Below, one piece after another: positions 1 through 64,000 of a stretch of DNA of 64,000 bases. The stretch comes from Posidoniimonas polymericola (lineage in GTDB: Bacteria > Planctomycetota > Planctomycetia > Pirellulales > Lacipirellulaceae). Below the pieces are notes generated by a model. It did no database searches and was not told the DNA's origin. It saw only the letters and a list, made by a program, of their open reading frames with translations. Position 1 is the stretch's first letter, and each line of letters opens with the position of its first letter. The stretch is from contig NZ_SJPO01000003.1 of NCBI RefSeq assembly GCF_007859935.1, positions 144,827 to 208,826 on the forward strand, written 5' to 3'. The position numbers were made by a program, and so were the translations under genes.

Positions 1-1719
1 CCGTACCTGCCCGCCACCGCCGGCGACGCCTGGGAGATCACCGCGGCCGACCTGCAGCCGATGGTCGACGCCTGGGGCGTCGGCAAGGGGCCCGAGCTGC
101 AGCTGCCGCGGCCCTGGTCGGGCGTGCGCCTCGACCTGGTCGAGGACGACTCCGACCGCCGCGAGTCCGACTCCCCGGTCGCCCGCGCGACTGCGCAGCT
201 CCGCTGCGGCGAGCTGTTCGCCGAACGCCGCGTCGGGCGGGGCCGGGTGCTGGTGTCGGCGATGCAGCTCAACCAGCGCGGGCTGCAGAACTGGGAGAGC
301 GGCTTCGAGTGCCTGATGAACGCGGTGGTGCTCCGCCGCCCGCCCCGCCGGTTCCGCAACGACAACTACAGCGCCGGCGTCCGCTTCGACGAGGAGGCCG
401 GCTACGGCGTCAGCGGCGACAGCCCCGGCGAGAGCACCCTGGCGGTCGAGTGGGCCGACGGCCGCGACAAGGTCGCGCCCGACGCGGCGGTCAACACGGC
501 CTTCCGGATGCTGTCGCGAGACTCCTACAGCGAGGCCCACCCCTGGCGGTACACCCGCGGCGCTACGCCCGACGCTTCCAATCCAGGATTCGGGGGCCAG
601 CTGGGCCAGATGGCGACCGACGCCACCGCGGTCCGGCCCCCCAGCTACCCCGGCGGCGCCGGCGGCTGGGACGACTTCAACGCGGTCTCCGAGGCGGCCC
701 GGTCGTCGCTCCGCGAGGCGGCCGGCGTCACCGTGCCCGACTCCGGCTTCGTGCTCGCCTGCATCGGCTTCTACCTGCTGGTGCTTGCGCCGTTCAACTG
801 GATGGTGTTCCGCGCGATCGGCCGCGTCGAGCTGGCGTGGGTCGCCGCGCCGCTGATCGCCATCGCCGGCACCGTGGTGGTGGTCAAGCTCGCCCAGCTC
901 GACATCGGTTTCGTCCGCGCCCAGACGCAGATCGCCCTCTTGGAGACCCAGCCCAACTACCCCCGCGGCAGCCTCACCCGCTACACCGGCGTGTACACCT
1001 CGCTCGGCACCAACTACGAGATCACCTTCGACGACCCGGCCGCGGTGGCCGCCCCATTCGCCAGCGGCAGGGAGTTCGAGCTGCTCAGCGGCCAGCGGAT
1101 CTCCCAGGTCACCTACGACCGCCAGGACAAGGCCCGGCTTGAGGGGCTGACGGTCTCGTCCAGCACGACCGGCATGGTGCACAGCGAGGAGATGCACGCC
1201 GTGAGCGGCGCGCTGCGGCTCGGCACGGCGACCAGCGGCACGCTGCAGATCGAGAACCTCTCCGACCAGGACCTGCGGCAGCTGGTGGTGGTCTACCGCC
1301 CCGTCCAGCGCACGGGGCCGGGCGAGCAGGCGCCGCCGCCATCGCTGCGGGGCTGCTGGATCGGCAAGCTGCCGCAGCGGGAGTCGATGGCGCTCGCGTT
1401 CTCGGCGGTCCCCATCAGTGAGGACGCCGCGGCGTTCCAGCAGGAGCGGACGCAGGACGCCGGTTCCGCCGCGGCCAAGCGGAACGACGAGATGAACCTC
1501 GAGCCGCTCTGGCGGGTCGCGCTCAACCCGGCCGAGTTCGAGCCGGGCGAGTACCGCGCCGTCGCGCGGATCGACCGCGCCCTGCCCGGCATGACCGTCC
1601 GCCCCGCCGCCGCCCAGGAGAGCGCCGCCACCCTGTGGGTCGCGCACCTGCAGTACGAGATCCCCACGGCCCCCGAGCCCGACACGAATGCCCCGGTCGA
1701 TTTCGCGAAGGAAGAGTAG
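1..1719 (+). CDS. Membrane protein of unknown function, 5' end outside the window
   Basis: The frame is open from base 1, so the true start lies upstream; the first Met in view is at 61. The visible part is about 572 residues. The N-terminal third (ending near RGRVLVSAMQLNQRG) looks like the tail of an extracytoplasmic amidotransferase-like domain, which is a weak impression. Two hydrophobic helices follow, roughly 741-930 (FVLACIGFYLLVLAPFNW and LAWVAAPLIAIAGTVVVV). After them comes a long beta-rich region with no recognised motif, ending in an acidic tail. An ABC ATPase lies downstream on the same strand, but about 500 bp of repeats separate them, so a shared operon is not shown. No function is assigned. 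Confidence 0.8.
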   Translation, partial: PYLPATAGDAWEITAADLQPMVDAWGVGKGPELQLPRPWSGVRLDLVEDDSDRRESDSPVARATAQLRCGELFAERRVGRGRVLVSAMQLNQRGLQNWESGFECLMNAVVLRRPPRRFRNDNYSAGVRFDEEAGYGVSGDSPGESTLAVEWADGRDKVAPDAAVNTAFRMLSRDSYSEAHPWRYTRGATPDASNPGFGGQLGQMATDATAVRPPSYPGGAGGWDDFNAVSEAARSSLREAAGVTVPDSGFVLACIGFYLLVLAPFNWMVFRAIGRVELAWVAAPLIAIAGTVVVVKLAQLDIGFVRAQTQIALLETQPNYPRGSLTRYTGVYTSLGTNYEITFDDPAAVAAPFASGREFELLSGQRISQVTYDRQDKARLEGLTVSSSTTGMVHSEEMHAVSGALRLGTATSGTLQIENLSDQDLRQLVVVYRPVQRTGPGEQAPPPSLRGCWIGKLPQRESMALAFSAVPISEDAAAFQQERTQDAGSAAAKRNDEMNLEPLWRVALNPAEFEPGEYRAVARIDRALPGMTVRPAAAQESAATLWVAHLQYEIPTAPEPDTNAPVDFAKEE

Positions 1720-1775
1720 GAGAGACCAGAATCCGAGGTGGCGTCCGAGCGACAAGTTGCTCGAGCAACAGGTAT

Positions 1776-1863
1776 TTAAACAGGAGGCAGCAGAGAGAGC
1801 AGAGCACCAGAGCACCAGAGCACACCTCATGGCCTCGGCTCTCTTTGCTTCCTCCTGTTCAAA
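1776..1863. repeat. Beta-family palindrome, copy 1
   Basis: An imperfect inverted repeat of about 88 bp. The left arm AACAGGAGGCAGCAGAGAGA pairs with the right arm CTCTCTTTGCTTCCTCCTGT. A related copy lies at 6974-7041. There is no ORF inside, so it is a non-coding palindromic repeat. Confidence 0.7.
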
Positions 1864-1938
1864 CAAACCCGTAAGAAGATTCTGAACAGAAGAGAACGAA
1901 GGTAACGAATGAGGGCCAGACTAGGCCGCGAGTCGAAG

Positions 1939-2120
1939 AACGGGGACTGGCTCGAGGCGTGAGTCCGGCCCGCCCCAAGCTGGCGTCACGTGTGTCGTGC
2001 CTGTCTCCCTTTTCCGACGGACCAACGCGGCTCCGCGCTGAAAAGGGGGACAGGCACACGACCGCAGCCACGTCGAACCAACGGCGAACCCGGAGGTGCG
2101 GTCGAGAGCCAGTCCCCGTT
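1939..2120. repeat. Alpha-family nested inverted repeat, copy 1
   Basis: The outer arms AACGGGGACTGGCTC (1939-1953) and GAGCCAGTCCCCGTT (2106-2120) are exact reverse complements. Inside them, a second pair built on GTGCCTGTCTCCCTTTT (1997-2013) and AAAAGGGGGACAGGCAC (2041-2057) can form another stem. Related copies lie at 42821-43024 and 53715-53868. The structure is a hairpin within a hairpin. It encodes nothing recognisable. Confidence 0.85.
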
Positions 2121-2219
2121 TTCAGCTCACCTAGACCGAGTCAGAACAGCACGCCAACCGGCGCCCCAGCGGATCCTTCCCCAACCATCCGCGATCCGCA
2201 ATCCCCAATCCGCAATCGA

Positions 2220-3146
2220 ATGATCGAGATCCACAACTTCCGCAAGACCTACGGCGACTTTGTCGCGGTCGAGAACCTCAGCCTCAAGATCGGCGCCGGC
2301 GAGATGTTCGGGTTCATCGGACCCAACGGCGCCGGCAAGAGCACAACCATCCGCTTCCTCGCCACGCTCCTCCGCGAGACCACCGGCGAGGCCACCGTCA
2401 ACGGGCACAGCGTCACGGGCGACCCGGTCGCTGTGCGGCGGAGCATCGGCTACATGCCCGACATGTTCGGCGTGTACGACGGCATGAAGGTGTGGGAGTT
2501 CCTCGACTTCTTTGCCGTGGCGTACGAGATCCCCCGCGCCAATCGCAAGGCGGTGATCTCCGATGTGCTCGAGCTCCTCGACCTGACCCACAAGCGGGAC
2601 GACTACGTCAACGGCCTGTCGCGGGGCATGAAGCAGCGGCTCTGCCTGGCCAAGACCCTGGTGCACGACCCACCCGTGCTGATCCTCGACGAGCCCGCGT
2701 CCGGCCTCGACCCCCGCGCGCGGCTCGAGGTCAAGGCGCTCCTCAAGGAGCTCCGCAAGATGGGCAAGACGATCCTCATCTCCAGCCACATCCTCACCGA
2801 GCTGGCCGACGTCTGCACGTCGATCGGCATCATCGAGCGCGGCAAGCTGCTGCTGGCCGGGCCGATCGACAAGGTCTACCGCAAGATCCAGGCCAACCGC
2901 CACCTGCAGGTCCGCTTCTCCGGCGACCCCGACCCGGGCGTCAGCCTGATCCGCAGCGACCCGAACGTCCGCAGCGTGCAGATGGAGACCCGCGGCTGCC
3001 TAGTCGAGCTCGCCGGCGACGACGCCGACGTGCAGCGGCTCCTGCACAACTTGGTCGCCGCCCAGGTCGGCCTGACCTCGTTCGCCGACAAGGAGCCGAC
3101 CCTGGAGGACGTGTTCATGATGGTGACCAAAGGGTTGGTGACTTAG
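2220..3146 (+). CDS. ABC transporter ATP-binding protein
   Basis: This is a 308-residue cytoplasmic ATPase of an ABC exporter, in the ABC-2/GldA-like style. Walker A is GPNGAGKST (residues 34-42), the signature is LSRGMKQR, Walker B is LILDEPASGLDP, and the switch His is in LISSHI. The C-terminal 80 residues form the accessory domain usual in this group, ending with EPTLEDVFM. The start at 2220 begins MIEIHNFRK and gives normal family length; the longer open frame upstream only translates an alpha repeat. No permease follows directly. The membrane protein ending at 1719 may be a partner, but that is inference. The substrate is unknown. Confidence 0.93.
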   Translation: MIEIHNFRKTYGDFVAVENLSLKIGAGEMFGFIGPNGAGKSTTIRFLATLLRETTGEATVNGHSVTGDPVAVRRSIGYMPDMFGVYDGMKVWEFLDFFAVAYEIPRANRKAVISDVLELLDLTHKRDDYVNGLSRGMKQRLCLAKTLVHDPPVLILDEPASGLDPRARLEVKALLKELRKMGKTILISSHILTELADVCTSIGIIERGKLLLAGPIDKVYRKIQANRHLQVRFSGDPDPGVSLIRSDPNVRSVQMETRGCLVELAGDDADVQRLLHNLVAAQVGLTSFADKEPTLEDVFMMVTKGLVT

Positions 3147-3172
3147 GTTGTTGCTCAGCGGACTACCAGCCG

Positions 3173-3204
3173 TGTAGGAGGCGTCTCCGACGGCGATGAA
3201 TACC
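3173..3204. repeat. Gamma-family repeat, copy 1
   Basis: TGTAGGAGGCGTCTCCGACG followed by GCGATGAATACC. A diverged direct copy lies at 3776-3807, so the two flank the orphan gene 3212-3763. A longer palindromic member is at 61296-61373. Confidence 0.6.
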
Positions 3205-3211
3205 AGGTTAA

Positions 3212-3763
3212 ATGGAAACGATCGCACCTAAGGAATCCGCGAGCCGATCAATGCCTGCAGATCGCATTCACTTTAAGCAGCGGTGGGGCAGGGCGTGCTG
3301 CCAGTTCGAGATGAACGGCGTCGTGGTTCCGGTCACCTGCCCAATAGCGTGTTCACCGGACCGCGGAACGCAGTTTGAGTTCCAACTGCCCGGCGGCGAT
3401 TCGGTCGTGGCCACAATCGACAATCCACCTGCGACAACCATCTGCGTGAACGAAACGCCGGCCGCGGTGATCACGCCCGTGATGTCGCTCTCCCAGCAGC
3501 GTTTCGGGCATAGGCCCTACCCATTGCAGGTCGCGGAGGTCGCGTACGGCGGCGAGGCTTGGCCACTCGTCGGCACGGTATACTGCGGTTGGGCAATGAA
3601 CCACTTCAGGGTATTGACCGAGAGCGGCGCCCGGGCGTGCTACTGGAAGAAGACCGCCCTCTGGGGGCGTGGCGGTGCGACGCTACTCGTTTCGCGCCGG
3701 GTGGATCGCTGTTTCCTTGCGGTGGCAATCTCGGCCACAGTCACTTCAATGCTGCCGGAGTAG
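3212..3763 (+). CDS. Hypothetical protein between two direct repeats
   Basis: The frame encodes 183 residues, with an alternative Met at 3251. No family is recognised. It contains scattered Cys (in GRACCQFEMN, TCPIACSP and CVNET) and a tail with mixed hydrophobic and basic residues. Codon use is less GC-rich than in the neighbours. The frame is bracketed by gamma repeats (3173-3204 and 3776-3807), which could mark an inserted segment. No clear ribosome binding site is seen. It may be a real orphan gene or a chance frame. Confidence 0.4.
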   Translation: METIAPKESASRSMPADRIHFKQRWGRACCQFEMNGVVVPVTCPIACSPDRGTQFEFQLPGGDSVVATIDNPPATTICVNETPAAVITPVMSLSQQRFGHRPYPLQVAEVAYGGEAWPLVGTVYCGWAMNHFRVLTESGARACYWKKTALWGRGGATLLVSRRVDRCFLAVAISATVTSMLPE

Positions 3764-3775
3764 AGTCAGCCAGCC

Positions 3776-3807
3776 TGTAGGAGCCGTATCCGACAGCGAT
3801 GTCTACC
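3776..3807. repeat. Gamma-family repeat, copy 2
   Basis: TGTAGGAGCCGTATCCGACA followed by GCGATGTCTACC, a diverged direct copy of 3173-3204. The stretch from here to 4193 has no gene and also holds a zeta palindrome and a REPIN. Confidence 0.6.
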
Positions 3808-3849
3808 TGCGGGGCAATGGCGTTCAGAGACCGTTCCCACAGGCAATAG

Positions 3850-3915
3850 TTTTCGTGCCTTCTCGTGCCTCTTTGTGGCTACTGATTGGCCACGAAAAGG
3901 CACGAAAGAGCACAG
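3850..3915. repeat. Zeta-family palindrome, copy 1
   Basis: TTTTCGTGCC and GTGCCTCTTTGTGGC face GCCACGAAAAGGCACGAAA across a short loop. The same CACAAAG/GGCACGAAG theme recurs at 57696-57834. Confidence 0.65.
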
Positions 3916-4045
3916 TAAAGAAAAAGGGTGGCCGCGACTTCCGCGAGCGAGTAGCGTCGCCAACCGGGCCGATTCGTTCGAGCGGTAGTCGGGGTTGCGA
4001 AGGAACAAGAGGCAAACCGGGTTGGCCAATGGCGCGCGGGCGTCA

Positions 4046-4131
4046 GGGGCGCTCCCGCAGGGAAGCCCCCGAGGGGTGCCAGCCGGCGTCGGCTAAACGT
4101 CGAGGGCTTCCGCGGGCGCGGAGCGCCCCCG
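4046..4131. repeat. REPIN-like element 1
   Basis: Two inverted REP half-sites: GGGGCGCTCC and GGAAGCCCCCGA on the left face TCGAGGGCTTCC and GGAGCGCCCCC on the right, with about 30 variable bases between. It belongs to the same family as 5437-5536, 5652-5751 and the pair flanking the RAYT gene at 46884-47447. Confidence 0.85.
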
Positions 4132-4193
4132 GGAATACCGGGCATTCTGCCTGTTACAATTGGGGGCGTTTGGAAGCACCCAGGAGACTCACC

Positions 4194-5429
4194 ATGCGCA
4201 CGCAACGCGTTCTCGCTTGCCTCATTGGCCTCACGCTGCTCGCTCCGGCGGCTTTCGCTCAACGGGCAAAGTCATCGACAGCCTACCCGCACGCTTCCGA
4301 GCCGATCGGCTCGGTGCGTGAGGTCTACGACGGCGCCCTCTCGCCGGAGTCCGCGGTCCGCACGTTCCGCAATATCGACCGGCTGTTTCCGACGCGCACT
4401 GTGCCGAAGTCGCTGACGCCGTGGCCGCTGCCTCCGGCGGCGACCACGCTCACCAACGTCAGCTTTGAGGATAAGGGCCAGGCGTACGACCTGATCGACT
4501 ACCTGCAGGTCAATCGGATCGCCGCGCTGTTGGTGCTTAAGGACGGGCGCGTCGCGCTCGAGATGTACCGCTACGGCAACACGCCCCAGACCCGCTGGAT
4601 GTCGATGTCGGTGGCCAAGTCGATCACGTCGACGCTGATCGGCGCCGCGGTGAAGGAGGGCTACATCGACAGCATCAACGACGACGTGACCAATTACGCG
4701 CCGGCGCTGGCCGGCAGCGTGTACGAGGGCGCCACGGTGCGGGACGTGCTGATGATGGCGTCCGGCGTCCGCTGGACCGAGGTCTACACCGACCCCACGT
4801 CCGACCGCCGGCGGCTGCTCGAGGCCCAGATCGCCCAGCAACCGGGCGGCGCGATGGAGCTGATGGAGCGCCTGCCCCGTGCGGCCGAGCCCGGAACGCT
4901 CAACAACTACAACACCGGCGAGACGCAGGTCGCCGCCGAGATCCTCCGCGGCGCCATCGACCGCCCGCTGGCGGACTACCTCTCCGAGCGGATCTGGAGA
5001 CGCTTCGGCATGGAGGCCGACGCCAACTGGTGGCTCGAGTCCGAGGGCGGCATCGAGATCGGCGGCAGCGGCTTTAGCGCCACCCTCCGCGACTACGGGC
5101 GGTTCGGCCTGTTCATGCAGCGCGGCGGCCTGGCCGGCGGCGAGCGGATTCTGCCCGACGGCTGGGTCGACGAGGCGACGTCGCCCAAGGTGCTGAAGGG
5201 CGGTGACAAACTCGCCTATGGCTACCTGTGGTGGCCCGGGACCTCGCCCGGCTCGCGGCGGGACCGCACCTACATGGGCATCGGCATCCACGGCCAGACG
5301 CTGTACGTGAACCCGGCGGCCAAGGTGGTGGTGGTCGCCTGGGGCGCCCGGCCCGAGCCGATGGCCGAGGGCGTGATCGACGATTTCGCGTTCTGCGACG
5401 CCGTGGCCGACGCGTTGCGAAACGAATAG
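4194..5429 (+). CDS. Exported serine hydrolase, class C beta-lactamase / 6-aminohexanoate-dimer hydrolase type
   Basis: A 411-residue protein with an N-terminal signal peptide ending near PAAFAQ. The beta-lactamase-fold catalytic set is visible: SVAK supplies the nucleophile Ser and Lys (SxxK), YNT in NNYNTGET fits the Tyr motif, and HGQ near the C-terminus replaces KTG. This pattern, with ATVRDVLMMASGV, is typical of NylB/EstB-like esterases and amidases rather than true drug-degrading enzymes. The start at 4194 follows GGAG and a -10-like TACAAT at 4155-4160. REPIN-like elements lie on both sides. The natural substrate is unknown. Confidence 0.88.
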   Translation: MRTQRVLACLIGLTLLAPAAFAQRAKSSTAYPHASEPIGSVREVYDGALSPESAVRTFRNIDRLFPTRTVPKSLTPWPLPPAATTLTNVSFEDKGQAYDLIDYLQVNRIAALLVLKDGRVALEMYRYGNTPQTRWMSMSVAKSITSTLIGAAVKEGYIDSINDDVTNYAPALAGSVYEGATVRDVLMMASGVRWTEVYTDPTSDRRRLLEAQIAQQPGGAMELMERLPRAAEPGTLNNYNTGETQVAAEILRGAIDRPLADYLSERIWRRFGMEADANWWLESEGGIEIGGSGFSATLRDYGRFGLFMQRGGLAGGERILPDGWVDEATSPKVLKGGDKLAYGYLWWPGTSPGSRRDRTYMGIGIHGQTLYVNPAAKVVVVAWGARPEPMAEGVIDDFAFCDAVADALRNE

Positions 5430-5436
5430 ACGGCGC

Positions 5437-5536
5437 GGGCGCCGGGGCGCTCCTGCAGGGAAGCCCCCGAGAGGTACCAGACGGCGTCTGCTGAACGTCG
5501 GGGGCTTCCGCTGTCGCGGAGAGCCCCGGGCGCCCC
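5437..5536. repeat. REPIN-like element 2
   Basis: A 100 bp hairpin starting 8 bases after the hydrolase stop. The ends GGGCGCCGGGGCGCT and AGCCCCGGGCGCCCC form the outer stem, and the inner half-sites GGAAGCCCCCGA and TCGGGGGCTTCC are intact. It may double as the transcript end. Confidence 0.85.
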
Positions 5537-5651
5537 CTCGCACAGTCCTATTGCCCCCCGTTTTCGGTGGAAATCCACCCCCGATGTGATCTAATGAGGG
5601 CTGCAACCGGGCGCCCGCCTGCAATCGGCGAGGCGGGCGGTCGCGGTGCGC

Positions 5652-5751
5652 GGGCGCCGGGGGCGCTCCCGCAGGGAAGCCCCCGAGACGTTCCAGCCGG
5701 TGCTCGCTGAAAGTCGGGGGCTTCCGCTAGCGCGGAGCGCCCCCGGCGCCC
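5652..5751. repeat. REPIN-like element 3
   Basis: GGGCGCCGGGGGCGCTCCCG and CCCCCGGCGCCC bound a 100 bp hairpin with the same inner half-sites as element 2, about 115 bp away. The two are in the same orientation, a tandem arrangement within the 5430-6053 gap. Confidence 0.85.
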
Positions 5752-5825
5752 TTCGATGCTTCAGGACGACTCTCTGCTGTTGGCTTCGGTTTGTCGCTTC
5801 AGAGCGAAACGTGACCGGACTTTAC

Positions 5826-5927
5826 GGACAAAACCCCCGCCGCTGGGCTGGGCTTTATTCGTTGTAAACCGCTGCGAGAGAAAGACTTGCGGTGGTTGGG
5901 AGCATCGGATCGCAGTGGGTTTTGTCC
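5826..5927. repeat. Delta-family palindrome, copy 1
   Basis: Terminal inverted repeats GGACAAAACCC (5826-5836) and GGGTTTTGTCC (5917-5927) bound 102 bp. A 99 bp relative lies at 44601-44699 and shares GCCGC after the left end and CGCAGTGGG before the right end. There is no ORF inside. Confidence 0.75.
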
Positions 5928-6053
5928 CCTCCGCTCGTGTTTTCGGACTAAACAGGGTCGGACAAAACGGCTCGGACAGAACTCCCCGGAACAAAACTCG
6001 TGGCGATTGGGCCTGGCGGCCCACGCTAGGACTGGCAGGTTGGAAAGGGACTA

Positions 6054-6407
6054 ATGGCGACGACGATCTATCACAACCCGCGGTGCAGCAAGTCGCGCAA
6101 CGCATTGGCGCTGCTCGAGGAGCGCGGCGTGGAGTTCGAAGTGATCAAGTACCTCGAGGACCCGCCGTCGACGAAGGAGCTGCAGCGGGTCGTGGGGTTG
6201 CTGGGGATCAAGCCAGCCGAGCTGGTCCGCCGCGGCGAGAAGGTCTTCAAGGAGCTCGGCCTGGCTGAGCAGGAGCTGACCGACAAGCAGTGGATCGCCG
6301 TGCTGGTCGAGCACCCGGTGCTGATCGAGCGGCCGATTGTCGTGCACGACGGCCGGGCGGCGATCGGGCGGCCGATCGACAACATCGAGGCGATCCTGAC
6401 CGATTGA
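6054..6407 (+). CDS. arsC: ArsC/Spx-family arsenate reductase
   Basis: A 117-residue thioredoxin-fold protein. The active site HNPRCSKSR places the catalytic Cys at residue 11, followed by the family's basic residues, and the C-terminal ERPIVV...GRAAIGRP matches the arsenate-binding Arg region of glutaredoxin-dependent ArsC. The likely reaction is arsenate to arsenite in the cytoplasm with glutathione or glutaredoxin as donor. No ars regulator or efflux gene is nearby, so a YffB-like role in general thiol metabolism is also possible. Its stop TGA overlaps the start of the next gene (TGATG), which indicates coupled translation. Confidence 0.9.
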   Translation: MATTIYHNPRCSKSRNALALLEERGVEFEVIKYLEDPPSTKELQRVVGLLGIKPAELVRRGEKVFKELGLAEQELTDKQWIAVLVEHPVLIERPIVVHDGRAAIGRPIDNIEAILTD

Positions 6408-6958
6408 TGGCCGCGACCCCGATGGACCAACCCGCGCTGATTGTGTTCGACCTCGACTTCACGCTGTGGGACGCCGGCGGCGTGTGGTGCGACTGCCTGA
6501 CGCCGCCGTTCCGCCAGCAGGAGGGCCGCGTCGAGGACCGCGAAGGCCGCCACGTGCGGCTGTACGACGACGTGCCACGGATCCTCGACGAGTGCGAGGC
6601 CAGCCCCGCCGCCCTGGCGTTGGCGTCCCGCACCGGCGAGCCCGACTGGGCGCGGCGGCTGGCCGAGCTGCTGGGCATCCGGGCGCGGTTCGCCCACCAG
6701 GAGATCTACCCAAGCTCCAAGGTGCGGCACTTCGCCGCCCTGCGGGAGGCGACCGGCTGCGACTACGACCAGATGCTGTTCTTCGACGACGAGGAGCGGA
6801 ACGTCCACGAGGTCGGCCGGCTCGGCGTGACTTGCGTGCTGGTCGAGCAGGGAATGACCCACGCGGTGTTTCAGGATGGTCTGGAGCGGTTCGCGGTGGT
6901 TGGAAGGCGAACCGGTAGATTGCTAGGGGAGGGTGCGGTCCAAAGCGGCCGAACATGA
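6407..6958 (+). CDS. HAD phosphatase of the MDP-1 type
   Basis: 183 residues. The HAD motif I is VFDLDFTLW with both Asp, motif II is the Ser in LASRTGE, and motif III/IV is FFDDEERN. The DLDFTLW form and length match magnesium-dependent phosphatase-1 (acid phosphatase family, Pfam PF12689), which in eukaryotes acts on phosphotyrosine or glycated amines. The start overlaps the arsC stop by one base; an alternative Met lies five codons later. The final 25 residues look less conserved. The cellular substrate is not evident. Confidence 0.85.
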   Translation: MAATPMDQPALIVFDLDFTLWDAGGVWCDCLTPPFRQQEGRVEDREGRHVRLYDDVPRILDECEASPAALALASRTGEPDWARRLAELLGIRARFAHQEIYPSSKVRHFAALREATGCDYDQMLFFDDEERNVHEVGRLGVTCVLVEQGMTHAVFQDGLERFAVVGRRTGRLLGEGAVQSGRT

Positions 6959-6973
6959 GTAAGCGAACGCAGG

Positions 6974-7041
6974 AGAACAGGAGGAAGCAGAGAGAGCGGA
7001 GCACAAGGGCAGGAGTCTGCTATCTCCGCGGCCTCCTGTTC
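6974..7041. repeat. Beta-family palindrome, copy 2
   Basis: GAACAGGAGGAAGCAGAGAG and CTCCGCGGCCTCCTGTTC form the arms, a relative of 1776-1863. The open frame of the next gene runs back through it, so the repeat argues for the later start at 7117. Confidence 0.65.
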
Positions 7042-7116
7042 ACAGCCGTCAGGAGGACCGAGATCGCCGGTAGGCGCCTAGCGGTAATAGTCAAAGTGCA
7101 ACTGAAGGGAGAAGCA

Positions 7117-7482
7117 ATGAAGTCACGTTCGATGATGGTTGGTCTGGCGGGCGCCGTGGTGTTGGCGGCGGCGTTGATGTCGCTCGACGCGGGCGCCGAA
7201 GAGGCGAAGCCGCCGGTCGACCCCGGCAAGTTCAAGGACAAGGTTACGCTGTTCTACCTGCACGGCAGCTTCGACGGCGGCAGCGTGATGATCCGCGACG
7301 CGCGGTTCGAGCAGGTGCACGACCGCTGGTTTGTGACCGGCACGTCGCCCGACGCCGGCGACCCCGACGATTGGGCCCGCGACTCTGAGGCCGGGATCGA
7401 CTGGCAGCGCGTCGAGTCGTTCTACGTGTTCACCGAGGAGCAGTTCCAGCAGCAGGTGTTCGAGGGCCCCGGCGCGATCTAG
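7117..7482 (+). CDS. Small exported protein of unknown function
   Basis: 121 residues with a clear signal peptide (Met-Lys start, hydrophobic core GLAGAVVLAAALMSL, cleavage near DAGAEE). The mature part is acidic and rich in Asp, Phe and Trp, with a motif HGSFDGGSVMI. No family is recognised. The start is chosen for the signal peptide and the upstream GAAGGGAGAAG; the longer frame only adds sequence translated from a beta repeat. Likely periplasmic. Confidence 0.7.
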   Translation: MKSRSMMVGLAGAVVLAAALMSLDAGAEEAKPPVDPGKFKDKVTLFYLHGSFDGGSVMIRDARFEQVHDRWFVTGTSPDAGDPDDWARDSEAGIDWQRVESFYVFTEEQFQQQVFEGPGAI

Positions 7483-7620
7483 CCCAGGACCATTGAGCGT
7501 CGGCGGCCACGCCGTCTTTGTGGGTGGTACGCCCTGCAAGGGCGTGGTGAATCACCAGTGGGGCAACCACGCCGTTGCAGTGCGTGCCAATCAAGCGGTT
7601 GCCGCGATACCGAGAAGAGG

Positions 7621-8100
7621 ATGTCTGACAAAGAAGCACGCTCGACGATAAGAACGCAGCTCGCCATCGTGCTGCTGGCCATCGGCATCCCGTTAGCCGG
7701 CGCGGGCGTTTGGGCGTTGGTCATGCTCTCCACTTGGCGGCACGTGCCCGAGGCCTACGCGGCCTGGGATGCCGGCACGCTGCTGGTTGCCTACATGCAG
7801 GCGAACGACGATCGCTGGCCGGCGGGCTGGGGGGAACTAGCAGCGTTCGCGGCGGAACAGGGGGCGGCGATCCAGTTGCGTGGCGGCCAGTACCCACCAT
7901 CGGACCGGTATGAAGCGAGGTTGGCAGAGATCAAGAACCTGGTGAAGATCGACTGGGACTTCGATCCAACGGCGCCCGCTGCCGGAATACCGGTGACGAA
8001 CGCGGAGGGCGGGCCGCCATTGGCGCTTTGGGAAGACCCCAACGAGATGGTTCGTGAGTACTTGGCGTCTAGGGTCGAGTTGGCCGACGAGGGAGAGTGA
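7621..8100 (+). CDS. Small membrane-anchored protein of unknown function
   Basis: 159 residues. A single N-terminal membrane helix (LAIVLLAIGIPLAGAGVWAL, residues about 14-33) is followed by a soluble, Trp- and Asp-rich domain that reads like a pilin-type or periplasmic sensor domain, though no family is recognised. GAGAAGAGG directly precedes the ATG. It converges with the flavoenzyme gene (stop at 8108), leaving only 7 bases between the two ends. Confidence 0.65.
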   Translation: MSDKEARSTIRTQLAIVLLAIGIPLAGAGVWALVMLSTWRHVPEAYAAWDAGTLLVAYMQANDDRWPAGWGELAAFAAEQGAAIQLRGGQYPPSDRYEARLAEIKNLVKIDWDFDPTAPAAGIPVTNAEGGPPLALWEDPNEMVREYLASRVELADEGE

Positions 8101-8107
8101 TCGTCGA

Positions 8108-9397
8108 CTACGCCAGTACCGGGGCCCCGTCGACCATCTCGTCGTCGGGCTCGCTGTCGGAGGCTTCGGCGATCATCCGCTCGAGCCACGGGTCGAGGTC
8201 GTCGAACAGCTTGGGGACGTCCTCGTGGAACATCCGGCCGATCAGCAGGTTGGTCAGCGCGGCGGTGTGCTCGGGGTGCTCCATCGCGAATTTGCCGACG
8301 CGGAACTCGCCGGAGTAGAAGGCGTGCACCAGCTTGCGGACCCACTTGGTGCCGGCGGAGAACTCGTCGTTCCACGCGCCGAGGCGCTCGGCCGAGGGGT
8401 CGTCGAGGCGGAGGGCGTCGATGACGCACTCAGAGGCCATCTCGGCGGACTTCATCGCGAAGTACACGCCGGAAGAGTAGACGGGATCGATGAACCCCCA
8501 GGCGTCGCCGGCGAGGACCCAGCCGTCGCCGGCGGGCTGCGTGGTCGAGTAGCTGAATTCCTTGGCGACGCGGAGGTCGTCCAAAGGCTCGGCGCCCTCG
8601 ACCCGCTGGCGGACGCCGTCGCACTTCTGGAGTTCTTCGGCGAAGATCTGCTCAGGCTTGCCGCGGCCCTTAAGGAGGTAGTCGTTGTCGGCCACCACGC
8701 CGACGCTCACCAGGTCGTCGGCCTGGGGGATGTACCAGAACCACGCCTGCTTGTCGCGGGTGTGGGAGATGATCGTCTTGACGCCGCCGCCCGACTCGTC
8801 GCGGTCGGCGCCGCGGTAGTGCCGCCAGATGCTCGCCTTGCGGAGGTTGGGGTTCACCTGCTTGACGCCGAACTTGTTGGCCAACAACGACTGCTGGCCG
8901 GAGCAGTCGAACACGACGCGGGAGCTGATATCCACGGTTTGCCCGTCCGACTGCAGCCGCACGCCGGTGACCAGGTCTTGGGTCTTCAGCACGTCGAGCA
9001 CGCGGGTCTTGTCGAGGCACTCCGCGCCCTTCGCCCGAGCGTTGTCGAACAGCATCTGGTCGAACTCGGCGCGGTCGACGTGCCAGGTCTCGCTGCTTTC
9101 GTGCGGGTCGTGGTTGCGGAAGAAGAACGGCTGCGACTCGCGGCCCGTGTTGTTGACGAACTGCACGCCGACCTTCTTCGCGAAGCGCGAGGCCTTGAGC
9201 TGATCGAGCACGCCGAGCTTCTCGAAGGTCCAGTAGGTCTCGGGCATGAGCGACTCGCCAACGTGCTCGCGGGGCAGGGCGTCGCGCTCGACGAGGAGGG
9301 TGGTGTAACCCGCCTGGGCGACCAACGCGGCGGCGGTGCAGCCGGCCGGGCCGCCGCCAATGACGATGCAGTTGTACTGTCGGTTGGTGGGGGGCAT
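8108..9397 (-). CDS. FAD-dependent oxidoreductase, flavin halogenase-like
   Basis: 429 residues. It has an N-terminal dinucleotide-binding motif (VIGGGPAGCTAA, residues about 12-23) and the second FAD motif GDAWGFIDPVYSSGVYFAM near residue 295. Around residue 215 it carries WFWYIP, which satisfies the WxWxIP signature of flavin-dependent halogenases. The same fold also serves geranylgeranyl reductases and related oxidoreductases, so halogenation is possible but unproven. It is the last gene of a three-gene minus-strand cluster; the chorismate-lyase-like gene ends 18 bases upstream of its ATG. Together they suggest modification of an aromatic product. Confidence 0.88.
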   Translation of the reverse strand: MPPTNRQYNCIVIGGGPAGCTAAALVAQAGYTTLLVERDALPREHVGESLMPETYWTFEKLGVLDQLKASRFAKKVGVQFVNNTGRESQPFFFRNHDPHESSETWHVDRAEFDQMLFDNARAKGAECLDKTRVLDVLKTQDLVTGVRLQSDGQTVDISSRVVFDCSGQQSLLANKFGVKQVNPNLRKASIWRHYRGADRDESGGGVKTIISHTRDKQAWFWYIPQADDLVSVGVVADNDYLLKGRGKPEQIFAEELQKCDGVRQRVEGAEPLDDLRVAKEFSYSTTQPAGDGWVLAGDAWGFIDPVYSSGVYFAMKSAEMASECVIDALRLDDPSAERLGAWNDEFSAGTKWVRKLVHAFYSGEFRVGKFAMEHPEHTAALTNLLIGRMFHEDVPKLFDDLDPWLERMIAEASDSEPDDEMVDGAPVLA

Positions 9398-9415
9398 TGG
9401 GGGGCGCCTGGTTGG

Positions 9416-9982
9416 CTAGGCTTGGACGATCTCGAGCAGCTCTACCGCGGGTCGGCCGTCGACCAAGATCCGGGCGGAGCGTCCGTAGATCGGCTGGTTG
9501 GTTTGCAGTCGGAGTTGTTCGCGGAGGTCGTCGCCGGGTTCGATCCGCCAGAGGGCGAGCAGCTCGACCTCGCGGAGCAGGTTGTTGCGGATCAGGATCC
9601 GGCCGAGCGGGGCGGCGTGGGTCTCGATCTGCTGGCGGACCAGGTCCGGCAGCCCGGTGAGGTCGATCCGCATGATGCCTAATTGTACGGGGGTCCCATC
9701 CGAATGACGAGTTAACAGACTTTTGCGGACATAGGAGTCGGGCGCGGACTGCTCCTGGACCACGACCACCTTGACCAGCGACTCGTGGAAGGCCTCGAGG
9801 GTGACCGTCATGTGGTCGTCGTGGGCGAGCAGCGCCTGGTAGTGGGGCGGCATGTCGGCGGCCGAGACCGCGGTCAGCTCGCCCAGGGGCGCCGGGTCGC
9901 TGTAGAACACGCCGGCCAGCTTGAGCATCTCGGGCCGGTGAGACTCGCCGACCTCGGCGGAAAGCTGCGAGCGTCCTGGCAT
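9416..9982 (-). CDS. UbiC-like chorismate lyase family protein
   Basis: 188 residues starting MPGRSQLSAEV. The C-terminal half (GTPVQLGIMRIDL, then APLGRILIRNNLLREVE and GRSARILVDGRPAVELLE) matches the chorismate lyase-fold family that includes DUF98/Rv2949c-like 4-hydroxybenzoate synthases (Pfam PF01947). The predicted reaction is chorismate to 4-hydroxybenzoate plus pyruvate. The Arg and Glu of the active site appear in the VREVE-like segment, but exact alignment was not possible. It sits between the toroid and halogenase-like genes. The open frame upstream of 9982 is Arg-rich shadow sequence and was excluded. Confidence 0.68.
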   Translation of the reverse strand: MPGRSQLSAEVGESHRPEMLKLAGVFYSDPAPLGELTAVSAADMPPHYQALLAHDDHMTVTLEAFHESLVKVVVVQEQSAPDSYVRKSLLTRHSDGTPVQLGIMRIDLTGLPDLVRQQIETHAAPLGRILIRNNLLREVELLALWRIEPGDDLREQLRLQTNQPIYGRSARILVDGRPAVELLEIVQA

Positions 9983-10044
9983 GGCGTCGACTCCGGCGTC
10001 GCTGATTGGGGCACGAAGAGCGGGGGAGGGCGGCCGCCGGCGGG

Positions 10045-10872
10045 CTACTCCTGCAGGCAGTCGGCCAGCCAGGTGGCGTCGGGGCCGACGTTGGTCAGCA
10101 GGCAGGTCACCGCCCGGCGGACGATGGGGTGCGAGGCCTTGCCGGCGCTGGCAAGTGCGGCGACGACGAAGCTGGTGGTCTGCACCTGGCCGCGGAAGCA
10201 GCCGGCGTCGGACTGCTGGGCGGCGATTAGCTGCAGGCACGGTTCGACCGACACGCCCCGCAGCCAGCGGAGCGCCGGGTTGCTGGGACGCAGTTGGCGG
10301 AAGCGGGCCAGCCCGCCCGCGAGCATCACGGGGTTGGTGCTGTCGAACTGGGGGCTGCTGAGGAGGCCGCGGATGCTGGCCGGGGCGGCGGCGCGTTCGA
10401 ACCGCACAACGGGCGTCTGCTTCCAGCTCCCCACGCCGGCGGCGGCGCAGGTGCTGAGCACGCCGAGCAGCAGCGAGCGGTCTTCGATGGTGCGGCGGAG
10501 GGCGGCGGCGCCCTTGCGGGCCTTGATGTACTGTTCGAGCCGGGGCTCGAGGTCGGCGTAGCGGGCCGGCACGCAGGTCAGCCGGAACACGGACAGCGCC
10601 AGCATTGAGCTGGTGAGGTCGGACGGCGCAGCGGGCGTCTCGCCCCAGCCGCCGTCGGGGTTCTGGCAGTCGGCCAGCCGACGCATGCTAGCGAGCATCA
10701 GCTCGCTGAGGTCGCCGCGGTACGCGACGTCGAGCATCTCGGCCTGGGCGGCCGCTAGCGACGAGTCGCCGTACTGCTCGGCCATCACCAGCGCCGAGAC
10801 GGCGGTCGCCGTGCTGCGCACCGAGAACGGCGGCGTCGCCGGGAGCGTGATCGGACCAGCGGGAGCAGTCAT
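10045..10872 (-). CDS. Prenyltransferase / squalene-cyclase-like toroid protein
   Basis: 275 residues from MTAPAGPITLP. Two QW-type repeats are visible: CQNPDGGWGE near residue 72 and the degenerate QQSDAGCFRGQ near 215, each followed by helices. This is the alpha-alpha toroid fold of squalene-hopene cyclases and protein prenyltransferases. The DxDD catalytic motif of cyclases is absent and the length covers only one barrel, so it is probably not a normal hopene cyclase. It is the first gene of the cluster; the next starts 62 bases after its stop. A role in handling an isoprenoid or lipid-linked aromatic product is inference. Confidence 0.72.
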   Translation of the reverse strand: MTAPAGPITLPATPPFSVRSTATAVSALVMAEQYGDSSLAAAQAEMLDVAYRGDLSELMLASMRRLADCQNPDGGWGETPAAPSDLTSSMLALSVFRLTCVPARYADLEPRLEQYIKARKGAAALRRTIEDRSLLLGVLSTCAAAGVGSWKQTPVVRFERAAAPASIRGLLSSPQFDSTNPVMLAGGLARFRQLRPSNPALRWLRGVSVEPCLQLIAAQQSDAGCFRGQVQTTSFVVAALASAGKASHPIVRRAVTCLLTNVGPDATWLADCLQE

Positions 10873-11421
10873 CGATTCGGGGTGGTCAACAGCGGGAGGC
10901 ACGCGGCTTTCCTCGGTGGACTCTGGTCGGGGGACTTGGGAAACCGGCCGCGGGTCGTCGGCCGCGGGTCCGGCGCCCACGAAGGACCAGCAAGGCGTGC
11001 GGCAACCGGGTGGCGACGACGCGGCAGAGGGACGCGGTGGAGGGTAGGCTGGAGGGGGGTGAGCTGCAGAGGGCGACAGGCCCGGTTTCGTGTGCCCTCA
11101 TTTTACGTGGGCCAAGAATGGGTGTCGATACGCCGGGACTGCTGGTGAGCCCGGCGGATTCGTAAACCCCGCATTCGGAAGGGGTTACGGTGCGAGAGCG
11201 CATGAAAAGCGGGGATGCAGTGGAGCACAAGTCCCGAAGGCTAATCTTCGAGGCTTCCTGCCCTGGAGGCTCCACTGCGTTCCCCGCAAGCGGTGTCGTT
11301 TGGCACGCTAGAGGGGGTATCGGCGCGGCCGTGGTGGTTTCACGATGTGGTCTCCCGGGGGCTGCCAGTCAACCTCGCGCGATCACCCCCCGTTGGGGGA
11401 CTGTTTGGCGCCCACCGACGA
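10873..11421. other. 549 bp gap with hairpins, no gene
   Basis: It lies upstream of the toroid gene and downstream of the response regulator. A stem-loop with loop CCCCCCGTTGGGGG (about 11385-11398) and the palindromes at 11161-11189 and 11209-11287 may end the regulator transcript. Short frames here run through the palindromes and lack coding character. Confidence 0.5.
11209..11287. repeat. 79 bp palindrome next to a smaller hairpin
   Basis: GCGGGGATGCAGTGGAGC (11209-11226) faces GCTCCACTGCGTTCCCCGC (11269-11287). A smaller hairpin, CGTAAACCCC facing GGGGTTACG, lies at 11161-11189. No second copy was noticed in the window. Confidence 0.7.
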
Positions 11422-12063
11422 CTAGTCAACCACGCCGGCCGCCACGCAAAGACGCACAAGTTCCGCAACGGAGTTAACCTGGGCAGCGCTGTAGATCTTG
11501 CTGCGGCGCGACTCAACCGTGCGGATGCAGACGCCCATCCGGCTGGCGATCTGCTTGTTGGGCACGCCGTCGAGCACCATCCGGAGGACTTCCATTTCCG
11601 AGTCGTTCAGCTTGGAAAGGCGTTCTTTCGCGACGCGGGAGGGCTGCTCCTGCTCGCGGCGGAGGACGTCCGCGGCGATTGCCGCGCCGACAGCCTCTTC
11701 CAGGGCGATGTCCGAGCAGGGCTTGTCGAGCACCGACACCGCGCCATGACGCATGGCGTCGACCGTGGTGGAGGTCGTCGCGTAGCCGGTGATCAGCACC
11801 GCTGGCGTTTGTACGCCATCCTCGGCCAGGCGCCGCAGCAACTCGCTGCCACGCATGCCGGGCAGTCGGTCATCGAGCAGCAGGCAGCTCGGGCCTTCCG
11901 GCTTGCGGTTGGCGAGGAACTCTTCGGCCGAGCCGTAGGCTTCGACCTTCAGCCCCTTGGGCTCGAGCATTTCGCAGACAGCGCTGCGGGCGGCGGCGTC
12001 GTCTTCAATCACGAAGACGCGTTTTTGTTCGGCAGAGAGGGGACCGTTGTCAGTTGCAATCAT
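11422..12063 (-). CDS. FixJ-family response regulator
   Basis: 213 residues: a receiver domain (about 14-130) and a LuxR-type DNA-binding helix-turn-helix (about 148-207). The acidic pocket is EDD at 20-22, the probable phosphorylation site is Asp64 in LLLDDRLPG, the switch Thr is in LITGYAT, and the Lys is in DKP. The output domain has the usual LxxxEMEVLRMVLDG and NKQIASRMG motifs. It acts as a transcription factor in the cytoplasm. It lies downstream of the second regulator and the kinase on the same strand, separated by 305 bp, so it may respond to the same kinase while being expressed separately. Confidence 0.92.
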   Translation of the reverse strand: MIATDNGPLSAEQKRVFVIEDDAAARSAVCEMLEPKGLKVEAYGSAEEFLANRKPEGPSCLLLDDRLPGMRGSELLRRLAEDGVQTPAVLITGYATTSTTVDAMRHGAVSVLDKPCSDIALEEAVGAAIAADVLRREQEQPSRVAKERLSKLNDSEMEVLRMVLDGVPNKQIASRMGVCIRTVESRRSKIYSAAQVNSVAELVRLCVAAGVVD

Positions 12064-12368
12064 GGGAGGGCCTTGTAGGGGTGAGGGTCGGTTGGCCGGA
12101 GCTGGTTCCGACAGCAGGCCAACCAGATAAGCGTGCTAGCGTTGGACCGGCGGGGGACCGCCGCTTAGCGGAGCCGTCGCCGAGCCCAGGAGTTCGCGGC
12201 CCGTGAGGAGGCCCGTTCTCTATCCCAATAGTACGGCTGGGGTTACACCATTTGCAGACTGCAATAGATGCAATCGAACGCGGATGCACTGGCCCGCACT
12301 GTGGGGGGCCGCACTGCACCGCCCCGCAGCTGTGGCCGCCCGCAGAACGCGGGCGGTCGCGTGCGCTG
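12064..12368. other. 305 bp gap between two response regulators, with a hairpin
   Basis: It contains a perfect 8 bp stem-loop, CCGCCCGC/GCGGGCGG at 12336-12356, just past the stop of the second regulator. There is no T-run, so terminator function is uncertain. No gene is seen. The promoter of the downstream regulator should lie here. Confidence 0.45.
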
Positions 12369-12983
12369 TTACTCGTTGGGCTTTGCTTCAACAACCAGCC
12401 GCACCAGCTCGGCGACGGACCCCGCGCCCAGCTTGGCAAAGATGCTCTGCCGCCGCACCTCGACCGTGCGGACGCTCAGTTCCAGCTTGTTGGCGATGGC
12501 CTTGTTCGGCTCGCCTGCCACCACCAGCTCCATTACTCTGCTCTCGGAAGGGGTGAGGCTCTCCAGCCGCTGGGAGATTTCGGAGCGCTGGCGGTCGGCC
12601 TCGAAGTTCTCCTGGTCCTGGGCCAGGGCGTTGCGGATGGCGTCCCACAGCTCGAGATTACGGCACGGCTTCTCGAGCAGCGTCACCGCGCCGTTCTTGA
12701 TCGCCCGCACGGTGACGGGCGTCTCGGCGTAGGCGGTCAGCACGACCGTGGCGATCCGCCAGCCGAGGTTGTTGAGCTCTTCCTGCAGCTCCAGGCCGCT
12801 CATCCGCAGCATGCGGACGTCGGTCACCAGGCAGGCGGGGCGGCGGCCGTCGTATTTCTCCAGGAACTCCTCGGCCGAGCCGAAGCATTCGCAGTGCACG
12901 CCCATCTCCCCAACGAGCGACGCGACCGCTTCGCGGATTGCCTCGTCGTCGTCGACAATAAAGACGGTTTCGGATTTCGCCAT
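12369..12983 (-). CDS. FixJ-family response regulator coupled to a kinase
   Basis: 204 residues: receiver (about 5-120) with acidic pocket DDD at 11-13, phosphorylatable Asp55 in LVTDVRM, Thr in VLTAYAE and Lys in LEKP, then a LuxR-type helix-turn-helix (LTPSESRVMELVVAG, NKAIANKLELS). The usual Pro after VRM is Leu here. Its ATG overlaps the kinase stop by one base (12983), so the two are translationally coupled and very probably cognate partners. It is similar to but clearly diverged from the regulator at 11422-12063, suggesting an old duplication. Confidence 0.93.
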   Translation of the reverse strand: MAKSETVFIVDDDEAIREAVASLVGEMGVHCECFGSAEEFLEKYDGRRPACLVTDVRMLRMSGLELQEELNNLGWRIATVVLTAYAETPVTVRAIKNGAVTLLEKPCRNLELWDAIRNALAQDQENFEADRQRSEISQRLESLTPSESRVMELVVAGEPNKAIANKLELSVRTVEVRRQSIFAKLGAGSVAELVRLVVEAKPNE

Positions 12984-15900
12984 CAGTCGTTCGATTCGGC
13001 TACCGGGATGCGGACGGTAAACGTCATGCCGGCCTGCTCGTTCTGGCTGGCCTGGATGACGCCGTTGTGGGTCTCGACGATGCGGCGGCAGAGGGCCAGG
13101 CCGATGCCCATGCCCTGGGGCTTGGTCGAGAAGAACGCGTTGAACAGCTCGTCGGGGTCTTCGGCGTCGGCGCCCTTGCCGTTGTCCGAGACGCGGACCT
13201 CGACGGCCCGCTCGCCGAGCCGGGTCGAGATGCGGATCTCGCCGTCGGCGACCCCGCCGTCGCGGATCGCGTCGACGCCGTTCTGGATCAGGTTGACCGC
13301 CACCTGCTGCAGCTGCACGGCGTCGCCCTGAACCTGCGGCAGCCCCTCTTCCAGGTCGAAGATCAGCGAAGCCTGGGCGTGGGTGTTGTAGCCCATCACG
13401 AACTCGGCCGACCGCCTCAGCAGCTGGTTGATGTCGAGGAACGTGATGTCGGTCTGGCGGGGCCGGGTGTACTCGCGCATGTGGCGGATGATGTCGCCCG
13501 CCCGCGAGATCTGCTCCGACGACTTCTGGTACAGGCTCTCGGCCTTCTCGGTTTTGCCGGAGCTCAGCGCGCTGCGGGCGGCGGCGTTGAAGGTCGCCGC
13601 GGCGTGCAGCGGCTGGTTGACCTCGTGGGCGATGCCGGCGACCGTCTCGCCCATGGTCGCGACCCGCCCAAGGTGGGCGAGCTGGGCCTCGAGGACGCGG
13701 CGTTTCTCGCGGGCCTCGATCATGTCGGTGATGTCGCGGTCGACGCCGACCATCCGCAGCGGCCGGCCCGATTCGCTACGGCGGATCACGCGGCCGCGGT
13801 TCAGGTTCCAGCGGAACTGCCCGTCGGCGTGCCGGATGCGGTACTCGGCCTCGAAGACCGGGGTCTCGCCGGCGAAGTGCCGGTGCATTGCCCGCTCGGC
13901 CTGGTCCCAGTCGTCCGGGTGGATCCGCTCACGCCAGGCGTCTTCGCTGCGGCTGTTCTCGCCGGGCGGCAGTCCCAGGGTGCGGAGCCAATGGTCGCTG
14001 ACGACCACCCGAGCGTGCTCGATGTCCCAGTCGTACACGCCCTCTTCGACGCCCTCGATCGCGAGCCGCAGCAGCTCACGGTTCTCTTCCGACGCGCGTT
14101 CCGCGGCGTCGCGGGCCATGGTGCTCACCAGGATCTCACCGATGAGACGCAGCAGCGCGATCTCCTCGTCGGTCCAGGTCCGCTCGTGCTGGTGGGTGGC
14201 GAAACCCATGTAGCCCACCACCTGACCCTCAGCCAGCATCGGCACGTTGATGAACGATTTGGTGTGCATCGCGACCAGCGCCGCGCGGAACTCGGTCGTG
14301 TTTTCGGGCAGCGAGTCGAGGCTCGGCATGTGGAAGGGGACGCCCCGCCGAATCGATTCCTCGGGCCACGGCAGAGAGTCGACCGGTATCGTCTGCACGC
14401 CCTGGAATACCGGTGGCGCCGTGGGCGACGACCAGTAGTAGCGGAGCTTCCACTCCTGACGCGCCTGGTCGAGCAGGTAGATGAAGCTGCGGTCGACGCC
14501 GGTAAACTCGCCCAGCTCCTCGAGGACGCCGCTGAGAGTCTCTTCGCGTTTGTCCAGCGGCGGGTTGATCAGGCGGGTGCTGATGCCGAGCACCAGCTCC
14601 TCGAAGTTCAGCCGGCGTTCAAGCTCCTCCTGGGTCCGCTTCAGGCCGGTGATGTCGCGGCCGACCGACTGGTACTCGATAAAGTTCCCGCGGTCGTCGA
14701 ACAGGGCGCGGTCGACCCACTGGTACCAGGCGAGCGAGCCGTCGGTCCGCACGACGCGGTGCTCGTCGACCGCCAGCGGCGCCTCGGGTGTCAGCCCCGC
14801 GAGCTTCTTACGCACGCGGGCAAGGTCCTCACGGTGGACGTTGTCCAGCACCGGCGTGCCGATGATCTGGTCGGCCGGCTTGCCGAGGAACCGGGACACG
14901 GCGTCGTTGACAAACCGGTGACCGCCCTCGGCGGTCCAGCGGATGATCATCTCGGTCTGGTCACGGACGATCTCGTGCAGCCGCCGCTCGCTCTCGGCCA
15001 GACGACGCTGCGAGTCGAGCCGTTCGAGCGTGTTCCCCACAACCTCGACAAACACCCGGATCAGCGCGAGGTGCTCGTCCCGCCAGCGGAAACGCCGCCC
15101 GACCGTCGCGCAGTTCACCATGCCGGTCAGCGCGTCGCCGATCATCAGCGGGTAGTGCAGCGCGGAGCGGACGTCGTACTTCTCGTACAGCATCCGGAAG
15201 CACTTGGCCTCGACCGGGGCGTGGCTGGTGTCGTCCAGCATGAAGTGCCGCCCGCTGGCCAGTTCACCCAGCTCCCACTCGAACTCGTCGGCGCAGAGTC
15301 CACTCACAGCCGGCAGCAGCGAGGCGCACCCGTCGACGTACCACTCGTGGGTAAGCTCGCCGAGCGCGAAGCGGTCTTCGAAGAGCCGGATCGAGCAGCG
15401 GTCGACGCCCAGGAACTCGCCCACCCGCCGCAGCGACTCGTCGATCGCCTCGTCGACGTCGTCGGCGGTCAGGTTGATGAACCCGGTGCTCAACGACACC
15501 AGCACCTTCTCGAACTCGATCCGGTACTCGAGCTCACTCGTGCGGCGGCGGACGCTCACCTCGAGCTCGTCGCTGATCGCCCGCAGCCGAGTCGCCACCT
15601 CGTCCTGCGGGCAGGCGGCCTTGCACATCCCCTCGTGCCCGATCACCGACCCCGAGGGCGAGTGCAGCGTGCGGGGGGTGACCTCCATCGGCGCCGACCT
15701 GCCGCTGGCGCACTTCAGCATGATGACCTTGGTTGGCGAGTCGGCGCCGTCGAGCAGAGCGAGCTCGTTCTCTTCGGCCATCGAGTAGGTTGACGAGGCG
15801 GCGTCGACAAACTCGCGCCAGTCCCGGCCGACCATCGCGGACGGCTGGAAGCCGAGGATCCGTGCGACCGACGGGCTGACGTACGTTAGTCGGCTGTCGT

Positions 15901-16060
15901 TGTCCGCGGCGTAAATGAAGTAGTCGACTGCTGGGTTGTCGGTCAGCCGCTCGTAGCGGCGGTCGAGCTGCGCCTCGGCCACCTCCCGCCGCCGCCGCTC
16001 TTCGGCGAGCTGCTCGGCCAAGTTTGCCGTGCTAGCGGGTTCTGAGAGGGGCGAGGGCAT
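12983..16060 (-). CDS. Cytosolic PAS/GAF sensor histidine kinase
   Basis: 1025 residues with no membrane helix. Domain order by eye: PAS (about 35-155), GAF (180-345), PAS (355-475), GAF (480-645), PAS (655-785), then HisKA with the phospho-acceptor His in IAHEVNQPL (about 811) and an HATPase domain with N-box LIQNGVDAI, G1 SDNGKGAD, F-box FFSTKP and G2 GMGIGLAL. The His-box form AHEVNQPL is that of FixL/NtrB-like kinases. The GAF and PAS domains point to sensing of a small molecule, redox state or light in the cytoplasm, but no heme or chromophore ligand can be assigned. It is coupled to the regulator gene downstream. Confidence 0.95.
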   Translation of the reverse strand: MPSPLSEPASTANLAEQLAEERRRREVAEAQLDRRYERLTDNPAVDYFIYAADNDSRLTYVSPSVARILGFQPSAMVGRDWREFVDAASSTYSMAEENELALLDGADSPTKVIMLKCASGRSAPMEVTPRTLHSPSGSVIGHEGMCKAACPQDEVATRLRAISDELEVSVRRRTSELEYRIEFEKVLVSLSTGFINLTADDVDEAIDESLRRVGEFLGVDRCSIRLFEDRFALGELTHEWYVDGCASLLPAVSGLCADEFEWELGELASGRHFMLDDTSHAPVEAKCFRMLYEKYDVRSALHYPLMIGDALTGMVNCATVGRRFRWRDEHLALIRVFVEVVGNTLERLDSQRRLAESERRLHEIVRDQTEMIIRWTAEGGHRFVNDAVSRFLGKPADQIIGTPVLDNVHREDLARVRKKLAGLTPEAPLAVDEHRVVRTDGSLAWYQWVDRALFDDRGNFIEYQSVGRDITGLKRTQEELERRLNFEELVLGISTRLINPPLDKREETLSGVLEELGEFTGVDRSFIYLLDQARQEWKLRYYWSSPTAPPVFQGVQTIPVDSLPWPEESIRRGVPFHMPSLDSLPENTTEFRAALVAMHTKSFINVPMLAEGQVVGYMGFATHQHERTWTDEEIALLRLIGEILVSTMARDAAERASEENRELLRLAIEGVEEGVYDWDIEHARVVVSDHWLRTLGLPPGENSRSEDAWRERIHPDDWDQAERAMHRHFAGETPVFEAEYRIRHADGQFRWNLNRGRVIRRSESGRPLRMVGVDRDITDMIEAREKRRVLEAQLAHLGRVATMGETVAGIAHEVNQPLHAAATFNAAARSALSSGKTEKAESLYQKSSEQISRAGDIIRHMREYTRPRQTDITFLDINQLLRRSAEFVMGYNTHAQASLIFDLEEGLPQVQGDAVQLQQVAVNLIQNGVDAIRDGGVADGEIRISTRLGERAVEVRVSDNGKGADAEDPDELFNAFFSTKPQGMGIGLALCRRIVETHNGVIQASQNEQAGMTFTVRIPVAESND

Positions 16061-16230
16061 GGGAATCGGGTCGGGGTAGTTCGGGTGTCCGCAGCTCTAG
16101 TGTAGTTTACTGAGAGTACGCTCCCGAGGCGAACCTTCGGTAACCCGCGACCGCCGCGGCGGCTCGTGCCCTGGGAACCAGACCGATTGAATACCGCTTG
16201 CGCAACCGCGTGCCGGCCGGCCTCGGACCG

Positions 16231-16881
16231 TTACTCGGCGCGGAGCTTGATAAACTCGGCGCGGTAGACAGGCTGGTCGGCCAGCCGAGTGCGGCGTTCG
16301 AAGTGGGTGCGATAGTCCAGCTCGTGGGTGGCTGGCGTGGCCGGCACGTCGTGGGGGCCGTCGAGCGGCACGCTCGCGGCGATCAGCTCGAGGGTCGCCG
16401 TGTAGTACTCCTGCACGTCGGTCCAGAAGTGAAGCTTCCCGCCGGGCCGCAGGGTGCGGTGGGCCTGCAGCAGGAACGCCTCATTGAGCACCCGCCGCTT
16501 GTGGTGCCGCTTCTTCCACCACGGGTCCGGAAAGTAGACGTGCACCGCCTCGAGGCTGTCGGTGGGCACAAACTCCCGCAGCAGCCGCTGGCCGCAGCCG
16601 GCCAGCATCCGAGCGTTCGTCCGCTCGGCCTGGGCCAGCCGGGCCGCCGAGTGCCGGGCGTAGCTGAACGAGATCTCAACGCCCAGGAAGTTGTGCTCCG
16701 GCTGGGCACCCGAGGCGGTCCGCATGAACAGCCCCTTGCCGCTGCCGATCTCAAACTCGAGCGGGGCGTCGTCGCCGAAGAGCGTCTGCGAAGTGCAGCT
16801 TTCGGGCAGGTCTTCGAACTCGAGCAGGTGCCAGCCGTAGTCGAGGTTCTTGTCGATTCGCTTTAGCGCGCGGCGGCCCAT
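16231..16881 (-). CDS. trmB: tRNA (guanine-N7-)-methyltransferase
   Basis: 216 residues. A class I SAM-binding motif (FEIGSGKG, residues about 43-50) is followed by the family hallmark YFPDPWWKKRHHKRR. The C-terminal GGKLHFWTDVQEYY and the final YRAEFIKLR complete the TrmB pattern. It methylates G46 in the variable loop of many tRNAs using S-adenosylmethionine. It is cytoplasmic. The next gene upstream on the strand is a FabZ-like gene ending 83 bases away, so co-transcription is possible. Confidence 0.95.
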   Translation of the reverse strand: MGRRALKRIDKNLDYGWHLLEFEDLPESCTSQTLFGDDAPLEFEIGSGKGLFMRTASGAQPEHNFLGVEISFSYARHSAARLAQAERTNARMLAGCGQRLLREFVPTDSLEAVHVYFPDPWWKKRHHKRRVLNEAFLLQAHRTLRPGGKLHFWTDVQEYYTATLELIAASVPLDGPHDVPATPATHELDYRTHFERRTRLADQPVYRAEFIKLRAE

Positions 16882-16964
16882 TTAGGATCAGCTCGGGAAG
16901 AAGGGGGCGGTGGCGGCTGCTCTCAGGGCGGCCGGCCGCGCTCAGCAGGCACTCGGGAGGGCGG

Positions 16965-17459
16965 CTAGGCGATGCTCGGCAGCGGGACGCCGCGCATCTG
17001 GCCCTCGCAGACCAGCGTTGTGCCGACGAAACACTGGAAGCGGAACACGACCATCGCGCCGGGACGGAACCTGGTTCGCTGCGCGACAATTACCAGCCGG
17101 TCGCCCGGCGTCACGGGGCCGCGGAACCGGACGTCGTCCAGCCCGCCGAAACCCAGCGGGCGGTCGCCCACCAGATTGTGGCTGCGGGCGAGGTAGCTGC
17201 ACGCCTGGGCCGAAGCCTCACACATGATTACGCCGGGCATCAGCGGCATGCCGGGCATGTGCCCGCGGACCCAGAAATCGGCTTCCGAGGTGTCCCTGTA
17301 GGCAATCACGACGCCGGCCTCCGCGTCATCGCGCACGACGGCGGTCAGCTGCTCCATCTCGAAGCGTTGGGGATTGAACTCCCGGATCGCTTCGAGATCG
17401 GCGCTGATCGTATCGCAGTCGATCGTTGCCGGATCGACTATCAGGTCCTTGCTAGACAC
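16965..17459 (-). CDS. FabZ-like 3-hydroxyacyl-ACP dehydratase
   Basis: 164 residues with a GTG start preceded by GGAG. The hot-dog fold active-site segment RGHMPGMPLMPGVIMCEA has the catalytic His and, further along, the Glu of EASAQ, as in FabZ. The rest (FGGLDDVRFRGPVTPGDRL) also fits. The predicted activity is dehydration of 3-hydroxyacyl-ACP in fatty-acid elongation or a dedicated acyl pathway. The N-terminal 45 residues are longer than in standard FabZ, so a specialised paralogue is likely. It is not beside other fab genes. Confidence 0.85.
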   Translation of the reverse strand: MSSKDLIVDPATIDCDTISADLEAIREFNPQRFEMEQLTAVVRDDAEAGVVIAYRDTSEADFWVRGHMPGMPLMPGVIMCEASAQACSYLARSHNLVGDRPLGFGGLDDVRFRGPVTPGDRLVIVAQRTRFRPGAMVVFRFQCFVGTTLVCEGQMRGVPLPSIA

Positions 17460-17516
17460 CGCGTTGGCTCCGCTTACGCTCGCTCACAGAAACGAACCTC
17501 AAACCGCAGCGGCGGC

Positions 17517-17615
17517 TTAGGTCTTCACCTTCTGGCGACGTTCCTTGCGAGGACGGCTGCAAGCGGGACGCTTGCCGTGGTTGGCTTTCTTCACTTTGCG
17601 ACCAGGTTTGGCCAT
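17517..17615 (-). CDS. 32-residue highly basic small protein
   Basis: The frame runs from ATG at 17615 to TAA at 17517 and encodes 32 residues, about half Lys or Arg, beginning MAKPGRKVKKANHGKRP and ending QKVKT. GCGGAG lies at normal spacing upstream of the ATG. The composition and size resemble small ribosome-associated or nucleic-acid-binding proteins (bTHX or AURKAIP1/COX24-like), but no family is confirmed. It is the first gene of the minus-strand run that leads into the FabZ-like gene. It is below the size cut-off of usual gene callers. Confidence 0.7.
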   Translation of the reverse strand: MAKPGRKVKKANHGKRPACSRPRKERRQKVKT

Positions 17616-17859
17616 GACAGACTCCGCGTGAATTCGAGGCTCCGCCAGACCCTGCGAAGGGTTGGCGGCTAGAACAAGCCCCACATTCTAGCAGTGTCCG
17701 CCAAGCAGGGGAACCCAGGGTTCCGGCCGTTATCCGGGCGGGACGGCCCCGCCCGGCTGGCTCGGCAGCCCGACCAGGGCTGATCTTGCCCCAGTTCCGG
17801 CAACCGGCAAGAGTGTTCCCGACGCCGGTGCATTTCCACCTCCTCAAACGAGTCCTACC

Positions 17860-18882
17860 ATGGTTGCACGAGCCCTGGTCGCGGTCCTGCTTACAGGCAC
17901 GCTGCCCGCGATGGCCGAGAAGCCCCCTCAACCGTTTGGGGCCGAGCGGCTCGCGTCCTTCCAAACCGACGTCATGTCCTTCCGACCCCCCACGCTAGGC
18001 GGCAGGCAGTTCTGGGCCGACCAGCTTGTGCTGCACGACTGGCGGATCCAGCAGAACGTCTTCACCGGCCACAGTCGGCTGCTCGACCCCAGCGACCGCC
18101 GCGTCGCCTCCGGCGGCTACGACGAGTGCCGCGACCGGTTCGAAACTATTCAGGCAGAGCAGCAGATTCCGTCCCTCAAGCCGCGGACGGTCGTCCTGCT
18201 GCACGGGCTGTGGCGCTCGCGCGGCGCTATGAGGCCCCTCCAGGAGCACCTCAGCCAGAACGACGCCTGGTCCGTCATCTCGGTCGAGTACCCCAGCACC
18301 CGCGCCACGGTCGGCGAGCACGCCGCGGTGCTCAAGCGGGTCGTCGACAACCTTGAGGGCGTCGATCAGATCGATTTCGTCTGCCACAGCCTCGGCAACC
18401 TGGTGGTCCGCCGCTGGCTGCACGACTACTACCTGCCCGCGTGCGAGGCGCTGCCCGCCGACGGAGGATCGGGCCCGCCGCGGCTCGGCCGGATGGTGAT
18501 GCTCGGCCCGCCGAATAACCGCCCCGAGCTGGCCGGCTGGGTCGTGCCGCTCGACGTCACCGGCCAGGTCTACGGGCCTTCGGGTCGGCAGCTGAACGAC
18601 AAGTGGGATGAGCTGGCGCCGACGCTCACGGTCCCGCCGTGCGAGTTCGGCATCCTGGCGGGGGGGAACGCGAAGAGCGGCCGCAACCCGCTGATCCCCG
18701 GCGACGACGACCTGGTCGTCACGGTCGACAACACCCGCCTGGCGGGCGCCGCCGACTTCCGCGTCGTGCCGGCGATTCACACGCTGCTTATGGGCCACCC
18801 GGACGTGCAGGCGATGACCGAGCGGTTCCTGCTCGAGGGGAGCTTCGAGGGCAGCGGTCAGCGGCAGCCGATCGCCGAGTAG
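17860..18882 (+). CDS. Exported alpha/beta hydrolase, lipase-like
   Basis: 340 residues with a signal peptide (VARALVAVLLTGTLPAMA). The oxyanion-hole motif is VVLLHGLWRSRG, the nucleophile elbow is VCHSLGN (Ser in a CxSxG variant of GxSxG), a candidate acid is in GDDDLVV, and the catalytic His is in AIHTLLM. These place it with PGAP1/lipase-class serine hydrolases of the alpha/beta fold. A periplasmic or outer-membrane lipid or ester substrate is likely. The flanking genes read the same way but are probably separate units. Confidence 0.85.
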   Translation: MVARALVAVLLTGTLPAMAEKPPQPFGAERLASFQTDVMSFRPPTLGGRQFWADQLVLHDWRIQQNVFTGHSRLLDPSDRRVASGGYDECRDRFETIQAEQQIPSLKPRTVVLLHGLWRSRGAMRPLQEHLSQNDAWSVISVEYPSTRATVGEHAAVLKRVVDNLEGVDQIDFVCHSLGNLVVRRWLHDYYLPACEALPADGGSGPPRLGRMVMLGPPNNRPELAGWVVPLDVTGQVYGPSGRQLNDKWDELAPTLTVPPCEFGILAGGNAKSGRNPLIPGDDDLVVTVDNTRLAGAADFRVVPAIHTLLMGHPDVQAMTERFLLEGSFEGSGQRQPIAE

Positions 18883-19005
18883 CCGCGCGTGGGTCCTAAG
18901 CTAGGTTCTACGCGGTTCTCGCGATACCTCACCGAGGCTCGGGCGTTTAAGTCTTCTGCGCGTGCTGTACGGGTCACCCCCTCACTCATCCCCCTCGGAG
19001 CCGCC

Positions 19006-20331
19006 ATGAAACGCCTCGCTGCTGTCTGCTCTCTGTCGTTGGCATCGCTAGCCTATTCCTCGGCGGTCGCCCAAGACTGGCCGCAGTGGCGGGGCGCCAA
19101 CCGCGACGCCAAAGCGACCGGATTCGAGGCCCCCAGCGAGTGGCCCGCCGAGCTCGAGCAGCGGTGGAAGGTGACCGTGGGGGACGGAGTCGCCACGCCG
19201 TCGCTGGTGGGCGAGCGGTTGTACGTCTACGCCCGCGAGGGGGGCGACGAGGTGCTCCGCTGCCTGGACGCCAGCACCGGGGACGAGCAGTGGCGCGACG
19301 CGCTGCCGGCCGCGGGGGTAGGCGGCCCGGCGTCTGGCTTCGCCGGCCCGCGGTGCTCGCCAGTGATCAGCGGCGGCAAAGTTGTGATCATGGGCGTCGA
19401 GGGCGTTATCAGCTGCCTCGACGCGGCTTCGGGCGAGCTGCTCTGGCGGAACGACGACTACCGCGGCGAGGTGCCGCGGTTCGCTACGTCGAGTTCGCCG
19501 CTGGTCACCGCCGGCGTCTGCATCGCGCAGGTTGGCAGCAGTGACCAGGGCGGCATGGTGGCGTTCGACCTAGCGACCGGCGAAAAACGCTGGGAGTGGG
19601 ACGGCGATGGCCCGTCGTACGCCTCGCCGGTGCTAATGGACATCGCTGGCCAAGAAGTCGTCATCGCCCCGACCAGCCGCAACCTGGTGGCAATCGACGC
19701 GGACAGCGGCGAGCTGCTGCGAGAGGTTCCCTACGAGCAAGGACGCTACAACGCCGCTACTCCGGTCATCGTCGACCAGCTGGTGATCTACGCCGGCCCG
19801 ACCCGCGGCACAACCGCCGAGCGGGTGACCAAGTCCGGCGACGAGCTCACCGCCGAGCCCGTCTGGAAGAACACCGACAACTCGCTGCAGTTCAACTCGC
19901 CCGTGCTGAAGGACGGCATGCTCTACGGCCTGTCGAACCTCGGCAGCCTGTTCTGCGTCGACGCCGAGTCCGGTGACACCGCCTGGACCGCGCCGCTCGC
20001 GAAGCCAACCGAGCCGTCCGCGCAACCAGAGGCCCAGCCAGCAGCTCAGCAACCAGAGCAGCCGGCCGAGGGCGAGCGTGGCAGTCGGCGGGGCCGCCGC
20101 GGTCGGCGGGGAGGGGGAGGCGGCTACGGCTCTGTGGTCGACGCCGGAAGCGTGCTGTTTGCCCTCAGCCCTGCCAAGGAGCTTGTGGTTTTCAATCCCA
20201 ACGCCGAGGCGTTCCAGGAGGTCGCCCGCTACAAGGTCGCCGACTCGGACACCTACGCCTACCCGGTGATCGCCGGCAACCGCGTCTACATCAAGGACGC
20301 CGACTCGGTGATCTTGTGGGTGATCGAGTAG
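19006..20331 (+). CDS. Exported PQQ-like beta-propeller protein with an Arg/Gly-rich insert
   Basis: 441 residues: signal peptide (cleavage near SAVAQD), then repeated blades with the DASTGDEQWR / DAASGELLWR / DLATGEKRWEW / DADSGELLR motif of PQQ/BamB-like propellers, and an opening DWPQWRGANRD seen in many planctomycete family members. Between blades (about 20020-20130) is a Pro/Gln/Glu then Arg/Gly-rich low-complexity insert. PQQ-binding residues cannot be confirmed, so a scaffold role is as likely as an enzyme role. The start at 19006 follows CGGAG; the frame upstream lacks coding character. Confidence 0.9.
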   Translation: MKRLAAVCSLSLASLAYSSAVAQDWPQWRGANRDAKATGFEAPSEWPAELEQRWKVTVGDGVATPSLVGERLYVYAREGGDEVLRCLDASTGDEQWRDALPAAGVGGPASGFAGPRCSPVISGGKVVIMGVEGVISCLDAASGELLWRNDDYRGEVPRFATSSSPLVTAGVCIAQVGSSDQGGMVAFDLATGEKRWEWDGDGPSYASPVLMDIAGQEVVIAPTSRNLVAIDADSGELLREVPYEQGRYNAATPVIVDQLVIYAGPTRGTTAERVTKSGDELTAEPVWKNTDNSLQFNSPVLKDGMLYGLSNLGSLFCVDAESGDTAWTAPLAKPTEPSAQPEAQPAAQQPEQPAEGERGSRRGRRGRRGGGGGYGSVVDAGSVLFALSPAKELVVFNPNAEAFQEVARYKVADSDTYAYPVIAGNRVYIKDADSVILWVIE

Positions 20332-20496
20332 CGGTCGGAGCCTGTCAATCACGCGCCAGCCTGGTTGGACCGCGATCGATTCTGCAGGGCGCCGAACGCT
20401 CGTGGAGTCGGATACCGCTCCCGTAGGCGATTGGAACGGGCCGTGCACACCGGCAGGTGATCGATCTATCACGACCACCAGCCCAGGAGGCACGCG

Positions 20497-21513
20497 ATGC
20501 CCACTCCGTCCGACCGCCGCGGATTCCTCAAGTCGACCCTCGCCAGCGGCGCGCTCGCCGCGATGTCGGGTGAAGCGATCGCTGCCCAACAAGACTCCAG
20601 CGATGGCGTCCCGACGCGGCCGCTCGGTGACAGCGGCGCCCGCGTGTCGATCGTCGCACTCGGCGGGCACCACATCGGCCAGGTCGCGAAGAAGGACGGC
20701 GAGGCCGCGGCGATCCGGCTGATGCACCAGGCCATCGACCAGGGCGTCACATTCTTCGACAACTGCTGGGACTACCACGAGGGCTACAGCGAAGAAATCA
20801 TGGGCAAGGCCATCAAGGACCGCCGCGACAAGGTGTTCCTGATGACCAAGGTCTGCGACCGCGACTACGACGGCGCGAAGAAGATGCTCGACCAGAGCCT
20901 CCGCCGGCTGCAGACCGACTACCTCGACCTCTGGCAGTTCCACGAGATGGTCTACGACAACGACCCCGACTGGGTGTTCGAGAAGGACGGCATCCGCGCG
21001 GCCCGCGAGGCGAAAGAGGCCGGTCGGGTCAAGCACATCGGCTTCACCGGGCACAAGGACCCAAGCATCCACCTCAAGATGCTGGGCAAGCCGCACGACT
21101 GGGACTCGGCGCAGATGCCCAACAACCTGTGCGACTACTTCTTCCGCAGCTTCGTCCACAACGTCGTGCCGCAGTGCCGTCAGCAGGGAGTCGGCGTGAT
21201 CGGCATGAAGGGCATGGGGGGCGGCAGAGGAAATCTTTTGCAGTCCGGCCTTGCGACGCCGCAGGAGTGCCTCCGTTACTGCCTGTCGCAGCCGGTCAGC
21301 TCGCACGTGGTGGGCATGATGAACGAACGCGACTTGATGGAGGCGGTCGAGGTCGCCCGCGGCTTTACGCCGCTCAGCCAAGAGGAACTATGGGAGCTCC
21401 TCGCCAAGGTGCGCGACGCCTCGGCCGACGGCCGCCACGAGCTGTTCAAGACCAGCAAAAACTTCGACGGCCCGTACCACCGCGAGCAGCACGGGTTTGC
21501 GGTCGAGGGGTGA
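20497..21513 (+). CDS. Tat-exported aldo/keto reductase
   Basis: 338 residues. The N-terminus carries a twin-arginine signal (RRGFLKS followed by a hydrophobic stretch to AIAAQ), so the protein is folded with cofactor and exported. The aldo/keto reductase barrel follows: TRPLGDSGARVS, catalytic Asp and Tyr in FFDNCWDYHEGYSE, Lys in FLMTK, and His in LWQFHE. Late in the chain, GVIGMKGMGGG and CLSQPVSSHVVGM fit the family. AGGAGG precedes the ATG at ideal spacing. An NADPH-dependent carbonyl reduction in the periplasm is predicted; the substrate is unknown. Confidence 0.92.
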   Translation: MPTPSDRRGFLKSTLASGALAAMSGEAIAAQQDSSDGVPTRPLGDSGARVSIVALGGHHIGQVAKKDGEAAAIRLMHQAIDQGVTFFDNCWDYHEGYSEEIMGKAIKDRRDKVFLMTKVCDRDYDGAKKMLDQSLRRLQTDYLDLWQFHEMVYDNDPDWVFEKDGIRAAREAKEAGRVKHIGFTGHKDPSIHLKMLGKPHDWDSAQMPNNLCDYFFRSFVHNVVPQCRQQGVGVIGMKGMGGGRGNLLQSGLATPQECLRYCLSQPVSSHVVGMMNERDLMEAVEVARGFTPLSQEELWELLAKVRDASADGRHELFKTSKNFDGPYHREQHGFAVEG

Positions 21514-21515
21514 CC

Positions 21516-22439
21516 TCACGGGTTGGCAGTATCGTCGGCGGCGGGCGGCCAAAGATCTACCGTGCGAAGATGCTCGGCCACGAAGCGGACCACCGTCTGG
21601 CGATACCGCTCCGGCGCCCACTTGGCGTAGTTCTGGTGCCCGAGTCCCTCGAACCAGACCAGCTCCTTCGGTTCGTTGGCCGCCGCGAAAAGCCGGCGAG
21701 TGTCCTCGGGGGTTGTCTGTGCGTCGGTCGCGCCCCCCACGATCATCACTGGGCACGTCAGATGAGCCACGGCGTCGACAGGACGCAGGTCCTCGCAGCG
21801 GATGCCGGTCCGCGGCTCGAGCTGCACCAGCAATGCCCACGACGCCAGCGGGCCAAACCAACCTAGGCGTTCACGGGTGCGGTTGCCGACCGCGGCCTCG
21901 ATCGTAGGGAACACAGCCTCCAGCACGACCGCATCGACGCCCCGCAGGTCGGCCAACGCCGCGGCTGCGCCTCCCAGCGAGTAGCCCACCACCGCAAGCG
22001 GTTCGCCTGGGCAGCGTTCTCTGGCCAGGGCAATCGCGGCCTCGACGTCGTGGCGTTCGGTGTGTCCCAGCCCGACCTGCCCGCCGGAGCTCTCGCCGTG
22101 GCAGCGGTGGTCGAACAGCACGCTCGAGAGCCCGGCCTCGGCGAACAGCCGGGCCCTCGCCAGGGAAGAGCCGCGGTGGGTGTGGATGCCGTGGGCAATC
22201 ACCACGACGCCGCGGCCCGGGTCGCCCTGGCGGAACCAGCCGGCGAGTTGATCGCCTGCAACCGTGCCGAACGAGACCTCCTCCACGGAAAAGTCTGCAG
22301 GCCTCGGCACTATTTGGTGGTGCGGCGCCAGCAGTCGGCCCGCCGCCAGCCAAGCGACTCCGGCTGCAACGACGCACGCCAACGCCGCCGCCCAGGCGGT
22401 CCGGCGGAGAAAACTTCTGCTTGGTCGCCAAAGCCGCAT
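21516..22439 (-). CDS. Membrane-anchored alpha/beta hydrolase
   Basis: 307 residues. One N-terminal membrane helix (WAAALACVVAAGVAWLAA) anchors a hydrolase domain: VVIAHGIHTHRG, nucleophile elbow VVGYSLGGAAA, acid in VGGATDAQTT, and His in EGLGHQNY. The architecture matches the BEM46/YqkD group of serine hydrolases with an inner-membrane anchor and the catalytic part outside the cytoplasm. It converges with the aldo/keto reductase gene, whose stop is only two bases away. Confidence 0.87.
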   Translation of the reverse strand: MRLWRPSRSFLRRTAWAAALACVVAAGVAWLAAGRLLAPHHQIVPRPADFSVEEVSFGTVAGDQLAGWFRQGDPGRGVVVIAHGIHTHRGSSLARARLFAEAGLSSVLFDHRCHGESSGGQVGLGHTERHDVEAAIALARERCPGEPLAVVGYSLGGAAAALADLRGVDAVVLEAVFPTIEAAVGNRTRERLGWFGPLASWALLVQLEPRTGIRCEDLRPVDAVAHLTCPVMIVGGATDAQTTPEDTRRLFAAANEPKELVWFEGLGHQNYAKWAPERYRQTVVRFVAEHLRTVDLWPPAADDTANP

Positions 22440-22538
22440 GCCGCGCTCATGGAGGGGTGATCCCTTGAGTAAGGTATTTGGCAGCAGGAGGTTCGGTTCG
22501 GCGATTCGGCTTTCAACCGTCCCTGGCGTTCCTCGTCG

Positions 22539-23543
22539 CTACTCGCCCTTGTCGACAACCGCCTTGAAGGTCCGCGTCAGGGGTCGGCCGTTCATCGGGT
22601 CGATCGAGGTCGCGACGCCGATCACGACGTCGCCGGGCTCTACCGCGTAGTAGTCGAGGGCGTCATTCGCGTACTGCAGCGGCGCAACTTTGTTCAGGGA
22701 CTTCCCGCCGTTCTTCCATTCTTCGAGAGAATCGAGGTCGATGGCCTCGAAGACTTCCTCGGGTGTCTTCCCCTCGCTCTCTAGCACCAGCAGCCAGTCC
22801 GACTCGACCGACGAACTCTGGCGGCGGCCGTACATGCGGTTGCCGTACCCCAACGCGACCCTGTCGGCGATCTGCACCAGGCCGAGCCACTGCGATCGTC
22901 GGTCCATCACCTGGGGGGCGCCGTTGCTGAGCGTGACGGTTTCTTCCCCGCTTACGCTGTTGGGCTGCTGGTCGCTCACGCCGTTCCACTCTACGCGGAG
23001 CCGCGCCGTTCGGGCGGTGAAGAGCGTGATCGTGACCTCCGCGTCGCGACCGGCCTCGAGGCTCGCCACCTTGTAGGTTCCGCGGTACCCGTTGGCGTTG
23101 ACCTGCGCCGTGTACCGCCCGGGGTACGCCTGGAACGCGGCCAGGCCGTCGGCGTCGGTAGATTCGCTGCTGCTAGAGCGGGGGTTGCCCGAGTAGCGTC
23201 GCAGCGACACCGAGGCGCCCACAATCGGCGACCCCTCTGCGTCGACAACCTTCACCGCGAATTCTTGCTTGTCCTTCTTCTCAAAACGCACCGCGGTGAT
23301 CACGCCCGCGTCCCGCGCCCGCCAGGCCGCGTCGTCGAACTGGTGTTCGGACGGCTTGAGGTGTTCGCCCTGGAACAGAAGCTTGCACGGGTAGTGGGAG
23401 GTGTTGCTGGTGGTGTAGCTGAACAGGTAGTAGCCGCGGTCGAACGCCTCGAGCTCCTCGTTGCTCCCGCTCACCGAGACCCTGAAGTCGTCCCGCGGCA
23501 CGGCGACGCCGTCCCGGTCCGCGACGCGGAAGTAGACGTACAT
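22539..23543 (-). CDS. C-terminal part of an exported protein split by an in-frame TAG (Cna B/CarboxypepD_reg-like)
   Basis: 334 residues from the first Met, but the frame is already open from 23645. It has a beta-sandwich carboxypeptidase-regulatory-like domain (EFAVKVVDAEGSPIVGASVSL ... GLAAFQAYPGRYTAQV) with flanking beta-rich regions and a C-terminal EPGDVVIGVATSIDP segment. It has no signal peptide of its own. The upstream 171-residue frame ends at a TAG in the same frame, and the 34 codons between TAG and this Met read as protein (LELEELPKELVKRIDAI). The likely history is one CAG-to-TAG change in a single ~540-residue gene. Confidence 0.7.
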   Translation of the reverse strand: MYVYFRVADRDGVAVPRDDFRVSVSGSNEELEAFDRGYYLFSYTTSNTSHYPCKLLFQGEHLKPSEHQFDDAAWRARDAGVITAVRFEKKDKQEFAVKVVDAEGSPIVGASVSLRRYSGNPRSSSSESTDADGLAAFQAYPGRYTAQVNANGYRGTYKVASLEAGRDAEVTITLFTARTARLRVEWNGVSDQQPNSVSGEETVTLSNGAPQVMDRRSQWLGLVQIADRVALGYGNRMYGRRQSSSVESDWLLVLESEGKTPEEVFEAIDLDSLEEWKNGGKSLNKVAPLQYANDALDYYAVEPGDVVIGVATSIDPMNGRPLTRTFKAVVDKGE

Positions 23544-23645
23544 CGACCGCTCGCGCCGGCTGCCGCCGCTGGTGGGTGGCGTGGCAGAATTGATCGCGTC
23601 GATGCGTTTGACCAGTTCCTTCGGCAGTTCTTCCAGTTCCAGCCG

Positions 23646-24161
23646 CTACTGCAGCCGTTCGTCGAGATCCTGTGAGAACGCCGGATAGGCACGGGCGATG
23701 CTCTTGCCGTGCCGCTTCATGACTTCGTTGGCGGTCCCGCCGTGCCCGCTGGCGATCAGCTCGCTGGCGTACCAGTAGGCGACCCGCGGGTCGTCCGGCG
23801 AGATCTGATAGGCCTCGGTCAGCAGGCCGAGTGCCGAGCCGGCGGCCTGCAGCTTTGCCTCGAGCGCCCGGACCAGCAGCTCGGTCCCCCTGTCGGCGGG
23901 CGCTTCGGCCGGCGCGTTGGCGAGGCCGAGGGCCTGCTGGCCGGAGGCGCCGGAGTGGATCGACGCGACCGACGTGAACGGCGTCCGCAGCACCGACTCG
24001 CCGACCGTCACCACGACGTCCTCGCCGTCCATGGTCGCGACGCCCTGCAGCGTGGCGCCGGACCGGAGGGTGATGATCTCTTCTGCCGCAGTGGGCGCCG
24101 TGAGGACCGCGGTGGAAAGGAGCAGGCAAGCGACAACAGAACGCAGCGAATCAAATTTCAT
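23646..24161 (-). CDS. N-terminal part of the TAG-split exported protein
   Basis: 171 residues from the ATG at 24161. A signal peptide (VVACLLLSTAVLTAPTAAEE) is followed by a short barrel-like segment (IITLRSGATLQGVATMDGED) and a helical region with a tetratricopeptide-like feel (ALGLLTEAYQISPDDPRVAYWYASEL). It ends ERLQ and then TAG; the frame continues without break into the domain at 22539-23543. If the TAG is read as a true stop, only this exported fragment is made. A TTG six codons upstream is an alternative start. Confidence 0.7.
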   Translation of the reverse strand: MKFDSLRSVVACLLLSTAVLTAPTAAEEIITLRSGATLQGVATMDGEDVVVTVGESVLRTPFTSVASIHSGASGQQALGLANAPAEAPADRGTELLVRALEAKLQAAGSALGLLTEAYQISPDDPRVAYWYASELIASGHGGTANEVMKRHGKSIARAYPAFSQDLDERLQ

Positions 24162-24263
24162 CGTGATGGGGTCCGCCAAGGTAGTTAGAGTGCCGACCCC
24201 TCCAGTCTCGGCAACGGCCAGCCGCGGGTCAACGTCGCGGGGAAGAAGGCGTGGCGTTTGACG

Positions 24264-24295
24264 AAAAAAGCCCCGGGCGATCTCGCCCGGGGCTT
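24264..24295 (-). terminator. Intrinsic terminator of eno
   Basis: A 13 bp GC-rich stem (AAGCCCCGGGCGA facing TCGCCCGGGGCTT) is followed on the minus strand by a run of T. It lies about 50 bases past the enolase stop. Confidence 0.9.
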
Positions 24296-24343
24296 AGTGC
24301 TTTTCTGGTTAAGAAGCGTAGCGGGTCTTCTTCGGCAGCCGCG

Positions 24344-25696
<1,353 letters not shown>

Positions 25697-25842
25697 TTAG
25701 GGCGTTTGGCCCGGCTGTCGAGCGGGTAAGCGAGAGGCCGTTGCGCGGGGGCGAGAAACACCGTCCTCCCACGAGAAACCGCCCGCGGGGCCATCGGTCC
25801 CGCGGGCGGCTGGGGTGCTGGAGTTGTTCGAGGGTTGCGGCG

Positions 25843-26283
25843 TTACGCCTGGGCGGTAGCCGTCGGCCAAGCGAAGCTGGCGTCGACCATCTCGCCGTCG
25901 GTGATCGTGCCGCCCGTGAGCGTCCCCGCGGCGGCCTGGATGCAGAGGAAGCAGAGGTCGGCCTCGTCGCCGGCCTTGATCGACCGCACGCCCGCTGGGG
26001 CCACGCGGAGGACGGTCCCCTCGCTGAGCGGAAACAGCTGGCCGTCGGCGTAGAACTCGCCGCTGCCGGAGACCACCACGTACAGCTCCTCGTTCTGCTG
26101 GTGGCGGTGGGTGAACGGGTACGCGGCGCCGGCCGGCAGCTTGTTGAGCGACATCTCGCAGCCGGTCGCCCCGAGGGCCTCCTTCACGAACAGCTTGCCC
26201 GGCGCCTTGGTGGGGCCGTGCTCGAACACGTGCTGGTGGAGGTCTTGCCAGGGGCCGGCGTTGAGGACGGTCGTGTTCGCCAT
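25843..26283 (-). CDS. Cupin-domain protein divergent from an HxlR regulator
   Basis: 146 residues from MANTTVLNAG. A single cupin barrel: the first metal motif reads THRHQQNEELYVVVSGSGEFY (His-x-His and Glu) and the second lies around the GTVLRVAPAG segment, where the usual His is not obvious. It could be a small dioxygenase, isomerase or sensor. It is transcribed away from an HxlR-type regulator with two matching palindromic operators in the shared 124 bp promoter region, so it is probably the regulator's target and may detoxify or bind its effector. Confidence 0.85.
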   Translation of the reverse strand: MANTTVLNAGPWQDLHQHVFEHGPTKAPGKLFVKEALGATGCEMSLNKLPAGAAYPFTHRHQQNEELYVVVSGSGEFYADGQLFPLSEGTVLRVAPAGVRSIKAGDEADLCFLCIQAAAGTLTGGTITDGEMVDASFAWPTATAQA

Positions 26284-26307
26284 GCGCTTTTCTTCGATTG
26301 GGGTGTG

Positions 26308-26348
26308 CTTGCAAATTGCAAGTGCTCGGATTGCTTGCATTATGCAAG
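26308..26348. promoter_or_regulatory. Two palindromic operators between the cupin and hxlR-type genes
   Basis: CTTGCAAATTGCAAG (26308-26322) and CTTGCATTATGCAAG (26334-26348) are 15 bp palindromes with the same half-site CTTGCA. Their centres are 26 bp apart, in the divergent promoter region. Such paired inverted sites are expected for a dimeric HxlR-family regulator controlling itself and the cupin gene. Confidence 0.75.
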
Positions 26349-26407
26349 TGCGCGTGCTACTGTCAAGAAAGATTCACACGCCTCCCCAGAAGCCCCCAGC
26401 GGACCTC

Positions 26408-26743
26408 ATGAAGCCCCGCCGTTCGGTCTGCCCGGTCGCCTGCACGCTCGACATCCTGGGCGACAAGTGGACGCTGCTGGTGGTGCGCGACATGCTGCTC
26501 GGCAACACCATGTTCAAAGAGTTCATGGCCTCGCCCGAGGGGATCGCCACGAACATCCTCTCCGACCGCCTGCAGCGTCTGGTAGAGTGCGGCATCGCCG
26601 AGCGGTTCACCCCCGAGGATTCCAACGGCAAGGACGCGTACCGCCTGACGCCCAAGGGCAAGGACCTCCGCCCGGTGATCCTCGCGATGCTGAAGTGGGG
26701 GGAGAAGCACGTGGAAGGGAGCGAGGCGCGGCTCAAGAAGTAA
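26408..26743 (+). CDS. HxlR-family winged-helix transcriptional regulator
   Basis: 111 residues. The N-terminus carries CPVACTLDILGDKWTLLVVRDML, the HxlR hallmark, with two Cys that in relatives can sense reactive electrophiles or oxidants. The recognition region IATNILSDRLQRLVECGI and the wing AYRLTPKGKDL follow. It is a dimeric DNA-binding protein. The two palindromes at 26308-26348 are the likely binding sites, giving autoregulation and control of the divergent cupin gene. Confidence 0.9.
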   Translation: MKPRRSVCPVACTLDILGDKWTLLVVRDMLLGNTMFKEFMASPEGIATNILSDRLQRLVECGIAERFTPEDSNGKDAYRLTPKGKDLRPVILAMLKWGEKHVEGSEARLKK

Positions 26744-26894
26744 AGGGGGGCGGCAAAAACCACGCCCTCTTGCAATTGCTGGACGATTCCACCTGAGGCG
26801 CCTAGTTTTAGTATCCTTGCCCAACCCGGCGCCGATTGAGTTTCGCCTGTCCGTTGGAAGTTCAGATCAGCGTCTATGACCTAAGGGGTGATTC

Positions 26895-27488
26895 ATGTGC
26901 CGGTACGCGATGTACGGTCCCTACAAGAGTCACTTCGCGTGCTTCGCCTGCCGGAAGGCATTTAAGCAGCCGCCGATTAGCGATTGGCTTGCCGTTCGCG
27001 ACCGCGGCTACGTCTATCGTGAGCTACACCGCAGATGGTCGCTGAAGTCTGGCCTCGAACGCCGCGAAGAAGAGCTTGGGTTCCGACTTTCCGATCTGGA
27101 GTCTGAATTCCGTGACGCTATTCGGAAATGCCCTGAGTGCGGAGAGCGGATGGTCGATTTGGGGCTAGACTTCAAGCCTCCACGACAGAGCGAATCGCAA
27201 GCGTGGAAAACGCTTCAGGGCGTTTATCGCGTTGGCCATGTGTTCCACACTTGCGGCTGCGATGGTCCCGGCTACATCCCTAGCACCCCGGTCGATTACC
27301 GGCGTTACCTCGAAGATCGCAGGCGGCTCTACGAAGAACATCTCAAGTCGACCCAGGAGTCTGCTGACCTAAACGCCGACCGGAAACGCGAGGCGCGAGA
27401 GTATTGGGCTGCTCGGTTAGCCGCGATAGGCTCCGAACTTGGCGTCTCGATTGCTACCAACAAGAGTTTTTCCCGACAAGGGCGGTGA
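26895..27488 (+). CDS. Conserved zinc-ribbon-like protein of unknown function
   Basis: 197 residues starting MCRYAMYGPYKSH. Cysteine pairs FACFACRKAF and KCPECGERM plus HTCGCDG suggest one or two structural zinc sites. Phrases such as MVDLGLDFKPP recur in uncharacterised proteins of several phyla. It has a charged helical C-terminus. AAGGGG lies upstream of the ATG. Codon use is less GC-rich than the neighbours, consistent with transfer, but this was only judged by eye. No enzymatic role can be named. Confidence 0.75.
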   Translation: MCRYAMYGPYKSHFACFACRKAFKQPPISDWLAVRDRGYVYRELHRRWSLKSGLERREEELGFRLSDLESEFRDAIRKCPECGERMVDLGLDFKPPRQSESQAWKTLQGVYRVGHVFHTCGCDGPGYIPSTPVDYRRYLEDRRRLYEEHLKSTQESADLNADRKREAREYWAARLAAIGSELGVSIATNKSFSRQGR

Positions 27489-27524
27489 CGAGAAGCAACC
27501 GCAAGACCTCATTTACAGAAACCT

Positions 27525-27866
27525 ATGTCGAAGTACCTCATCTCCTTCCCCAGCGCCGCCATGAAAGTCGCGGCCGATGAGCTGGAGGCCGTGGGCCAAG
27601 ACGCCCGCGGCGTGATCCGCGCGGCCAAGGAGGCGGGCGTCTACGTGTTTGGCGGCGGCATCGATGAGTCCGTGCCGCCTGTGCTGGTGTCGGCCGACGG
27701 CTCGGTTGCCGAGGGGGGCTACGCCTGGGCTCCCCCACTCAACGGCGGGTTCACGGTGCTGGAGCTTCCATCAAGGGAGGAGGCCACGGCGTGGGCTGCA
27801 CGGTTGGCGGAAGCGTGCGGCTGTGATCAGGAGCTGCGGGTGTTCGGGTATGATCCAGAATCGTGA
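27525..27866 (+). CDS. YCII-related (DGPF-type) small protein
   Basis: 113 residues. The pattern MSKYLISFPS at the start, the central GGYAWAPPLNGGFTVLELPSREEATAWAARLAEACGC and the end ELRVFGYDPES are those of the YCII-related ferredoxin-like family (Pfam PF03795). Relatives are often co-encoded with ECF sigma factors, and some act in small-molecule conversion. None is seen here. It starts 36 bases after the zinc-ribbon gene, so the two may be co-transcribed. Confidence 0.8.
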   Translation: MSKYLISFPSAAMKVAADELEAVGQDARGVIRAAKEAGVYVFGGGIDESVPPVLVSADGSVAEGGYAWAPPLNGGFTVLELPSREEATAWAARLAEACGCDQELRVFGYDPES

Positions 27867-28103
27867 CGCGATCAACCATTGCACTACCAAGATGGGCTTT
27901 GTTGCAAGATGGGCTTTGCTGGCGATTGGCGCCGCTAGCCGGCGTGGTCGTCACAACCGCTGCGGCCCAACCTCGCCGAATCTCGTCTTGAGGCCGCCTC
28001 GCCGGTCAGCCGCGGCCCCGTAGGCTCACGCAGGGTAGGTTTCAGATGGCCGCAGCCCTCCGGGCTGCCCGCCTGCACTCCATGGCAACCGGGGGAGAAA
28101 GCC

Positions 28104-28484
28104 ATGCCGATGTTTGAATCCGACGAGGCGTTCGAGACGTACGTCGCCCAGCAGCAGGCTGAGCTGACTGGCGAAGAGAACTCGGGCGGCGGCGATGGCC
28201 CGCAGCCTGTGACGCGGCCGCAGAAGACCGCCCTTGAAGAATGGAACCTGGTGCTGGCCGCCATTGTGCCGCTGGGACTAGCGGCGGTGATCGGCCTGTT
28301 TGTGTGGAGCAACGCGCCGGACCCCGCGAACGTCTCGAGCGACCCGTGGGACAATATCCTCGGGTCTGCCGCGTGGGCGACTGGACGCGAGTACAACGCC
28401 GACGCCGACTCGCTCACCGAGCGGCTGACCCTCCGCAAGCCGGGAGACAACCGTGCAGCAGCCGACGCCCGCGGCGACCGGTAG
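28104..28484 (+). CDS. Small single-pass membrane protein of unknown function
   Basis: 126 residues: an acidic N-terminal helix, a linker rich in Gly/Glu, one membrane helix (LVLAAIVPLGLAAVIGLFVW, about residues 49-68), and a charged C-terminal tail. GGGGGAGAAAG precedes the start. No family is recognised. The upstream 237 bp has no gene; it holds a short direct repeat of GATGGGCTTTG and a small palindrome. Confidence 0.65.
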   Translation: MPMFESDEAFETYVAQQQAELTGEENSGGGDGPQPVTRPQKTALEEWNLVLAAIVPLGLAAVIGLFVWSNAPDPANVSSDPWDNILGSAAWATGREYNADADSLTERLTLRKPGDNRAAADARGDR

Positions 28485-28518
28485 CAGGGCTTCGCAGGAG
28501 ACGGTGCAAGAAAAATGG

Positions 28519-28545
28519 CCCGGCCGGGTATCCTTACCCGCCGGG
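28519..28545 (-). terminator. Possible terminator between convergent genes
   Basis: CCCGGCCGGGTA faces TACCCGCCGGG. On the minus strand the stem is followed by CCATTTTTC. It could end the copper-protein transcript coming from the right. The plus-strand gene ends at 28484. Confidence 0.5.
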
Positions 28546-28705
28546 TAGCGTAAGGCTGCCTGCCGACTCTGTCCCTGATGCCGGTGACCGGGGGCGCTGA
28601 GGACGGGGGGCGCCCGCGCCGGTCGGCAGCCTTGAATGAAACCCTTCGGCGGCGTCTGGGCGTCGCGTCGGGTTCGAGATACTCGCCGTTGCGGCGTACT
28701 CAACT

Positions 28706-29035
28706 CTACAACGCGGCCATCGCCTCGCACGCGTCGACGCAGTCCTGGCAGCTCTCGGCGCACTTCTGGCAGTGGTCGTGGTCGTGCTCGCGGCACTGGC
28801 CGGCGCAGTAACGGCAGACCTCTGCACAGAGCGTGCAGTACTTATCGACGAAGCGGCTGCTAGACGCGATTGCGCTGACGCACGCGTAGCACGCCTTGAC
28901 GCACTCGTAGCAACACGCGGGGCAGTCGTTGTCAGATTGTTTGGTCATCATTGCGGACAGGCACGCCTCGCAGTCGACGATGCACCGCTGGCAGGCTTCT
29001 AGACAGGCTGTACGCGGGTCGGTCATGGTGGCCAT
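28706..29035 (-). CDS. Cys-rich four-helix copper-storage-type protein
   Basis: 109 residues with about 17 Cys in CxxC and CxxxC spacings (ACLEACQRCIVDCEAC, CPACCYECVKACYAC, YCTLCAEVCRYCAGQC, CQKCAESCQDC). This is the DUF326/Csp3-type four-helix bundle whose Cys-lined core stores many Cu(I) ions. There is no signal peptide, so it is cytosolic, as in Csp3. AGGAG precedes the ATG at normal spacing. No copper regulator or pump is nearby. Confidence 0.9.
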   Translation of the reverse strand: MATMTDPRTACLEACQRCIVDCEACLSAMMTKQSDNDCPACCYECVKACYACVSAIASSSRFVDKYCTLCAEVCRYCAGQCREHDHDHCQKCAESCQDCVDACEAMAAL

Positions 29036-29232
29036 GAATCACTCTCCTATAGGTTCGCGTTCGCGGCGGTTTTGCTCTGGTACCCAGTAGAGCAATCGCG
29101 GCGCCAACACGCGGAGAAGCTTCCGGCGGTGCAGAAGAAGGCAGAGGAAGCGAGAGCACTAATGAACACTGATTGCCTGGAATCGCATTAGCAGAGATCA
29201 GCGGCGATTAATGTTCCGCTAAGCACAGGCGG

Positions 29233-32200
29233 TCACTCGACGCCCTGTCTGGCGGATCCGGTCGCGAGCGAATTGAGCCAGGCGTCGCTCGGCGGGCCGT
29301 AGGGGCGGAACTTCTCGCTCTCGCCGGTCTCGTCGGTGTAGAAGAGGGCGCGGTGCTGGCGGAGGGTGCTGGCCGCCGGCGAGTCGAGCAGGTTCGAGCT
29401 GTCCGCCGCCGACATCTGGAACGCCACGCGGAGGCCGAACTCACGCATCGTCACGCGGTCGAACATCCGCGCCACCTGGTTGTAGCCGTCGCACCAGATG
29501 AGGGCGTGCACGCCGACCGACGGGCCGTTCTTGAGGATTTCCGTCAGGTGCTTGTCGGCGCTCTTCGGCTTGTCGTCGGACATCGAGAAGCTGAAGTCGT
29601 CCTCGCTCTTGCGGAGGTCGCGGAAGCGGCCGCCCGACCACACCACCAGGTAGACCGGCGGGTCGGCGGACTCGGGCTGCTCCTCGCGGCGGGCCACCTC
29701 GACCGCCAAGTCGGCGACGCCGGCGGCGGCGGTCTGAGGCGTCAGCACCTCGACCGGTCCCTGGTCCGAATCGGCGAGCGAATCGGCCACACGCGGCCAC
29801 ACGCCTAGCGAAATGTCGCCCGGGCGGCTGCCGTCGAGCACCACGAACCGCGCCCCAGGCGCCGACGCCCACAGCGACGCGACCGCGGTGGTGAGCACGC
29901 CGAGCGCGCCCTCTTCTTGCGGCCCGACGACCAGCAGGTTGGCTCCGGCGTGGCGGCCGAGCTCGGCCTGGGTGGGCGGCTTGATCGCGACCGCGGCGCC
30001 CAGGTACGCCGCGGGCGGGAGCTGGTAGGTTGTAGCCGGCTGGGTGACTTCGGGCTGGGCAGCTTCGGGCGCGGGCTCGCCCGACTTGCGCCGGTCGACC
30101 AGCGCTACCAGGTCGCGGTTGTTGAGCGGGTCGGCCGGGGCGTTGCCCTCGAACACGATCATCTCGCCGGCCGGTTCTTCGACCGCCTCGCGGTGCTCGT
30201 TGAGGACCCGCAGCCGCTCGGCCCGTTCGGCGTCGGGGAGCCAGACGACCTGGAACGGCTCGTTGGCGCTCGCCAGGCCGTTCTGGTCGTTGTAGATCGC
30301 CTCGCCGGGGCGGCTCAGGAACCGCGCGGCCTGGTTGCGTTCATCGGCCAGGATCAGGTGCGCGTCCGACTCGCTGCACTCCAGCGCGATCCGCACCGCG
30401 ATCTGCCCCAGCGTGCTGCGGGCGATGGAGTAGGCCCCGGCCAGCGTCTGGGTGCCGAGCACCACGTGCACGCCGAACGCCCGACCCTGACGCACCAGGC
30501 GGTCCATCAGCAGGCTCGCCTCCTGGGCCAGCCGGTCGTCCTCGACGAACAACTCCTGGAACTCGTCGATTACCAGCAGGATCCGCGGCATCGGCGTGTC
30601 GGGGTGGCCGGCGCGGAAGTCGGCCAGGTTTTGCGCGCCCGAGTCGCGGTACAGCTCGCCGCGGCGGGTCAGCTCGCGGTCGAGCCGCTCGAGCACGCTG
30701 AGGCCGAACTCGCGTTCGCTCTCGATCGCCACGACCCGCGCGTGCGGCAGCCGGTTGTTGGCGTAGCTCTTGAACTCGACGCCCTTCTTGAAGTCGACCA
30801 GGTAGAACTCGACCTCGTCGGGGCTGAAGTGCAGGGCGGCGCTAGTGATCAACGCGTGCAGGAAGGTCGACTTACCAGAACCGGTCTTGCCCGCGACCAG
30901 CAGGTGCTGCGAGGTCCCCTTGCCGAGCCGCACGTCCTGCAGCCGGTTGGCGCCCGCCCGGCCGACCGGCACCCGCAGCTCGTGCGAGCAGCTCTCCCGC
31001 CAGTAGCCGTCGTGCGGCGCGACCACCTCGAACGGCACCTCGACCCGCACGGCGTCCTTCGCCGCGGCGCCGGCCTGGCGGACTACCTCGACCATCCGCT
31101 CCGGCTGGGGCGGCTTGGCGGTCGTGATCGGCAGCCGCTCGAACGCCGGGTACCGCCACACGAACCGCTGCTGCTGGTCGTCCCACGACAGGTTGACCGC
31201 CTGGGAGGTGAGGTCCTCCATGTTGAAGTCGGTCGGCATCCGCTGCTTGCTGTCGATCACGCCCAGCACGTACACGCCGCACCGCGGGCCGCCGGTGGCG
31301 ATGCTCACCAGCCGCCGCGCGGCGGAGTCGCTGAAGTTCGTCGGGAAGCCGCTGACCACCACCACCTGGAACGGCTCGGCCACCTCGCCCGCCTGGGCGT
31401 TGTACTCGTGGATGCTGTCGTACTCGCTGCGGAGGTACTTCTGGATGACGGTCTCCATGTGGGTGGTGAGCCGCTGGAGCTGCGCGTCGATGTCGCGGGA
31501 CTCGCTCCAGATGCGGTCCGCGATGAGGTCCTCCTCGTAGTCGGCCAGGTGCATGAACGGGCTCAGCCCCTCGCCCAGCCCGACCGGGTCGAGCAGCGTC
31601 AGCCGGACCTTGCCGGGCGGCTGGCCGGTGAAGTAGCGGAGCGTCATCGCTTGCAGCAGCTCGACCGCCCGCTGCCGCGCGGGGCCCTCGGCGTTGATCA
31701 GCAGGTGCGGCTGCTCGGTCAGGGTGACCATCGTCGGCAGGGTGATCTGGGTCTCCGCGGGGCGGAGGTCGGGGTTCTCGGACAGGCCGTGCTTGATCGC
31801 CGCCAGGTCGAGCCGCGCCTCGCCAAAGGGCACGGCCAGCAGCGGGTCCTCGGGCTTCTCCCAGGCCAGGTAGTCCGCGGACGACCAGTTGGGGAACGCC
31901 TGCTCGCAGAACTCTCGCTGCGCGGCGAACTCGCTGCTGATCGCCGCCGTGCCGTCGAGCCACGCGTTGCGCATCGCCTGGTAGTCTTCGGTCCGCTGCT
32001 GCTCGAGCCGGTCCTCTTCGGCGGCGCACTGCTGCTCGGCGTCGCGGATGGTGATCTCACGCTCCTCGAGCAGCGCGGCGACCTTCGCGGTGTGCTCGCG
32101 GTCGAGCCGCTCGACCTCGGCCTCGTGGCTCTCGCGGCTCTCGGTCAGCCGGCGGGGGTACTCCTCGTCGATCCGGGCCCGCTCGGCGTCGTTCTTGGCC

Positions 32201-33294
32201 TTGGCAGCCTTCAGCTCGCGGGTGACCTGCTCCTGGATCGCTGCGAGGTCGGCGTCGCGGCGTTCGATCAGCAGCCGGGCGTGGTTCTCGCTCCGGGTGC
32301 GGGCCAGCGACTGGCTGTCGTTGATCTCACCGTAGGCCCGCCGCAGCAGCACGGCGGTCTCCTGGTAGCGCTCGTCGGTCTGCTTGCGGGCGAGCGGCTT
32401 GACCGCGAACCACAGCAACGCGAACAACGCCGCCATGACCGCCGCCCCCGCCCCCGCGCCGTAGCCCAGGCTCCGCTCCAGCGGCTCGGTCCGGAACAGC
32501 CACCACACCGCCGGCATCGTCAGCGCGAACGCGGTCAGCTCGATCCCCAGCAGGTTGCCCGGGTCGAACATCCGCGACAGCCAGCCGTCATACAAGTGCT
32601 GGGCCGCAACGCGGGCCGACTCGGAGTCGGCGGCGACCGATTCGATCCCCTGGTCGACCGACGGGTCGGTTGGCTCGCGGGCCGGATCGGCCTCGCCGGC
32701 GGCGGCCGGATCGATGTCGGTCGGGGCGACGCTGACCCAGCGGTCGGTGAGCACCTCGTCGGCGGCCTGGCGGGTCTCGTCAAGGTGCTTGCGGAGCTCG
32801 GCGAACCGGCGGTTGACCTCCTCCAGCCGCTCGCGGGGCTGCTCCTTCTGGGCGTCGTAGATCGAGCGGATCTGCCAGATCCCCTCGTCGAGCTTCTTCT
32901 GCGCAGCCTGCTTGATCTTCTTGCGGGCGGCCTCGATCTCGGTCCGCAGCTTCTGGTACTCCCAGCGCAGCGCGTTGGTCACCCGTTCGTAGTCGTCGTG
33001 GTCGGTCTCGCGTTGCCGCGCGTCGAGGTCGACCGCGGTGGCGAGCTCTTGCTCGTGCTCGAGTCGGGCCTGCTTGACGGTCTTGTCACGCTGCTTGCGG
33101 GCCGCCTTGAGGCCTGTCGTGTCGGCCTCGGCGATGCGCAGCTCCTCCTCGTGCCGCGTCTTGGCAAGACGCTGCAGGGTGCGCATCAGCTCGAGCTGGC
33201 GGCGCGTCGAGAGGGTCGGCTCGGCCAAGGGGGCTCCGGGGACGGCGAGGGTGGCGGGGGCGGGGAGAAGTGTCGTCAAGGTCTCATCCCTCAT
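29233..33294 (-). CDS. FtsK/SpoIIIE-family ATPase of a type VII-like module (EccC/EssC-like)
   Basis: 1353 residues. N-terminal coiled coil (about 25-200), two membrane helices (about 250-300: LLGIELTAFALTMPAVWWLF and AAVMAALFALLWFAV), a second coiled coil (305-460), then three ATPase-like modules. The first (about 520-700) has a degenerate P-loop at LLINAEGPARQRA; the second is canonical, with Walker A VAGKTGSGKST (about 798) and Walker B ILLVIDEFQEL (about 908); the third (about 1110-1350) has VGPQEEGAL in place of a P-loop. Two WXG100-type genes lie directly upstream, so a secretion motor is far more likely than a chromosome translocase. The canonical module being the middle one differs from mycobacterial EccC, where the first is active. 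Confidence 0.92.
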   Translation of the reverse strand: MRDETLTTLLPAPATLAVPGAPLAEPTLSTRRQLELMRTLQRLAKTRHEEELRIAEADTTGLKAARKQRDKTVKQARLEHEQELATAVDLDARQRETDHDDYERVTNALRWEYQKLRTEIEAARKKIKQAAQKKLDEGIWQIRSIYDAQKEQPRERLEEVNRRFAELRKHLDETRQAADEVLTDRWVSVAPTDIDPAAAGEADPAREPTDPSVDQGIESVAADSESARVAAQHLYDGWLSRMFDPGNLLGIELTAFALTMPAVWWLFRTEPLERSLGYGAGAGAAVMAALFALLWFAVKPLARKQTDERYQETAVLLRRAYGEINDSQSLARTRSENHARLLIERRDADLAAIQEQVTRELKAAKAKNDAERARIDEEYPRRLTESRESHEAEVERLDREHTAKVAALLEEREITIRDAEQQCAAEEDRLEQQRTEDYQAMRNAWLDGTAAISSEFAAQREFCEQAFPNWSSADYLAWEKPEDPLLAVPFGEARLDLAAIKHGLSENPDLRPAETQITLPTMVTLTEQPHLLINAEGPARQRAVELLQAMTLRYFTGQPPGKVRLTLLDPVGLGEGLSPFMHLADYEEDLIADRIWSESRDIDAQLQRLTTHMETVIQKYLRSEYDSIHEYNAQAGEVAEPFQVVVVSGFPTNFSDSAARRLVSIATGGPRCGVYVLGVIDSKQRMPTDFNMEDLTSQAVNLSWDDQQQRFVWRYPAFERLPITTAKPPQPERMVEVVRQAGAAAKDAVRVEVPFEVVAPHDGYWRESCSHELRVPVGRAGANRLQDVRLGKGTSQHLLVAGKTGSGKSTFLHALITSAALHFSPDEVEFYLVDFKKGVEFKSYANNRLPHARVVAIESEREFGLSVLERLDRELTRRGELYRDSGAQNLADFRAGHPDTPMPRILLVIDEFQELFVEDDRLAQEASLLMDRLVRQGRAFGVHVVLGTQTLAGAYSIARSTLGQIAVRIALECSESDAHLILADERNQAARFLSRPGEAIYNDQNGLASANEPFQVVWLPDAERAERLRVLNEHREAVEEPAGEMIVFEGNAPADPLNNRDLVALVDRRKSGEPAPEAAQPEVTQPATTYQLPPAAYLGAAVAIKPPTQAELGRHAGANLLVVGPQEEGALGVLTTAVASLWASAPGARFVVLDGSRPGDISLGVWPRVADSLADSDQGPVEVLTPQTAAAGVADLAVEVARREEQPESADPPVYLVVWSGGRFRDLRKSEDDFSFSMSDDKPKSADKHLTEILKNGPSVGVHALIWCDGYNQVARMFDRVTMREFGLRVAFQMSAADSSNLLDSPAASTLRQHRALFYTDETGESEKFRPYGPPSDAWLNSLATGSARQGVE

Positions 33295-33314
33295 GATAAC
33301 CGCCCGGCCGCCGG

Positions 33315-33539
33315 TCAGCTCTCAAGATCCCGCCGAGCCGAGTCCAGCAGCACCTGCATCCGCCCCGCCGCGTCCAGCGTATTCTTCACAATCGGCAGAA
33401 TCGGCTCGAGCCGCTCCCGGTAGAACGCCTCGCTGACCGAGTCGTTCCAGTGGTCGCCCGAGTCTTCCCACACCCGCATCAGCTCCTCCATCGCGTGGCG
33501 GATGCGGGCGGCGCCGGAGTGCAGGTCGGTGGGCTTCAT
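33315..33539 (-). CDS. Small helical WXG100-like protein
   Basis: 74 residues. Two helices flank a central turn with DHWNDSVSEAFYRERL, a W-x-D turn followed by Phe/Tyr as in WXG100 proteins. The chain is shorter than the usual ~100. It starts 3 bases after the stop of the 186-residue gene and ends 20 bases before the ATPase ATG, so all are one operon. It is a candidate secreted substrate or partner of the ATPase. Confidence 0.75.
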   Translation of the reverse strand: MKPTDLHSGAARIRHAMEELMRVWEDSGDHWNDSVSEAFYRERLEPILPIVKNTLDAAGRMQVLLDSARRDLES

Positions 33540-33542
33540 GGG

Positions 33543-34103
33543 TTACTCGTCCGGCGACGGCTCGATTGTTGCATCGGTCTGGTCAATACTCTCGACCGAT
33601 TGTCCGCTGACTGCGCCACTCGTGGTGCTCGAAATATACTCGTCGATCGCCACCACCAGCCGCTCGAGCACCGCCAGGGCGGCCGGGCCGTCGGCCTCTA
33701 GCACCGTGCCCAGGCCCGCCACGCGGCCGTGGTACTCGTGCATCTCGTGGGCGACCTCGCGGTTCCAGTGCTTCACCCGCTCCTGCTTCTCCTGGCAGTG
33801 CCGCAGGTGCTGCTGGGCGCGGTGCAGGGCCGCCTTCTGCTCGGTGCAGCTCGGGCGGTGGCTCTCACTGGCCTGAAATGTGAGGCACCGCTGCAATTCG
33901 TCCTTCGCCTCGCCGACCTTGTCGTACGCCCGGCGGACCCGCTCTTTCCAGTACGCCGGCCGGTCGTGCTCGAGCCACTCGATCGTGCGGCGGATCTCGG
34001 AGTTGAGTTCGTCGAGCCCGTCGGCCGACTGCTTGCAGAACGCCGCGAACGCCGTCTTGACGGCCAAGATGGCGTCGGTCGATTTAACGTTGGCGGGGGG
34101 CAT
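33543..34103 (-). CDS. Helical protein of the type VII-like operon
   Basis: 186 residues, almost all predicted helix with a long coiled coil (about residues 30-135) and AYWKERVRRAYDKVGEA containing another Trp turn. There is no signal peptide. The C-terminus is Ser/Thr/Asp-rich. It lies between the WXG100 gene and the small WXG100-like gene. It may be a longer WXG/LXG-type substrate or a chaperone; no family is confirmed. Confidence 0.75.
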   Translation of the reverse strand: MPPANVKSTDAILAVKTAFAAFCKQSADGLDELNSEIRRTIEWLEHDRPAYWKERVRRAYDKVGEAKDELQRCLTFQASESHRPSCTEQKAALHRAQQHLRHCQEKQERVKHWNREVAHEMHEYHGRVAGLGTVLEADGPAALAVLERLVVAIDEYISSTTSGAVSGQSVESIDQTDATIEPSPDE

Positions 34104-34128
34104 AGGAGTGCAGAGGAGTTGGCGGCGG

Positions 34129-34224
34129 TCAGATCACATTCATGAAGCGTCGTGGCTCCGCCGCGGAGAGCACCAACGGTTCTCCGAACAACGAGTTTGC
34201 CAGCTCATAGAGCCAGGGATTCAT
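34129..34224 (-). CDS. Possible 31-residue small protein in the type VII-like operon
   Basis: ATG at 34224 lies 4 bases after the TAG of the WXG100 gene; the frame ends at TGA 34129 and encodes 31 residues beginning MNPWLYELANSLFGEP and ending RRFMNVI. There is no separate ribosome binding site, but termination-reinitiation could translate it. It is amphipathic, with no known family. It fills most of the 125 bp gap before the 186-residue gene. It may be chance. Confidence 0.35.
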   Translation of the reverse strand: MNPWLYELANSLFGEPLVLSAAEPRRFMNVI

Positions 34225-34228
34225 TGCG

Positions 34229-34501
34229 CTACCGCTGCTGCAGGTATTCCTCGATCCGCTCTGCCTTGCGCATCAGGAACGGCGCGTGCTCGTTGGTGAT
34301 CTCCACGTAGCGGGCGATCGCCTTCATCTGATCCTCGAACTCCTCGGTGAACTTCTTGTGCTCCTGGTCGCGCCAGCTGGCCGACAGCGAGTGGAGCTGG
34401 GCGGCGAGGCTCGTCATCCGCTCTTCCAGCTCGGTGTTGAACTTCTTCAGGTTGTTGGCGAACCGGCGCAGCTCGGCCGGGTCGACGATTGCCTGGGCCA
34501 T
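34229..34501 (-). CDS. WXG100-family protein
   Basis: 90 residues: helix, turn, helix. The turn ASWRDQEHKKF places Trp at residue 43 with Asp in the Gly position of WxG, followed by the Phe typical of the family. There is no signal peptide. The C-terminal YxxxD/E secretion signal of mycobacterial pairs is not present (the chain ends EEYLQQR). WXG100 proteins are the substrates of type VII systems and travel as four-helix dimers. It is the first gene of the operon that ends with the EccC-like ATPase. Confidence 0.9.
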   Translation of the reverse strand: MAQAIVDPAELRRFANNLKKFNTELEERMTSLAAQLHSLSASWRDQEHKKFTEEFEDQMKAIARYVEITNEHAPFLMRKAERIEEYLQQR

Positions 34502-34542
34502 GGGACGAGACCTCGTGTGGGAGAGATGCGGATCTACCCTCT

Positions 34543-34571
34543 AGTGTAGCGCACGATCGCACGCGGAGCAA
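34543..34571 (-). promoter_or_regulatory. Promoter of the type VII-like operon
   Basis: On the minus strand, TTGCTC (34566-34571) and TACACT (34543-34548) are separated by 17 bases and sit about 45 bases upstream of the WXG100 ATG. This fits a housekeeping sigma factor site, matching four of six bases in each hexamer. Confidence 0.5.
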
Positions 34572-34646
34572 AGAAGCAGCGTGCGAAGGGCATGCCGGCG
34601 CCGTCCCTGCTTCCGCCGTGGGCTGCTGGGAGAACGCGTCCCGCCC

Positions 34647-37600
34647 CTACCCCGACTTGCGGTGGAGCTGCTTCCAGTGCTTGGCCAGCGAGTCGACGGT
34701 CTTGTGGATCTGCTCGTCGGTGTGGCTGCTGGTGATGAAGAACCGCAGCCGCGCGGCCGACTCCTCGACCGCCGGGTACATGATCGGCTGCACGTTGATC
34801 CCGTCGGCGAACAGACGCTGGCTGAGCTCGAGCGACTGCAGCGAGTTGCCGATAATCACCGGCACAATCGGGGTGCCCGCGCTCATGCCGGTGTTCAGGC
34901 CCGCCTTCTTGGCGAGCTTGAGGAACAGCTCGGAATTGTGACGCAGCCGATCGACCCGCTCGGGCTTCTCCTTGACCAGCTTCAGCGAGGCGAGCGCCGA
35001 CGCCGCGTTGGCCGGCGACAACCCGACGCTGAACACGAAGCCGGGCGCGGTGTACTTGAGGTACTCGATAATCTCGCGGCACGCGGCGATGTAGCCGCCG
35101 CAGCTCCCCAGCGACTTGCTCATCGTGCCCATCCAGAGGTCGACCTCGCGGGGATCGACGCCGAAGTGCTCGCTCATGCCGCGGCCGGTGGGGCCCATCG
35201 TGCCGAGCGAGTGCGCCTCGTCGACCATCAGGTAGGCCTTGTGCTCCTTCTTGAGCCGGACGAACTCCGGCAGCGGGCTGAAGTCGCCGTCCATGCTGTA
35301 GACGCCCTCGACCACGATCAGCACCTGTCGGTACTCGCCGCGGTAACGCTTGAGCAGCTCCTCGCAGGCGCCGGCGTCGTTGTGGGCGAAGGCCCTGCGG
35401 GTGGCGCCCGACAGCTTGCAGCCCTGCACGATGCTGTTGTGCGAGAGCGCATCGTGCAGGATCAGGTCGCCGGGGCCGTACATGTGGCCGATGACCGACT
35501 CGTTAGTCGCGTGCCCGCCCACCATCACGATCGCGTCCTCGACGCCGAGGAAGCCGGCGATCGCCTGCTCCAGCTCGCGGTGCAGCGGCTTCTCGCCCGA
35601 CACCAGCCGGCTGGCGCTGACGCTGGTGCCGTAGCGGTCGACCGAATCACGGGTCGCCTCCTGCACATCGGGCTCGCCCGACATCGCCAGGTAGTTGTAG
35701 CTGCACCAGTTGATGTACTCCTTGCCGCCGATCACGGTGCGGTCGTTGGTGACCCCCTCGTGCTGCGTGAAGTACGGGTTGGTCAGGCCGGCCGACTCGG
35801 CCAGCTTGAGGCTCGACCGGAGTTTCAGGTACTCGGGCGACTGCGAGAACTGGTAGTCGCCCGGCAGCACCTCGCGCTCGGCGGGTCCGCCCTCGGAGAG
35901 CAGGTGCTCCTCGACCGCCCGCACGACGTCGCGGCAGGTGTTCATGCCGATGATCGCTTCTTCGCTGAAGCGGCCGCCGAACTCGTCCTCCAGCCCGGCG
36001 ACAATCTCCATCCGCTCGAGCGAGTCGAGACCCATCGCGGTGATCTCGGTCTCGAGGGTCGCTGCGGAGGCTCGTTCCTTGGCCACCTCGCGGACGATCT
36101 TCATCGTACGCTCGATGGTCGAGCCAGAGGGCTTGCGTTCCTCCTGGACCGCCGGCGCGGCGGCCGGCTGCTGGGCCTCGGCCTTGCGGCGTTCGATGCG
36201 GTCGGACCCCCGCTTGCGGTGGACGCTGAGCCCGTCGCCCAGGCTCCACTCCGCCACCACGTTTAGCTTGCCGGCGAGGTACTGGTCGCGGCAGGCGTGG
36301 CGTTGGATCTTGCCGCTGGAAGTCTTGGGGATCGTGTTGGGGCGGAGGAACACAATCGCCGCCGGCGCGACGTCGTGGATCGCCGTGACATGGTGCCGCA
36401 CGGCGTCGAGGATCTCCTCGAACGGCAGGTCCCGCTGGCGGCCCATCTCCTGCAGCACCACCAGCTTTTCCTCGCCGTCTTCGCCGATGGTGACCGCCGC
36501 GCCGGACGACTTCGGGAGCGAGGGGTGCGAGTCCTCGACCGTCAGCTCGATGTCTTGCGGGTAGTGGTTGGCTCCGCGGATGATAATCAGGTCCTTCAGC
36601 CGCCCCGTAACGAACAGCTCACCCTCGTCGACAAAGCCAAGGTCGCCGGTCCGCAGGTACGGGCCGTCCCCCTCGGTGGTGCGGGCGGCGAAGGTCTCCT
36701 GGGAGAGCGCCTCACGCTTCCAGTAGCCCTGGGCGACGCTCTCGCCCTTAACCCAGATCTCGCCGACGCGGCGGTCGGGGCAGGGGACGAGCGACTCGGG
36801 GTCGACGATCGCGACCTCGTGGCTCAGGTAAGACTCGCCCGATCCGACCACGTCAAGCGCCTCGGCGGCGCCCGCGGTCGCCGGCTTGGCCTGGCCCGCC
36901 TTCAGGGCCTCGATGTCGTAGCTCTTGACGGTCGGCGGTTGCCACTTGGTCTTGCCCGCGACCATTAGCGTCGCCTCGGCCAGACCGTAGCAGGGGTAGA
37001 AGGACTCAAAGCGGAAGCCGCACTCGGCGAAGGCGTCGGCGAAGCGGCGCATAGTGGACGCGCGGACCGGCTCGGCGCCATTGAACGCGACCTCCCACTG
37101 CGTCAGGTCGAGGCCCCGCTTTTCTTCGTCGGTGATGCGGTCGAGGCACAGCTCGTAGGCGAAGTTCGGCCCGCCGCTGATCATGGCGCCCGTGTCCGAT
37201 AGGGTCCGCAGCCAGCGGATCGGTTTCTGCAGGAAGTGCGTCGGCGTCATCAAGGTGTTGTGCCGCCCAAAGTAGATCGGCTGGATGATGCCGCCGATCA
37301 GGCCCATGTCGTGGTACAGCGGCAGCCACGTCATGCCTTCGCCGGCGCGGGACATGCTGAATCCCTCGCAGATCACCTTGGTGTTGTGCAGCAGGTTGCC
37401 GTGGCTCAGCATCACGCCCTTGGGGGTGCCGGTCGAGCCAGAGGTGTACTGCAGAAAGGCCAGCGTGGAGGGGTCGACCTGTGGGTCCTCCCAAGCGTCT
37501 GCCTGGTCGAGGGCGAGCTCGTCGGTGCACTGCCAGGGGATGGCCCGCAGGTCGGCCTCGTCCTGGATCATCGGCTCGACGCGGTCGAACACGCCGTGGG

Positions 37601-38051
37601 TGGTGAGCGCAACGCCGGGCGTCGCGTCCGCGACGATCGATTTGATGCGCAGCAGGTTGCGGTTGCGGCGCGGCGGGTAGGCCGGCACCGCCGTCACCCC
37701 CGCGTACAGGCACCCGAAGAACGCGGCAATGAACTCCAGCCCCGACGGGTACAGCAGCAGGGCCCGCTCGCCGGCCATGCCACGCGACTGCAGGTGAGCG
37801 GCGATCGCCCGCGCCCGCTCGTCGAGTTGCCCGTAGGTGAGGTGCTGGCGATCGAAGTCGCCGTCGACGAGGTAGCTGAAGGCGCGCTGGTACGGGTGGC
37901 TTTCGGTCCGCTCGCGGAGCAGGCCGACCAGGTCGGCCGACTCGCAAACAGACTGGAATCGAGGGTGTTCGGTCTTCGACAAGGCGAAAAGTCTCCTCCC
38001 GCGGCCATTGGTTTGCCGGGGTGGCAAAGGGGGGGGCTGGCGGGCATTCAT
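34647..38051 (-). CDS. Fused fatty-acyl-AMP ligase, acyl carrier protein and alpha-oxoamine synthase
   Basis: 1134 residues in one frame. Residues about 40-620 are a fatty-acyl-AMP ligase: LQYTSGSTGTPKGVMLSHGN (near 205), TWLPLYHDMGLIGG and GRLKDLIIIRGANHYPQDIE. Residues about 640-720 form an acyl carrier protein with the phosphopantetheine Ser in MGLDSLERMEIV (near 673). Residues about 740-1134 are a PLP enzyme of the KBL/serine palmitoyltransferase family with SYNYLAMSG, VDEAHSLGTMG and the PLP Lys in GTMSKSLGSCGG (near 978). The logic is activation of a fatty acid, loading on the carrier, and condensation with an amino acid such as serine to a 3-keto sphingoid-like lipid. It ends 146 bp before the WXG100 gene. 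Confidence 0.93.
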   Translation of the reverse strand: MNARQPPPLPPRQTNGRGRRLFALSKTEHPRFQSVCESADLVGLLRERTESHPYQRAFSYLVDGDFDRQHLTYGQLDERARAIAAHLQSRGMAGERALLLYPSGLEFIAAFFGCLYAGVTAVPAYPPRRNRNLLRIKSIVADATPGVALTTHGVFDRVEPMIQDEADLRAIPWQCTDELALDQADAWEDPQVDPSTLAFLQYTSGSTGTPKGVMLSHGNLLHNTKVICEGFSMSRAGEGMTWLPLYHDMGLIGGIIQPIYFGRHNTLMTPTHFLQKPIRWLRTLSDTGAMISGGPNFAYELCLDRITDEEKRGLDLTQWEVAFNGAEPVRASTMRRFADAFAECGFRFESFYPCYGLAEATLMVAGKTKWQPPTVKSYDIEALKAGQAKPATAGAAEALDVVGSGESYLSHEVAIVDPESLVPCPDRRVGEIWVKGESVAQGYWKREALSQETFAARTTEGDGPYLRTGDLGFVDEGELFVTGRLKDLIIIRGANHYPQDIELTVEDSHPSLPKSSGAAVTIGEDGEEKLVVLQEMGRQRDLPFEEILDAVRHHVTAIHDVAPAAIVFLRPNTIPKTSSGKIQRHACRDQYLAGKLNVVAEWSLGDGLSVHRKRGSDRIERRKAEAQQPAAAPAVQEERKPSGSTIERTMKIVREVAKERASAATLETEITAMGLDSLERMEIVAGLEDEFGGRFSEEAIIGMNTCRDVVRAVEEHLLSEGGPAEREVLPGDYQFSQSPEYLKLRSSLKLAESAGLTNPYFTQHEGVTNDRTVIGGKEYINWCSYNYLAMSGEPDVQEATRDSVDRYGTSVSASRLVSGEKPLHRELEQAIAGFLGVEDAIVMVGGHATNESVIGHMYGPGDLILHDALSHNSIVQGCKLSGATRRAFAHNDAGACEELLKRYRGEYRQVLIVVEGVYSMDGDFSPLPEFVRLKKEHKAYLMVDEAHSLGTMGPTGRGMSEHFGVDPREVDLWMGTMSKSLGSCGGYIAACREIIEYLKYTAPGFVFSVGLSPANAASALASLKLVKEKPERVDRLRHNSELFLKLAKKAGLNTGMSAGTPIVPVIIGNSLQSLELSQRLFADGINVQPIMYPAVEESAARLRFFITSSHTDEQIHKTVDSLAKHWKQLHRKSG

Positions 38052-38138
38052 CCTGCGTTTGGCGTGAATCCCCCATTAGACTCGATGGACTGGGGGTTAT
38101 CTACGGCCTCTCGGGCCTGTGCGGGCGTCCGTCGGTGA

Positions 38139-38178
38139 ATAAAAAAAGCGGGCCGGGGCCTGGGCCCCCGCCCGCTTT
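38139..38178 (-). terminator. Intrinsic terminator of the outer-membrane barrel gene
   Basis: AAAGCGGGCGGGGGCCC facing GGGCCCCGGCCCGCTTT on the minus strand, followed by a T-run (A-run at 38141-38147 on the plus strand). It lies about 30 bases past the stop at 38209. Confidence 0.92.
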
Positions 38179-38208
38179 GCTGGTCGCCGCTGAGCACGCC
38201 GCCGGGTC

Positions 38209-39798
38209 CTAGTGGACGAACTCGGCGCCGAAGGTCAGGCCGCTGATAAAGATGTTCTGCTCGCCGGTTTGCCCAATGCCAAAGTCGGGAGCGTTGTACT
38301 GGACCAGCTGAGCCGCCCGCGAAATGTTGTCCACGTAGGTCGCGTTGAAGCCGCCCTTGAGGGCCAGCGACCGCGTCAGCTGGTACTTGACCTCCGCCCG
38401 CATCTCGATGAACGGGGTGAAGTCGTCCGAACGCTTTCCGTACCGTGAGTAGGTAGGCTGGAGGTACAGCAGGTTGTTGAGGCCGCCGGGCATGGCGTCG
38501 TCGCCGAAGCCGTTGGTCTGGTCGATGTTCTGGATGTTGTAGCCGAACATGAACCGCGTATCGATCGACGTGTTCCACTTGCCGACCTGGCGGGCGGCCT
38601 TGACGCGGACCTGAGGACCGACAATCGAGTTCTCCGACTGCGTGATCGTGAACACCCGTCCGGCGATGTCCGTCAGGCCATCGAAACGGAAGTCGTCGTT
38701 CATACGGAAGTACCGCACGCCGTAGCCAAAGCTGAACTGCGAGTTCTGGTGCTTGGCCTTCATGTGACGGTTGTTGAGCGTGTGGGTCTTCATCAGCTCG
38801 ATGCCGTCGGTTTCCGTGTGGTTGCGGACCTGGAGCGTGTTGAACCGGAAATTGAACTCGTGCAGGTCGCCGAAGTCTCGTGCGATTGCGACCACCAGGA
38901 ACTCGCCCGGGTTGGCGGGGTCCGGGGCGAGCAAGAACAGAAAGTTCCCGCCGTTGCCGTTAATGTCGTCCGCAATGTTGTCGTAGAGGATCAGGGTGCC
39001 GTCAGGTCCCACGACCGTTATCAACCCGCCGTCGAGCGTGTCGTCGGCGTTGAGGTCCCCGACGATGTCGTCAAAGTAGTCGCGGTAGCCCAGCATGAAA
39101 CCTTCAGGGGTATTGAAGTTGACATGCACGCTGCCGAAGCCGTTGAGCGTGGGGGCCAGCAGGATTTCTAGCGGGTTGGGGTTCTGGCTCTGCCCAGGAG
39201 GGGGGGGGCCAAAACCAGTAATGTTGGTCCCCTCGTTGAAGTCGATGACGCCGTCGCCGTCGATGTCGATTCCGTCGTTGCCCAGGTCGAGCGGGACGAA
39301 CCCATACACCTCAGAGGTCGTGTAGCTGGGCCCATCAAGGACGCCGACCGTGTAGGCGATCTGATCCTTGAAGTAGCCGAACTCGTAGCGATCACCCCAC
39401 CCGAAACCAGCGTAGGGAGGGGCGTCCTGGATCCCGTTGATGATCGTGTAGGGCTGAGGCTGGAGCCCCGGCGGCAGCTGGTTCAGGATGGGGGCCGAGT
39501 CGTCCTGGGGCTGGCGGGGGTAGATTTCCTCCGCGAGGTCCGTGACGCCCGGCGCGCCGATGGTGGTGCGGTCTCCGGTGAAAGCCCAGTAGAGCTTGTC
39601 GTAGCCGAAGATGTAGCCGCAGCTGCGGTCGACCGGCATGCAGTCCAGGTCGAGGTCGACTGGCTCGAAGTACCGCAGGTCTGAGGCACCCTCGCAGAAC
39701 GGACCGCAATGGTCCTCGTACTGCGCGAGGCTGGCCGCCCAGGGCGACGCCAGCAATGCCGTGGCTGTAAGAAGTGTTCTGATTCGGATGGGGAACAT
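38209..39798 (-). CDS. Outer-membrane beta-barrel protein, planctomycete BBP7-like
   Basis: 529 residues from the ATG at 39798, preceded by AGAGGA. The signal peptide ends near AASLAQ. The first region (YEDHCGPFCEG, LYWAF) resembles planctomycete BBP7-type proteins (Pfam PF07585), and the chain ends with alternating strands (FISGLTFGAEFVH) with a near-terminal aromatic, typical of porin-like barrels. Loops contain calcium-motif-like DIDGDGVIDFNEG and GDLNADDTLDGG. It is probably an abundant surface barrel. Its leader holds a terminator-like hairpin at 40102-40143. Confidence 0.72.
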   Translation of the reverse strand: MFPIRIRTLLTATALLASPWAASLAQYEDHCGPFCEGASDLRYFEPVDLDLDCMPVDRSCGYIFGYDKLYWAFTGDRTTIGAPGVTDLAEEIYPRQPQDDSAPILNQLPPGLQPQPYTIINGIQDAPPYAGFGWGDRYEFGYFKDQIAYTVGVLDGPSYTTSEVYGFVPLDLGNDGIDIDGDGVIDFNEGTNITGFGPPPPGQSQNPNPLEILLAPTLNGFGSVHVNFNTPEGFMLGYRDYFDDIVGDLNADDTLDGGLITVVGPDGTLILYDNIADDINGNGGNFLFLLAPDPANPGEFLVVAIARDFGDLHEFNFRFNTLQVRNHTETDGIELMKTHTLNNRHMKAKHQNSQFSFGYGVRYFRMNDDFRFDGLTDIAGRVFTITQSENSIVGPQVRVKAARQVGKWNTSIDTRFMFGYNIQNIDQTNGFGDDAMPGGLNNLLYLQPTYSRYGKRSDDFTPFIEMRAEVKYQLTRSLALKGGFNATYVDNISRAAQLVQYNAPDFGIGQTGEQNIFISGLTFGAEFVH

Positions 39799-40446
39799 CG
39801 GCTTCCTCTGGCGCTCTATGTTCGCGGAACCGGGGCGCAACCTATCGCGCCGCCGGCAGACCAGTTCTCTCTGTGCCGGTAGTATCGGGTGCGCCGGACG
39901 TGCCAGTTGAGTAACTCTGGTAAACCCTAACGAAAATCCGGGTCGTTCCAGCTAGCACTGCTGGCCGCCGATCCGCCGAGAGAACGCGAGCGACTGCTCT
40001 TCCGCCTGCAATCACCCCGGCGGGCGAAGCGAGCCAGGCAGAACGTTCAGAAGACGAGAGGCTCCGCAATTGATGGGCGCGGGCGTCTCGATAAGCGGGC
40101 ATAAAAAAAGCCCCCGCAGGTGGGGCAGAGACCTGCGGGAGCCGGGCGTCGAGCGTTGAGCTATCGACAATACGAATGTTAAAGAAAGGGGAAGGCGTCT
40201 GCAAGTTTCTATCCCAGAAAATCTGCCTTTTCCTACAAATAGCAGTCAAACGGGGCAAAAAAGGCCTCCCTCGCCTGACTTTGAATGCGCGGTGCCGCAA
40301 TTCCCGTGACTGCGGATGACCGATCGGGGACGCACGCAGCTCACCCTGTGCCAGCATTGCCGCGGGCCGGTCTGGGGCGTAGGTTTCTGTTGTCGAGCTA
40401 AACTGCCAATCGCACGCCATTTGCGCCCCGAGCCCCAGGTTCTCCC
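39799..40446. other. 648 bp divergent intergenic region with a leader or small RNA candidate
   Basis: It lies between the divergent barrel (minus) and TraB-family (plus) genes. No ORF is supported. It holds a minus-strand promoter-like pair and an intrinsic terminator (40102-40204). The part from 40150 to 40260 is noticeably AT-rich. Confidence 0.5.
40102..40204 (-). ncRNA. Candidate small RNA or attenuated leader
   Basis: On the minus strand, TTGCAG (40199-40204) and TAACAT (40176-40181) are 17 bases apart. About 65 bases downstream an intrinsic terminator follows: CCCGCAGGT facing ACCTGCGGG with a T-run at 40103-40109. No minus-strand gene lies between promoter and terminator. Either a ~65-nt RNA is made, or it is the leader of the barrel gene whose ATG lies 305 bases further on. 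Confidence 0.4.
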
Positions 40447-41424
40447 TTGATCCTCCGCCCTGCGTTGACGACCGCTGTTGTGCTCTCTCGGGCGGCCGTG
40501 GCGATCGTGGTCGCCCTCGCCGCGCAGGCCGACGCTCAGCCACTGCCCGCCGACCCGCCGGTGGCGCCGGCCCCGCAGCCCGCGACCGCTGGCGACGGGC
40601 ACGACGCCGCGGAGCCCGCCCCAGCAATCGGCGAGAAGTGGGTCCGCCTGCAACGCGACGCCGACGGCCAACCGGTCGCCCTGCAGACCGCCATCGTCCG
40701 CTACACCGGCCGCTGGCACGGCGACCCGGTCGAGGTCGACCTGATCGGCGCCGTGCACGTGGGCGACCCGGCCTACTACCAGGACCTCAACCGCCGCTTC
40801 ACCAAGTACGACGCCCTGCTGTTTGAGCTGGTCGCCCCGCAGGGGACCGTCATCCCGAAGGGGACCCGCGCCGACACCCGCCACCCGCTCGGCGCCATGC
40901 AGGGCGGCATGAAGACCATCCTCGAGCTCGAGCACCAGCTCGAGCAGGTCGACTACACCCGCGCCAACTTTGTGCACGCGGATATGTCCCCCGAGGAGTT
41001 CTTCGAGACCATGCAGGACCGCGACGAGGGCGTGCTGCAGATGTTCATGCGGATGATGGGCCAGTCGATCGCAGCGCAGAGCGAGCAGCAGGCCGAGGGT
41101 CAGTCCGCCGACGCCGAGATCCTGATGGCGTTGTTTGCCAAGGACCGCGCCCGGCGGCTGAAGATCGTCATGGCCAAGCAGTTCCATCAGATGGAGGGCC
41201 TGCTTAGCTCGTTCGGCGGTGAGGAGGGCTCGACCATCATCACCGAACGCAACAAGAAGGCGTTGGCCGTCTTGAAGGACCAGCTCGACATGCACCGCCG
41301 CAGGGTCGGTGTGTTCTACGGCGCCGGCCACCTGGCCGACATGCACGAGCGGATCGTTGGCGAGTTCGGCCTGCAGCCCGAGGGCGTCACCTGGCTCACC
41401 GCCTGGGACCTCAAGAAGCAGTAG
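40447..41424 (+). CDS. TraB/GumN-family protein with signal peptide
   Basis: 325 residues with a TTG start. The N-terminal hydrophobic stretch (ALTTAVVLSRAAVAIVVALA) is a signal peptide, followed by a Pro/Ala linker. Core motifs are DLIGAVHVGDPAYYQDLN (His in the GxxHxxD-like signature), YDALLFELVAP (Glu) and, near the end, VGVFYGAGHLADMHERI (second His). These match the TraB/Tiki-type family, some members of which are metalloproteases. It is likely periplasmic. It may be co-transcribed with the next gene, 130 bp on. Confidence 0.85.
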   Translation: MILRPALTTAVVLSRAAVAIVVALAAQADAQPLPADPPVAPAPQPATAGDGHDAAEPAPAIGEKWVRLQRDADGQPVALQTAIVRYTGRWHGDPVEVDLIGAVHVGDPAYYQDLNRRFTKYDALLFELVAPQGTVIPKGTRADTRHPLGAMQGGMKTILELEHQLEQVDYTRANFVHADMSPEEFFETMQDRDEGVLQMFMRMMGQSIAAQSEQQAEGQSADAEILMALFAKDRARRLKIVMAKQFHQMEGLLSSFGGEEGSTIITERNKKALAVLKDQLDMHRRRVGVFYGAGHLADMHERIVGEFGLQPEGVTWLTAWDLKKQ

Positions 41425-41554
41425 TGGTGGGGGCGCAGTGGTGGTGGGACGTCGTGCAATAGCCACGCACCCCCTGGCCGAAACGTATTGAGGTGTTGGT
41501 CGCCGTGGTGGCCTCCGGCGCCTGCTCTTCTCTCTCATCAACCGTGGGTTCGCC

Positions 41555-42055
41555 GTGGACTACTTCGTTGAGAACACCGCGCCCATCTGGGTGCTGGGGG
41601 CCCTGCTGCTGACGATGACCGGCATCGCCTACGTGCACACCCGCCGGTTCGAGGCCCTGCTGGCGATGGTCGCCGCGGTCGCGTTGACCGCCGTCGGCCT
41701 GATTGCCGAGCAGTTGATCGTTACCCCGCGTGAGGAGGTCCAGGCGACCCTCGCCGAGCTGCTCGAGCGGGTCGAAGCCAACGACCTGCAGGGCGTGCTC
41801 ACGATGGTCGCCCCGACGGCAGACGACCTCTCCTCCGACGCGCAGGCGCTGATGCCGCTGTTCGACGTGCACAAGGCGCGGGCGACCGGCGAGGTCGAGG
41901 TCCAAATCAACAACGACGTCAACCCGCCCGAGGCGGTCGCCACGTTCCGCTTCTTTGCCGATGTCTCGCTGTACTTCAATCGCGACGGCGACCGCTGGGT
42001 CATCAATGCCTACTCGACCACCAAGGACTGGCGCCGCGACGCGGCCCGGCTGTAG
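41555..42055 (+). CDS. Two-helix membrane protein with an NTF2-like extracytoplasmic domain
   Basis: 166 residues, GTG start. Two adjacent membrane helices (IWVLGALLLTMTGIAYV and FEALLAMVAAVALTAVGLIA) are followed by a domain of about 110 residues (LAELLERVEANDLQGVLTMVAP ... LYFNRDGDRWVINAY) that resembles SnoaL/NTF2-like folds often used as small ligand binders. No catalytic residues stand out. It follows the TraB-family gene on the same strand. Confidence 0.7.
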   Translation: MDYFVENTAPIWVLGALLLTMTGIAYVHTRRFEALLAMVAAVALTAVGLIAEQLIVTPREEVQATLAELLERVEANDLQGVLTMVAPTADDLSSDAQALMPLFDVHKARATGEVEVQINNDVNPPEAVATFRFFADVSLYFNRDGDRWVINAYSTTKDWRRDAARL

Positions 42056-42076
42056 TGCCGCCGCGTTAGCCTCAAC

Positions 42077-42709
42077 CTAGTTGCCGCCCCGCGGGCTGTG
42101 GTCGTACTCCCGCAGGTGGTCATGGAACGTCGGCCGGTTCGGGTTCTCTGGGAAGCCGGGCCGGTAGATCGGCGGCCCGTACGCGGGCGGCCCGTAGACC
42201 GGCGGGTAGTACCCCGTGGGGCCGCCGTAGCCGCCCCCATATCCGGGGTAGCCGTAGCCAGGGTAGCCGCCCCCGTAGCCAGGACCATACCCGCCGCCGT
42301 AGGGCGCCGGCTGGGCCCGATAGTAGCTGCCGGTCAGGTAGGACTGCCGCCAGGCGTCGTGGAAGCGTTCCCATTGGGCGTCGAGCCCGCCGCGGTCGTT
42401 GCCGTAGCTCTGCACCTCGTAGGTCGTGTCGACCGAGCCGTTGCCGCCCCGCAGCGTGGTGTGGCTGCGGTGGTACCGGCTGGTGACCAGCCGCGGGTCG
42501 TCCAGCGGCTCGACCGGGTCGTGCCGCTGGTACTGGGCCACCCGGGCGCCGGTGTGGGGGTCGTGCGTGTAGGTGCTCGGCTGGAAGACCCAGCTAGAGG
42601 CCCCCGCCGCCGCGGTCGCAAGGACCGACGCGTGGACCGTAGCCATCGCCAGCGTCGTCAGGCAGGCCGACCAGGTTTTGGCCCAGTCGGAGGCAGTGAG
42701 GAGAATCAT
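42077..42709 (-). CDS. Exported Gly/Tyr/Pro-rich protein of unknown function
   Basis: 210 residues from MILLTASDWAKTW. The N-terminus has a hydrophobic stretch (LATAAAGASSWVFQ). The C-terminal third is low-complexity: repeats of GGGYG, GYPGYG and PPVYGPPAYGPP. Such tails are common in surface or spore-coat-like structural proteins. No enzymatic motif is seen. The longer frame upstream runs through the alpha element at 42821-43024 and was rejected. It converges with the two-helix protein gene. Confidence 0.65.
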   Translation of the reverse strand: MILLTASDWAKTWSACLTTLAMATVHASVLATAAAGASSWVFQPSTYTHDPHTGARVAQYQRHDPVEPLDDPRLVTSRYHRSHTTLRGGNGSVDTTYEVQSYGNDRGGLDAQWERFHDAWRQSYLTGSYYRAQPAPYGGGYGPGYGGGYPGYGYPGYGGGYGGPTGYYPPVYGPPAYGPPIYRPGFPENPNRPTFHDHLREYDHSPRGGN

Positions 42710-42820
42710 AGGAGCACGTCGGGGGAAGAGCAGACTAGCGTCGAGCCTCCGGCTCGTCTCCTGGGGAGAGGGTAGGGAGATTCCGTTCGGTGTGGTCTCG
42801 GGGAGCAGGTGTCGGGAGTC

Positions 42821-43024
42821 AAAAACGGGGACCGGCTCGAGGCAAGTGGCGGGCGGGAAGCTTAGCTGACGCGTGGTTGCTTCGTGCCTGTCCCCTTTTT
42901 TGACGTGCCCCTTGGTCGCGTGTTGCGTGTGTGGTCCGCTCGAAAAGGGGACAGGCACGCGACCGCAGTTACGCTTCGCCCGCGATCGCTGTGTGTTGTG
43001 CGATCGCGAGCCAGTCCCCATTTC
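42821..43024. repeat. Alpha-family nested inverted repeat, copy 2
   Basis: Outer arms AACGGGGACCGGCTC (42824-42838) and GAGCCAGTCCCCATTT (43008-43023); inner arms CGTGCCTGTCCCCTTTTT (from 42883) and GAAAAGGGGACAGGCACG (to 42959). It occupies most of the gap between 42710 and 43051, which has no gene. Confidence 0.88.
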
Positions 43025-43051
43025 CAGCTCGTTGCTAACCTTCTAGCGTAA

Positions 43052-43567
43052 TCACTCAAACGTCGGTTTGCCTTCGGGATCCACCGGGCTTTCCTCGACC
43101 GGCGTCGGCGACGCGTCCGGTTTCGGCCGCTTGAGTACCTCGTGGGTTTCGGCGTCGTACCAGACCTCGTACGGCTCCTTGAGCTTCGGGATCGACATGT
43201 TCCAGCTCTTAATAAGCTCCAAGAACTCCTCGTGGCTCTTTGGGTAGCCCTGGGCCTCGCCGTGGATCTTCAGGTTGTACTTAATCTCCATGTCCATTTC
43301 CTTGATGTTCTTTGCCATCAAGGCCGACTGCGAAATGATGCGGCCGCCCGACACGTCTTCCTTCTTCTCGACCCGCCAGTAGTCCTCGCGGGTGATCGGC
43401 GTCGGGCCCTCGGCCAGCTTGGCCTCCCAGGCGGCCTGCTCGTCGGCGGCCGCCTGCTGCTTGTCCTGCTGGACACGCTTCACGTCAACGGGCTCGCCGC
43501 AGCCAGACATCCAGAGCAGGGTAAACGCGGCCGCCGCCAGGGCGGTCATGCGGACAACGCGATCCAT
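43052..43567 (-). CDS. Lipoprotein of unknown function
   Basis: 171 residues from MDRVVRMTALAAAAFTLLWM. The lipobox MSGC (Cys near residue 22) indicates lipid anchoring. The mature part is helical and charged (VKRVQQDKQQAAADEQAAWEAKL), then a folded segment with DYWRVEKKEDVSGG and a Pro-rich tail. GAGG lies upstream. No family is recognised. It follows surE on the minus strand, 89 bases after its stop, so an operon is possible. Confidence 0.75.
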   Translation of the reverse strand: MDRVVRMTALAAAAFTLLWMSGCGEPVDVKRVQQDKQQAAADEQAAWEAKLAEGPTPITREDYWRVEKKEDVSGGRIISQSALMAKNIKEMDMEIKYNLKIHGEAQGYPKSHEEFLELIKSWNMSIPKLKEPYEVWYDAETHEVLKRPKPDASPTPVEESPVDPEGKPTFE

Positions 43568-43656
43568 TTTGGGCCTCGGTTCTTGATCGTTGGGTTGGTG
43601 ATCGTTAATGGGGGGCCTCATAAGGTGCTCGGTCACAGGTGACTGTCGTGTGTCGG

Positions 43657-44475
43657 TTAGTCGCCGCTCAGGTCGAACTCCCACCCACGCATCTTCTCGA
43701 GCTGGTCGTGCTCAGTGCGGTCGTAGCTCAGGGGGGTTAGCGTCAGGCAGCCGTTGCGGATGCCGGCCAGGTCGGAGTCCTCTGTCGGGCCTGGGACCGG
43801 CAGCGAGCCGGTGGCCCAGTAGTAGTGGCGGTTCTTGGGGTCGAGCCGGGCCTCGAACTCCGCGGCCCAGGGGTACGTGTTCATGCCAGTGAATCGCAAC
43901 TCGGGCGCCGGAGCCCCCCCAGACGCTGAATTCCCCGGAGAATCGAGCGTTGCCGTGGTCGGGATGTTGAGGTTGTACAACAGGTGGTCGGCCCACGCGT
44001 TGCGTTCGTGCATCACGCGGATCACCCGCGTCGCCAGCCTAGCGGCGGGGTGGAAGCGGGCGTGCTCGTCGTACTCCAGGCTCACCGCGAGCGACGGCAC
44101 GCCGTTCATCGCGGCCTCGGTGGCGGCGGCCACCGTGCCCGAGTACAGCACGTTCACCCCCACGTTCAGCCCGCCGTTGATGCCGCTCACCACCAGGTCG
44201 GGGGTCCACGGGCAGAGCTTGCCGATCGCCAGCTTCACGCAATCGGCCGGGCTCCCCTCGACCCCCCAGCCGAGCCGCGCGTCGCCCTCCGGGCCATACG
44301 AGTACACCTCCTTGGCCATCAGCGGCGTCAGGAACGTGATGCTGTGCCCGACCCCTGATTGCTCGATTGCCGGCGCCACGACGCAGACCTCGTCGCCCTG
44401 CTGTTCGAGGGCGGCCCGCATGGCGGCCATCCCGGGGGCGTAGATGCCGTCGTCGTTGGTCAGCAGGATCTTCAT
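43657..44475 (-). CDS. surE: 5'/3'-nucleotidase SurE
   Basis: 272 residues. [16 protein letters not shown] at the start holds the two metal-binding Asp, [13 protein letters not shown] the Ser/His loop, and [21 protein letters not shown] the Asn that completes the metal site. It dephosphorylates nucleoside 5'- and 3'-monophosphates and short polyphosphate, often linked to stress survival. The C-terminal third has an insertion rich in Gly/Pro ([12 protein letters not shown]) compared with standard ~250-residue SurE. It is cytoplasmic. Confidence 0.95.
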
Positions 44476-44600
44476 GGCGGGCTCGGCGTGGTGCTTCCGT
44501 TCGCGGTGATTCCGTTCAAAGGCGCATGATAACGCGCGCCGGCGGCCGGCGACACGATCCCACCATCCACGCGCGTAAAGTCCGATTATCTCAACGGAGG

Positions 44601-44699
44601 GGACAAAACCCCAGCCGCGATTCCCCCGCGCACCGCGTAACCCGTTGCCTGGCAGGAGTTACGCGCGGGGGCTCGTGTTCCGCAGTGGGGGTTTTGTCC
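44601..44699. repeat. Delta-family palindrome, copy 2
   Basis: GGACAAAACCCC (44601-44612) faces GGGGTTTTGTCC (44688-44699), with internal arms CCCCCGCGCACCGCGTAAC and GTTACGCGCGGGGG. It is related to 5826-5927. Confidence 0.8.
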
Positions 44700-44734
44700 G
44701 CCGATACTTCCAACCAACGCCGCCGTGCCGAGTT

Positions 44735-44821
44735 GCTCGTAGCCCCCGGCTCCGCCGGGCGATTGCCCCGGAGCAACGCCGACCACAGGTTCCATCCCCC
44801 GGCAGAGCGGGGGCTACGAGC
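44735..44821. repeat. Epsilon palindrome
   Basis: GCTCGTAGCCCCCGGCTCCG faces CAGAGCGGGGGCTACGAGC over 87 bp. A single copy is seen in this window, immediately after a delta element. Confidence 0.75.
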
Positions 44822-44994
44822 TGTCCGGGGGGGTATCGCCCCCGCCCACAACACAACGCTGTACAGCGCACGCGACCACAACCCCACGGCTTCCGCCGAG
44901 GGCTGCTGGGTCGATCGAACGGCATGCGCCGACCCCTCGATTGGACCGCGCTGGGTGGCCCATTCCCACCGAAAACCCCGTAGAAACAGCTCAT

Positions 44995-45022
44995 TTCGAC
45001 CCACCCACAAGCCTGCTACAAT
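44995..45022 (+). promoter_or_regulatory. Candidate guaA promoter
   Basis: TTCGAC (44995-45000) and TACAAT (45017-45022) are 16 bases apart, about 100 bases before the guaA ATG. The -10 match is good and the -35 match is weak. Confidence 0.4.
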
Positions 45023-45128
45023 ACCGGGCTTTCCCTCAGGCGAACGACCCCCTCAAACGCAGGGCCTTCTTAACCGAAGCGATAGCCTCGGGCGCCCCGT
45101 GCAATCCTGCGAGGAACCGACGACCGCA

Positions 45129-46694
45129 ATGACCGACACTCCCCTATCTGGTGTGGCAGAAGAGCGCGTGCTGGTGCTCGACTTCGGCAGCCAGTACGCC
45201 CAGCTCATCGCCCGCCGCGTCCGCGAGGCGCACGTCTACTGCGAGATCGTCCGCCACAACATCACGGCCGAGCGGATCAAGGAACTGGCGCCGGTCGGCA
45301 TCATCCTGTCCGGCGGCCCGAGCAGCGTCTACGCCGAGAACGCCCCGCAGTGTGACCCGGAGCTGTTCAACCTCGGCATCCCGGTGCTGGGGATCTGCTA
45401 CGGCATGCAGCTCGCCTGCCAGGCGCTCGGCGGCAAGGTGCACAACGCCGCCAGCCGCGAGTACGGCCGCGCCCACTGCGAGGTGACCGACCCCAGCGAC
45501 ATCTTCGATGGCGTCAAAACCCAGACCGAGGTCTGGATGAGCCACGGCGACCAGGTCGAGGCGATCGCCGACGACTGGGAGCCGTTGGCCAAGACCGCCA
45601 CCTGCCCGTTCGCCGCCGTGCGGCACAAGAAGGCGCCGGTCTACGGCCTGCAGTTCCACCCCGAGGTGACCCACACGGTCGAGGGCAAGCTGGTGCTGGC
45701 CAACTTCCTGCAGAAGGTCTGCAAGACGTCCGGCCTGTGGCGGCTGGCCGACTTTGCCGAGGAGACCATCAAGCAGGTCCGCGAGCGGATCGGCACCGAC
45801 CGCGTTATCTGCGGCCTGTCGGGCGGCGTCGACTCGGCCGTGGTCGCCGCGCTGTTGGCCCGCGCGATCGGCAAGCAGCTCTCCTGCATCCTGGTCGACA
45901 ACGGCCTCTTGCGTAAGGACGAAGAGCGGGCGATCGTCGACGAGTTCACCAACCACTTCAAGGCCGACCTGCACGTGGTGAAGGCCGAGGACCAGTTCCT
46001 CGAGCAGCTCGCCGGCGTGGTCGACCCGCAGGAGAAGCGTCGCCGCATCGGCAAGACCTTCATCGACTGCTTCAAGCGCGAAGCCGACAAGATCGAGGAC
46101 GCCAAGTACCTCGCCCAGGGCACGCTGTACCCCGACGTGATCGAGTCCGGGGCCGCGGCCGACGGCCCCGCCGACACGATCAAGCTGCACCACAACGTCG
46201 GCGGCCTGCCGGCCGAGCTCGGCTTCGAGCTGGTCGAGCCGCTCCGCGACCTGTTCAAGGACGAGGTCCGTAAACTCGGCCTGCAGCTTGATCTGCCCGA
46301 GGAGATTGTCTGGCGGCACCCGTTCCCCGGCCCCGGCCTGGCGGTCCGCTGCCTGGGCGAGGTGACCCGTGAGAAGCTGGACGTGCTGCGCGAGGCCGAC
46401 GCGATTGTCGTCGGCGAGATCAAGGCCGCCGGCCTGTACCGCGCGACCAGCCAGGCGTTCGCCGTCTTGCTGCCGGTGCAGAGCGTCGGCGTGATGGGCG
46501 ACAGCCGCACCTACGACAACACGGTGGCGGTCCGCTGCGTCAACACCGACGACTTCATGACCGCCGACTGGAGCCACCTGCCGCACGACCTGCTGGCTAG
46601 GATCAGCACCCGCATCATCAACGAGGTGAAGGGCGTCAACCGCGTGGTCTACGACATCAGCAGCAAGCCGCCGGCGACGATCGAGTGGGAGTAG
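45129..46694 (+). CDS. guaA: GMP synthase (glutamine-hydrolysing)
   Basis: 521 residues. An N-terminal class I glutamine amidotransferase domain has [15 protein letters not shown], the nucleophile Cys in LGICYGMQ and His/Glu in LQFHPEVTH; then the ATP pyrophosphatase domain with the P-loop [13 protein letters not shown] and [11 protein letters not shown]; then the C-terminal dimerisation domain ending KPPATIEWE. It converts XMP to GMP. The ATG at 45129 follows GAGGAACC; the frame upstream only translates repeats. It is a stand-alone unit by spacing. Confidence 0.97.
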
Positions 46695-46771
46695 CGAAAG
46701 GCGAAAGCGGAAAGGGGAAAGGCGGGTAGCCGGCGAGCTACGCCTCGGCGGACGACATGAATCATCAGTCG

Positions 46772-46870
46772 GGTGCCGGGGGCGCTCCCGCAGGGAAGCC
46801 CCCGACGATGTCCCGGCCGCTGTCTGCAGCCAGTCGGGGGCTTCCGCTACCGCGGAGCGCCCCCGGCACC
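46772..46870. repeat. REPIN-like element 4, at the 3' side of the RAYT gene
   Basis: GGTGCCGGGGGCGCTCCCGC and CGCCCCCGGCACC bound a 99 bp hairpin with inner half-sites GGAAGCCCCCGA and TCGGGGGCTTCC. It ends 13 bp from the transposase stop. Its outermost bases (GGTGCC) differ from the upstream copies (GGGCGCC) and match element 5. Confidence 0.92.
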
Positions 46871-46883
46871 TATCGATTGGCGG

Positions 46884-47447
46884 CTAGGCAAGCCATTCGG
46901 GTGGAATGTGGTCAGGCTTCAGACGGTTCGGTTCCTCACCCTGATACCAACCAGCACTTGACCACTTCCAATCACTTGCCTTCTCAACCAGTCCGCGGCG
47001 AACGGGATTCAGGTGCGTGTACTCGATCATCTTCTGCAAGGTAGACGGCTCGGTGATATTGCGGTCGTAGCCGCCGCCGCGGAGCCAGAAGTGGGTCTCC
47101 ACGCGGCCGCCTCGTTGCTTCTGCAAACGCGGGATCCACTCCGGCGCGTTCTCACGCAGAAATGCCAACGCCTTGCGTGACATCGGCTGCTTGACCGATT
47201 CGAGAAAGTCGGAGGTCGAGTATTGGGCCTCGCGGGGATTCACCACGAGGTGCACGTGCTCAGGCATGAACACGTACGCCCAGAGATCGAACCGGAGTTC
47301 AGTTCTGGCTTGCTCGATCGCGTCGGCGAGCCACTCGCACGTCCGCGGCTTCGACAGCATCGGGAGACGCTGGTAGCACGAGAAGGTCAGCTCGTGGGCG
47401 TGGCCCGGCGTGTTGATTGAATTGCGATGAGGACCGTAGTGCCGCAT
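46884..47447 (-). CDS. REP-associated tyrosine transposase (RAYT)
   Basis: 187 residues of the Y1/HUH transposase fold. The metal-binding HxH is in MPEHVHLVVNP, a candidate catalytic Tyr lies in GGYDRNITEP or EYTHLNPVRRGLV, and the C-terminal DWKWSSAGWYQG is characteristic of RAYTs. These single-copy enzymes cut and move REP hairpins rather than themselves. It lies between two REPIN-like elements (46772-46870 and 47502-47600), the expected substrate, and there is no TnpB or accessory gene. Confidence 0.92.
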   Translation of the reverse strand: MRHYGPHRNSINTPGHAHELTFSCYQRLPMLSKPRTCEWLADAIEQARTELRFDLWAYVFMPEHVHLVVNPREAQYSTSDFLESVKQPMSRKALAFLRENAPEWIPRLQKQRGGRVETHFWLRGGGYDRNITEPSTLQKMIEYTHLNPVRRGLVEKASDWKWSSAGWYQGEEPNRLKPDHIPPEWLA

Positions 47448-47501
47448 CGCTGGAGTCTAGTTGGAAGAGTGAGCCATTTCCAACGTATGAAACATCTTAG
47501 G

Positions 47502-47600
47502 GGGTGCCGGGGGCGCTCCCGCAGGGAAGCCCCCGACGCGGTACCACCCGCTGCTTGCAGGCAGTCGGGGGCTTCCGCTATCGCGGAGCGCCCCCGGCAC
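47502..47600. repeat. REPIN-like element 5, at the 5' side of the RAYT gene
   Basis: The same 99 bp hairpin and the same orientation as element 4, beginning 54 bp upstream of the transposase ATG. The middle (about 30 bp) differs between copies while the stems are nearly invariant. Confidence 0.92.
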
Positions 47601-47629
47601 ACCCCAACTTGGTTCTCGGGTAACGTCCA

Positions 47630-47666
47630 TAAAAAAACGGGCGCCGGGATCTCTCCCGGCGCCCGT
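47630..47666 (-). terminator. Intrinsic terminator of the sulfatase gene
   Basis: CGGGCGCCGGGA (47638-47649) faces TCCCGGCGCCCG (47654-47665); on the minus strand a T-run follows. It lies 32 bases past the sulfatase stop. Confidence 0.93.
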
Positions 47667-47697
47667 GATTCGAGCTTTAAAGACGTTCGTCTGACGA

Positions 47698-50142
47698 CTA
47701 CCGACGGCGGCGGCTGCAGATGAGCAGCAGGCCGACGGCCGCGGCGGCGGCACTGGTCGGTTCGGGGACGGCGGCGAAGCGGGCGGCGACCTCTTCCGGC
47801 GTGAGGGCCGTGTTGAGGAACGAGAACCTCGCGAGGTCGCCCTCGAAGCCGGCGGTGCCGAACGGGGCGAGGCCGGGGCCGTTGATGCCGCCCAGCACGG
47901 TGGCGACCATGCCGATGCCGGCGTTGCCCGGGCCGTCCCAGTCGACGTTGCCGCCGCCGATGACGTCGTGCGATTGCGAGGCCAACACGCCGTTGACGTA
48001 CAGGCTGGCGATCTGCCCGCCGGCGTCGGTCTCGTCGACCACGGCCACCAGGTGCACGAACTCATCGAACACGTCGGCGTCGGCCAGGCTGGCGGTGGTC
48101 ACCAGCGCCTTGCCGGCGCCGTTGTCCGCCAGGCGCAGCCGCACCTCGGGGTTGGCGTCGCCGCCGCCGAGGGTGATCGACAGGCCGCGGGCGCCGCCGC
48201 CGCTCTCCAGCAGCACTTGGCCGTTGTCGAGGTCGGACGAGCGGAACCAGAACTCGAAGCTGGCCGAGTCGTCGGTGTCAGGCGTGATGGTCAGCGAGCT
48301 GGCGTTGGGGCTGTCCTCCGACACGTGGAAGAAGCTCCGCAGCAGGCCGCCGCCGCACGAGAAGCGGTAGGCGTGCGAGCCGAGGCCCTGGGCGTCGATC
48401 TCGACCAGCTCGACCGACCCGCGGTTGGTCTCGATCAGCATCTGCTCACGCGGGCGGTTGTCGACGTCGGTCACCGAGCGCCAGGCCGGGCCCTCGAAGC
48501 CGGTGTTGCGCGAGTTGTCGCTGGCGTTCCAGCGGATGTCGACCGGCGCGGCGATCTCGTACGGTAGCGACGCGTCGGAAGTCTGCACCCAGGCGTCGAA
48601 GCGGGTCTGCATCGAGGCCAGCTGGCCCGCGTAGGCCGGGTTGTTGGCCAGGTTGCGGGCGTCGGCCGGGTCGATGGTTTCCCAGGTGTCGTTGGGGCCG
48701 CTGATGGTGCGGTTGAGGTCGAACAGGTAGTCGGTCGAGGCGCCGCCGACGCCGTAGATCCGCACGAACTTGAACGAGCCGTCCCCCTCAACCATCGACG
48801 ACATCGGCGTCGTGTCGCGGACGTAGTGGGGGAAGTGGATGAAGATCTCGCCGTTGGCGCCCGAGCCCCGCACCAGCGAGGCCTCGCCGCTGGCCAGCTC
48901 GCCGCCGTTGTGCAGCACCGAGCTGAAGTCGGCGCTGTCGGCGTACTTGGGGAGCGGCGCGGTGGAGCCGGCCAGCGAGGTGACCGTGGCGTACAGGTCG
49001 GTCGAGACCACCGGCACGGCGCTCACCGTGTTGGCCGCGACGCCGGGGCCGCGGACGATCATCGGCACGCGTACGCCGCCCTCCCAGGAGGTGGCCTTCT
49101 CGTCGTACAGCGGCAGGTTGTTGGTGTTCTGCAGCAGCGCGCCGTTGTCGGACGTGTAGATCACGTAGGTCGTGTCCTTGAGCATCATGCCCGGGTTGCG
49201 CGGGTCGGGCGTGTTGGCGAGGTAGTCCAAGATCTGCCCGACGCCCGTGTCGAGGTCCTCGGTCATGCCGGCGTACTTGACGCGGTCGGTCGAGTTCCCG
49301 CCGGGGTGCACCACGCCGGGGTTGGTGGCGAGCTTGTCCTGGTACTTGGCCTGCGAGTCGGGCAGGGTGACCGGCGCGTCGTGCACGGCGTAGTGCGACA
49401 CCTGCAGGTAGAACGGCGCGTTGTCGCCGCTCGCGCCGGCGTGGGCGTCCATGAAGTCGATGGCGCGGCTGCTGAGCGAGAAGATCTCCTTCGGGTCGCG
49501 CGCGGAGTTGACCGGGTTGTTGGCCCGGGCGCCGTCGTGCACGTCGTAGCCGAAGTCGCTGGGGTCGCCCGCCCGGTAGGGGACCGCCCCGCCGGCGACC
49601 GACGGCTTGACGGCCGGGGTGGTCTGGTGCCACTTGCCGAGGTGGGCCGTGACGTAGCTGGCGTCGGCGGCCTTGATGCGTTGGGCGATCGACTGCACCT
49701 CGGCGACCGGGAGCCGCGGCACGGTGAGCGGCTCCATCAGGTCCGTGCCGGACGGCGCCGAGTTGTTGTACAGGTCGTCGCGGCCGACGATGTCGGTCAG
49801 GTTGATCGACGCCGGGTTGAGGCCCAGCTGGATCGAGGCCCGCGTCGGCGAGCAGTTGGGCGCCGCGGCGTACGCCTGGCGGAACCGCATGCCCTGCGTG
49901 GCGAGGGCGGCCAGGTTGGGGGTCTCGTAGAAGTCGCTGCCCGAGTTTGGCCCGACCACGTTCGGGTCCATCGGCGTCGACAGGCCGTTCCAGCCCTGGT
50001 CGTCGGACAGGATCACGACGAAGTTCGGCTTGATCTGGCCGCGGGCGGCGGGCGCCGCCAGGCCAATCGTCAGCAGCGGCAGCGCCAACGCAGGGAACGC
50101 CAGGAGCGGCGTCCCCCACAGTCGCAATGGATGGGTCTTCAT
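47698..50142 (-). CDS. Secreted sulfatase with LamG-like domain and PEP-CTERM tail
   Basis: 814 residues from the Met at 50142, chosen because a clear signal peptide follows (LLAFPALALPLLTIGLAAPAARG); Mets at 50151 and 50223 are alternatives. The sulfatase domain opens NFVVILSDDQG (metal Asp pair) and carries CSPTRAS, whose Cys (residue about 97) is the formylglycine precursor. Residues about 600-790 form a LamG-like jelly roll (FVHLVAVVDETDAGGQIASLYVNG). The end VPEPTSAAAAAVGLLLICSRRRR is a PEP-CTERM sorting signal. It probably removes sulfate from algal polysaccharides at the cell surface. It needs a separate formylglycine-generating enzyme, not seen here. Confidence 0.93.
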   Translation of the reverse strand: MKTHPLRLWGTPLLAFPALALPLLTIGLAAPAARGQIKPNFVVILSDDQGWNGLSTPMDPNVVGPNSGSDFYETPNLAALATQGMRFRQAYAAAPNCSPTRASIQLGLNPASINLTDIVGRDDLYNNSAPSGTDLMEPLTVPRLPVAEVQSIAQRIKAADASYVTAHLGKWHQTTPAVKPSVAGGAVPYRAGDPSDFGYDVHDGARANNPVNSARDPKEIFSLSSRAIDFMDAHAGASGDNAPFYLQVSHYAVHDAPVTLPDSQAKYQDKLATNPGVVHPGGNSTDRVKYAGMTEDLDTGVGQILDYLANTPDPRNPGMMLKDTTYVIYTSDNGALLQNTNNLPLYDEKATSWEGGVRVPMIVRGPGVAANTVSAVPVVSTDLYATVTSLAGSTAPLPKYADSADFSSVLHNGGELASGEASLVRGSGANGEIFIHFPHYVRDTTPMSSMVEGDGSFKFVRIYGVGGASTDYLFDLNRTISGPNDTWETIDPADARNLANNPAYAGQLASMQTRFDAWVQTSDASLPYEIAAPVDIRWNASDNSRNTGFEGPAWRSVTDVDNRPREQMLIETNRGSVELVEIDAQGLGSHAYRFSCGGGLLRSFFHVSEDSPNASSLTITPDTDDSASFEFWFRSSDLDNGQVLLESGGGARGLSITLGGGDANPEVRLRLADNGAGKALVTTASLADADVFDEFVHLVAVVDETDAGGQIASLYVNGVLASQSHDVIGGGNVDWDGPGNAGIGMVATVLGGINGPGLAPFGTAGFEGDLARFSFLNTALTPEEVAARFAAVPEPTSAAAAAVGLLLICSRRRR

Positions 50143-50232
50143 TAGGTGCATCAGAGGAATGGGGTTGGGTTGGGGAGACGCCGGGGCCGCCGGTTGAGTC
50201 GGCCCCGGCGCGTTGAGGTCCATGCGACGCGG

Positions 50233-51021
50233 CTACTTGCGGCGGCGCACCGCGGCGGCCAGGCCCAGGCCGGCCAGCGCGAGGGCCGTCGAGGCGGGCT
50301 CCGGCACGCCGGCCAGCGACACGTTGTCCACGGCGATCTGATCGCCCGACGCGCCGCGGTCGGAGGCCGTGAAGCGGACCGCGACCTGCTCGTACCCGGC
50401 GCCGAGGTCGACGCTGAACGCGGCGCTCTGCCACGTGCCGCCGCTGACGGCCGCGTCGGTCGTGGCGGTGAACGCGGTGGTGTTCAAGAGCTCGGTGACC
50501 TCCAGCAGGTCGTACGTGTCCTGCGGGGCGGCATCGCCCGAGGTGTTGGGCACGGCCAGGTCGAACGCGCCGGTCCACGCCGCGGTGTTGATGCCGAACA
50601 CCTCGGCCCGCAGCGAGAGGTCGCTGTCACCGCCGACGTCGTTCAGCAGGTAGTCGAACGCCAGGGTCTGCACGCCGGTGCTGCCGCTCGCACCGGTGGC
50701 GACCTGGATTAGGCCGCGGGTGTCGGCCGTGCCGGTGTTCTGTGTGTTGTAGGCCGCGACGCTCTCGACCGAGCCGGAGGGGCCGACCATGTCGGTCGCT
50801 CGGTACCACAGCCGGCCGGCGCTGCCGGCGTCGGGCGTGTTGGGCGGGTCGAAGATGTTGTTGGCGTACCAGGCGCCAACCTCGGTGTTGTCGGCGTCGC
50901 CGGTCCCGTTGCTCGGGTCGACGTCAAAGCCGGGGTCGGTCAGCAGCGCGGCGTGGGCCGAGACGCCCACCGCGCACAGCGCCGCGGCGGCGAGAGAAGA
51001 GTAGAAAAACCGGGTGCTCAT
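50233..51021 (-). CDS. Exported PEP-CTERM protein
   Basis: 262 residues. A signal peptide (SSLAAAALCAVGVSAHA) is followed by a beta-rich carbohydrate-binding-like domain (LLTDPGFDVDPSNGTGDADNTEVGAWY ... GYEQVAVRFTASDRGASGDQIAVDNVSL). The tail VPEPASTALALAGLGLAAAVRRRK is a classic PEP-CTERM signal recognised by an exosortase. GAGGAG precedes the ATG. It lies 90 bases upstream of the sulfatase gene on the same strand and is likely co-transcribed, perhaps as a partner binding the same polysaccharide. Confidence 0.9.
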   Translation of the reverse strand: MSTRFFYSSLAAAALCAVGVSAHAALLTDPGFDVDPSNGTGDADNTEVGAWYANNIFDPPNTPDAGSAGRLWYRATDMVGPSGSVESVAAYNTQNTGTADTRGLIQVATGASGSTGVQTLAFDYLLNDVGGDSDLSLRAEVFGINTAAWTGAFDLAVPNTSGDAAPQDTYDLLEVTELLNTTAFTATTDAAVSGGTWQSAAFSVDLGAGYEQVAVRFTASDRGASGDQIAVDNVSLAGVPEPASTALALAGLGLAAAVRRRK

Positions 51022-51367
51022 GAGGTCTCCTCACAGAATAGAGAGATGGACGGGCGGGGGGCGTTCGAGGCTCCAGGCCCGCGGGCCGCATGCGATCTCA
51101 TCGGCGCGAAAAGGCAGACACAACGGCACGCCGCTCGTCAGAGAGCGGGGCGAAGTCGAGTGTCGACGCGCCCAGGCTTTGGTTGCCTACTGTGTAGGTC
51201 GACCTGGGCCTGCGGGCGGGCTGGATGAGACTCGGTACTGCCTGTGCAAAGACGCAGGCACGCCGCCAGGGAAGGCGCGGCTACGCGGGGTCAACGAGAC
51301 TAGTTCCTCTGACTCGTTAATGCCGCTTGGAGGGCGTATCTGAGCGCCAATCTTGGCGGGAGGCGGG
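51022..51367. other. 346 bp gap upstream of the PEP-CTERM operon
   Basis: No gene is seen. GCCCAGG (51170-51176) and CCTGGGC (51203-51209) form a short inverted repeat around TACTGTGTAG that could be an operator or promoter element. The promoter of the PEP-CTERM/sulfatase pair should lie here. Confidence 0.4.
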
Positions 51368-52048
51368 TTATTTCTCGAAGCGAGATTTCCGCGGGGGCAA
51401 GCAGCCGGCGAGCGATGCGTCGCCCGAGTTCGGCCGGCGCCGCCGGCAGGGCAGGAGCCCCGCAGCAAGGAAGGTCGACAGCACGCAGGCCGATGGGCTG
51501 GGGACCTGGGTGAACGAGGTGACACGGAACGCCACCTTAAGGTCGACGGCGTTGGTGGGGGAACGCAGCAAGAGGTAGGAGCTTTCTCCCTCGAGCGACG
51601 GGCCGAGCTCCGTGGGGATCTGTGAGTAGTCGAGCGTTCCACGCGGCCGCACGATGTCGATCAGGAAGTCGAACGGCGCCAGCGACAGCTCGTTGGTTAG
51701 TGCGACGTTCGGCCCCATCGCCGTGATCAGGGAGCCCGGCGGCGGATTGGGCAGCAGGACAAGGTGGTCCCTGCGGTCGAGGCCACTCCCCAACTGCAGC
51801 CGCATGGGCCCGTCGTGGTCGAGCGAGAACACGCCGATCTCGGCGCCAATGCGGGCCACGCCGAAGGGCGCCGAGCTGCTCGCGGTGGTGAACTCACCAA
51901 CGATCGGCGTCCCCAACGGGACGAACGAAGAGAGCTCCCCGGCGTCGGTCACCTCGCCGGTGAACTCATACCGCGCGGCCGACGCCTGCTCGGCAAGGCC
52001 CAGGCCCGCGAGCAGGAGGACTGCCGTGAGTGATAGTCGTCGTGGCAT
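51368..52048 (-). CDS. Exported protein with a degenerate PEP-CTERM-like tail
   Basis: 226 residues. Signal peptide LSLTAVLLLAGLGLAEQASA, then a beta-rich domain common among PEP-CTERM proteins (RYEFTGEVTDAG ... LGTPIVGEFTTASSS). Near the end, VPSPSACVLSTFLAAGLLPCRRRR resembles a sorting signal but has PSP in place of PEP, and about 20 extra residues follow the Arg cluster. The gene may have lost its original stop or its sorting function. Confidence 0.75.
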   Translation of the reverse strand: MPRRLSLTAVLLLAGLGLAEQASAARYEFTGEVTDAGELSSFVPLGTPIVGEFTTASSSAPFGVARIGAEIGVFSLDHDGPMRLQLGSGLDRRDHLVLLPNPPPGSLITAMGPNVALTNELSLAPFDFLIDIVRPRGTLDYSQIPTELGPSLEGESSYLLLRSPTNAVDLKVAFRVTSFTQVPSPSACVLSTFLAAGLLPCRRRRPNSGDASLAGCLPPRKSRFEK

Positions 52049-52326
52049 GCTGCGTGGGGGGACATCGAGAACGTCGGCGACGCATTGGGGGGGCCGCCGG
52101 AGTCCAGACTACTCGGCCGCGACAGAGGGTGCAAACGGCAATAGCCGGCGAGCAATGCCTCGGCGGAGAATCCGCGCCGGTTGCCGGGGTTTCGTTGGCG
52201 TCGCCGTTCACACGCCAACGTCAATCACCGCGGCCGGCGGACCGCGGTCGATAATCTCCTGCACGCGTTGCCCGAGCATCCGCGGCGCCATCAACACCAG
52301 CCCCGGAGGGGCGGCAGCGGGCCGAC

Positions 52327-52635
52327 TCAGTCTCTGGCTAGCAGGTCTCCCAGCTCGATCTCCATTTCTCGCCAGATCGGCTCGTAGAACGTGCGGGTGT
52401 ACGAGGCGGCGTCTTCGTTCCCGCTGCTTATCAACCACTCGAGGTAGGCGCCACGTTCGGATCGCCAGAAGTACGCATGCCTTCGCTCGTTCGACTCGCC
52501 AGTGAGCGAAGGAGCGTTGTGCAGCATTTCTGCGGTGGCAAGAGCCCACCGATCTTCGCCACTCGCCACGAGGTCTCTAAGCTTGACGAGCCCATGGTGT
52601 AGCAGGCGGACGTAAAGATGATCCAGAACTGACAT
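52327..52635 (-). CDS. Hypothetical protein
   Basis: 102 residues from the ATG at 52635. Mostly helical, with clusters of aromatic residues (ERRHAYFWRSERGAYLEWL and FYEPIWREMEIELGDLL). No signal or membrane segment and no recognised family. Codon use is slightly less GC-rich than the flanks. The next gene on the strand ends 59 bases upstream of its start. Confidence 0.55.
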   Translation of the reverse strand: MSVLDHLYVRLLHHGLVKLRDLVASGEDRWALATAEMLHNAPSLTGESNERRHAYFWRSERGAYLEWLISSGNEDAASYTRTFYEPIWREMEIELGDLLARD

Positions 52636-52693
52636 CAAGATCTCACTTCATCTAGTTTGGCGACGTGCTGAGGCGTTCAAGGCGTCGGCCCGC

Positions 52694-53008
52694 TCAGAGC
52701 TCCTCAAGTTCGTAGTCCAGCGCCTTGGCGACTCTTTCGACGAGCGGCGCGGCGGCGTCTTCGTGCTCCCCGGAGACAAAGCCGAAGAAAAGGGGTTGGT
52801 CCGGCTCGAACTGTGACAAGAGATAGGCCAGCCCGTGGTCCTGCGAATCCGCGATCGTGAGGTAGCAGCGCTGGTTCCCATTGGCGTCAGCCCCAACCGC
52901 CGCCCCGCGTGTTTCCGCGTTTACAAAGCCGAATACCTGCTCGAGCCTCGAGACGACTTCGTCAAGGCTGAGGTAGTCGTTGTATGCGTGTTCGAGCATA
53001 AATGCCAT
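52694..53008 (-). CDS. Hypothetical protein
   Basis: 104 residues from MAFMLEHAYNDYLSLDE. It has an alpha/beta look (LSLDEVVSRLEQVFGF, then CYLTIADSQDHGLAYLL, then PLFFGFVSGEHEDAAAPLVERVAKALDYELEEL) suggestive of an immunity- or SMI1-like small fold, but no family is confirmed. Start at 53008 chosen because the frame upstream lacks coding character. It ends the run between the exported genes and ruvA. Confidence 0.55.
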   Translation of the reverse strand: MAFMLEHAYNDYLSLDEVVSRLEQVFGFVNAETRGAAVGADANGNQRCYLTIADSQDHGLAYLLSQFEPDQPLFFGFVSGEHEDAAAPLVERVAKALDYELEEL

Positions 53009-53057
53009 GTTGCTCCCCGGGCTGACGTCCGGGGCTCGTGGGGCTTGCCTGCTCGGC

Positions 53058-53681
53058 CTAGCCGTTGCGCTGCTCATACACCGCGTGCAGCAGGGCCTCG
53101 ACGTCCTTGTACTTCTTCTTGCGGCTGACGGCCTCGTCGAGCAGCCGCTTGGCGTCGGGTTCGCTGTGGCCGAGGGTGCGGAGGATCTCGAACACCTCGG
53201 CGACCAGGTCCTGCTCGATGTCGCCGCCGGCGGGCAGGTCGCGGCCCACCAAGAGAGCGAACTTGGCCGCTTTGCGGCGCAGCTTGGCCACCACCCGTTC
53301 GGCGGTCGCCGGGCCGATCCCGGGCAGCGTGCTGAGGCCTTTGACGTCCTGCTCCTCGATCTCGCCGGCCAGCTCGGCGACCGGCCGCACCATCGCGCGG
53401 AGCGCCTTCTTCACGCCGACGCCGTCGACCTGGCAGAACATCTCGAAGAACTCGCGCTCGACCGGGTTCAGGAAGCCGATCATCCGCGGCGTCATTCGGC
53501 CCTGCATCGGGTTCCCCTCGAGGTACTCGATGGTGTGCAGCTCGACCTCCTGGCCCACCTTCCCCTGCAGGCTCCGCCGGGCGAACTCGGGGACTAGCAC
53601 CTGCCGCTCGTAGGGCCCAATGGCCAGCGTGCAGAAGTCGGGCGAGAGGGAAACAACGCGGCCGGTGACTTTGGTGATCAT
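53058..53681 (-). CDS. ruvA: Holliday junction branch migration protein RuvA
   Basis: 207 residues from MITKVTGRVVSLSPDF. N-terminal OB fold, then two helix-hairpin-helix motifs (VDGVGVKKALRAM and LSTLPGIGPATAERVVAKL) that grip the junction DNA, and a C-terminal domain (SEPDAKRLLDEAV) that contacts the RuvB motor. The length is normal. An alpha repeat sits between it and ruvC. RuvB is not in the window. The longer frame upstream runs through the alpha repeat. Confidence 0.93.
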   Translation of the reverse strand: MITKVTGRVVSLSPDFCTLAIGPYERQVLVPEFARRSLQGKVGQEVELHTIEYLEGNPMQGRMTPRMIGFLNPVEREFFEMFCQVDGVGVKKALRAMVRPVAELAGEIEEQDVKGLSTLPGIGPATAERVVAKLRRKAAKFALLVGRDLPAGGDIEQDLVAEVFEILRTLGHSEPDAKRLLDEAVSRKKKYKDVEALLHAVYEQRNG

Positions 53682-53714
53682 GGGTGGTGGGGCTGTTGGC
53701 CGGATCGGGAGTCG

Positions 53715-53868
53715 AAAAACGGGGACTGGCTCGAGGCGAAGGGTTCTGCAGCGCCACGGACCAGCGAAGTGCGTCGTGCCTGTCTCCCTTTTTTCGACGG
53801 ACCACGCACGCGCCGCTTGAAGAGGGGGCATTCACCTGCCGTGCGGCCAAGAGCCAGCCCCCATTTCA
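53715..53868. repeat. Alpha-family nested inverted repeat, copy 3, inside the ruvC-ruvA unit
   Basis: Outer arms AACGGGGACTGGCTC (from 53719) and GAGCCAGCCCCCATTT (53851-53866). The inner left arm GTGCCTGTCTCCCTTTTTT is intact, but its partner (AGAGGGGGCATTCACCTGC) has decayed. It fills the 209 bp between ruvC and ruvA. Confidence 0.82.
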
Positions 53869-53890
53869 AGCTCCTGGAATCTACTCAATC

Positions 53891-54388
53891 CTACGGAAGG
53901 CCGATAGCCGAGGGCCGACAGCCCAGGTACCAGTGCGTCATCGCGATCGCCAACGCGTCGGCGACGTCGGGCGGGTCGGGGGCGGCGGTCAGGCGGAGCT
54001 CGGCCTGCACGGCCTGCTGCATCTGGGACTTGGGGGCGCGGCCGTTGCCGGTCAGGGTTTTCTTGATCTGGGTCGCCGCGTAGTGGTGCACCTTAACGCC
54101 CGCCTGCACGCCGGCCAGCACAATCACGCCGCGGGCGTGGCCCATCAGGATGGCGGTCTTGGGCCGCTCGTAGTGGGAGTAGAGTTCCTCGAGCGCGAGC
54201 GCGTCGGGCTTGAGGGCCTCGACCACCTCGGCGACGCCGGCGTGGATCTCACCGACGCGGTGCGCGAGCGACCTGCCCGATGTGCCCCGCACGACGCCGG
54301 CCTCCACGAGCGTGAGCGTGCGGCCCTCGGCGTCGATGACGCCGTAACCGGTGGTGTTGAGTCCGGGGTCGATGCCGAGGATACGCAT
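53891..54388 (-). CDS. ruvC: Holliday junction endonuclease RuvC
   Basis: 165 residues. The RNase H-like active site is visible: MRILGIDPGLNTTGYG (first Asp), LALEELYSHYERPKTA (Glu) and DPPDVADALAIAMTH (last two Asp). It resolves Holliday junctions moved by RuvAB. Start ATG at 54388. It is followed by an alpha element and then ruvA on the same strand, the usual gene order. Confidence 0.95.
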   Translation of the reverse strand: MRILGIDPGLNTTGYGVIDAEGRTLTLVEAGVVRGTSGRSLAHRVGEIHAGVAEVVEALKPDALALEELYSHYERPKTAILMGHARGVIVLAGVQAGVKVHHYAATQIKKTLTGNGRAPKSQMQQAVQAELRLTAAPDPPDVADALAIAMTHWYLGCRPSAIGLP

Positions 54389-54395
54389 GGGAGTG

Positions 54396-54608
54396 TTAGA
54401 GCAGCTTCCTGAATTCGTCGACCGTCAGCCCAGCATCCCGCACGATGGCCCCCATCGTGATGGCGTTGATTGGATTGTGGCGGGGGATGGTCAAGATCCG
54501 TTCGCCGTTGGTCATCACGGTGTGTTTGCCCTCGCGAGCGACTACGAAGTCCGCCTTCTCAAGAGCGCGGATGGCGTTCTTGTGATTGACTCCTGGTACT
54601 TTGGGCAC
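54396..54608 (-). CDS. hicA: HicA-type mRNA interferase toxin
   Basis: 70 residues, GTG start. The double-stranded RNA-binding-like fold of HicA is recognisable: VNHKNAIRALEKADFVV, catalytic His in REGKHTVMTN, and the ending RHNPINAITMGAIVRDAGLTVDEF. It cleaves mRNA independently of the ribosome when free of antitoxin. It starts 2 bases after the HicB stop and ends 7 bases before ruvC. Confidence 0.9.
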   Translation of the reverse strand: MPKVPGVNHKNAIRALEKADFVVAREGKHTVMTNGERILTIPRHNPINAITMGAIVRDAGLTVDEFRKLL

Positions 54609-54610
54609 GC

Positions 54611-54808
54611 CTAGGCCTCGACTTCGACTTCGCGGACGTCTTTGTCAATCCAGAGTTCCTTTTGCACCTCGAGGTACTCGCGAATTGCGTCTTGGACGTT
54701 GGCGATCGCTTCCTCTTCAGTCACCCCCTGCGAGTGGCATCCAGGAAGCCCGAGCACAGAAGCGGCGTAGCCTTCATCGGACGGTTCGAGCGAGATCTTG
54801 TATCGCAT
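54611..54808 (-). CDS. hicB: HicB-type antitoxin
   Basis: 65 residues: MRYKISLEPSDEGYAASVLGLPGCHSQGVTEEEAIANVQDAIREYLE is the partial RNase H-like HicB domain that caps the HicA active site. There is no C-terminal ribbon-helix-helix or HTH domain, so autoregulation would differ from the two-domain HicB proteins. It precedes hicA on the strand, the less common HicB-first order. The pair sits between cysS and ruvC. Confidence 0.88.
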   Translation of the reverse strand: MRYKISLEPSDEGYAASVLGLPGCHSQGVTEEEAIANVQDAIREYLEVQKELWIDKDVREVEVEA

Positions 54809-54872
54809 GGACGGCCTTTCAACTTTCCGGGGTACGCTGCATCCGCGATTCGGAGAATCACGCCACTCAAGG

Positions 54873-56558
54873 TTACCCCGCGGTCCACTCGGTGCCGCCG
54901 GCGCGGTCCTCGAGGGTCACGCCGGCGGCATTGAGCTGGTCACGCACGGCGTCGCCGGTGGCGAAGTCCTTATTCTTGCGGGCGGTGGCTCGCAGGTCGA
55001 TCAGCATCTGCATGACGCCATCCATAGCCGCGTCGCCGCCGCCGGACCACTCGGTGCCGCCGGCGCGGTCCTCCAGCACGATGCCGGTGGGCGCCAGGCC
55101 GTCGCGGATGGCGTCGGCCACGGCGAAGTTCTTCGCCTTGCGGCTTTCGGCCCGGAGGTCGATCACGACCTGCATCACCTTGCCGAGCAGCTCGTCGGTT
55201 TCTCCCCCGGCCGAGGCCGGAGGGGCTTGGAAGATGCCGAGGATGGCGCTCAGCTCCTTGACGGCGGTGAGCGTGGCGGTGAACTCGGCGACCGCGTCGG
55301 CGTCGGCGTCGGACTCCTCGAGCTTCTTCTCCTCGCAGAGCTTGTTGGCGATCTTGGCGAGCTCGAACAGCTCGCCGATCGCGCCGCCGGTGTTGAAGTC
55401 GTCGTCCATGGCGGCGAGGAACTTGTCGCGGGCCTTGGCGGCGGGGTCGCTCAGACAGGGGATCGCGGCGTCGGTCGGAAGCTTCAGGTCGTAGAAGTCC
55501 TTGCCGGTGACGCGGGTGTAGCGCTTGAACAGGCGGTAGAACTGCTCGAGGCCGATGGCGGCCTCCTCGATGGCGGGCTCGCTGAACAGCACGGTGCTGC
55601 GGTAGTGGGTGCGGAGCAGGAAGAAGCGGATCCGCTCGCCCCCCTGCTTCTTGATCAGGTCGGCCAGGCCGCCGGCGCCCTTGCTGCGGCTCATCTTGCC
55701 GCCGGCGTCGGCGTCGGGCTCACCGCGGTCGGACTTGCCGCCGATCTTGCCGGCGGCCGAGTCCTTCCGCAGCAGGCCGTTGTGGGCCCAGTACTTGACC
55801 ATCGGCTTGCCGTGGCAGCACTCGCTCTGCGCGACCTCGTTCTCGTGGTGCGGGAACACCAGGTCGAGCCCGCCGCCGTGGATGTCGAAGGTCTCGCCGA
55901 GGATCTTCTTGCTCATCGCGCTGCACTCGATGTGCCAGCCCGGCCGGCCATCGCCCCAGGGCGACTCCCAGCTCGGCTCGCCCGGCTTGGCCGACTTCCA
56001 GAGCGCGAAGTCGGCGGCCGACTTCTTTCTAGCCGCCTGGCCGCCGCCGTCGCCCTGCATGTCGGCGACCGAGCGGTTGGAGAGCTTGCCGTACTCGCGG
56101 TCCTTGCCGACGTCGAAGTAGACGTCGCCCTCGGAGGCGTAGGCGTAGCCCTGCTTCACGAGGTCGGCGACAAAGTCGATGATCTCCTGCATGCACTCGG
56201 TGGCGCGGGGGAACTCGCTGATCTGGTCGACCCCCAGCGCGGCCAGGTTGCCCTGGTAGTCCTTGATGTTCTCTTCGGCCACCTCGAGCATCGTGATGCC
56301 GCGCTCCTGGGCCTTGTTGATCAGCTTGTCGTCGACGTCGGTGATGTTGACCACCCAGGTGACGTCGTAGCCGCGGTGCTTCAGGTGCCGCGTGATGCAG
56401 TCGAAGATCACCGGCCCGACCAGGTGCCCGATGTGCGCCTCGGCGTACACGGTGGGGCCGCACAGGTAGATGCCCACCTTGCCTTCCTTAACAGGCTCGA
56501 ACGGCTCCTTCTTCTTCGACAGCGTGTTGTAGATCTGCAGGGTAGGGTGCGCGGGCAT
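54873..56558 (-). CDS. cysS: Cysteinyl-tRNA synthetase with insertion and duplicated C-terminus
   Basis: 561 residues from [17 protein letters not shown]; the frame upstream is Pro-rich shadow. HIGH is at residues 42-45, the zinc Cys33 is in LCGPTVY, further zinc ligands are in WHIECSAM and [12 protein letters not shown], and the KMSKS motif reads KMSRS. Two oddities: about 20 residues ([19 protein letters not shown]) are inserted just before KMSRS, and the C-terminal helical segment ending [10 protein letters not shown] occurs twice in tandem (about residues 460-510 and 511-561). Essential for charging tRNA-Cys. Confidence 0.95.
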
Positions 56559-56715
56559 GGGAGGCGGGGCGTGATTCGGGGTTGAGAGCGGAAAACTGAT
56601 GTTCGGGGTGCTGGGCGGTTCCGGTAAGTTACTCGGATCGGGGTGATTATGGGAAGGTCGCTTGCCGGCCCCGTCGCCGCCTCGTTCCGCTAGCAACCCA
56701 CCGCAGGAGACCGCG

Positions 56716-57048
56716 ATGAGCAGCAACCCGTTCGAATCCCCCGTCAGCGACAGCTCTGGCTACCAGGCCCCGGGTCGAGCTTCGATGACGCTCAAGTCGA
56801 TCGACCCGCTGCAGGCCGGCAAGGTGCTGGGCGCGTTGTACTTGCTGCTGGGTCTGATCGTGGCGCCGTTCCTCGTGTTGGGGGCTCTGCTTAGCGGCGA
56901 CCCGGCGCAGGCCGGCGTCGGCCTGGGTATGGCCGTGGGCATCCTGTTTATGTACGGCGTAGGTGGCTTCCTTGGCGGGCTGCTGATGGCGTTTCTCTAC
57001 AACGTCGTGGCGAAGATGTCGGGCGGGATGCGTTTCGAATTCGAGTAG
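56716..57048 (+). CDS. Small membrane protein, DUF3566-like in layout
   Basis: 110 residues from [11 protein letters not shown], preceded by GCAGGAGA. After a Ser/Pro-rich N-terminus and [14 protein letters not shown] come two membrane helices ([20 protein letters not shown] and [26 protein letters not shown]) and an end [16 protein letters not shown] that resembles DUF3566-type proteins. The function is unknown. It is convergent with ispF. Confidence 0.72.
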
Positions 57049-57118
57049 TAGCTTGGCCGAAGGCCATACTCACCGTAGCCTAGGGCATCGCCCTAGGTCG
57101 CGTTGGCGCGGGAATTGA

Positions 57119-57171
57119 TTGGCTGAAGGCCAATCTCACCCCGGGGCCAATTGAGGTTGGCCTTCAGCCAA
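57119..57171. terminator. Hairpin between convergent genes
   Basis: TTGGCTGAAGGCCAA (57119-57133) faces an exact TTGGCCTTCAGCCAA (57157-57171). A diverged half-copy (GGCCGAAGGCCAT) lies at 57054. It probably ends transcription from both sides; the repeated GAAGGCCA.TCTCACC wording also suggests a dispersed repeat. Confidence 0.55.
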
Positions 57172-57188
57172 CGGACGCCGATCATCGA

Positions 57189-57674
57189 CTATTCGGCCGT
57201 TTCGATCAGCGCGACGCATCGCGCATCAATCGACTCCTCACGGCCGACCGGGCCGACCGACTCGCCGGTCTTGGCCTTGATGCCGATCTTGCCGACCGAG
57301 ACGCCGAGCACGCCGGCGATGGCGTGCCGCATGGCGTCCTTGTAGGGGAAGAGCTTGGGCCGCTGGGCGGCGATGACGCAGTCGAGGTTCACCAGCCGGT
57401 AGCCCTCCTGCTGCACGCGGCGGTGGGCCTCGGCCAAGAAGTCCTTCGAGTCGCGGCCGCGGTTCGCCGGATCGGTGTTGGGGAACAGCTCGCCAATGTC
57501 GGGCAGCCCCGCGGCGCCCAGCAATGCGTCGGTCACCGCGTGCAGCAGCACGTCGGCGTCGCTGTGCCCGACAGCCTGACGGTCGTGCGGAACGTCGACG
57601 CCGCCCAGACGCAGCGGCCCGCCCGGTTCGAGCCGGTGGGTGTCCTCGCCGAGTCCGATTCTGAAATTGCTCAT
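57189..57674 (-). CDS. ispF: 2-C-methyl-D-erythritol 2,4-cyclodiphosphate synthase
   Basis: 161 residues. RIGLGEDTHRLEPG supplies the metal Asp and His (GEDTHR in place of the common GYDVHR), GHSDADVLLHAVTDALLGAAGLPDIGELFP the second His and the substrate loop, and IGIKAKTGESVGPVGRE the C-terminal motif. It acts in the MEP pathway of isoprenoid synthesis. No other isp gene is adjacent. A zeta repeat separates it from metK. Confidence 0.95.
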   Translation of the reverse strand: MSNFRIGLGEDTHRLEPGGPLRLGGVDVPHDRQAVGHSDADVLLHAVTDALLGAAGLPDIGELFPNTDPANRGRDSKDFLAEAHRRVQQEGYRLVNLDCVIAAQRPKLFPYKDAMRHAIAGVLGVSVGKIGIKAKTGESVGPVGREESIDARCVALIETAE

Positions 57675-57695
57675 TGGTTAGCCGCGCAGTTTGTT

Positions 57696-57834
57696 CACCA
57701 CAAAGGGCACGAAGTACACAAAGGCGAGTCGTCGCAGAAATGGCAGAGCACTCATCGACGTTACCGTTCTGGTCGCTGGTCAATAAAGAAGGGCACGAAA
57801 CCAGCGGCTTCGTGCCCTTTGTGTCTTTGTGGTT
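57696..57834. repeat. Zeta-family palindrome, copy 2
   Basis: CACCACAAAGGGCACGAAG at the left faces CTTCGTGCCCTTTGTG followed by TCTTTGTGGT at the right, with an extra GAAGGGCACGAAACC inside. It fills the 171 bp between ispF and metK. Confidence 0.75.
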
Positions 57835-57845
57835 CGCAACTTCGG

Positions 57846-59069
57846 TTAGCTGTTGACCGTAGCGGCTTCGGCGGCCTTGGCGAGGGCCTCGGCCTTGTCG
57901 GTCTTCTCCCAGCTGAACTCGCCGTTGGGGCCGGGCTCGCGGCCGAAGTGGCCGTGGGCGGCGGTCGCCGACATCACGGGCTTGGTCAGGCCGAGCTCCT
58001 TGATCAGGCCACGCGGGGTGAGCGAGAAGTTGTTGCGGACCAGGTCGACCAGGGTCGACTCGTCGACCTTGCCGGTGCCGAACGTGTTGACGTTGACGCT
58101 CACCGGCTCGGCGACGCCGATCGCGTAGGCGAGCTGCACCTCGACCTCGTCTGCCAGGCCGGCGGCGACCAGGTTCTTGGCGATGTAGCGGGCCATGTAG
58201 GCGGCCGAGCGGTCGACCTTCGAGGGGTCCTTGCCGCTGAACGCGCCGCCGCCGTGGCGGCCGCGGCCGCCGTACGTGTCGACGATAATCTTGCGGCCGG
58301 TCAGGCCGGTGTCGCCGTGCGGGCCGCCGATCACGAACTTGCCGGTCGGGTTGATGTGGTAGGTGATGTCGCCGCTGACGAACTCGGCCGGCAGGCAGGG
58401 CTTGATCGCCTTCTCGATGATCTCCTTCTTCGCCTCTTCGGTGATCTTCGTGCCGCACGGGGCGAGGATGCTCTCGTCGTGCTGCGTGCTGACGACCACC
58501 GTGTCGATGCGGATCGGCTTGTTGTCCCGGCCGTACTCGACCGTCACCTGGCTCTTGGAGTCGGGGCGCAGGTACGACAGCTCGCCCGACTGGCGGAGCG
58601 CGGCCAGCTTCTCGACGATGCGGTGCGAGACGTGGATCGGCAGCGGCATGAGCACGTCGGTCTCGTTGCACGCGTAGCCGAACATCAGGCCCTGGTCGCC
58701 CGCGCCCTGCTCGCCCTCGACGTCCGACGCCTTGTCGACGCCCTGGGCGATGTCGGCGGACTGCTCGTGGATGGCGTTCAGCACGCCGCAGTCGTGGCTG
58801 AAGCCGATCGACGGGTCGGTGTAGCCGATCCGCTTGATGGTCTCACGCACGACCCGCTGCACGTCGACGTAGTGGCTGGTGCGGACCTCGCCGGCGACCA
58901 CCACCTGGCCCGTGGTGCAGAGGGTCTCGACCGCGACACGGGCGTTGGCCGGGTCGGGGTCGTTGGCGAGGATGTCGTCGACGATCGCGTCGGAGATCTG
59001 GTCGGACACTTTGTCCGGGTGGCCCATGCTGACGGATTCACTGGTGAACAGGTAGTTGCCGGATGCCAC
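57846..59069 (-). CDS. metK: S-adenosylmethionine synthetase
   Basis: 407 residues with a GTG start preceded by AGGAGA. Motifs: [17 protein letters not shown], the central loop region [14 protein letters not shown], the P-loop-like [22 protein letters not shown] and [11 protein letters not shown]. It makes S-adenosylmethionine from methionine and ATP. The length is slightly above average, with an Ala-rich C-terminus. No SAM riboswitch is recognisable in its 245 bp leader; a simple promoter is seen at 59137-59165. Confidence 0.96.
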
Positions 59070-59136
59070 GAGAGGTCTCCTGGGGAACGTGCCGGGGGGC
59101 GCCCGCTAGGTTAGAGGATTGGGCTCGCAATCCCGC

Positions 59137-59165
59137 AGTATAAGAGCACGCGGGGGCTCCTACAA
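59137..59165 (-). promoter_or_regulatory. Candidate metK promoter
   Basis: On the minus strand TTGTAG (59160-59165) and TATACT (59137-59142) are 17 bases apart, about 70 bases before the metK start codon. The -10 hexamer matches the consensus in five of six bases. Confidence 0.5.
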
Positions 59166-59313
59166 TGGCTGGGGCACAATGGCCCGGCAGGCAGGGATTT
59201 CGACCATTTAAACGCCGCCCGGACCGGGGTGAGCGAGGCGCCGGGGGGCTGGTATGCTGGGGGCTCACGCACGCGACCCTTGCGATCCCACCCGAACCTC
59301 CCGCTGCACTCCC

Positions 59314-60726
59314 ATGGCCGACCTCGAAACCCTGCGGGCGAAGCTCGCCCCGTTTGACCAGCAACACGTCCTCCGCTTCTGGGACGAGCTCTCCAACGAG
59401 GGCCGCGAGCGGCTGGCAGCCCAGCTCGAGGACGTCGACCCCGAGCTCATCGCCCAGGTCCACGGCGGCGACGCCGAGCAGCCCGATTGGGCCGCCCTCG
59501 CCAAGCAGGCGGTCCCGCCCCCCGCGATGCGTCTGTCCGACCGCCAGCAAGGCAAGTCGGGCGGCCTGGGCGTGACGCCCGACCAGGCACAGCAGCGTGG
59601 CCGCCAGGCGCTCGACGCCGGGGAGGTCGGGGTGCTGCTGGTCGCCGGCGGGCAGGGGAGCCGGCTCGGCTTCGACCACCCGAAGGGGATGTACCCAATC
59701 GGGCCGATCTCCGACGCCACGCTGCTGCAGATCCACTTGGAGAAGGCGGTCGCCCTCGCCAAGCGGCACGGCGTCAGCGTGCCGGTGTACCTGATGACCA
59801 GCCCGGTCACGCACGACGAGCAGGTGGCGTTCCTCAAGGAGCACGACAACTTCGGCCTGGCGGATGACGACCTGGTCGTGTTCTGCCAGGGGACCATGCC
59901 GGCCATCGACGCGCAGACCGGCAAGCTGCTGATGGCCGCCAAGGACTCGTTGTTCCTCAGCCCGGACGGGCACGGCGGCACGGTCGCCGCCTTGGCCAAG
60001 AGCGGCGCCATCGACCACATGAACCGCCGCGGCGTGAAGCACCTGTTCTACCTGCAGGTCGACAACCCGATCGTGCCAATCGGCGACGCGGAGCTGATCG
60101 GCTACCACCTGCTGGCCGAGTCGGAGCTGACCAGCATGGCGGTCGCCAAGGAGACGCCGGGGGAGAAGCTCGGCAACTTCGCGATGATCGACGACCGCAT
60201 GACCATCATCGAGTACTCCGACATGCCCGACGACGTGGCCGAGCTGGCCGACGCGTCGGGCGGGCTCAAGTTCTGGGCCGGCAGCATCGCGGTGCACGTG
60301 TTCGGCGTGGCGTTCCTCGAGCGGATGCTTGGCATGAAGGACTCGCTGCCGCTGCACATCGCGCACAAAAAGGTGCCGCACGTGGACGCGTCGGGAGAGC
60401 TGGTCGAGCCGACCGAGAACAACGCGCTGAAGCTCGAGAAGTTCATCTTCGACCTGCTCCCCAAGGCGAACAACCCGATCGTCGTGGAGTACGCCGAGGA
60501 CGAGGTGTTCGCGCCGCTGAAGAACGCGCCCGGCGCGCCCAAGGACACCGAGGAGTACGTGCAGCGGTTCATGATGGCCCAGCACCGCGGCTGGCTGGCG
60601 GCCGCCGGCGTCGACGTGCCGGCCGACGCCCCGGTCGAGATCAGCCCGCTGTGGGGGCTCGACGCCGAGGGGGTGAAAGTCAAGGCCGACGGCGTGAAGA
60701 TCGATGGTCCGACCTACCTGCGGTGA
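59314..60726 (+). CDS. UDP-N-acetylhexosamine / UTP-hexose-1-phosphate pyrophosphorylase (eukaryote-like UAP)
   Basis: 470 residues. The nucleotidyltransferase motif LLVAGGQGSRLGFDHPKGMYPIG and the following PVYLMTSPVTHDEQ, FCQGTMPAIDAQTGKLLM, YLQVDNPIV and HIAHKKVPH are those of the AGX/UAP family (Pfam PF01704), which in eukaryotes makes UDP-GlcNAc. Bacteria usually use GlmU instead. Start ATG at 59314; the frame upstream is shadow. The CYTH gene starts 8 bases after its stop, so the two are co-transcribed. Confidence 0.93.
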   Translation: MADLETLRAKLAPFDQQHVLRFWDELSNEGRERLAAQLEDVDPELIAQVHGGDAEQPDWAALAKQAVPPPAMRLSDRQQGKSGGLGVTPDQAQQRGRQALDAGEVGVLLVAGGQGSRLGFDHPKGMYPIGPISDATLLQIHLEKAVALAKRHGVSVPVYLMTSPVTHDEQVAFLKEHDNFGLADDDLVVFCQGTMPAIDAQTGKLLMAAKDSLFLSPDGHGGTVAALAKSGAIDHMNRRGVKHLFYLQVDNPIVPIGDAELIGYHLLAESELTSMAVAKETPGEKLGNFAMIDDRMTIIEYSDMPDDVAELADASGGLKFWAGSIAVHVFGVAFLERMLGMKDSLPLHIAHKKVPHVDASGELVEPTENNALKLEKFIFDLLPKANNPIVVEYAEDEVFAPLKNAPGAPKDTEEYVQRFMMAQHRGWLAAAGVDVPADAPVEISPLWGLDAEGVKVKADGVKIDGPTYLR

Positions 60727-60733
60727 GCAAGCG

Positions 60734-61282
60734 ATGCAGCTCGAAGTCGAACAAAAGTTTCACGCCCCGGACCTCGAAGCCGTGCGCGGCCGTGTTGTCG
60801 AGTTGGGCGGCGCGCCGCTCAAGACCGTCGAGCAACGCGACACCTACTTCCGGCACCCGTCGCGAGATTTCGCGCAAACGGGCGAGGCGCTGCGGATCCG
60901 GCGAACCGGTGACCAGGCCGTGGTGACCTACAAGGGCGCGAAGCTCGACCGTGAGGTGAAGACCCGCCCCGAGCTCGAGTTCCCGCTTTTCGACGGGGGC
61001 GACCCGCAGCAGGAGCTGTTCGGGCTGCTCGGGTTTGTGCAGGTCGCCGATGTGGCCAAGCACCGCGAAGCTTACCAACTGACACGCGGCGGCCTACAAC
61101 TAGAGGTCGCCCTGGATACGGTCGCCGATGTCGGAACGTTCGCCGAGGTTGAGGCGATCGCCGAGCAGGACGCGGTCGCCGCCGCGCAGGCGGCGGTCCA
61201 GCAGCTTGCGGCCGACCTCGGGCTGACCGACCTCGAGCCGCGTAGCTACCTGCGGATGTACCTGGAAGGTCGGGACGCGTAA
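60734..61282 (+). CDS. CYTH-domain protein (class IV adenylate cyclase / thiamine triphosphatase family)
   Basis: 182 residues. The ExExK hallmark is LEVEQKF at the N-terminus; further barrel strands carry DTYFRHPSRDF, ALRIRRTGDQAVVTYKG, RPELEFPLF and VDVGTFAEVEAIAEQ, with the charged residues lining the tunnel. CYTH enzymes act on triphosphates (cAMP formation, thiamine triphosphate or inorganic triphosphate hydrolysis). The assignment to CyaB-like is by pattern. It is coupled to the pyrophosphorylase gene, so a role tied to triphosphate or nucleotide-sugar turnover is possible. Confidence 0.9.
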   Translation: MQLEVEQKFHAPDLEAVRGRVVELGGAPLKTVEQRDTYFRHPSRDFAQTGEALRIRRTGDQAVVTYKGAKLDREVKTRPELEFPLFDGGDPQQELFGLLGFVQVADVAKHREAYQLTRGGLQLEVALDTVADVGTFAEVEAIAEQDAVAAAQAAVQQLAADLGLTDLEPRSYLRMYLEGRDA

Positions 61283-61295
61283 CGAGCCGCGGTGT

Positions 61296-61373
61296 TGTAG
61301 AGCCTTCGTGCGAGGCGTCTCCGACGGCGAGGCGTCACCGCCAGGCGTCGGGGTCGGAGACCCCTCCCACAGC
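61296..61373. repeat. Gamma-family repeat, palindromic copy 3
   Basis: TGTAGAGCCTTCGTGCGAGG then CGTCTCCGACGGCGAGG faces GTCGGAGACCCCTCCCAC. It sits between the CYTH and MFS genes. It shows the full palindromic form of the shorter copies at 3173 and 3776. Confidence 0.6.
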
Positions 61374-61405
61374 GTTTGATCCCTCCCACCTTCGACTCCC
61401 GCCCC

Positions 61406-62761
61406 ATGTCCCGCCTGGCCGACGAACTCCCGCTCAACGAACAGCCGTACGAGCCGTTCGACCAGTCGGAAGACGCCGCGGCCGACCCGCCCTCGCACCG
61501 CGAGCTCTACGAAGCCCGCAACTTCTTCTGGTTGATGCTGCACCAGGTGCTGCTGCGGATCGGATGGATCTTCAAGACCGAGAGCATCGTGATGCCGATG
61601 TTCCTCAGCATGATCGGCGGCAGCTCGCTGATGATCGGCCTGTTGCCGGTGCTCAACCGACTGGGGTTCAGCGTGCCGCCGCTGCTGTACGCGCAGCCGC
61701 TCAAGCTGTCGCCGCTGAAGCAGCGGATGGTGGCGAGGTCGTCGCTGCTGATGGCGGCGCCGTTCGCCGTGCTCTCGGCGGTGTGGTTCTCCGGCGCGTG
61801 GCAGACCACGGGCGGATCCGCCGCGTGGTGGATGCCGTGGTTGTTCCTGGCGGTTTACGGCTGGTTCTTTTGCCTAACGGGCGTCAACCAGCTCGGCATG
61901 CACGCGCTGCACGGCAAGCTGATCCGCGCCGACCTGCGGGGGCGGCTGTACACGGCCGCCGTGATCGTCGGCGCGCCGGTGGCGGTCGTCAGCGCGTGGC
62001 TGCTGCTGCCGGGCTGGCTCAAGCTGCCCGACGGCGGCTTCGGTTGGATCTTCGGCTTCACCGCGTTGGCGTTCCTGGCGTCGGGCAGCATGCTGCTGTT
62101 CACCAGGGAGGCGCCCGACCGGCTGACCGAGCCCCCCACCAAGCCGCTGCAGAAGTTTGTCGACGCCTGGCGCGTGGTGCGTGATGACCCGCGGGCGCGG
62201 CCGGTGGCGATCCTCTCCGGGCTGGTGTGCTTCAACTTCATGCTGTTCCCGCACTACCAGTCGCTCTACCCGAGGCGGCCGGGCGGCACGGTGGTCGACT
62301 ACCTAGGTGAGATCATGCTGTGGGTCTGCGTGCAGAACGCGGCGACCGCGGTGGTCAGCCTGGTCGCGGGGCCGCTGGCCGACTGGATGGGAAACCGCGC
62401 CGCGCTGCGGTGCTCGACGCTCGGACTGGCGAGCGGGCCGCTGATCGCGCTGCTGCTGGCCCAGGCGTCGCCGGAGGCGGCCCGCGAGCAATTCTACCTG
62501 GTGTTCATGCCGCTCGGGTTCATGCCGGTTACCATCAAGCTGCTGATGAACTACACGCTCGAGGCCGCGCCCGACGACGATCACCCGCAGTACGTCGCGG
62601 CGATCGGGATGTGCATCGCCATGCCGGTGATCGTCGGCGCGCCGGTGGTGGGCTACCTGGTGGGCCGGTTCGGCGCCGCGCCGGTGTTCATCGGCGGGCT
62701 AGCAGTGCTGCTGCTCGCGTTCCTGCAGAGCCTGCGGCTGCCAGAGCCACGGCACGGGTAG
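61406..62761 (+). CDS. Major facilitator superfamily transporter
   Basis: 451 residues from MSRLADELPLN. After an acidic cytosolic N-terminus (about 40 residues) there are 11 to 12 hydrophobic helices, for example AAPFAVLSAVWFSGAW, WMPWLFLAVYGWFFCL, AVIVGAPVAVVSAWLLL and the final FIGGLAVLLLAFLQSLRL. A central charged loop (REAPDRLTEPPTKPLQKFVDAW) divides two halves. The substrate is not evident. It lies before lpxB on the same strand, 138 bp apart. Confidence 0.85.
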   Translation: MSRLADELPLNEQPYEPFDQSEDAAADPPSHRELYEARNFFWLMLHQVLLRIGWIFKTESIVMPMFLSMIGGSSLMIGLLPVLNRLGFSVPPLLYAQPLKLSPLKQRMVARSSLLMAAPFAVLSAVWFSGAWQTTGGSAAWWMPWLFLAVYGWFFCLTGVNQLGMHALHGKLIRADLRGRLYTAAVIVGAPVAVVSAWLLLPGWLKLPDGGFGWIFGFTALAFLASGSMLLFTREAPDRLTEPPTKPLQKFVDAWRVVRDDPRARPVAILSGLVCFNFMLFPHYQSLYPRRPGGTVVDYLGEIMLWVCVQNAATAVVSLVAGPLADWMGNRAALRCSTLGLASGPLIALLLAQASPEAAREQFYLVFMPLGFMPVTIKLLMNYTLEAAPDDDHPQYVAAIGMCIAMPVIVGAPVVGYLVGRFGAAPVFIGGLAVLLLAFLQSLRLPEPRHG

Positions 62762-62899
62762 GCGCTAGATGCGAGGCGCAGCGCGCTGGAAAAAGGTCGA
62801 CACGGCGCGCCACCCAACTGCCATTCCGCCGCGCCGGAGATTCTGGGATACTCCCCGCCCGCTGTAGATTGCCCAGCCCTCCGCGACTCTCAACCACGC

Positions 62900-64000
62900 A
62901 TGAACATCTTCTTCTCCGTTGGCGAGCCCTCGGGCGACCTGCACGGCGCGAACCTGATCCGCGAGCTCAAGCAGCGGCGGCCCGATTGGAAGATGGTCGG
63001 CTACGGCGGTCCACGGATGCAGCAGGCGGGCTGCGAGTTGCACACCGACCTGACGCAGTTTGCCGTGATGTGGCTGCTGCAGGTAATCCTCAACTACCAC
63101 AAGTTCCGCGCGCTGGTGAAGCGGGCCGAGCGGTACTTTGCCGAACAAAGCCCCGACGCGGTCGTGCTGATTGATTACCCGGGCTTCAACTGGCACATCG
63201 CCAAGGCGGCCAAGAAGCACGGTGTGCCGGTCTTCTACTACGGGGCTCCCCAGCTGTGGGGCTGGGCCGGCTGGCGGGTCAAGAAGATGCGCCGCTGGGT
63301 CGACCACGTGCTGGTGAAGCTGCCGTTCGAGGAGCCGTGGTATCGCGACCGCGGCTGCAACGCGACCTACCTCGGCCACCCCTACTTTGACGAGCTGCGC
63401 GCGCAACAACTCGACCAAGATTTTGTGAGGAAGCGGCGGGCCTCCGGTCCGCTGGTAACGATCCTGCCGGGCTCCCGAACCCAAGAGGTACGCTCCAACC
63501 TGGCGGCTCAGCTCCAGGCGGCCGAGAAGGTCAGGCAGTCCACCCCCGGGGTGCGGTTTGCGGTCGCGGTGTTCAAGCAGTCGCAGGTCGCGTTGGTCGA
63601 GACCGAGTTGGCCAAGTCGGGCGTTGAGGCCGAGGTGCACGTCGGCCGCACGCCCGAGCTGATCCACGCCGCGACCTGCTGCCTGGCGGTGTCGGGCTCG
63701 GTGTCGCTGGAGCTGCTGTTCCACACCAAGCCGACCGCGATCGTGTACCAGGTGTCGCCGCTGGCGTTCTTCGTGCAGAAGTTCTTCCGCCGCGTGCGCT
63801 ACATCACGCTGGTCAACCTGCTGACGGCCGACGAGCTGTTCCCCGCGGAGGTTGGCGTGTACGACCCCGAGGACCCGCGCGACGCGCACGTCCTGATGCC
63901 AGAGTACCTGACCTGCCAGGACCCGACCGACAAGCTGGCCCGCCACCTCACGCACTGGCTCACCGACGACGACGCGCGGGACGCGCTGGTGGCCCGCATG
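62900..64000 (+). CDS. lpxB: Lipid-A-disaccharide synthase, 3' end outside the window
   Basis: The frame from ATG 62900 stays open to the last base, 367 codons. MNIFFSVGEPSGDLHGANL is the LpxB start; VVLIDYPGFNWHIAK, YYGAPQLWGWAGWR, TILPGSRTQEV and SGSVSLELLFHTKPTAIVYQ follow in the family's order. It joins UDP-diacylglucosamine and lipid X to form the lipid A disaccharide, a glycosyltransferase at the inner membrane face. It supports a Gram-negative envelope with lipid A. The last ~20 residues are missing. Confidence 0.95.
   Translation, partial: MNIFFSVGEPSGDLHGANLIRELKQRRPDWKMVGYGGPRMQQAGCELHTDLTQFAVMWLLQVILNYHKFRALVKRAERYFAEQSPDAVVLIDYPGFNWHIAKAAKKHGVPVFYYGAPQLWGWAGWRVKKMRRWVDHVLVKLPFEEPWYRDRGCNATYLGHPYFDELRAQQLDQDFVRKRRASGPLVTILPGSRTQEVRSNLAAQLQAAEKVRQSTPGVRFAVAVFKQSQVALVETELAKSGVEAEVHVGRTPELIHAATCCLAVSGSVSLELLFHTKPTAIVYQVSPLAFFVQKFFRRVRYITLVNLLTADELFPAEVGVYDPEDPRDAHVLMPEYLTCQDPTDKLARHLTHWLTDDDARDALVARM

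What the first reader, a model, noticed from the sequence alone, without database searches (positions are those of the whole stretch)
29233..34501. Minimal type VII (ESX-like) secretion module in a diderm bacterium
Seen: one minus-strand run of a WXG100 protein (90 aa), a 186 aa helical protein, a 74 aa WXG100-like protein and a membrane FtsK/SpoIIIE ATPase, with gaps of 125, 3 and 20 bases. Known: WXG100 plus EccC/EssC is the core of type VII secretion. No EccB, EccD, EccE, mycosin, EsaA, EssA or EssB gene is present. Inference: a reduced module that must cross or serve a diderm envelope, perhaps with unrelated outer parts.
Basis: partly seen in the sequence, partly recalled or inferred. Interest (0 to 1): 0.88.

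Follow-up and report, generated by a model that had tools for sequence, protein, structure and literature searches.

The report
Four-gene export motor in planctomycetes

Summary
In detail: four minus-strand genes (WXG100, 186 aa, 74 aa, ATPase) with the stated gaps. The ATPase looks like EccC/EssC: two transmembrane segments, an EccC-like DUF domain, one active FtsK/SpoIIIE domain, one degenerate domain; it does not group with the genome's FtsK. The 186-aa protein is modelled as two helices of 70 and 77 residues; it and the 74-aa protein are probably WXG100-like (weak evidence).

The module is widespread. In 148 genomes of the class the ATPase occurs in 107 and the partners in 106, 105 and 105 of these, in none of the other 41; in two chromosomes all four persist at least 0.47 Mb apart. 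The one neighbour profiled the same way is independent of them.

Prior art exists: a 2012 footnote (Zhang) and the CoCoNuT paper on soluble, nuclease-bearing relatives. New here: membrane anchoring, toxin-less substrate, class-wide retention, one WXG100 beside two motor sets in 18 genomes. On a Helicobacter plasmid the 186-aa slot holds a nuclease with an immunity gene, so I read the slot as the substrate. Export across the inner membrane is inferred, not shown.

The parts
34229..34501 (-). WXG100 protein, 90 aa, with W-R-D instead of W-x-G at the bend
   Evidence: PF06013 3.3e-11; W43, R44, D45 invariant in 38 sequences; best solved relative HP0062 of H. pylori, 6.3e-10, residues 1-88 on 1-88
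33543..34103 (-). 186-aa helical protein, proposed substrate (effector slot, no toxin domain)
   Evidence: AlphaFold2 two helices 10-79 and 87-163, mean pLDDT 89.2; the same slot holds a WHH nuclease followed by a SUKH immunity gene on a Helicobacter plasmid
33315..33539 (-). 74-aa divergent WXG100-like partner, W-x-D motif
   Evidence: W31 and D33 invariant in 39 sequences; one family member of three scanned (L078) matches PF06013 at 5.2e-4, below cut-off
29233..33294 (-). membrane-anchored EccC/EssC-like FtsK/SpoIIIE motor ATPase, 1353 aa
32497..32553 (-). first transmembrane segment of the ATPase (about residues 248-266)
   Evidence: hydropathy 1.53; pair present in 40 of 42 homologues by a fixed cut
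32401..32457 (-). second transmembrane segment (about residues 280-298)
   Evidence: hydropathy 2.11
31054..31932 (-). membrane-proximal degenerate NTPase, EccC DUF-like domain (residues 455-747)
   Evidence: VIA-align to EccC5 DUF 8rin, Z 15.3, rmsd 4.1, 229 aligned; ESX-3 6umm Z 15.1, rmsd 3.9, 236 aligned
30247..30996 (-). the only FtsK/SpoIIIE domain with Walker A and B (residues 767-1016)
   Evidence: alignment, 72% mean identity of residues 766-1060 among 38 loci; Pfam stretch 772-951
30868..30891 (-). Walker A, residues 802-809
   Evidence: all eight residues invariant in 41 sequences
29236..30027 (-). C-terminal degenerate NTPase domain (residues 1090-1353), no Walker A by eye in the 18 rows shown

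Best explanation
It is a solo-ATPase, type-VII-like export module of the cytoplasmic membrane. The ATPase is inserted by a transmembrane hairpin and should work as an EccC-like ring in which only the middle domain burns ATP. The near-invariant WXG100 (WRD type) is the common core component. The 186-aa long hairpin is the substrate, or an adaptor, occupying the slot that carries a toxin in a relative. The 74-aa WXG-like protein is its targeting partner. The motor pushes the helical complex across the inner membrane. Shown: architecture, conservation, co-occurrence of the four genes. Inferred: hexamer, complex formation, export, direction. Unknown: any route through the outer membrane, and the purpose. 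I take the planctomycete form to be a housekeeping derivative of a toxin-delivery module.
For: EccC/EssC-type motor: EccCa 3.1e-32 against FtsK 1e-9; TcEccC first in Foldseek, 1.8e-30, best FtsK 7.5e-11; DUF-domain match. Transmembrane pair in 40 of 42 homologues. One functional unit: all four in 103 of 148 genomes, no partner in the 41 without the ATPase. Retained when dispersed: in G020 and G133, single-contig chromosomes, every pair is at least 0.47 Mb apart. Effector slot: the Helicobacter plasmid protein in the 186-aa position ends in a WHH/colicin-DNase domain (1.1e-11 and 9.8e-9) and is followed by SMI1/KNR4 (1.6e-6). The Rhodococcus slot protein is the top non-family match of the 186-aa profile among 5518 ORFs (1.2e-4). 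WXG100 shared: in 18 of 18 genomes of one family with two ATPases, two 186-aa and two 74-aa genes, one WXG100 was found. WXG100 is the most constrained partner, 67% mean identity against 39% for the two others.
Against: No secretion data. The canonical C-terminal YxxxD/E signal (recalled) is absent: WXG100 ends mostly EEYLxQR/K. The loop between the two transmembrane windows is short, 13 residues here, so almost nothing reaches the periplasm. Relatives on plasmids (Caballeronia, Helicobacter, two Rhodococcus, Deinococcus) show no transmembrane pair; three of them have one window of 1.6-1.7, which I read as a buried strand, so export by this motor type is not established there. G001 has the ATPase, 186-aa and 74-aa genes but no detectable WXG100 (320 contigs, 98% complete), and second cassettes lack their own WXG100, so WXG100 may be dispensable for some sets. 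Profile-profile links among the three small families are weak (probability 21% or less), the Caballeronia slot protein scores at noise level (E 0.23) and the Helicobacter one is not among the listed matches. No outer-membrane part was found.
Confidence: 0.55

Rival explanations
1. An intracellular system, not an exporter: the ATPase ring remodels or moves a coiled-coil/WXG complex, or nucleic acid, at the membrane, as proposed for soluble CoCoNuT-associated relatives.
For: The five plasmid relatives show no transmembrane pair; the CoCoNuT paper says that for this reason a different mechanism appears likely; the poorly conserved flanks of the transmembrane pair (23-26% identity) may only be spacers.
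Against: The planctomycete ATPases do carry the transmembrane pair, a feature of export motors EccC/EssC, and a toxin plus immunity pair sits in a relative.
Confidence: 0.2
2. Envelope or membrane-organising complex: WXG100 and the long hairpins assemble at the inner face of the membrane and are not exported.
For: WXG100 is very conserved, which I would not expect of a secreted protein (67% mean identity); no YxxxD/E motif; mostly one set per genome.
Against: An FtsK/EccC-type motor domain with invariant Walker residues is hard to explain by scaffolding alone.
Confidence: 0.12
3. Decaying remnant of a polymorphic-toxin delivery system that lost its toxin.
For: Toxin and immunity genes sit at the same slot in a Helicobacter relative and are missing here.
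Against: Active-domain identity of 72% and four-way retention in 103 of 148 genomes, even when dispersed, argue for purifying selection; dN/dS was not measured.
Confidence: 0.05
4. An FtsK-type DNA translocase with unrelated small neighbours.
For: The active domain also matches FtsK, and VIA-align gives single FtsK and TcpA domains Z as high as or higher than EccC domains (23.7 against 22.4).
Against: EccCa profile far better; EccC DUF domain matched; the genome's own FtsK groups with a Paenibacillus plasmid protein and a protein beside dptG, not with this clade (the tree is unrooted); three small partners co-occur.
Confidence: 0.05

Closest known systems
Solo WXG plus YueA-like ATPase, 'mobile versions of T7SS' (Zhang et al. 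2012, PMC3482391, table footnote 6; passages read)
   Same: WXG with an ATPase of three HerA/FtsK domains, only the middle active; planctomycetes are named.
   Different: The footnote gives no gene set and calls them mobile. Here a defined four-gene set, its ATPase in 107 of 148 genomes of the class, with no toxin.
EssC-like ATPase / WXG100 operon of Type III-A CoCoNuTs (PMC11090510, passages read); the Caballeronia plasmid L056 looks like this
   Same: Three-domain ATPase active in the middle only, two WXG100 proteins (one lacking WxG), a coiled-coil protein.
   Different: Soluble ATPase, coiled coil fused to a nuclease, a further small protein, VWA genes; none of these here, but a transmembrane pair is.
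HP0062 gene cluster of Helicobacter pylori (PMC3397514, passages read)
   Same: WXG100 hairpin with WRD at the bend, clustered with an FtsK/SpoIIIE-domain protein; best solved match.
   Different: Its operon was not compared here; a plasmid of a cat Helicobacter carries a nuclease toxin and immunity gene in a related operon.
T7SSb (EssC, EsxA, LXG effector with Lap targeting factors) and T7SSa (EccC)
   Same: WXG100, EccC/EssC-like motor with transmembrane pair and DUF domain; small helical partners beside a long helical domain, as in LXG/Lap (PMC9600955, search listing only; PDB 8gmh at rank 50, E 0.47, not significant).
   Different: No YukC, no convincing YukD, one NTPase domain fewer, no toxin, diderm host.

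Membership tests
Type VII secretion system (T7SSa/T7SSb) | WXG100 family protein | tested here: met
   PF06013 3.3e-11, but WRD instead of WXG; below the NCBIfam TIGR03930 cut-off (34.3 against 44.85 bits)
Type VII secretion system (T7SSa/T7SSb) | EccC/EssC ATPase: transmembrane pair, DUF domain, FtsK-type domains in tandem | tested here: met
   but far below the NCBIfam full-length cut-offs for EccCa, EssC, EccCb
Type VII secretion system (T7SSa/T7SSb) | four NTPase domains (PMC11217815; I count DUF plus three) | tested here: not met
   DUF plus two domains by model and alignment
Type VII secretion system (T7SSa/T7SSb) | YukC/EssB (T7SSb) | tested here: not met
   no match in the own genome, control rang in B. 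subtilis
Type VII secretion system (T7SSa/T7SSb) | YukD/EsaB ubiquitin-like protein | tested here: inconclusive
   one sub-threshold hit, 21.5 bits against 27, on another contig
Type VII secretion system (T7SSa/T7SSb) | EccB (T7SSa) | tested here: inconclusive
   no match, but the control rang nowhere
Type VII secretion system (T7SSa/T7SSb) | EccD, EccE, mycosin, EsaA, EssA | not tested
Type VII secretion system (T7SSa/T7SSb) | C-terminal YxxxD/E signal (recalled) | tested here: not met
   WXG100 family ends mostly EEYLxQR/K, read by eye; that the motif is not universal in T7SSb is recalled
Type VII secretion system (T7SSa/T7SSb) | substrates found outside the cytoplasm | not testable with these tools
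   needs fractionation
Solo WXG / three-domain ATPase operon (Zhang 2012; CoCoNuT-associated) | three NTPase domains, only the middle one with Walker motifs | tested here: met
Solo WXG / three-domain ATPase operon (Zhang 2012; CoCoNuT-associated) | two WXG100-type proteins, one without WxG | tested here: inconclusive
   WXG100 clear; the 74-aa protein is WXG-like by W-x-D and weak hits of family members
Solo WXG / three-domain ATPase operon (Zhang 2012; CoCoNuT-associated) | coiled-coil fused to nuclease, plus following small gene | tested here: not met
   the 186-aa protein is a helical hairpin with a low-confidence tail and no Pfam domain
Solo WXG / three-domain ATPase operon (Zhang 2012; CoCoNuT-associated) | ATPase without transmembrane segments | tested here: not met
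   pair present here and in 40 of 42 homologues
Solo WXG / three-domain ATPase operon (Zhang 2012; CoCoNuT-associated) | ATPase in one clade with plasmid solo ATPases | tested here: met
   14 rows, 96/92.9 in a tree of 23
Solo WXG / three-domain ATPase operon (Zhang 2012; CoCoNuT-associated) | mobile | tested here: inconclusive
   distribution and synteny argue against it (ATPase in 107 of 148 genomes of the class, usually one; shared FAAL-type, BBP7 and enolase neighbours in Pirellulales-type loci), but gene and species trees were not compared
FtsK DNA translocase | groups with FtsK in the motor-domain tree | tested here: not met
   own FtsK pairs with a Paenibacillus plasmid protein 98/93, outside this clade; tree unrooted

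The most novel reading that the evidence does not exclude
Planctomycetes carry a true inner-membrane type VII exporter stripped to four genes, in which a single solo ATPase does what EccB-E or EsaA/EssA/EssB assist elsewhere, exporting a conserved non-toxic helical substrate as a housekeeping function in a diderm cell, with one WXG100 serving two motor/substrate pairs in some families. It would be a further T7SS type beyond T7SSa-j and the membrane-bound counterpart of soluble toxin-carrying relatives.
Probability: 0.45. Interest if true: 0.78.

Novelty: new variant of a known kind. Interest (0 to 1): 0.64.

Why it matters
Type VII secretion is described mainly in Bacillota and Actinomycetota, and a 2013 review (PMC3796261, passages) states that it is not found in archetypal LPS diderms. 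A four-gene set kept almost all-or-none over a class of diderm bacteria, even where its genes are scattered, defines a candidate minimal system, gives a toxin-free one to study, and makes the question whether a solo EccC-like motor can export testable in planctomycetes for which gene deletion is published (PMC6952346, passages).

Tried and rejected
Rejected: functional link to the ligase/PLP-enzyme fusion directly upstream (34647-38051). It belongs to a cluster of neighbours seen in 18 of 48 loci (printed in part), but 19 of the 41 cassette-negative and 37 of the 107 cassette-positive genomes have a match at E<=1e-100 (some to one half only), Fisher p 0.19. The BBP7 porin (38209-39840) as outer-membrane part: a neighbour in 13 of 48 loci, but no such gene recurs around the dispersed genes; its own distribution was not profiled. 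A Ser/Thr kinase as a fifth component in Gemmata-type loci: a linkage cluster suggested it, but the genes directly upstream are not uniform, so I make no claim.

Led nowhere: Foldseek for the 186-aa model (no hit at E<=0.001); PDB sequence search with the 74-aa and 186-aa profiles (best E 0.17 and 0.09); hhalign between the three small families. The motor-domain tree is unrooted and has long branches, so it cannot say whether the solo clade is sister to EccC/EssC or to FtsK; in the first tree the own FtsK was missing. Of 342 plasmid records with a motor match I opened 13. A phylum-wide sample found the ATPase in 22 of 157 genomes, so outside the class it is patchy. No model of the N-terminal 454 residues was made; 'coiled coil' is read from the sequence by eye. 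Paper search was badly put (one term could not match) and only its top 5 of 1,458 were seen.
Full report
What is there. The four genes, their order, strand and gaps are as described. The 90-aa protein is a WXG100 (PF06013 3.3e-11), the ATPase an FtsK/SpoIIIE protein (2.5e-34); the two others have no Pfam or NCBIfam family at E<=0.001. A 1168-aa open frame antisense to the ATPase gene (29917-33423, +) I take for a shadow frame.

The motor. Its best NCBIfam profile is EccCa (3.1e-32), then EssC and EccCb, with FtsK at 1e-9; all lie far below the curated full-length cut-offs. Its best solved relative by sequence is the T. curvata EccC. The model of residues 455-1353 (pLDDT 84.8, pTM 0.73, 41 sequences) returns EccC first by Foldseek (1.8e-30), EssC next, FtsK at 7.5e-11. 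VIA-align places model residues 4-293 on the EccC DUF domain (8rin Z 15.3, rmsd 4.1, 229 aligned; 6umm Z 15.1; 7npt Z 15.0), while single FtsK and TcpA domains score as high as or higher than EccC domains for the motor parts. Walker A and B residues are kept in the middle domain only, which has 72% mean identity among 38 loci, against 22-26% for the transmembrane and flanking regions. A transmembrane pair precedes the DUF domain in 40 of 42 homologues by a fixed hydropathy cut; L018 just misses it and L037 has none. So: flank, TM pair, flank, DUF, active domain, degenerate domain.

The small proteins. WXG100 is the most conserved partner (67% mean pairwise identity in 38 loci; the 186-aa and 74-aa families 39% each; whole ATPase 46%). 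Its bend reads W-R-D, invariant in 38 sequences, and its closest solved relative is HP0062 of H. pylori (6.3e-10), for which a review records the same WRD, a hairpin reported as dimer, and clustering with an FtsK/SpoIIIE protein (PMC3397514, passages). The 74-aa family has an invariant W-x-D (39 sequences); of three members from dispersed loci scanned, one matches PF06013 at 5.2e-4, below cut-off, and two hit the WXG100 profile at 3.5e-4 and 6.6e-4 among 5518 ORFs. The 186-aa protein is modelled as two helices of 70 and 77 residues with a low-confidence tail. Direct profile comparisons of the three families are not significant (probability at most 21%), so common descent of all three is a reading, not a result.

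One functional unit. In 148 genomes of the class at least 90% complete, the ATPase (E<=1e-60) is in 107, the 186-aa protein (E<=1e-5) in 106, WXG100 (E<=1e-4) in 105 and the 74-aa protein (E<=1e-3) in 105; all four are in 103, and no partner occurs in the 41 genomes without the ATPase. The misses: G137 (1430 contigs) lacks the 186-aa protein and WXG100; G001 lacks WXG100; G141 and G147 lack the 74-aa protein, which is near the detection limit in their relatives. In two single-contig chromosomes, G020 and G133, all four lie apart, the nearest pair 0.48 and 0.63 Mb; in G002, G028, G072 and G135 they are partly split. Around the dispersed genes of four genomes (about 6 kb each side) nothing recurs in three or more loci except shadow frames of the genes themselves and sulfatase-like ORFs (named by eye, about 25% identity, at differing places) near WXG100 in three of four. 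In 18 genomes of family f11 there are two ATPases, two 186-aa and two 74-aa genes but one WXG100; a PF06013 search in nine of these 18, plus G001, found no second WXG100 beside a cassette, only weak hits inside frames of 427 or more residues elsewhere. Genomes are not independent, so I give no corrected probability; presence and absence inside families f2, f8 and f12 points to repeated joint loss or gain.

What it is related to. A plasmid search gave 342 records with a motor match, of which I opened 13. Five of these motors (Caballeronia, Helicobacter, two Rhodococcus, Deinococcus) form with nine planctomycete rows one side of a branch with support 96/92.9 in a tree of 23, apart from EccC/EssC rows and from the own FtsK with two other rows. 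These five show no transmembrane pair; three have one hydrophobic window of 1.6-1.7. Their operons suggest what the 186-aa slot is: on the Helicobacter plasmid the order is WXG100-like, a 340-aa protein ending in a WHH/colicin-DNase nuclease, an SMI1/KNR4 immunity protein, a 77-aa protein, the ATPase; on the Caballeronia plasmid WXG100, 436 aa, 113 aa, 76 aa, ATPase, then CARF, VWA, PP2C and kinase genes. The 436-aa protein has no Pfam match; I read its C-terminal part by eye as nuclease-like. The Rhodococcus slot protein is the best non-family match of the 186-aa profile (20.2 bits, E 1.2e-4); the Caballeronia one is at noise (E 0.23) and the Helicobacter one is not listed. The 39 planctomycete members are about 172-247 aa long, tail included, so none carries a further large domain there.

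What is known. The closest text is a table footnote of Zhang et al. 2012 naming planctomycetes among lineages with solo WXG and an ATPase of which only the middle domain is active, called mobile (PMC3482391, passages). The CoCoNuT paper describes the soluble, nuclease-carrying form and doubts canonical export for lack of transmembrane segments; it cites Anantharaman 2012 for a stand-alone mobile form (PMC11090510, passages). Garrett 2024 names T7SSa-T7SSj in Gram-positives (PMC11217815, passages). Listings of six searches in the open-licence library (26 and 88 shown in part) gave nothing else that I recognised on planctomycete WXG100 systems; I opened passages of few of the listed papers, and most subscription papers are not covered.

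Verdict. The four-gene unit and its EccC-like, membrane-anchored motor are well supported. That it exports the 186-aa protein across the inner membrane is my best reading at about 0.55. It is a new variant of a known kind: the anchor answers the objection raised against soluble relatives, and the toxin-free form kept across the class suggests a housekeeping role. Vertical inheritance is inferred from distribution and synteny, not from a comparison of trees. How anything would pass the outer membrane is open; no conserved outer part was found.

Noticed in passing
window 34647-38051 (-): 1134-aa fusion read by eye as a fatty-acyl-AMP ligase joined to a PLP-dependent oxoamine-synthase-like domain; a neighbour of the cassette in a cluster of 18 loci but independent of it in distribution.
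   Followed up: yes
window 38209-39840 (-): BBP7 beta-barrel porin (PF07585, 5.5e-8), a neighbour in 13 of 48 loci.
   Followed up: partly
window 28706-29035 (-): Cysteine-rich protein of 109 aa matching DUF326 repeats (2.6e-5), just downstream of the ATPase gene.
   Followed up: partly
window 29917-33423 (+): Open frame of 1168 aa antisense to the ATPase gene; probably a shadow of a GC-rich coding frame.
   Followed up: no
L060, L062, L063: Second cassettes of family f11: ATPase, 186-aa and 74-aa homologues with no WXG100-like ORF within 1.2 kb upstream.
   Followed up: partly
L058: Rhodococcus plasmid module with TerD-family genes beside it and a 314-aa slot protein whose C-terminal part could be a toxin (by eye; no Pfam match).
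   Followed up: partly
L080: Deinococcus plasmid operon: ATPase followed by two proteins of 88 and 94 aa with sub-threshold WXG100 matches, a 326-aa and a 144-aa protein.
   Followed up: partly
L052: Contig labelled Latescibacterota with a partial ATPase homologue and none of the three small genes in 5 kb upstream; label not verified.
   Followed up: no
window 47698-50223 (-): Sulfatase-like protein of 841 aa with a C-terminal tail read by eye as a PEP-CTERM-type sorting signal.
   Followed up: no
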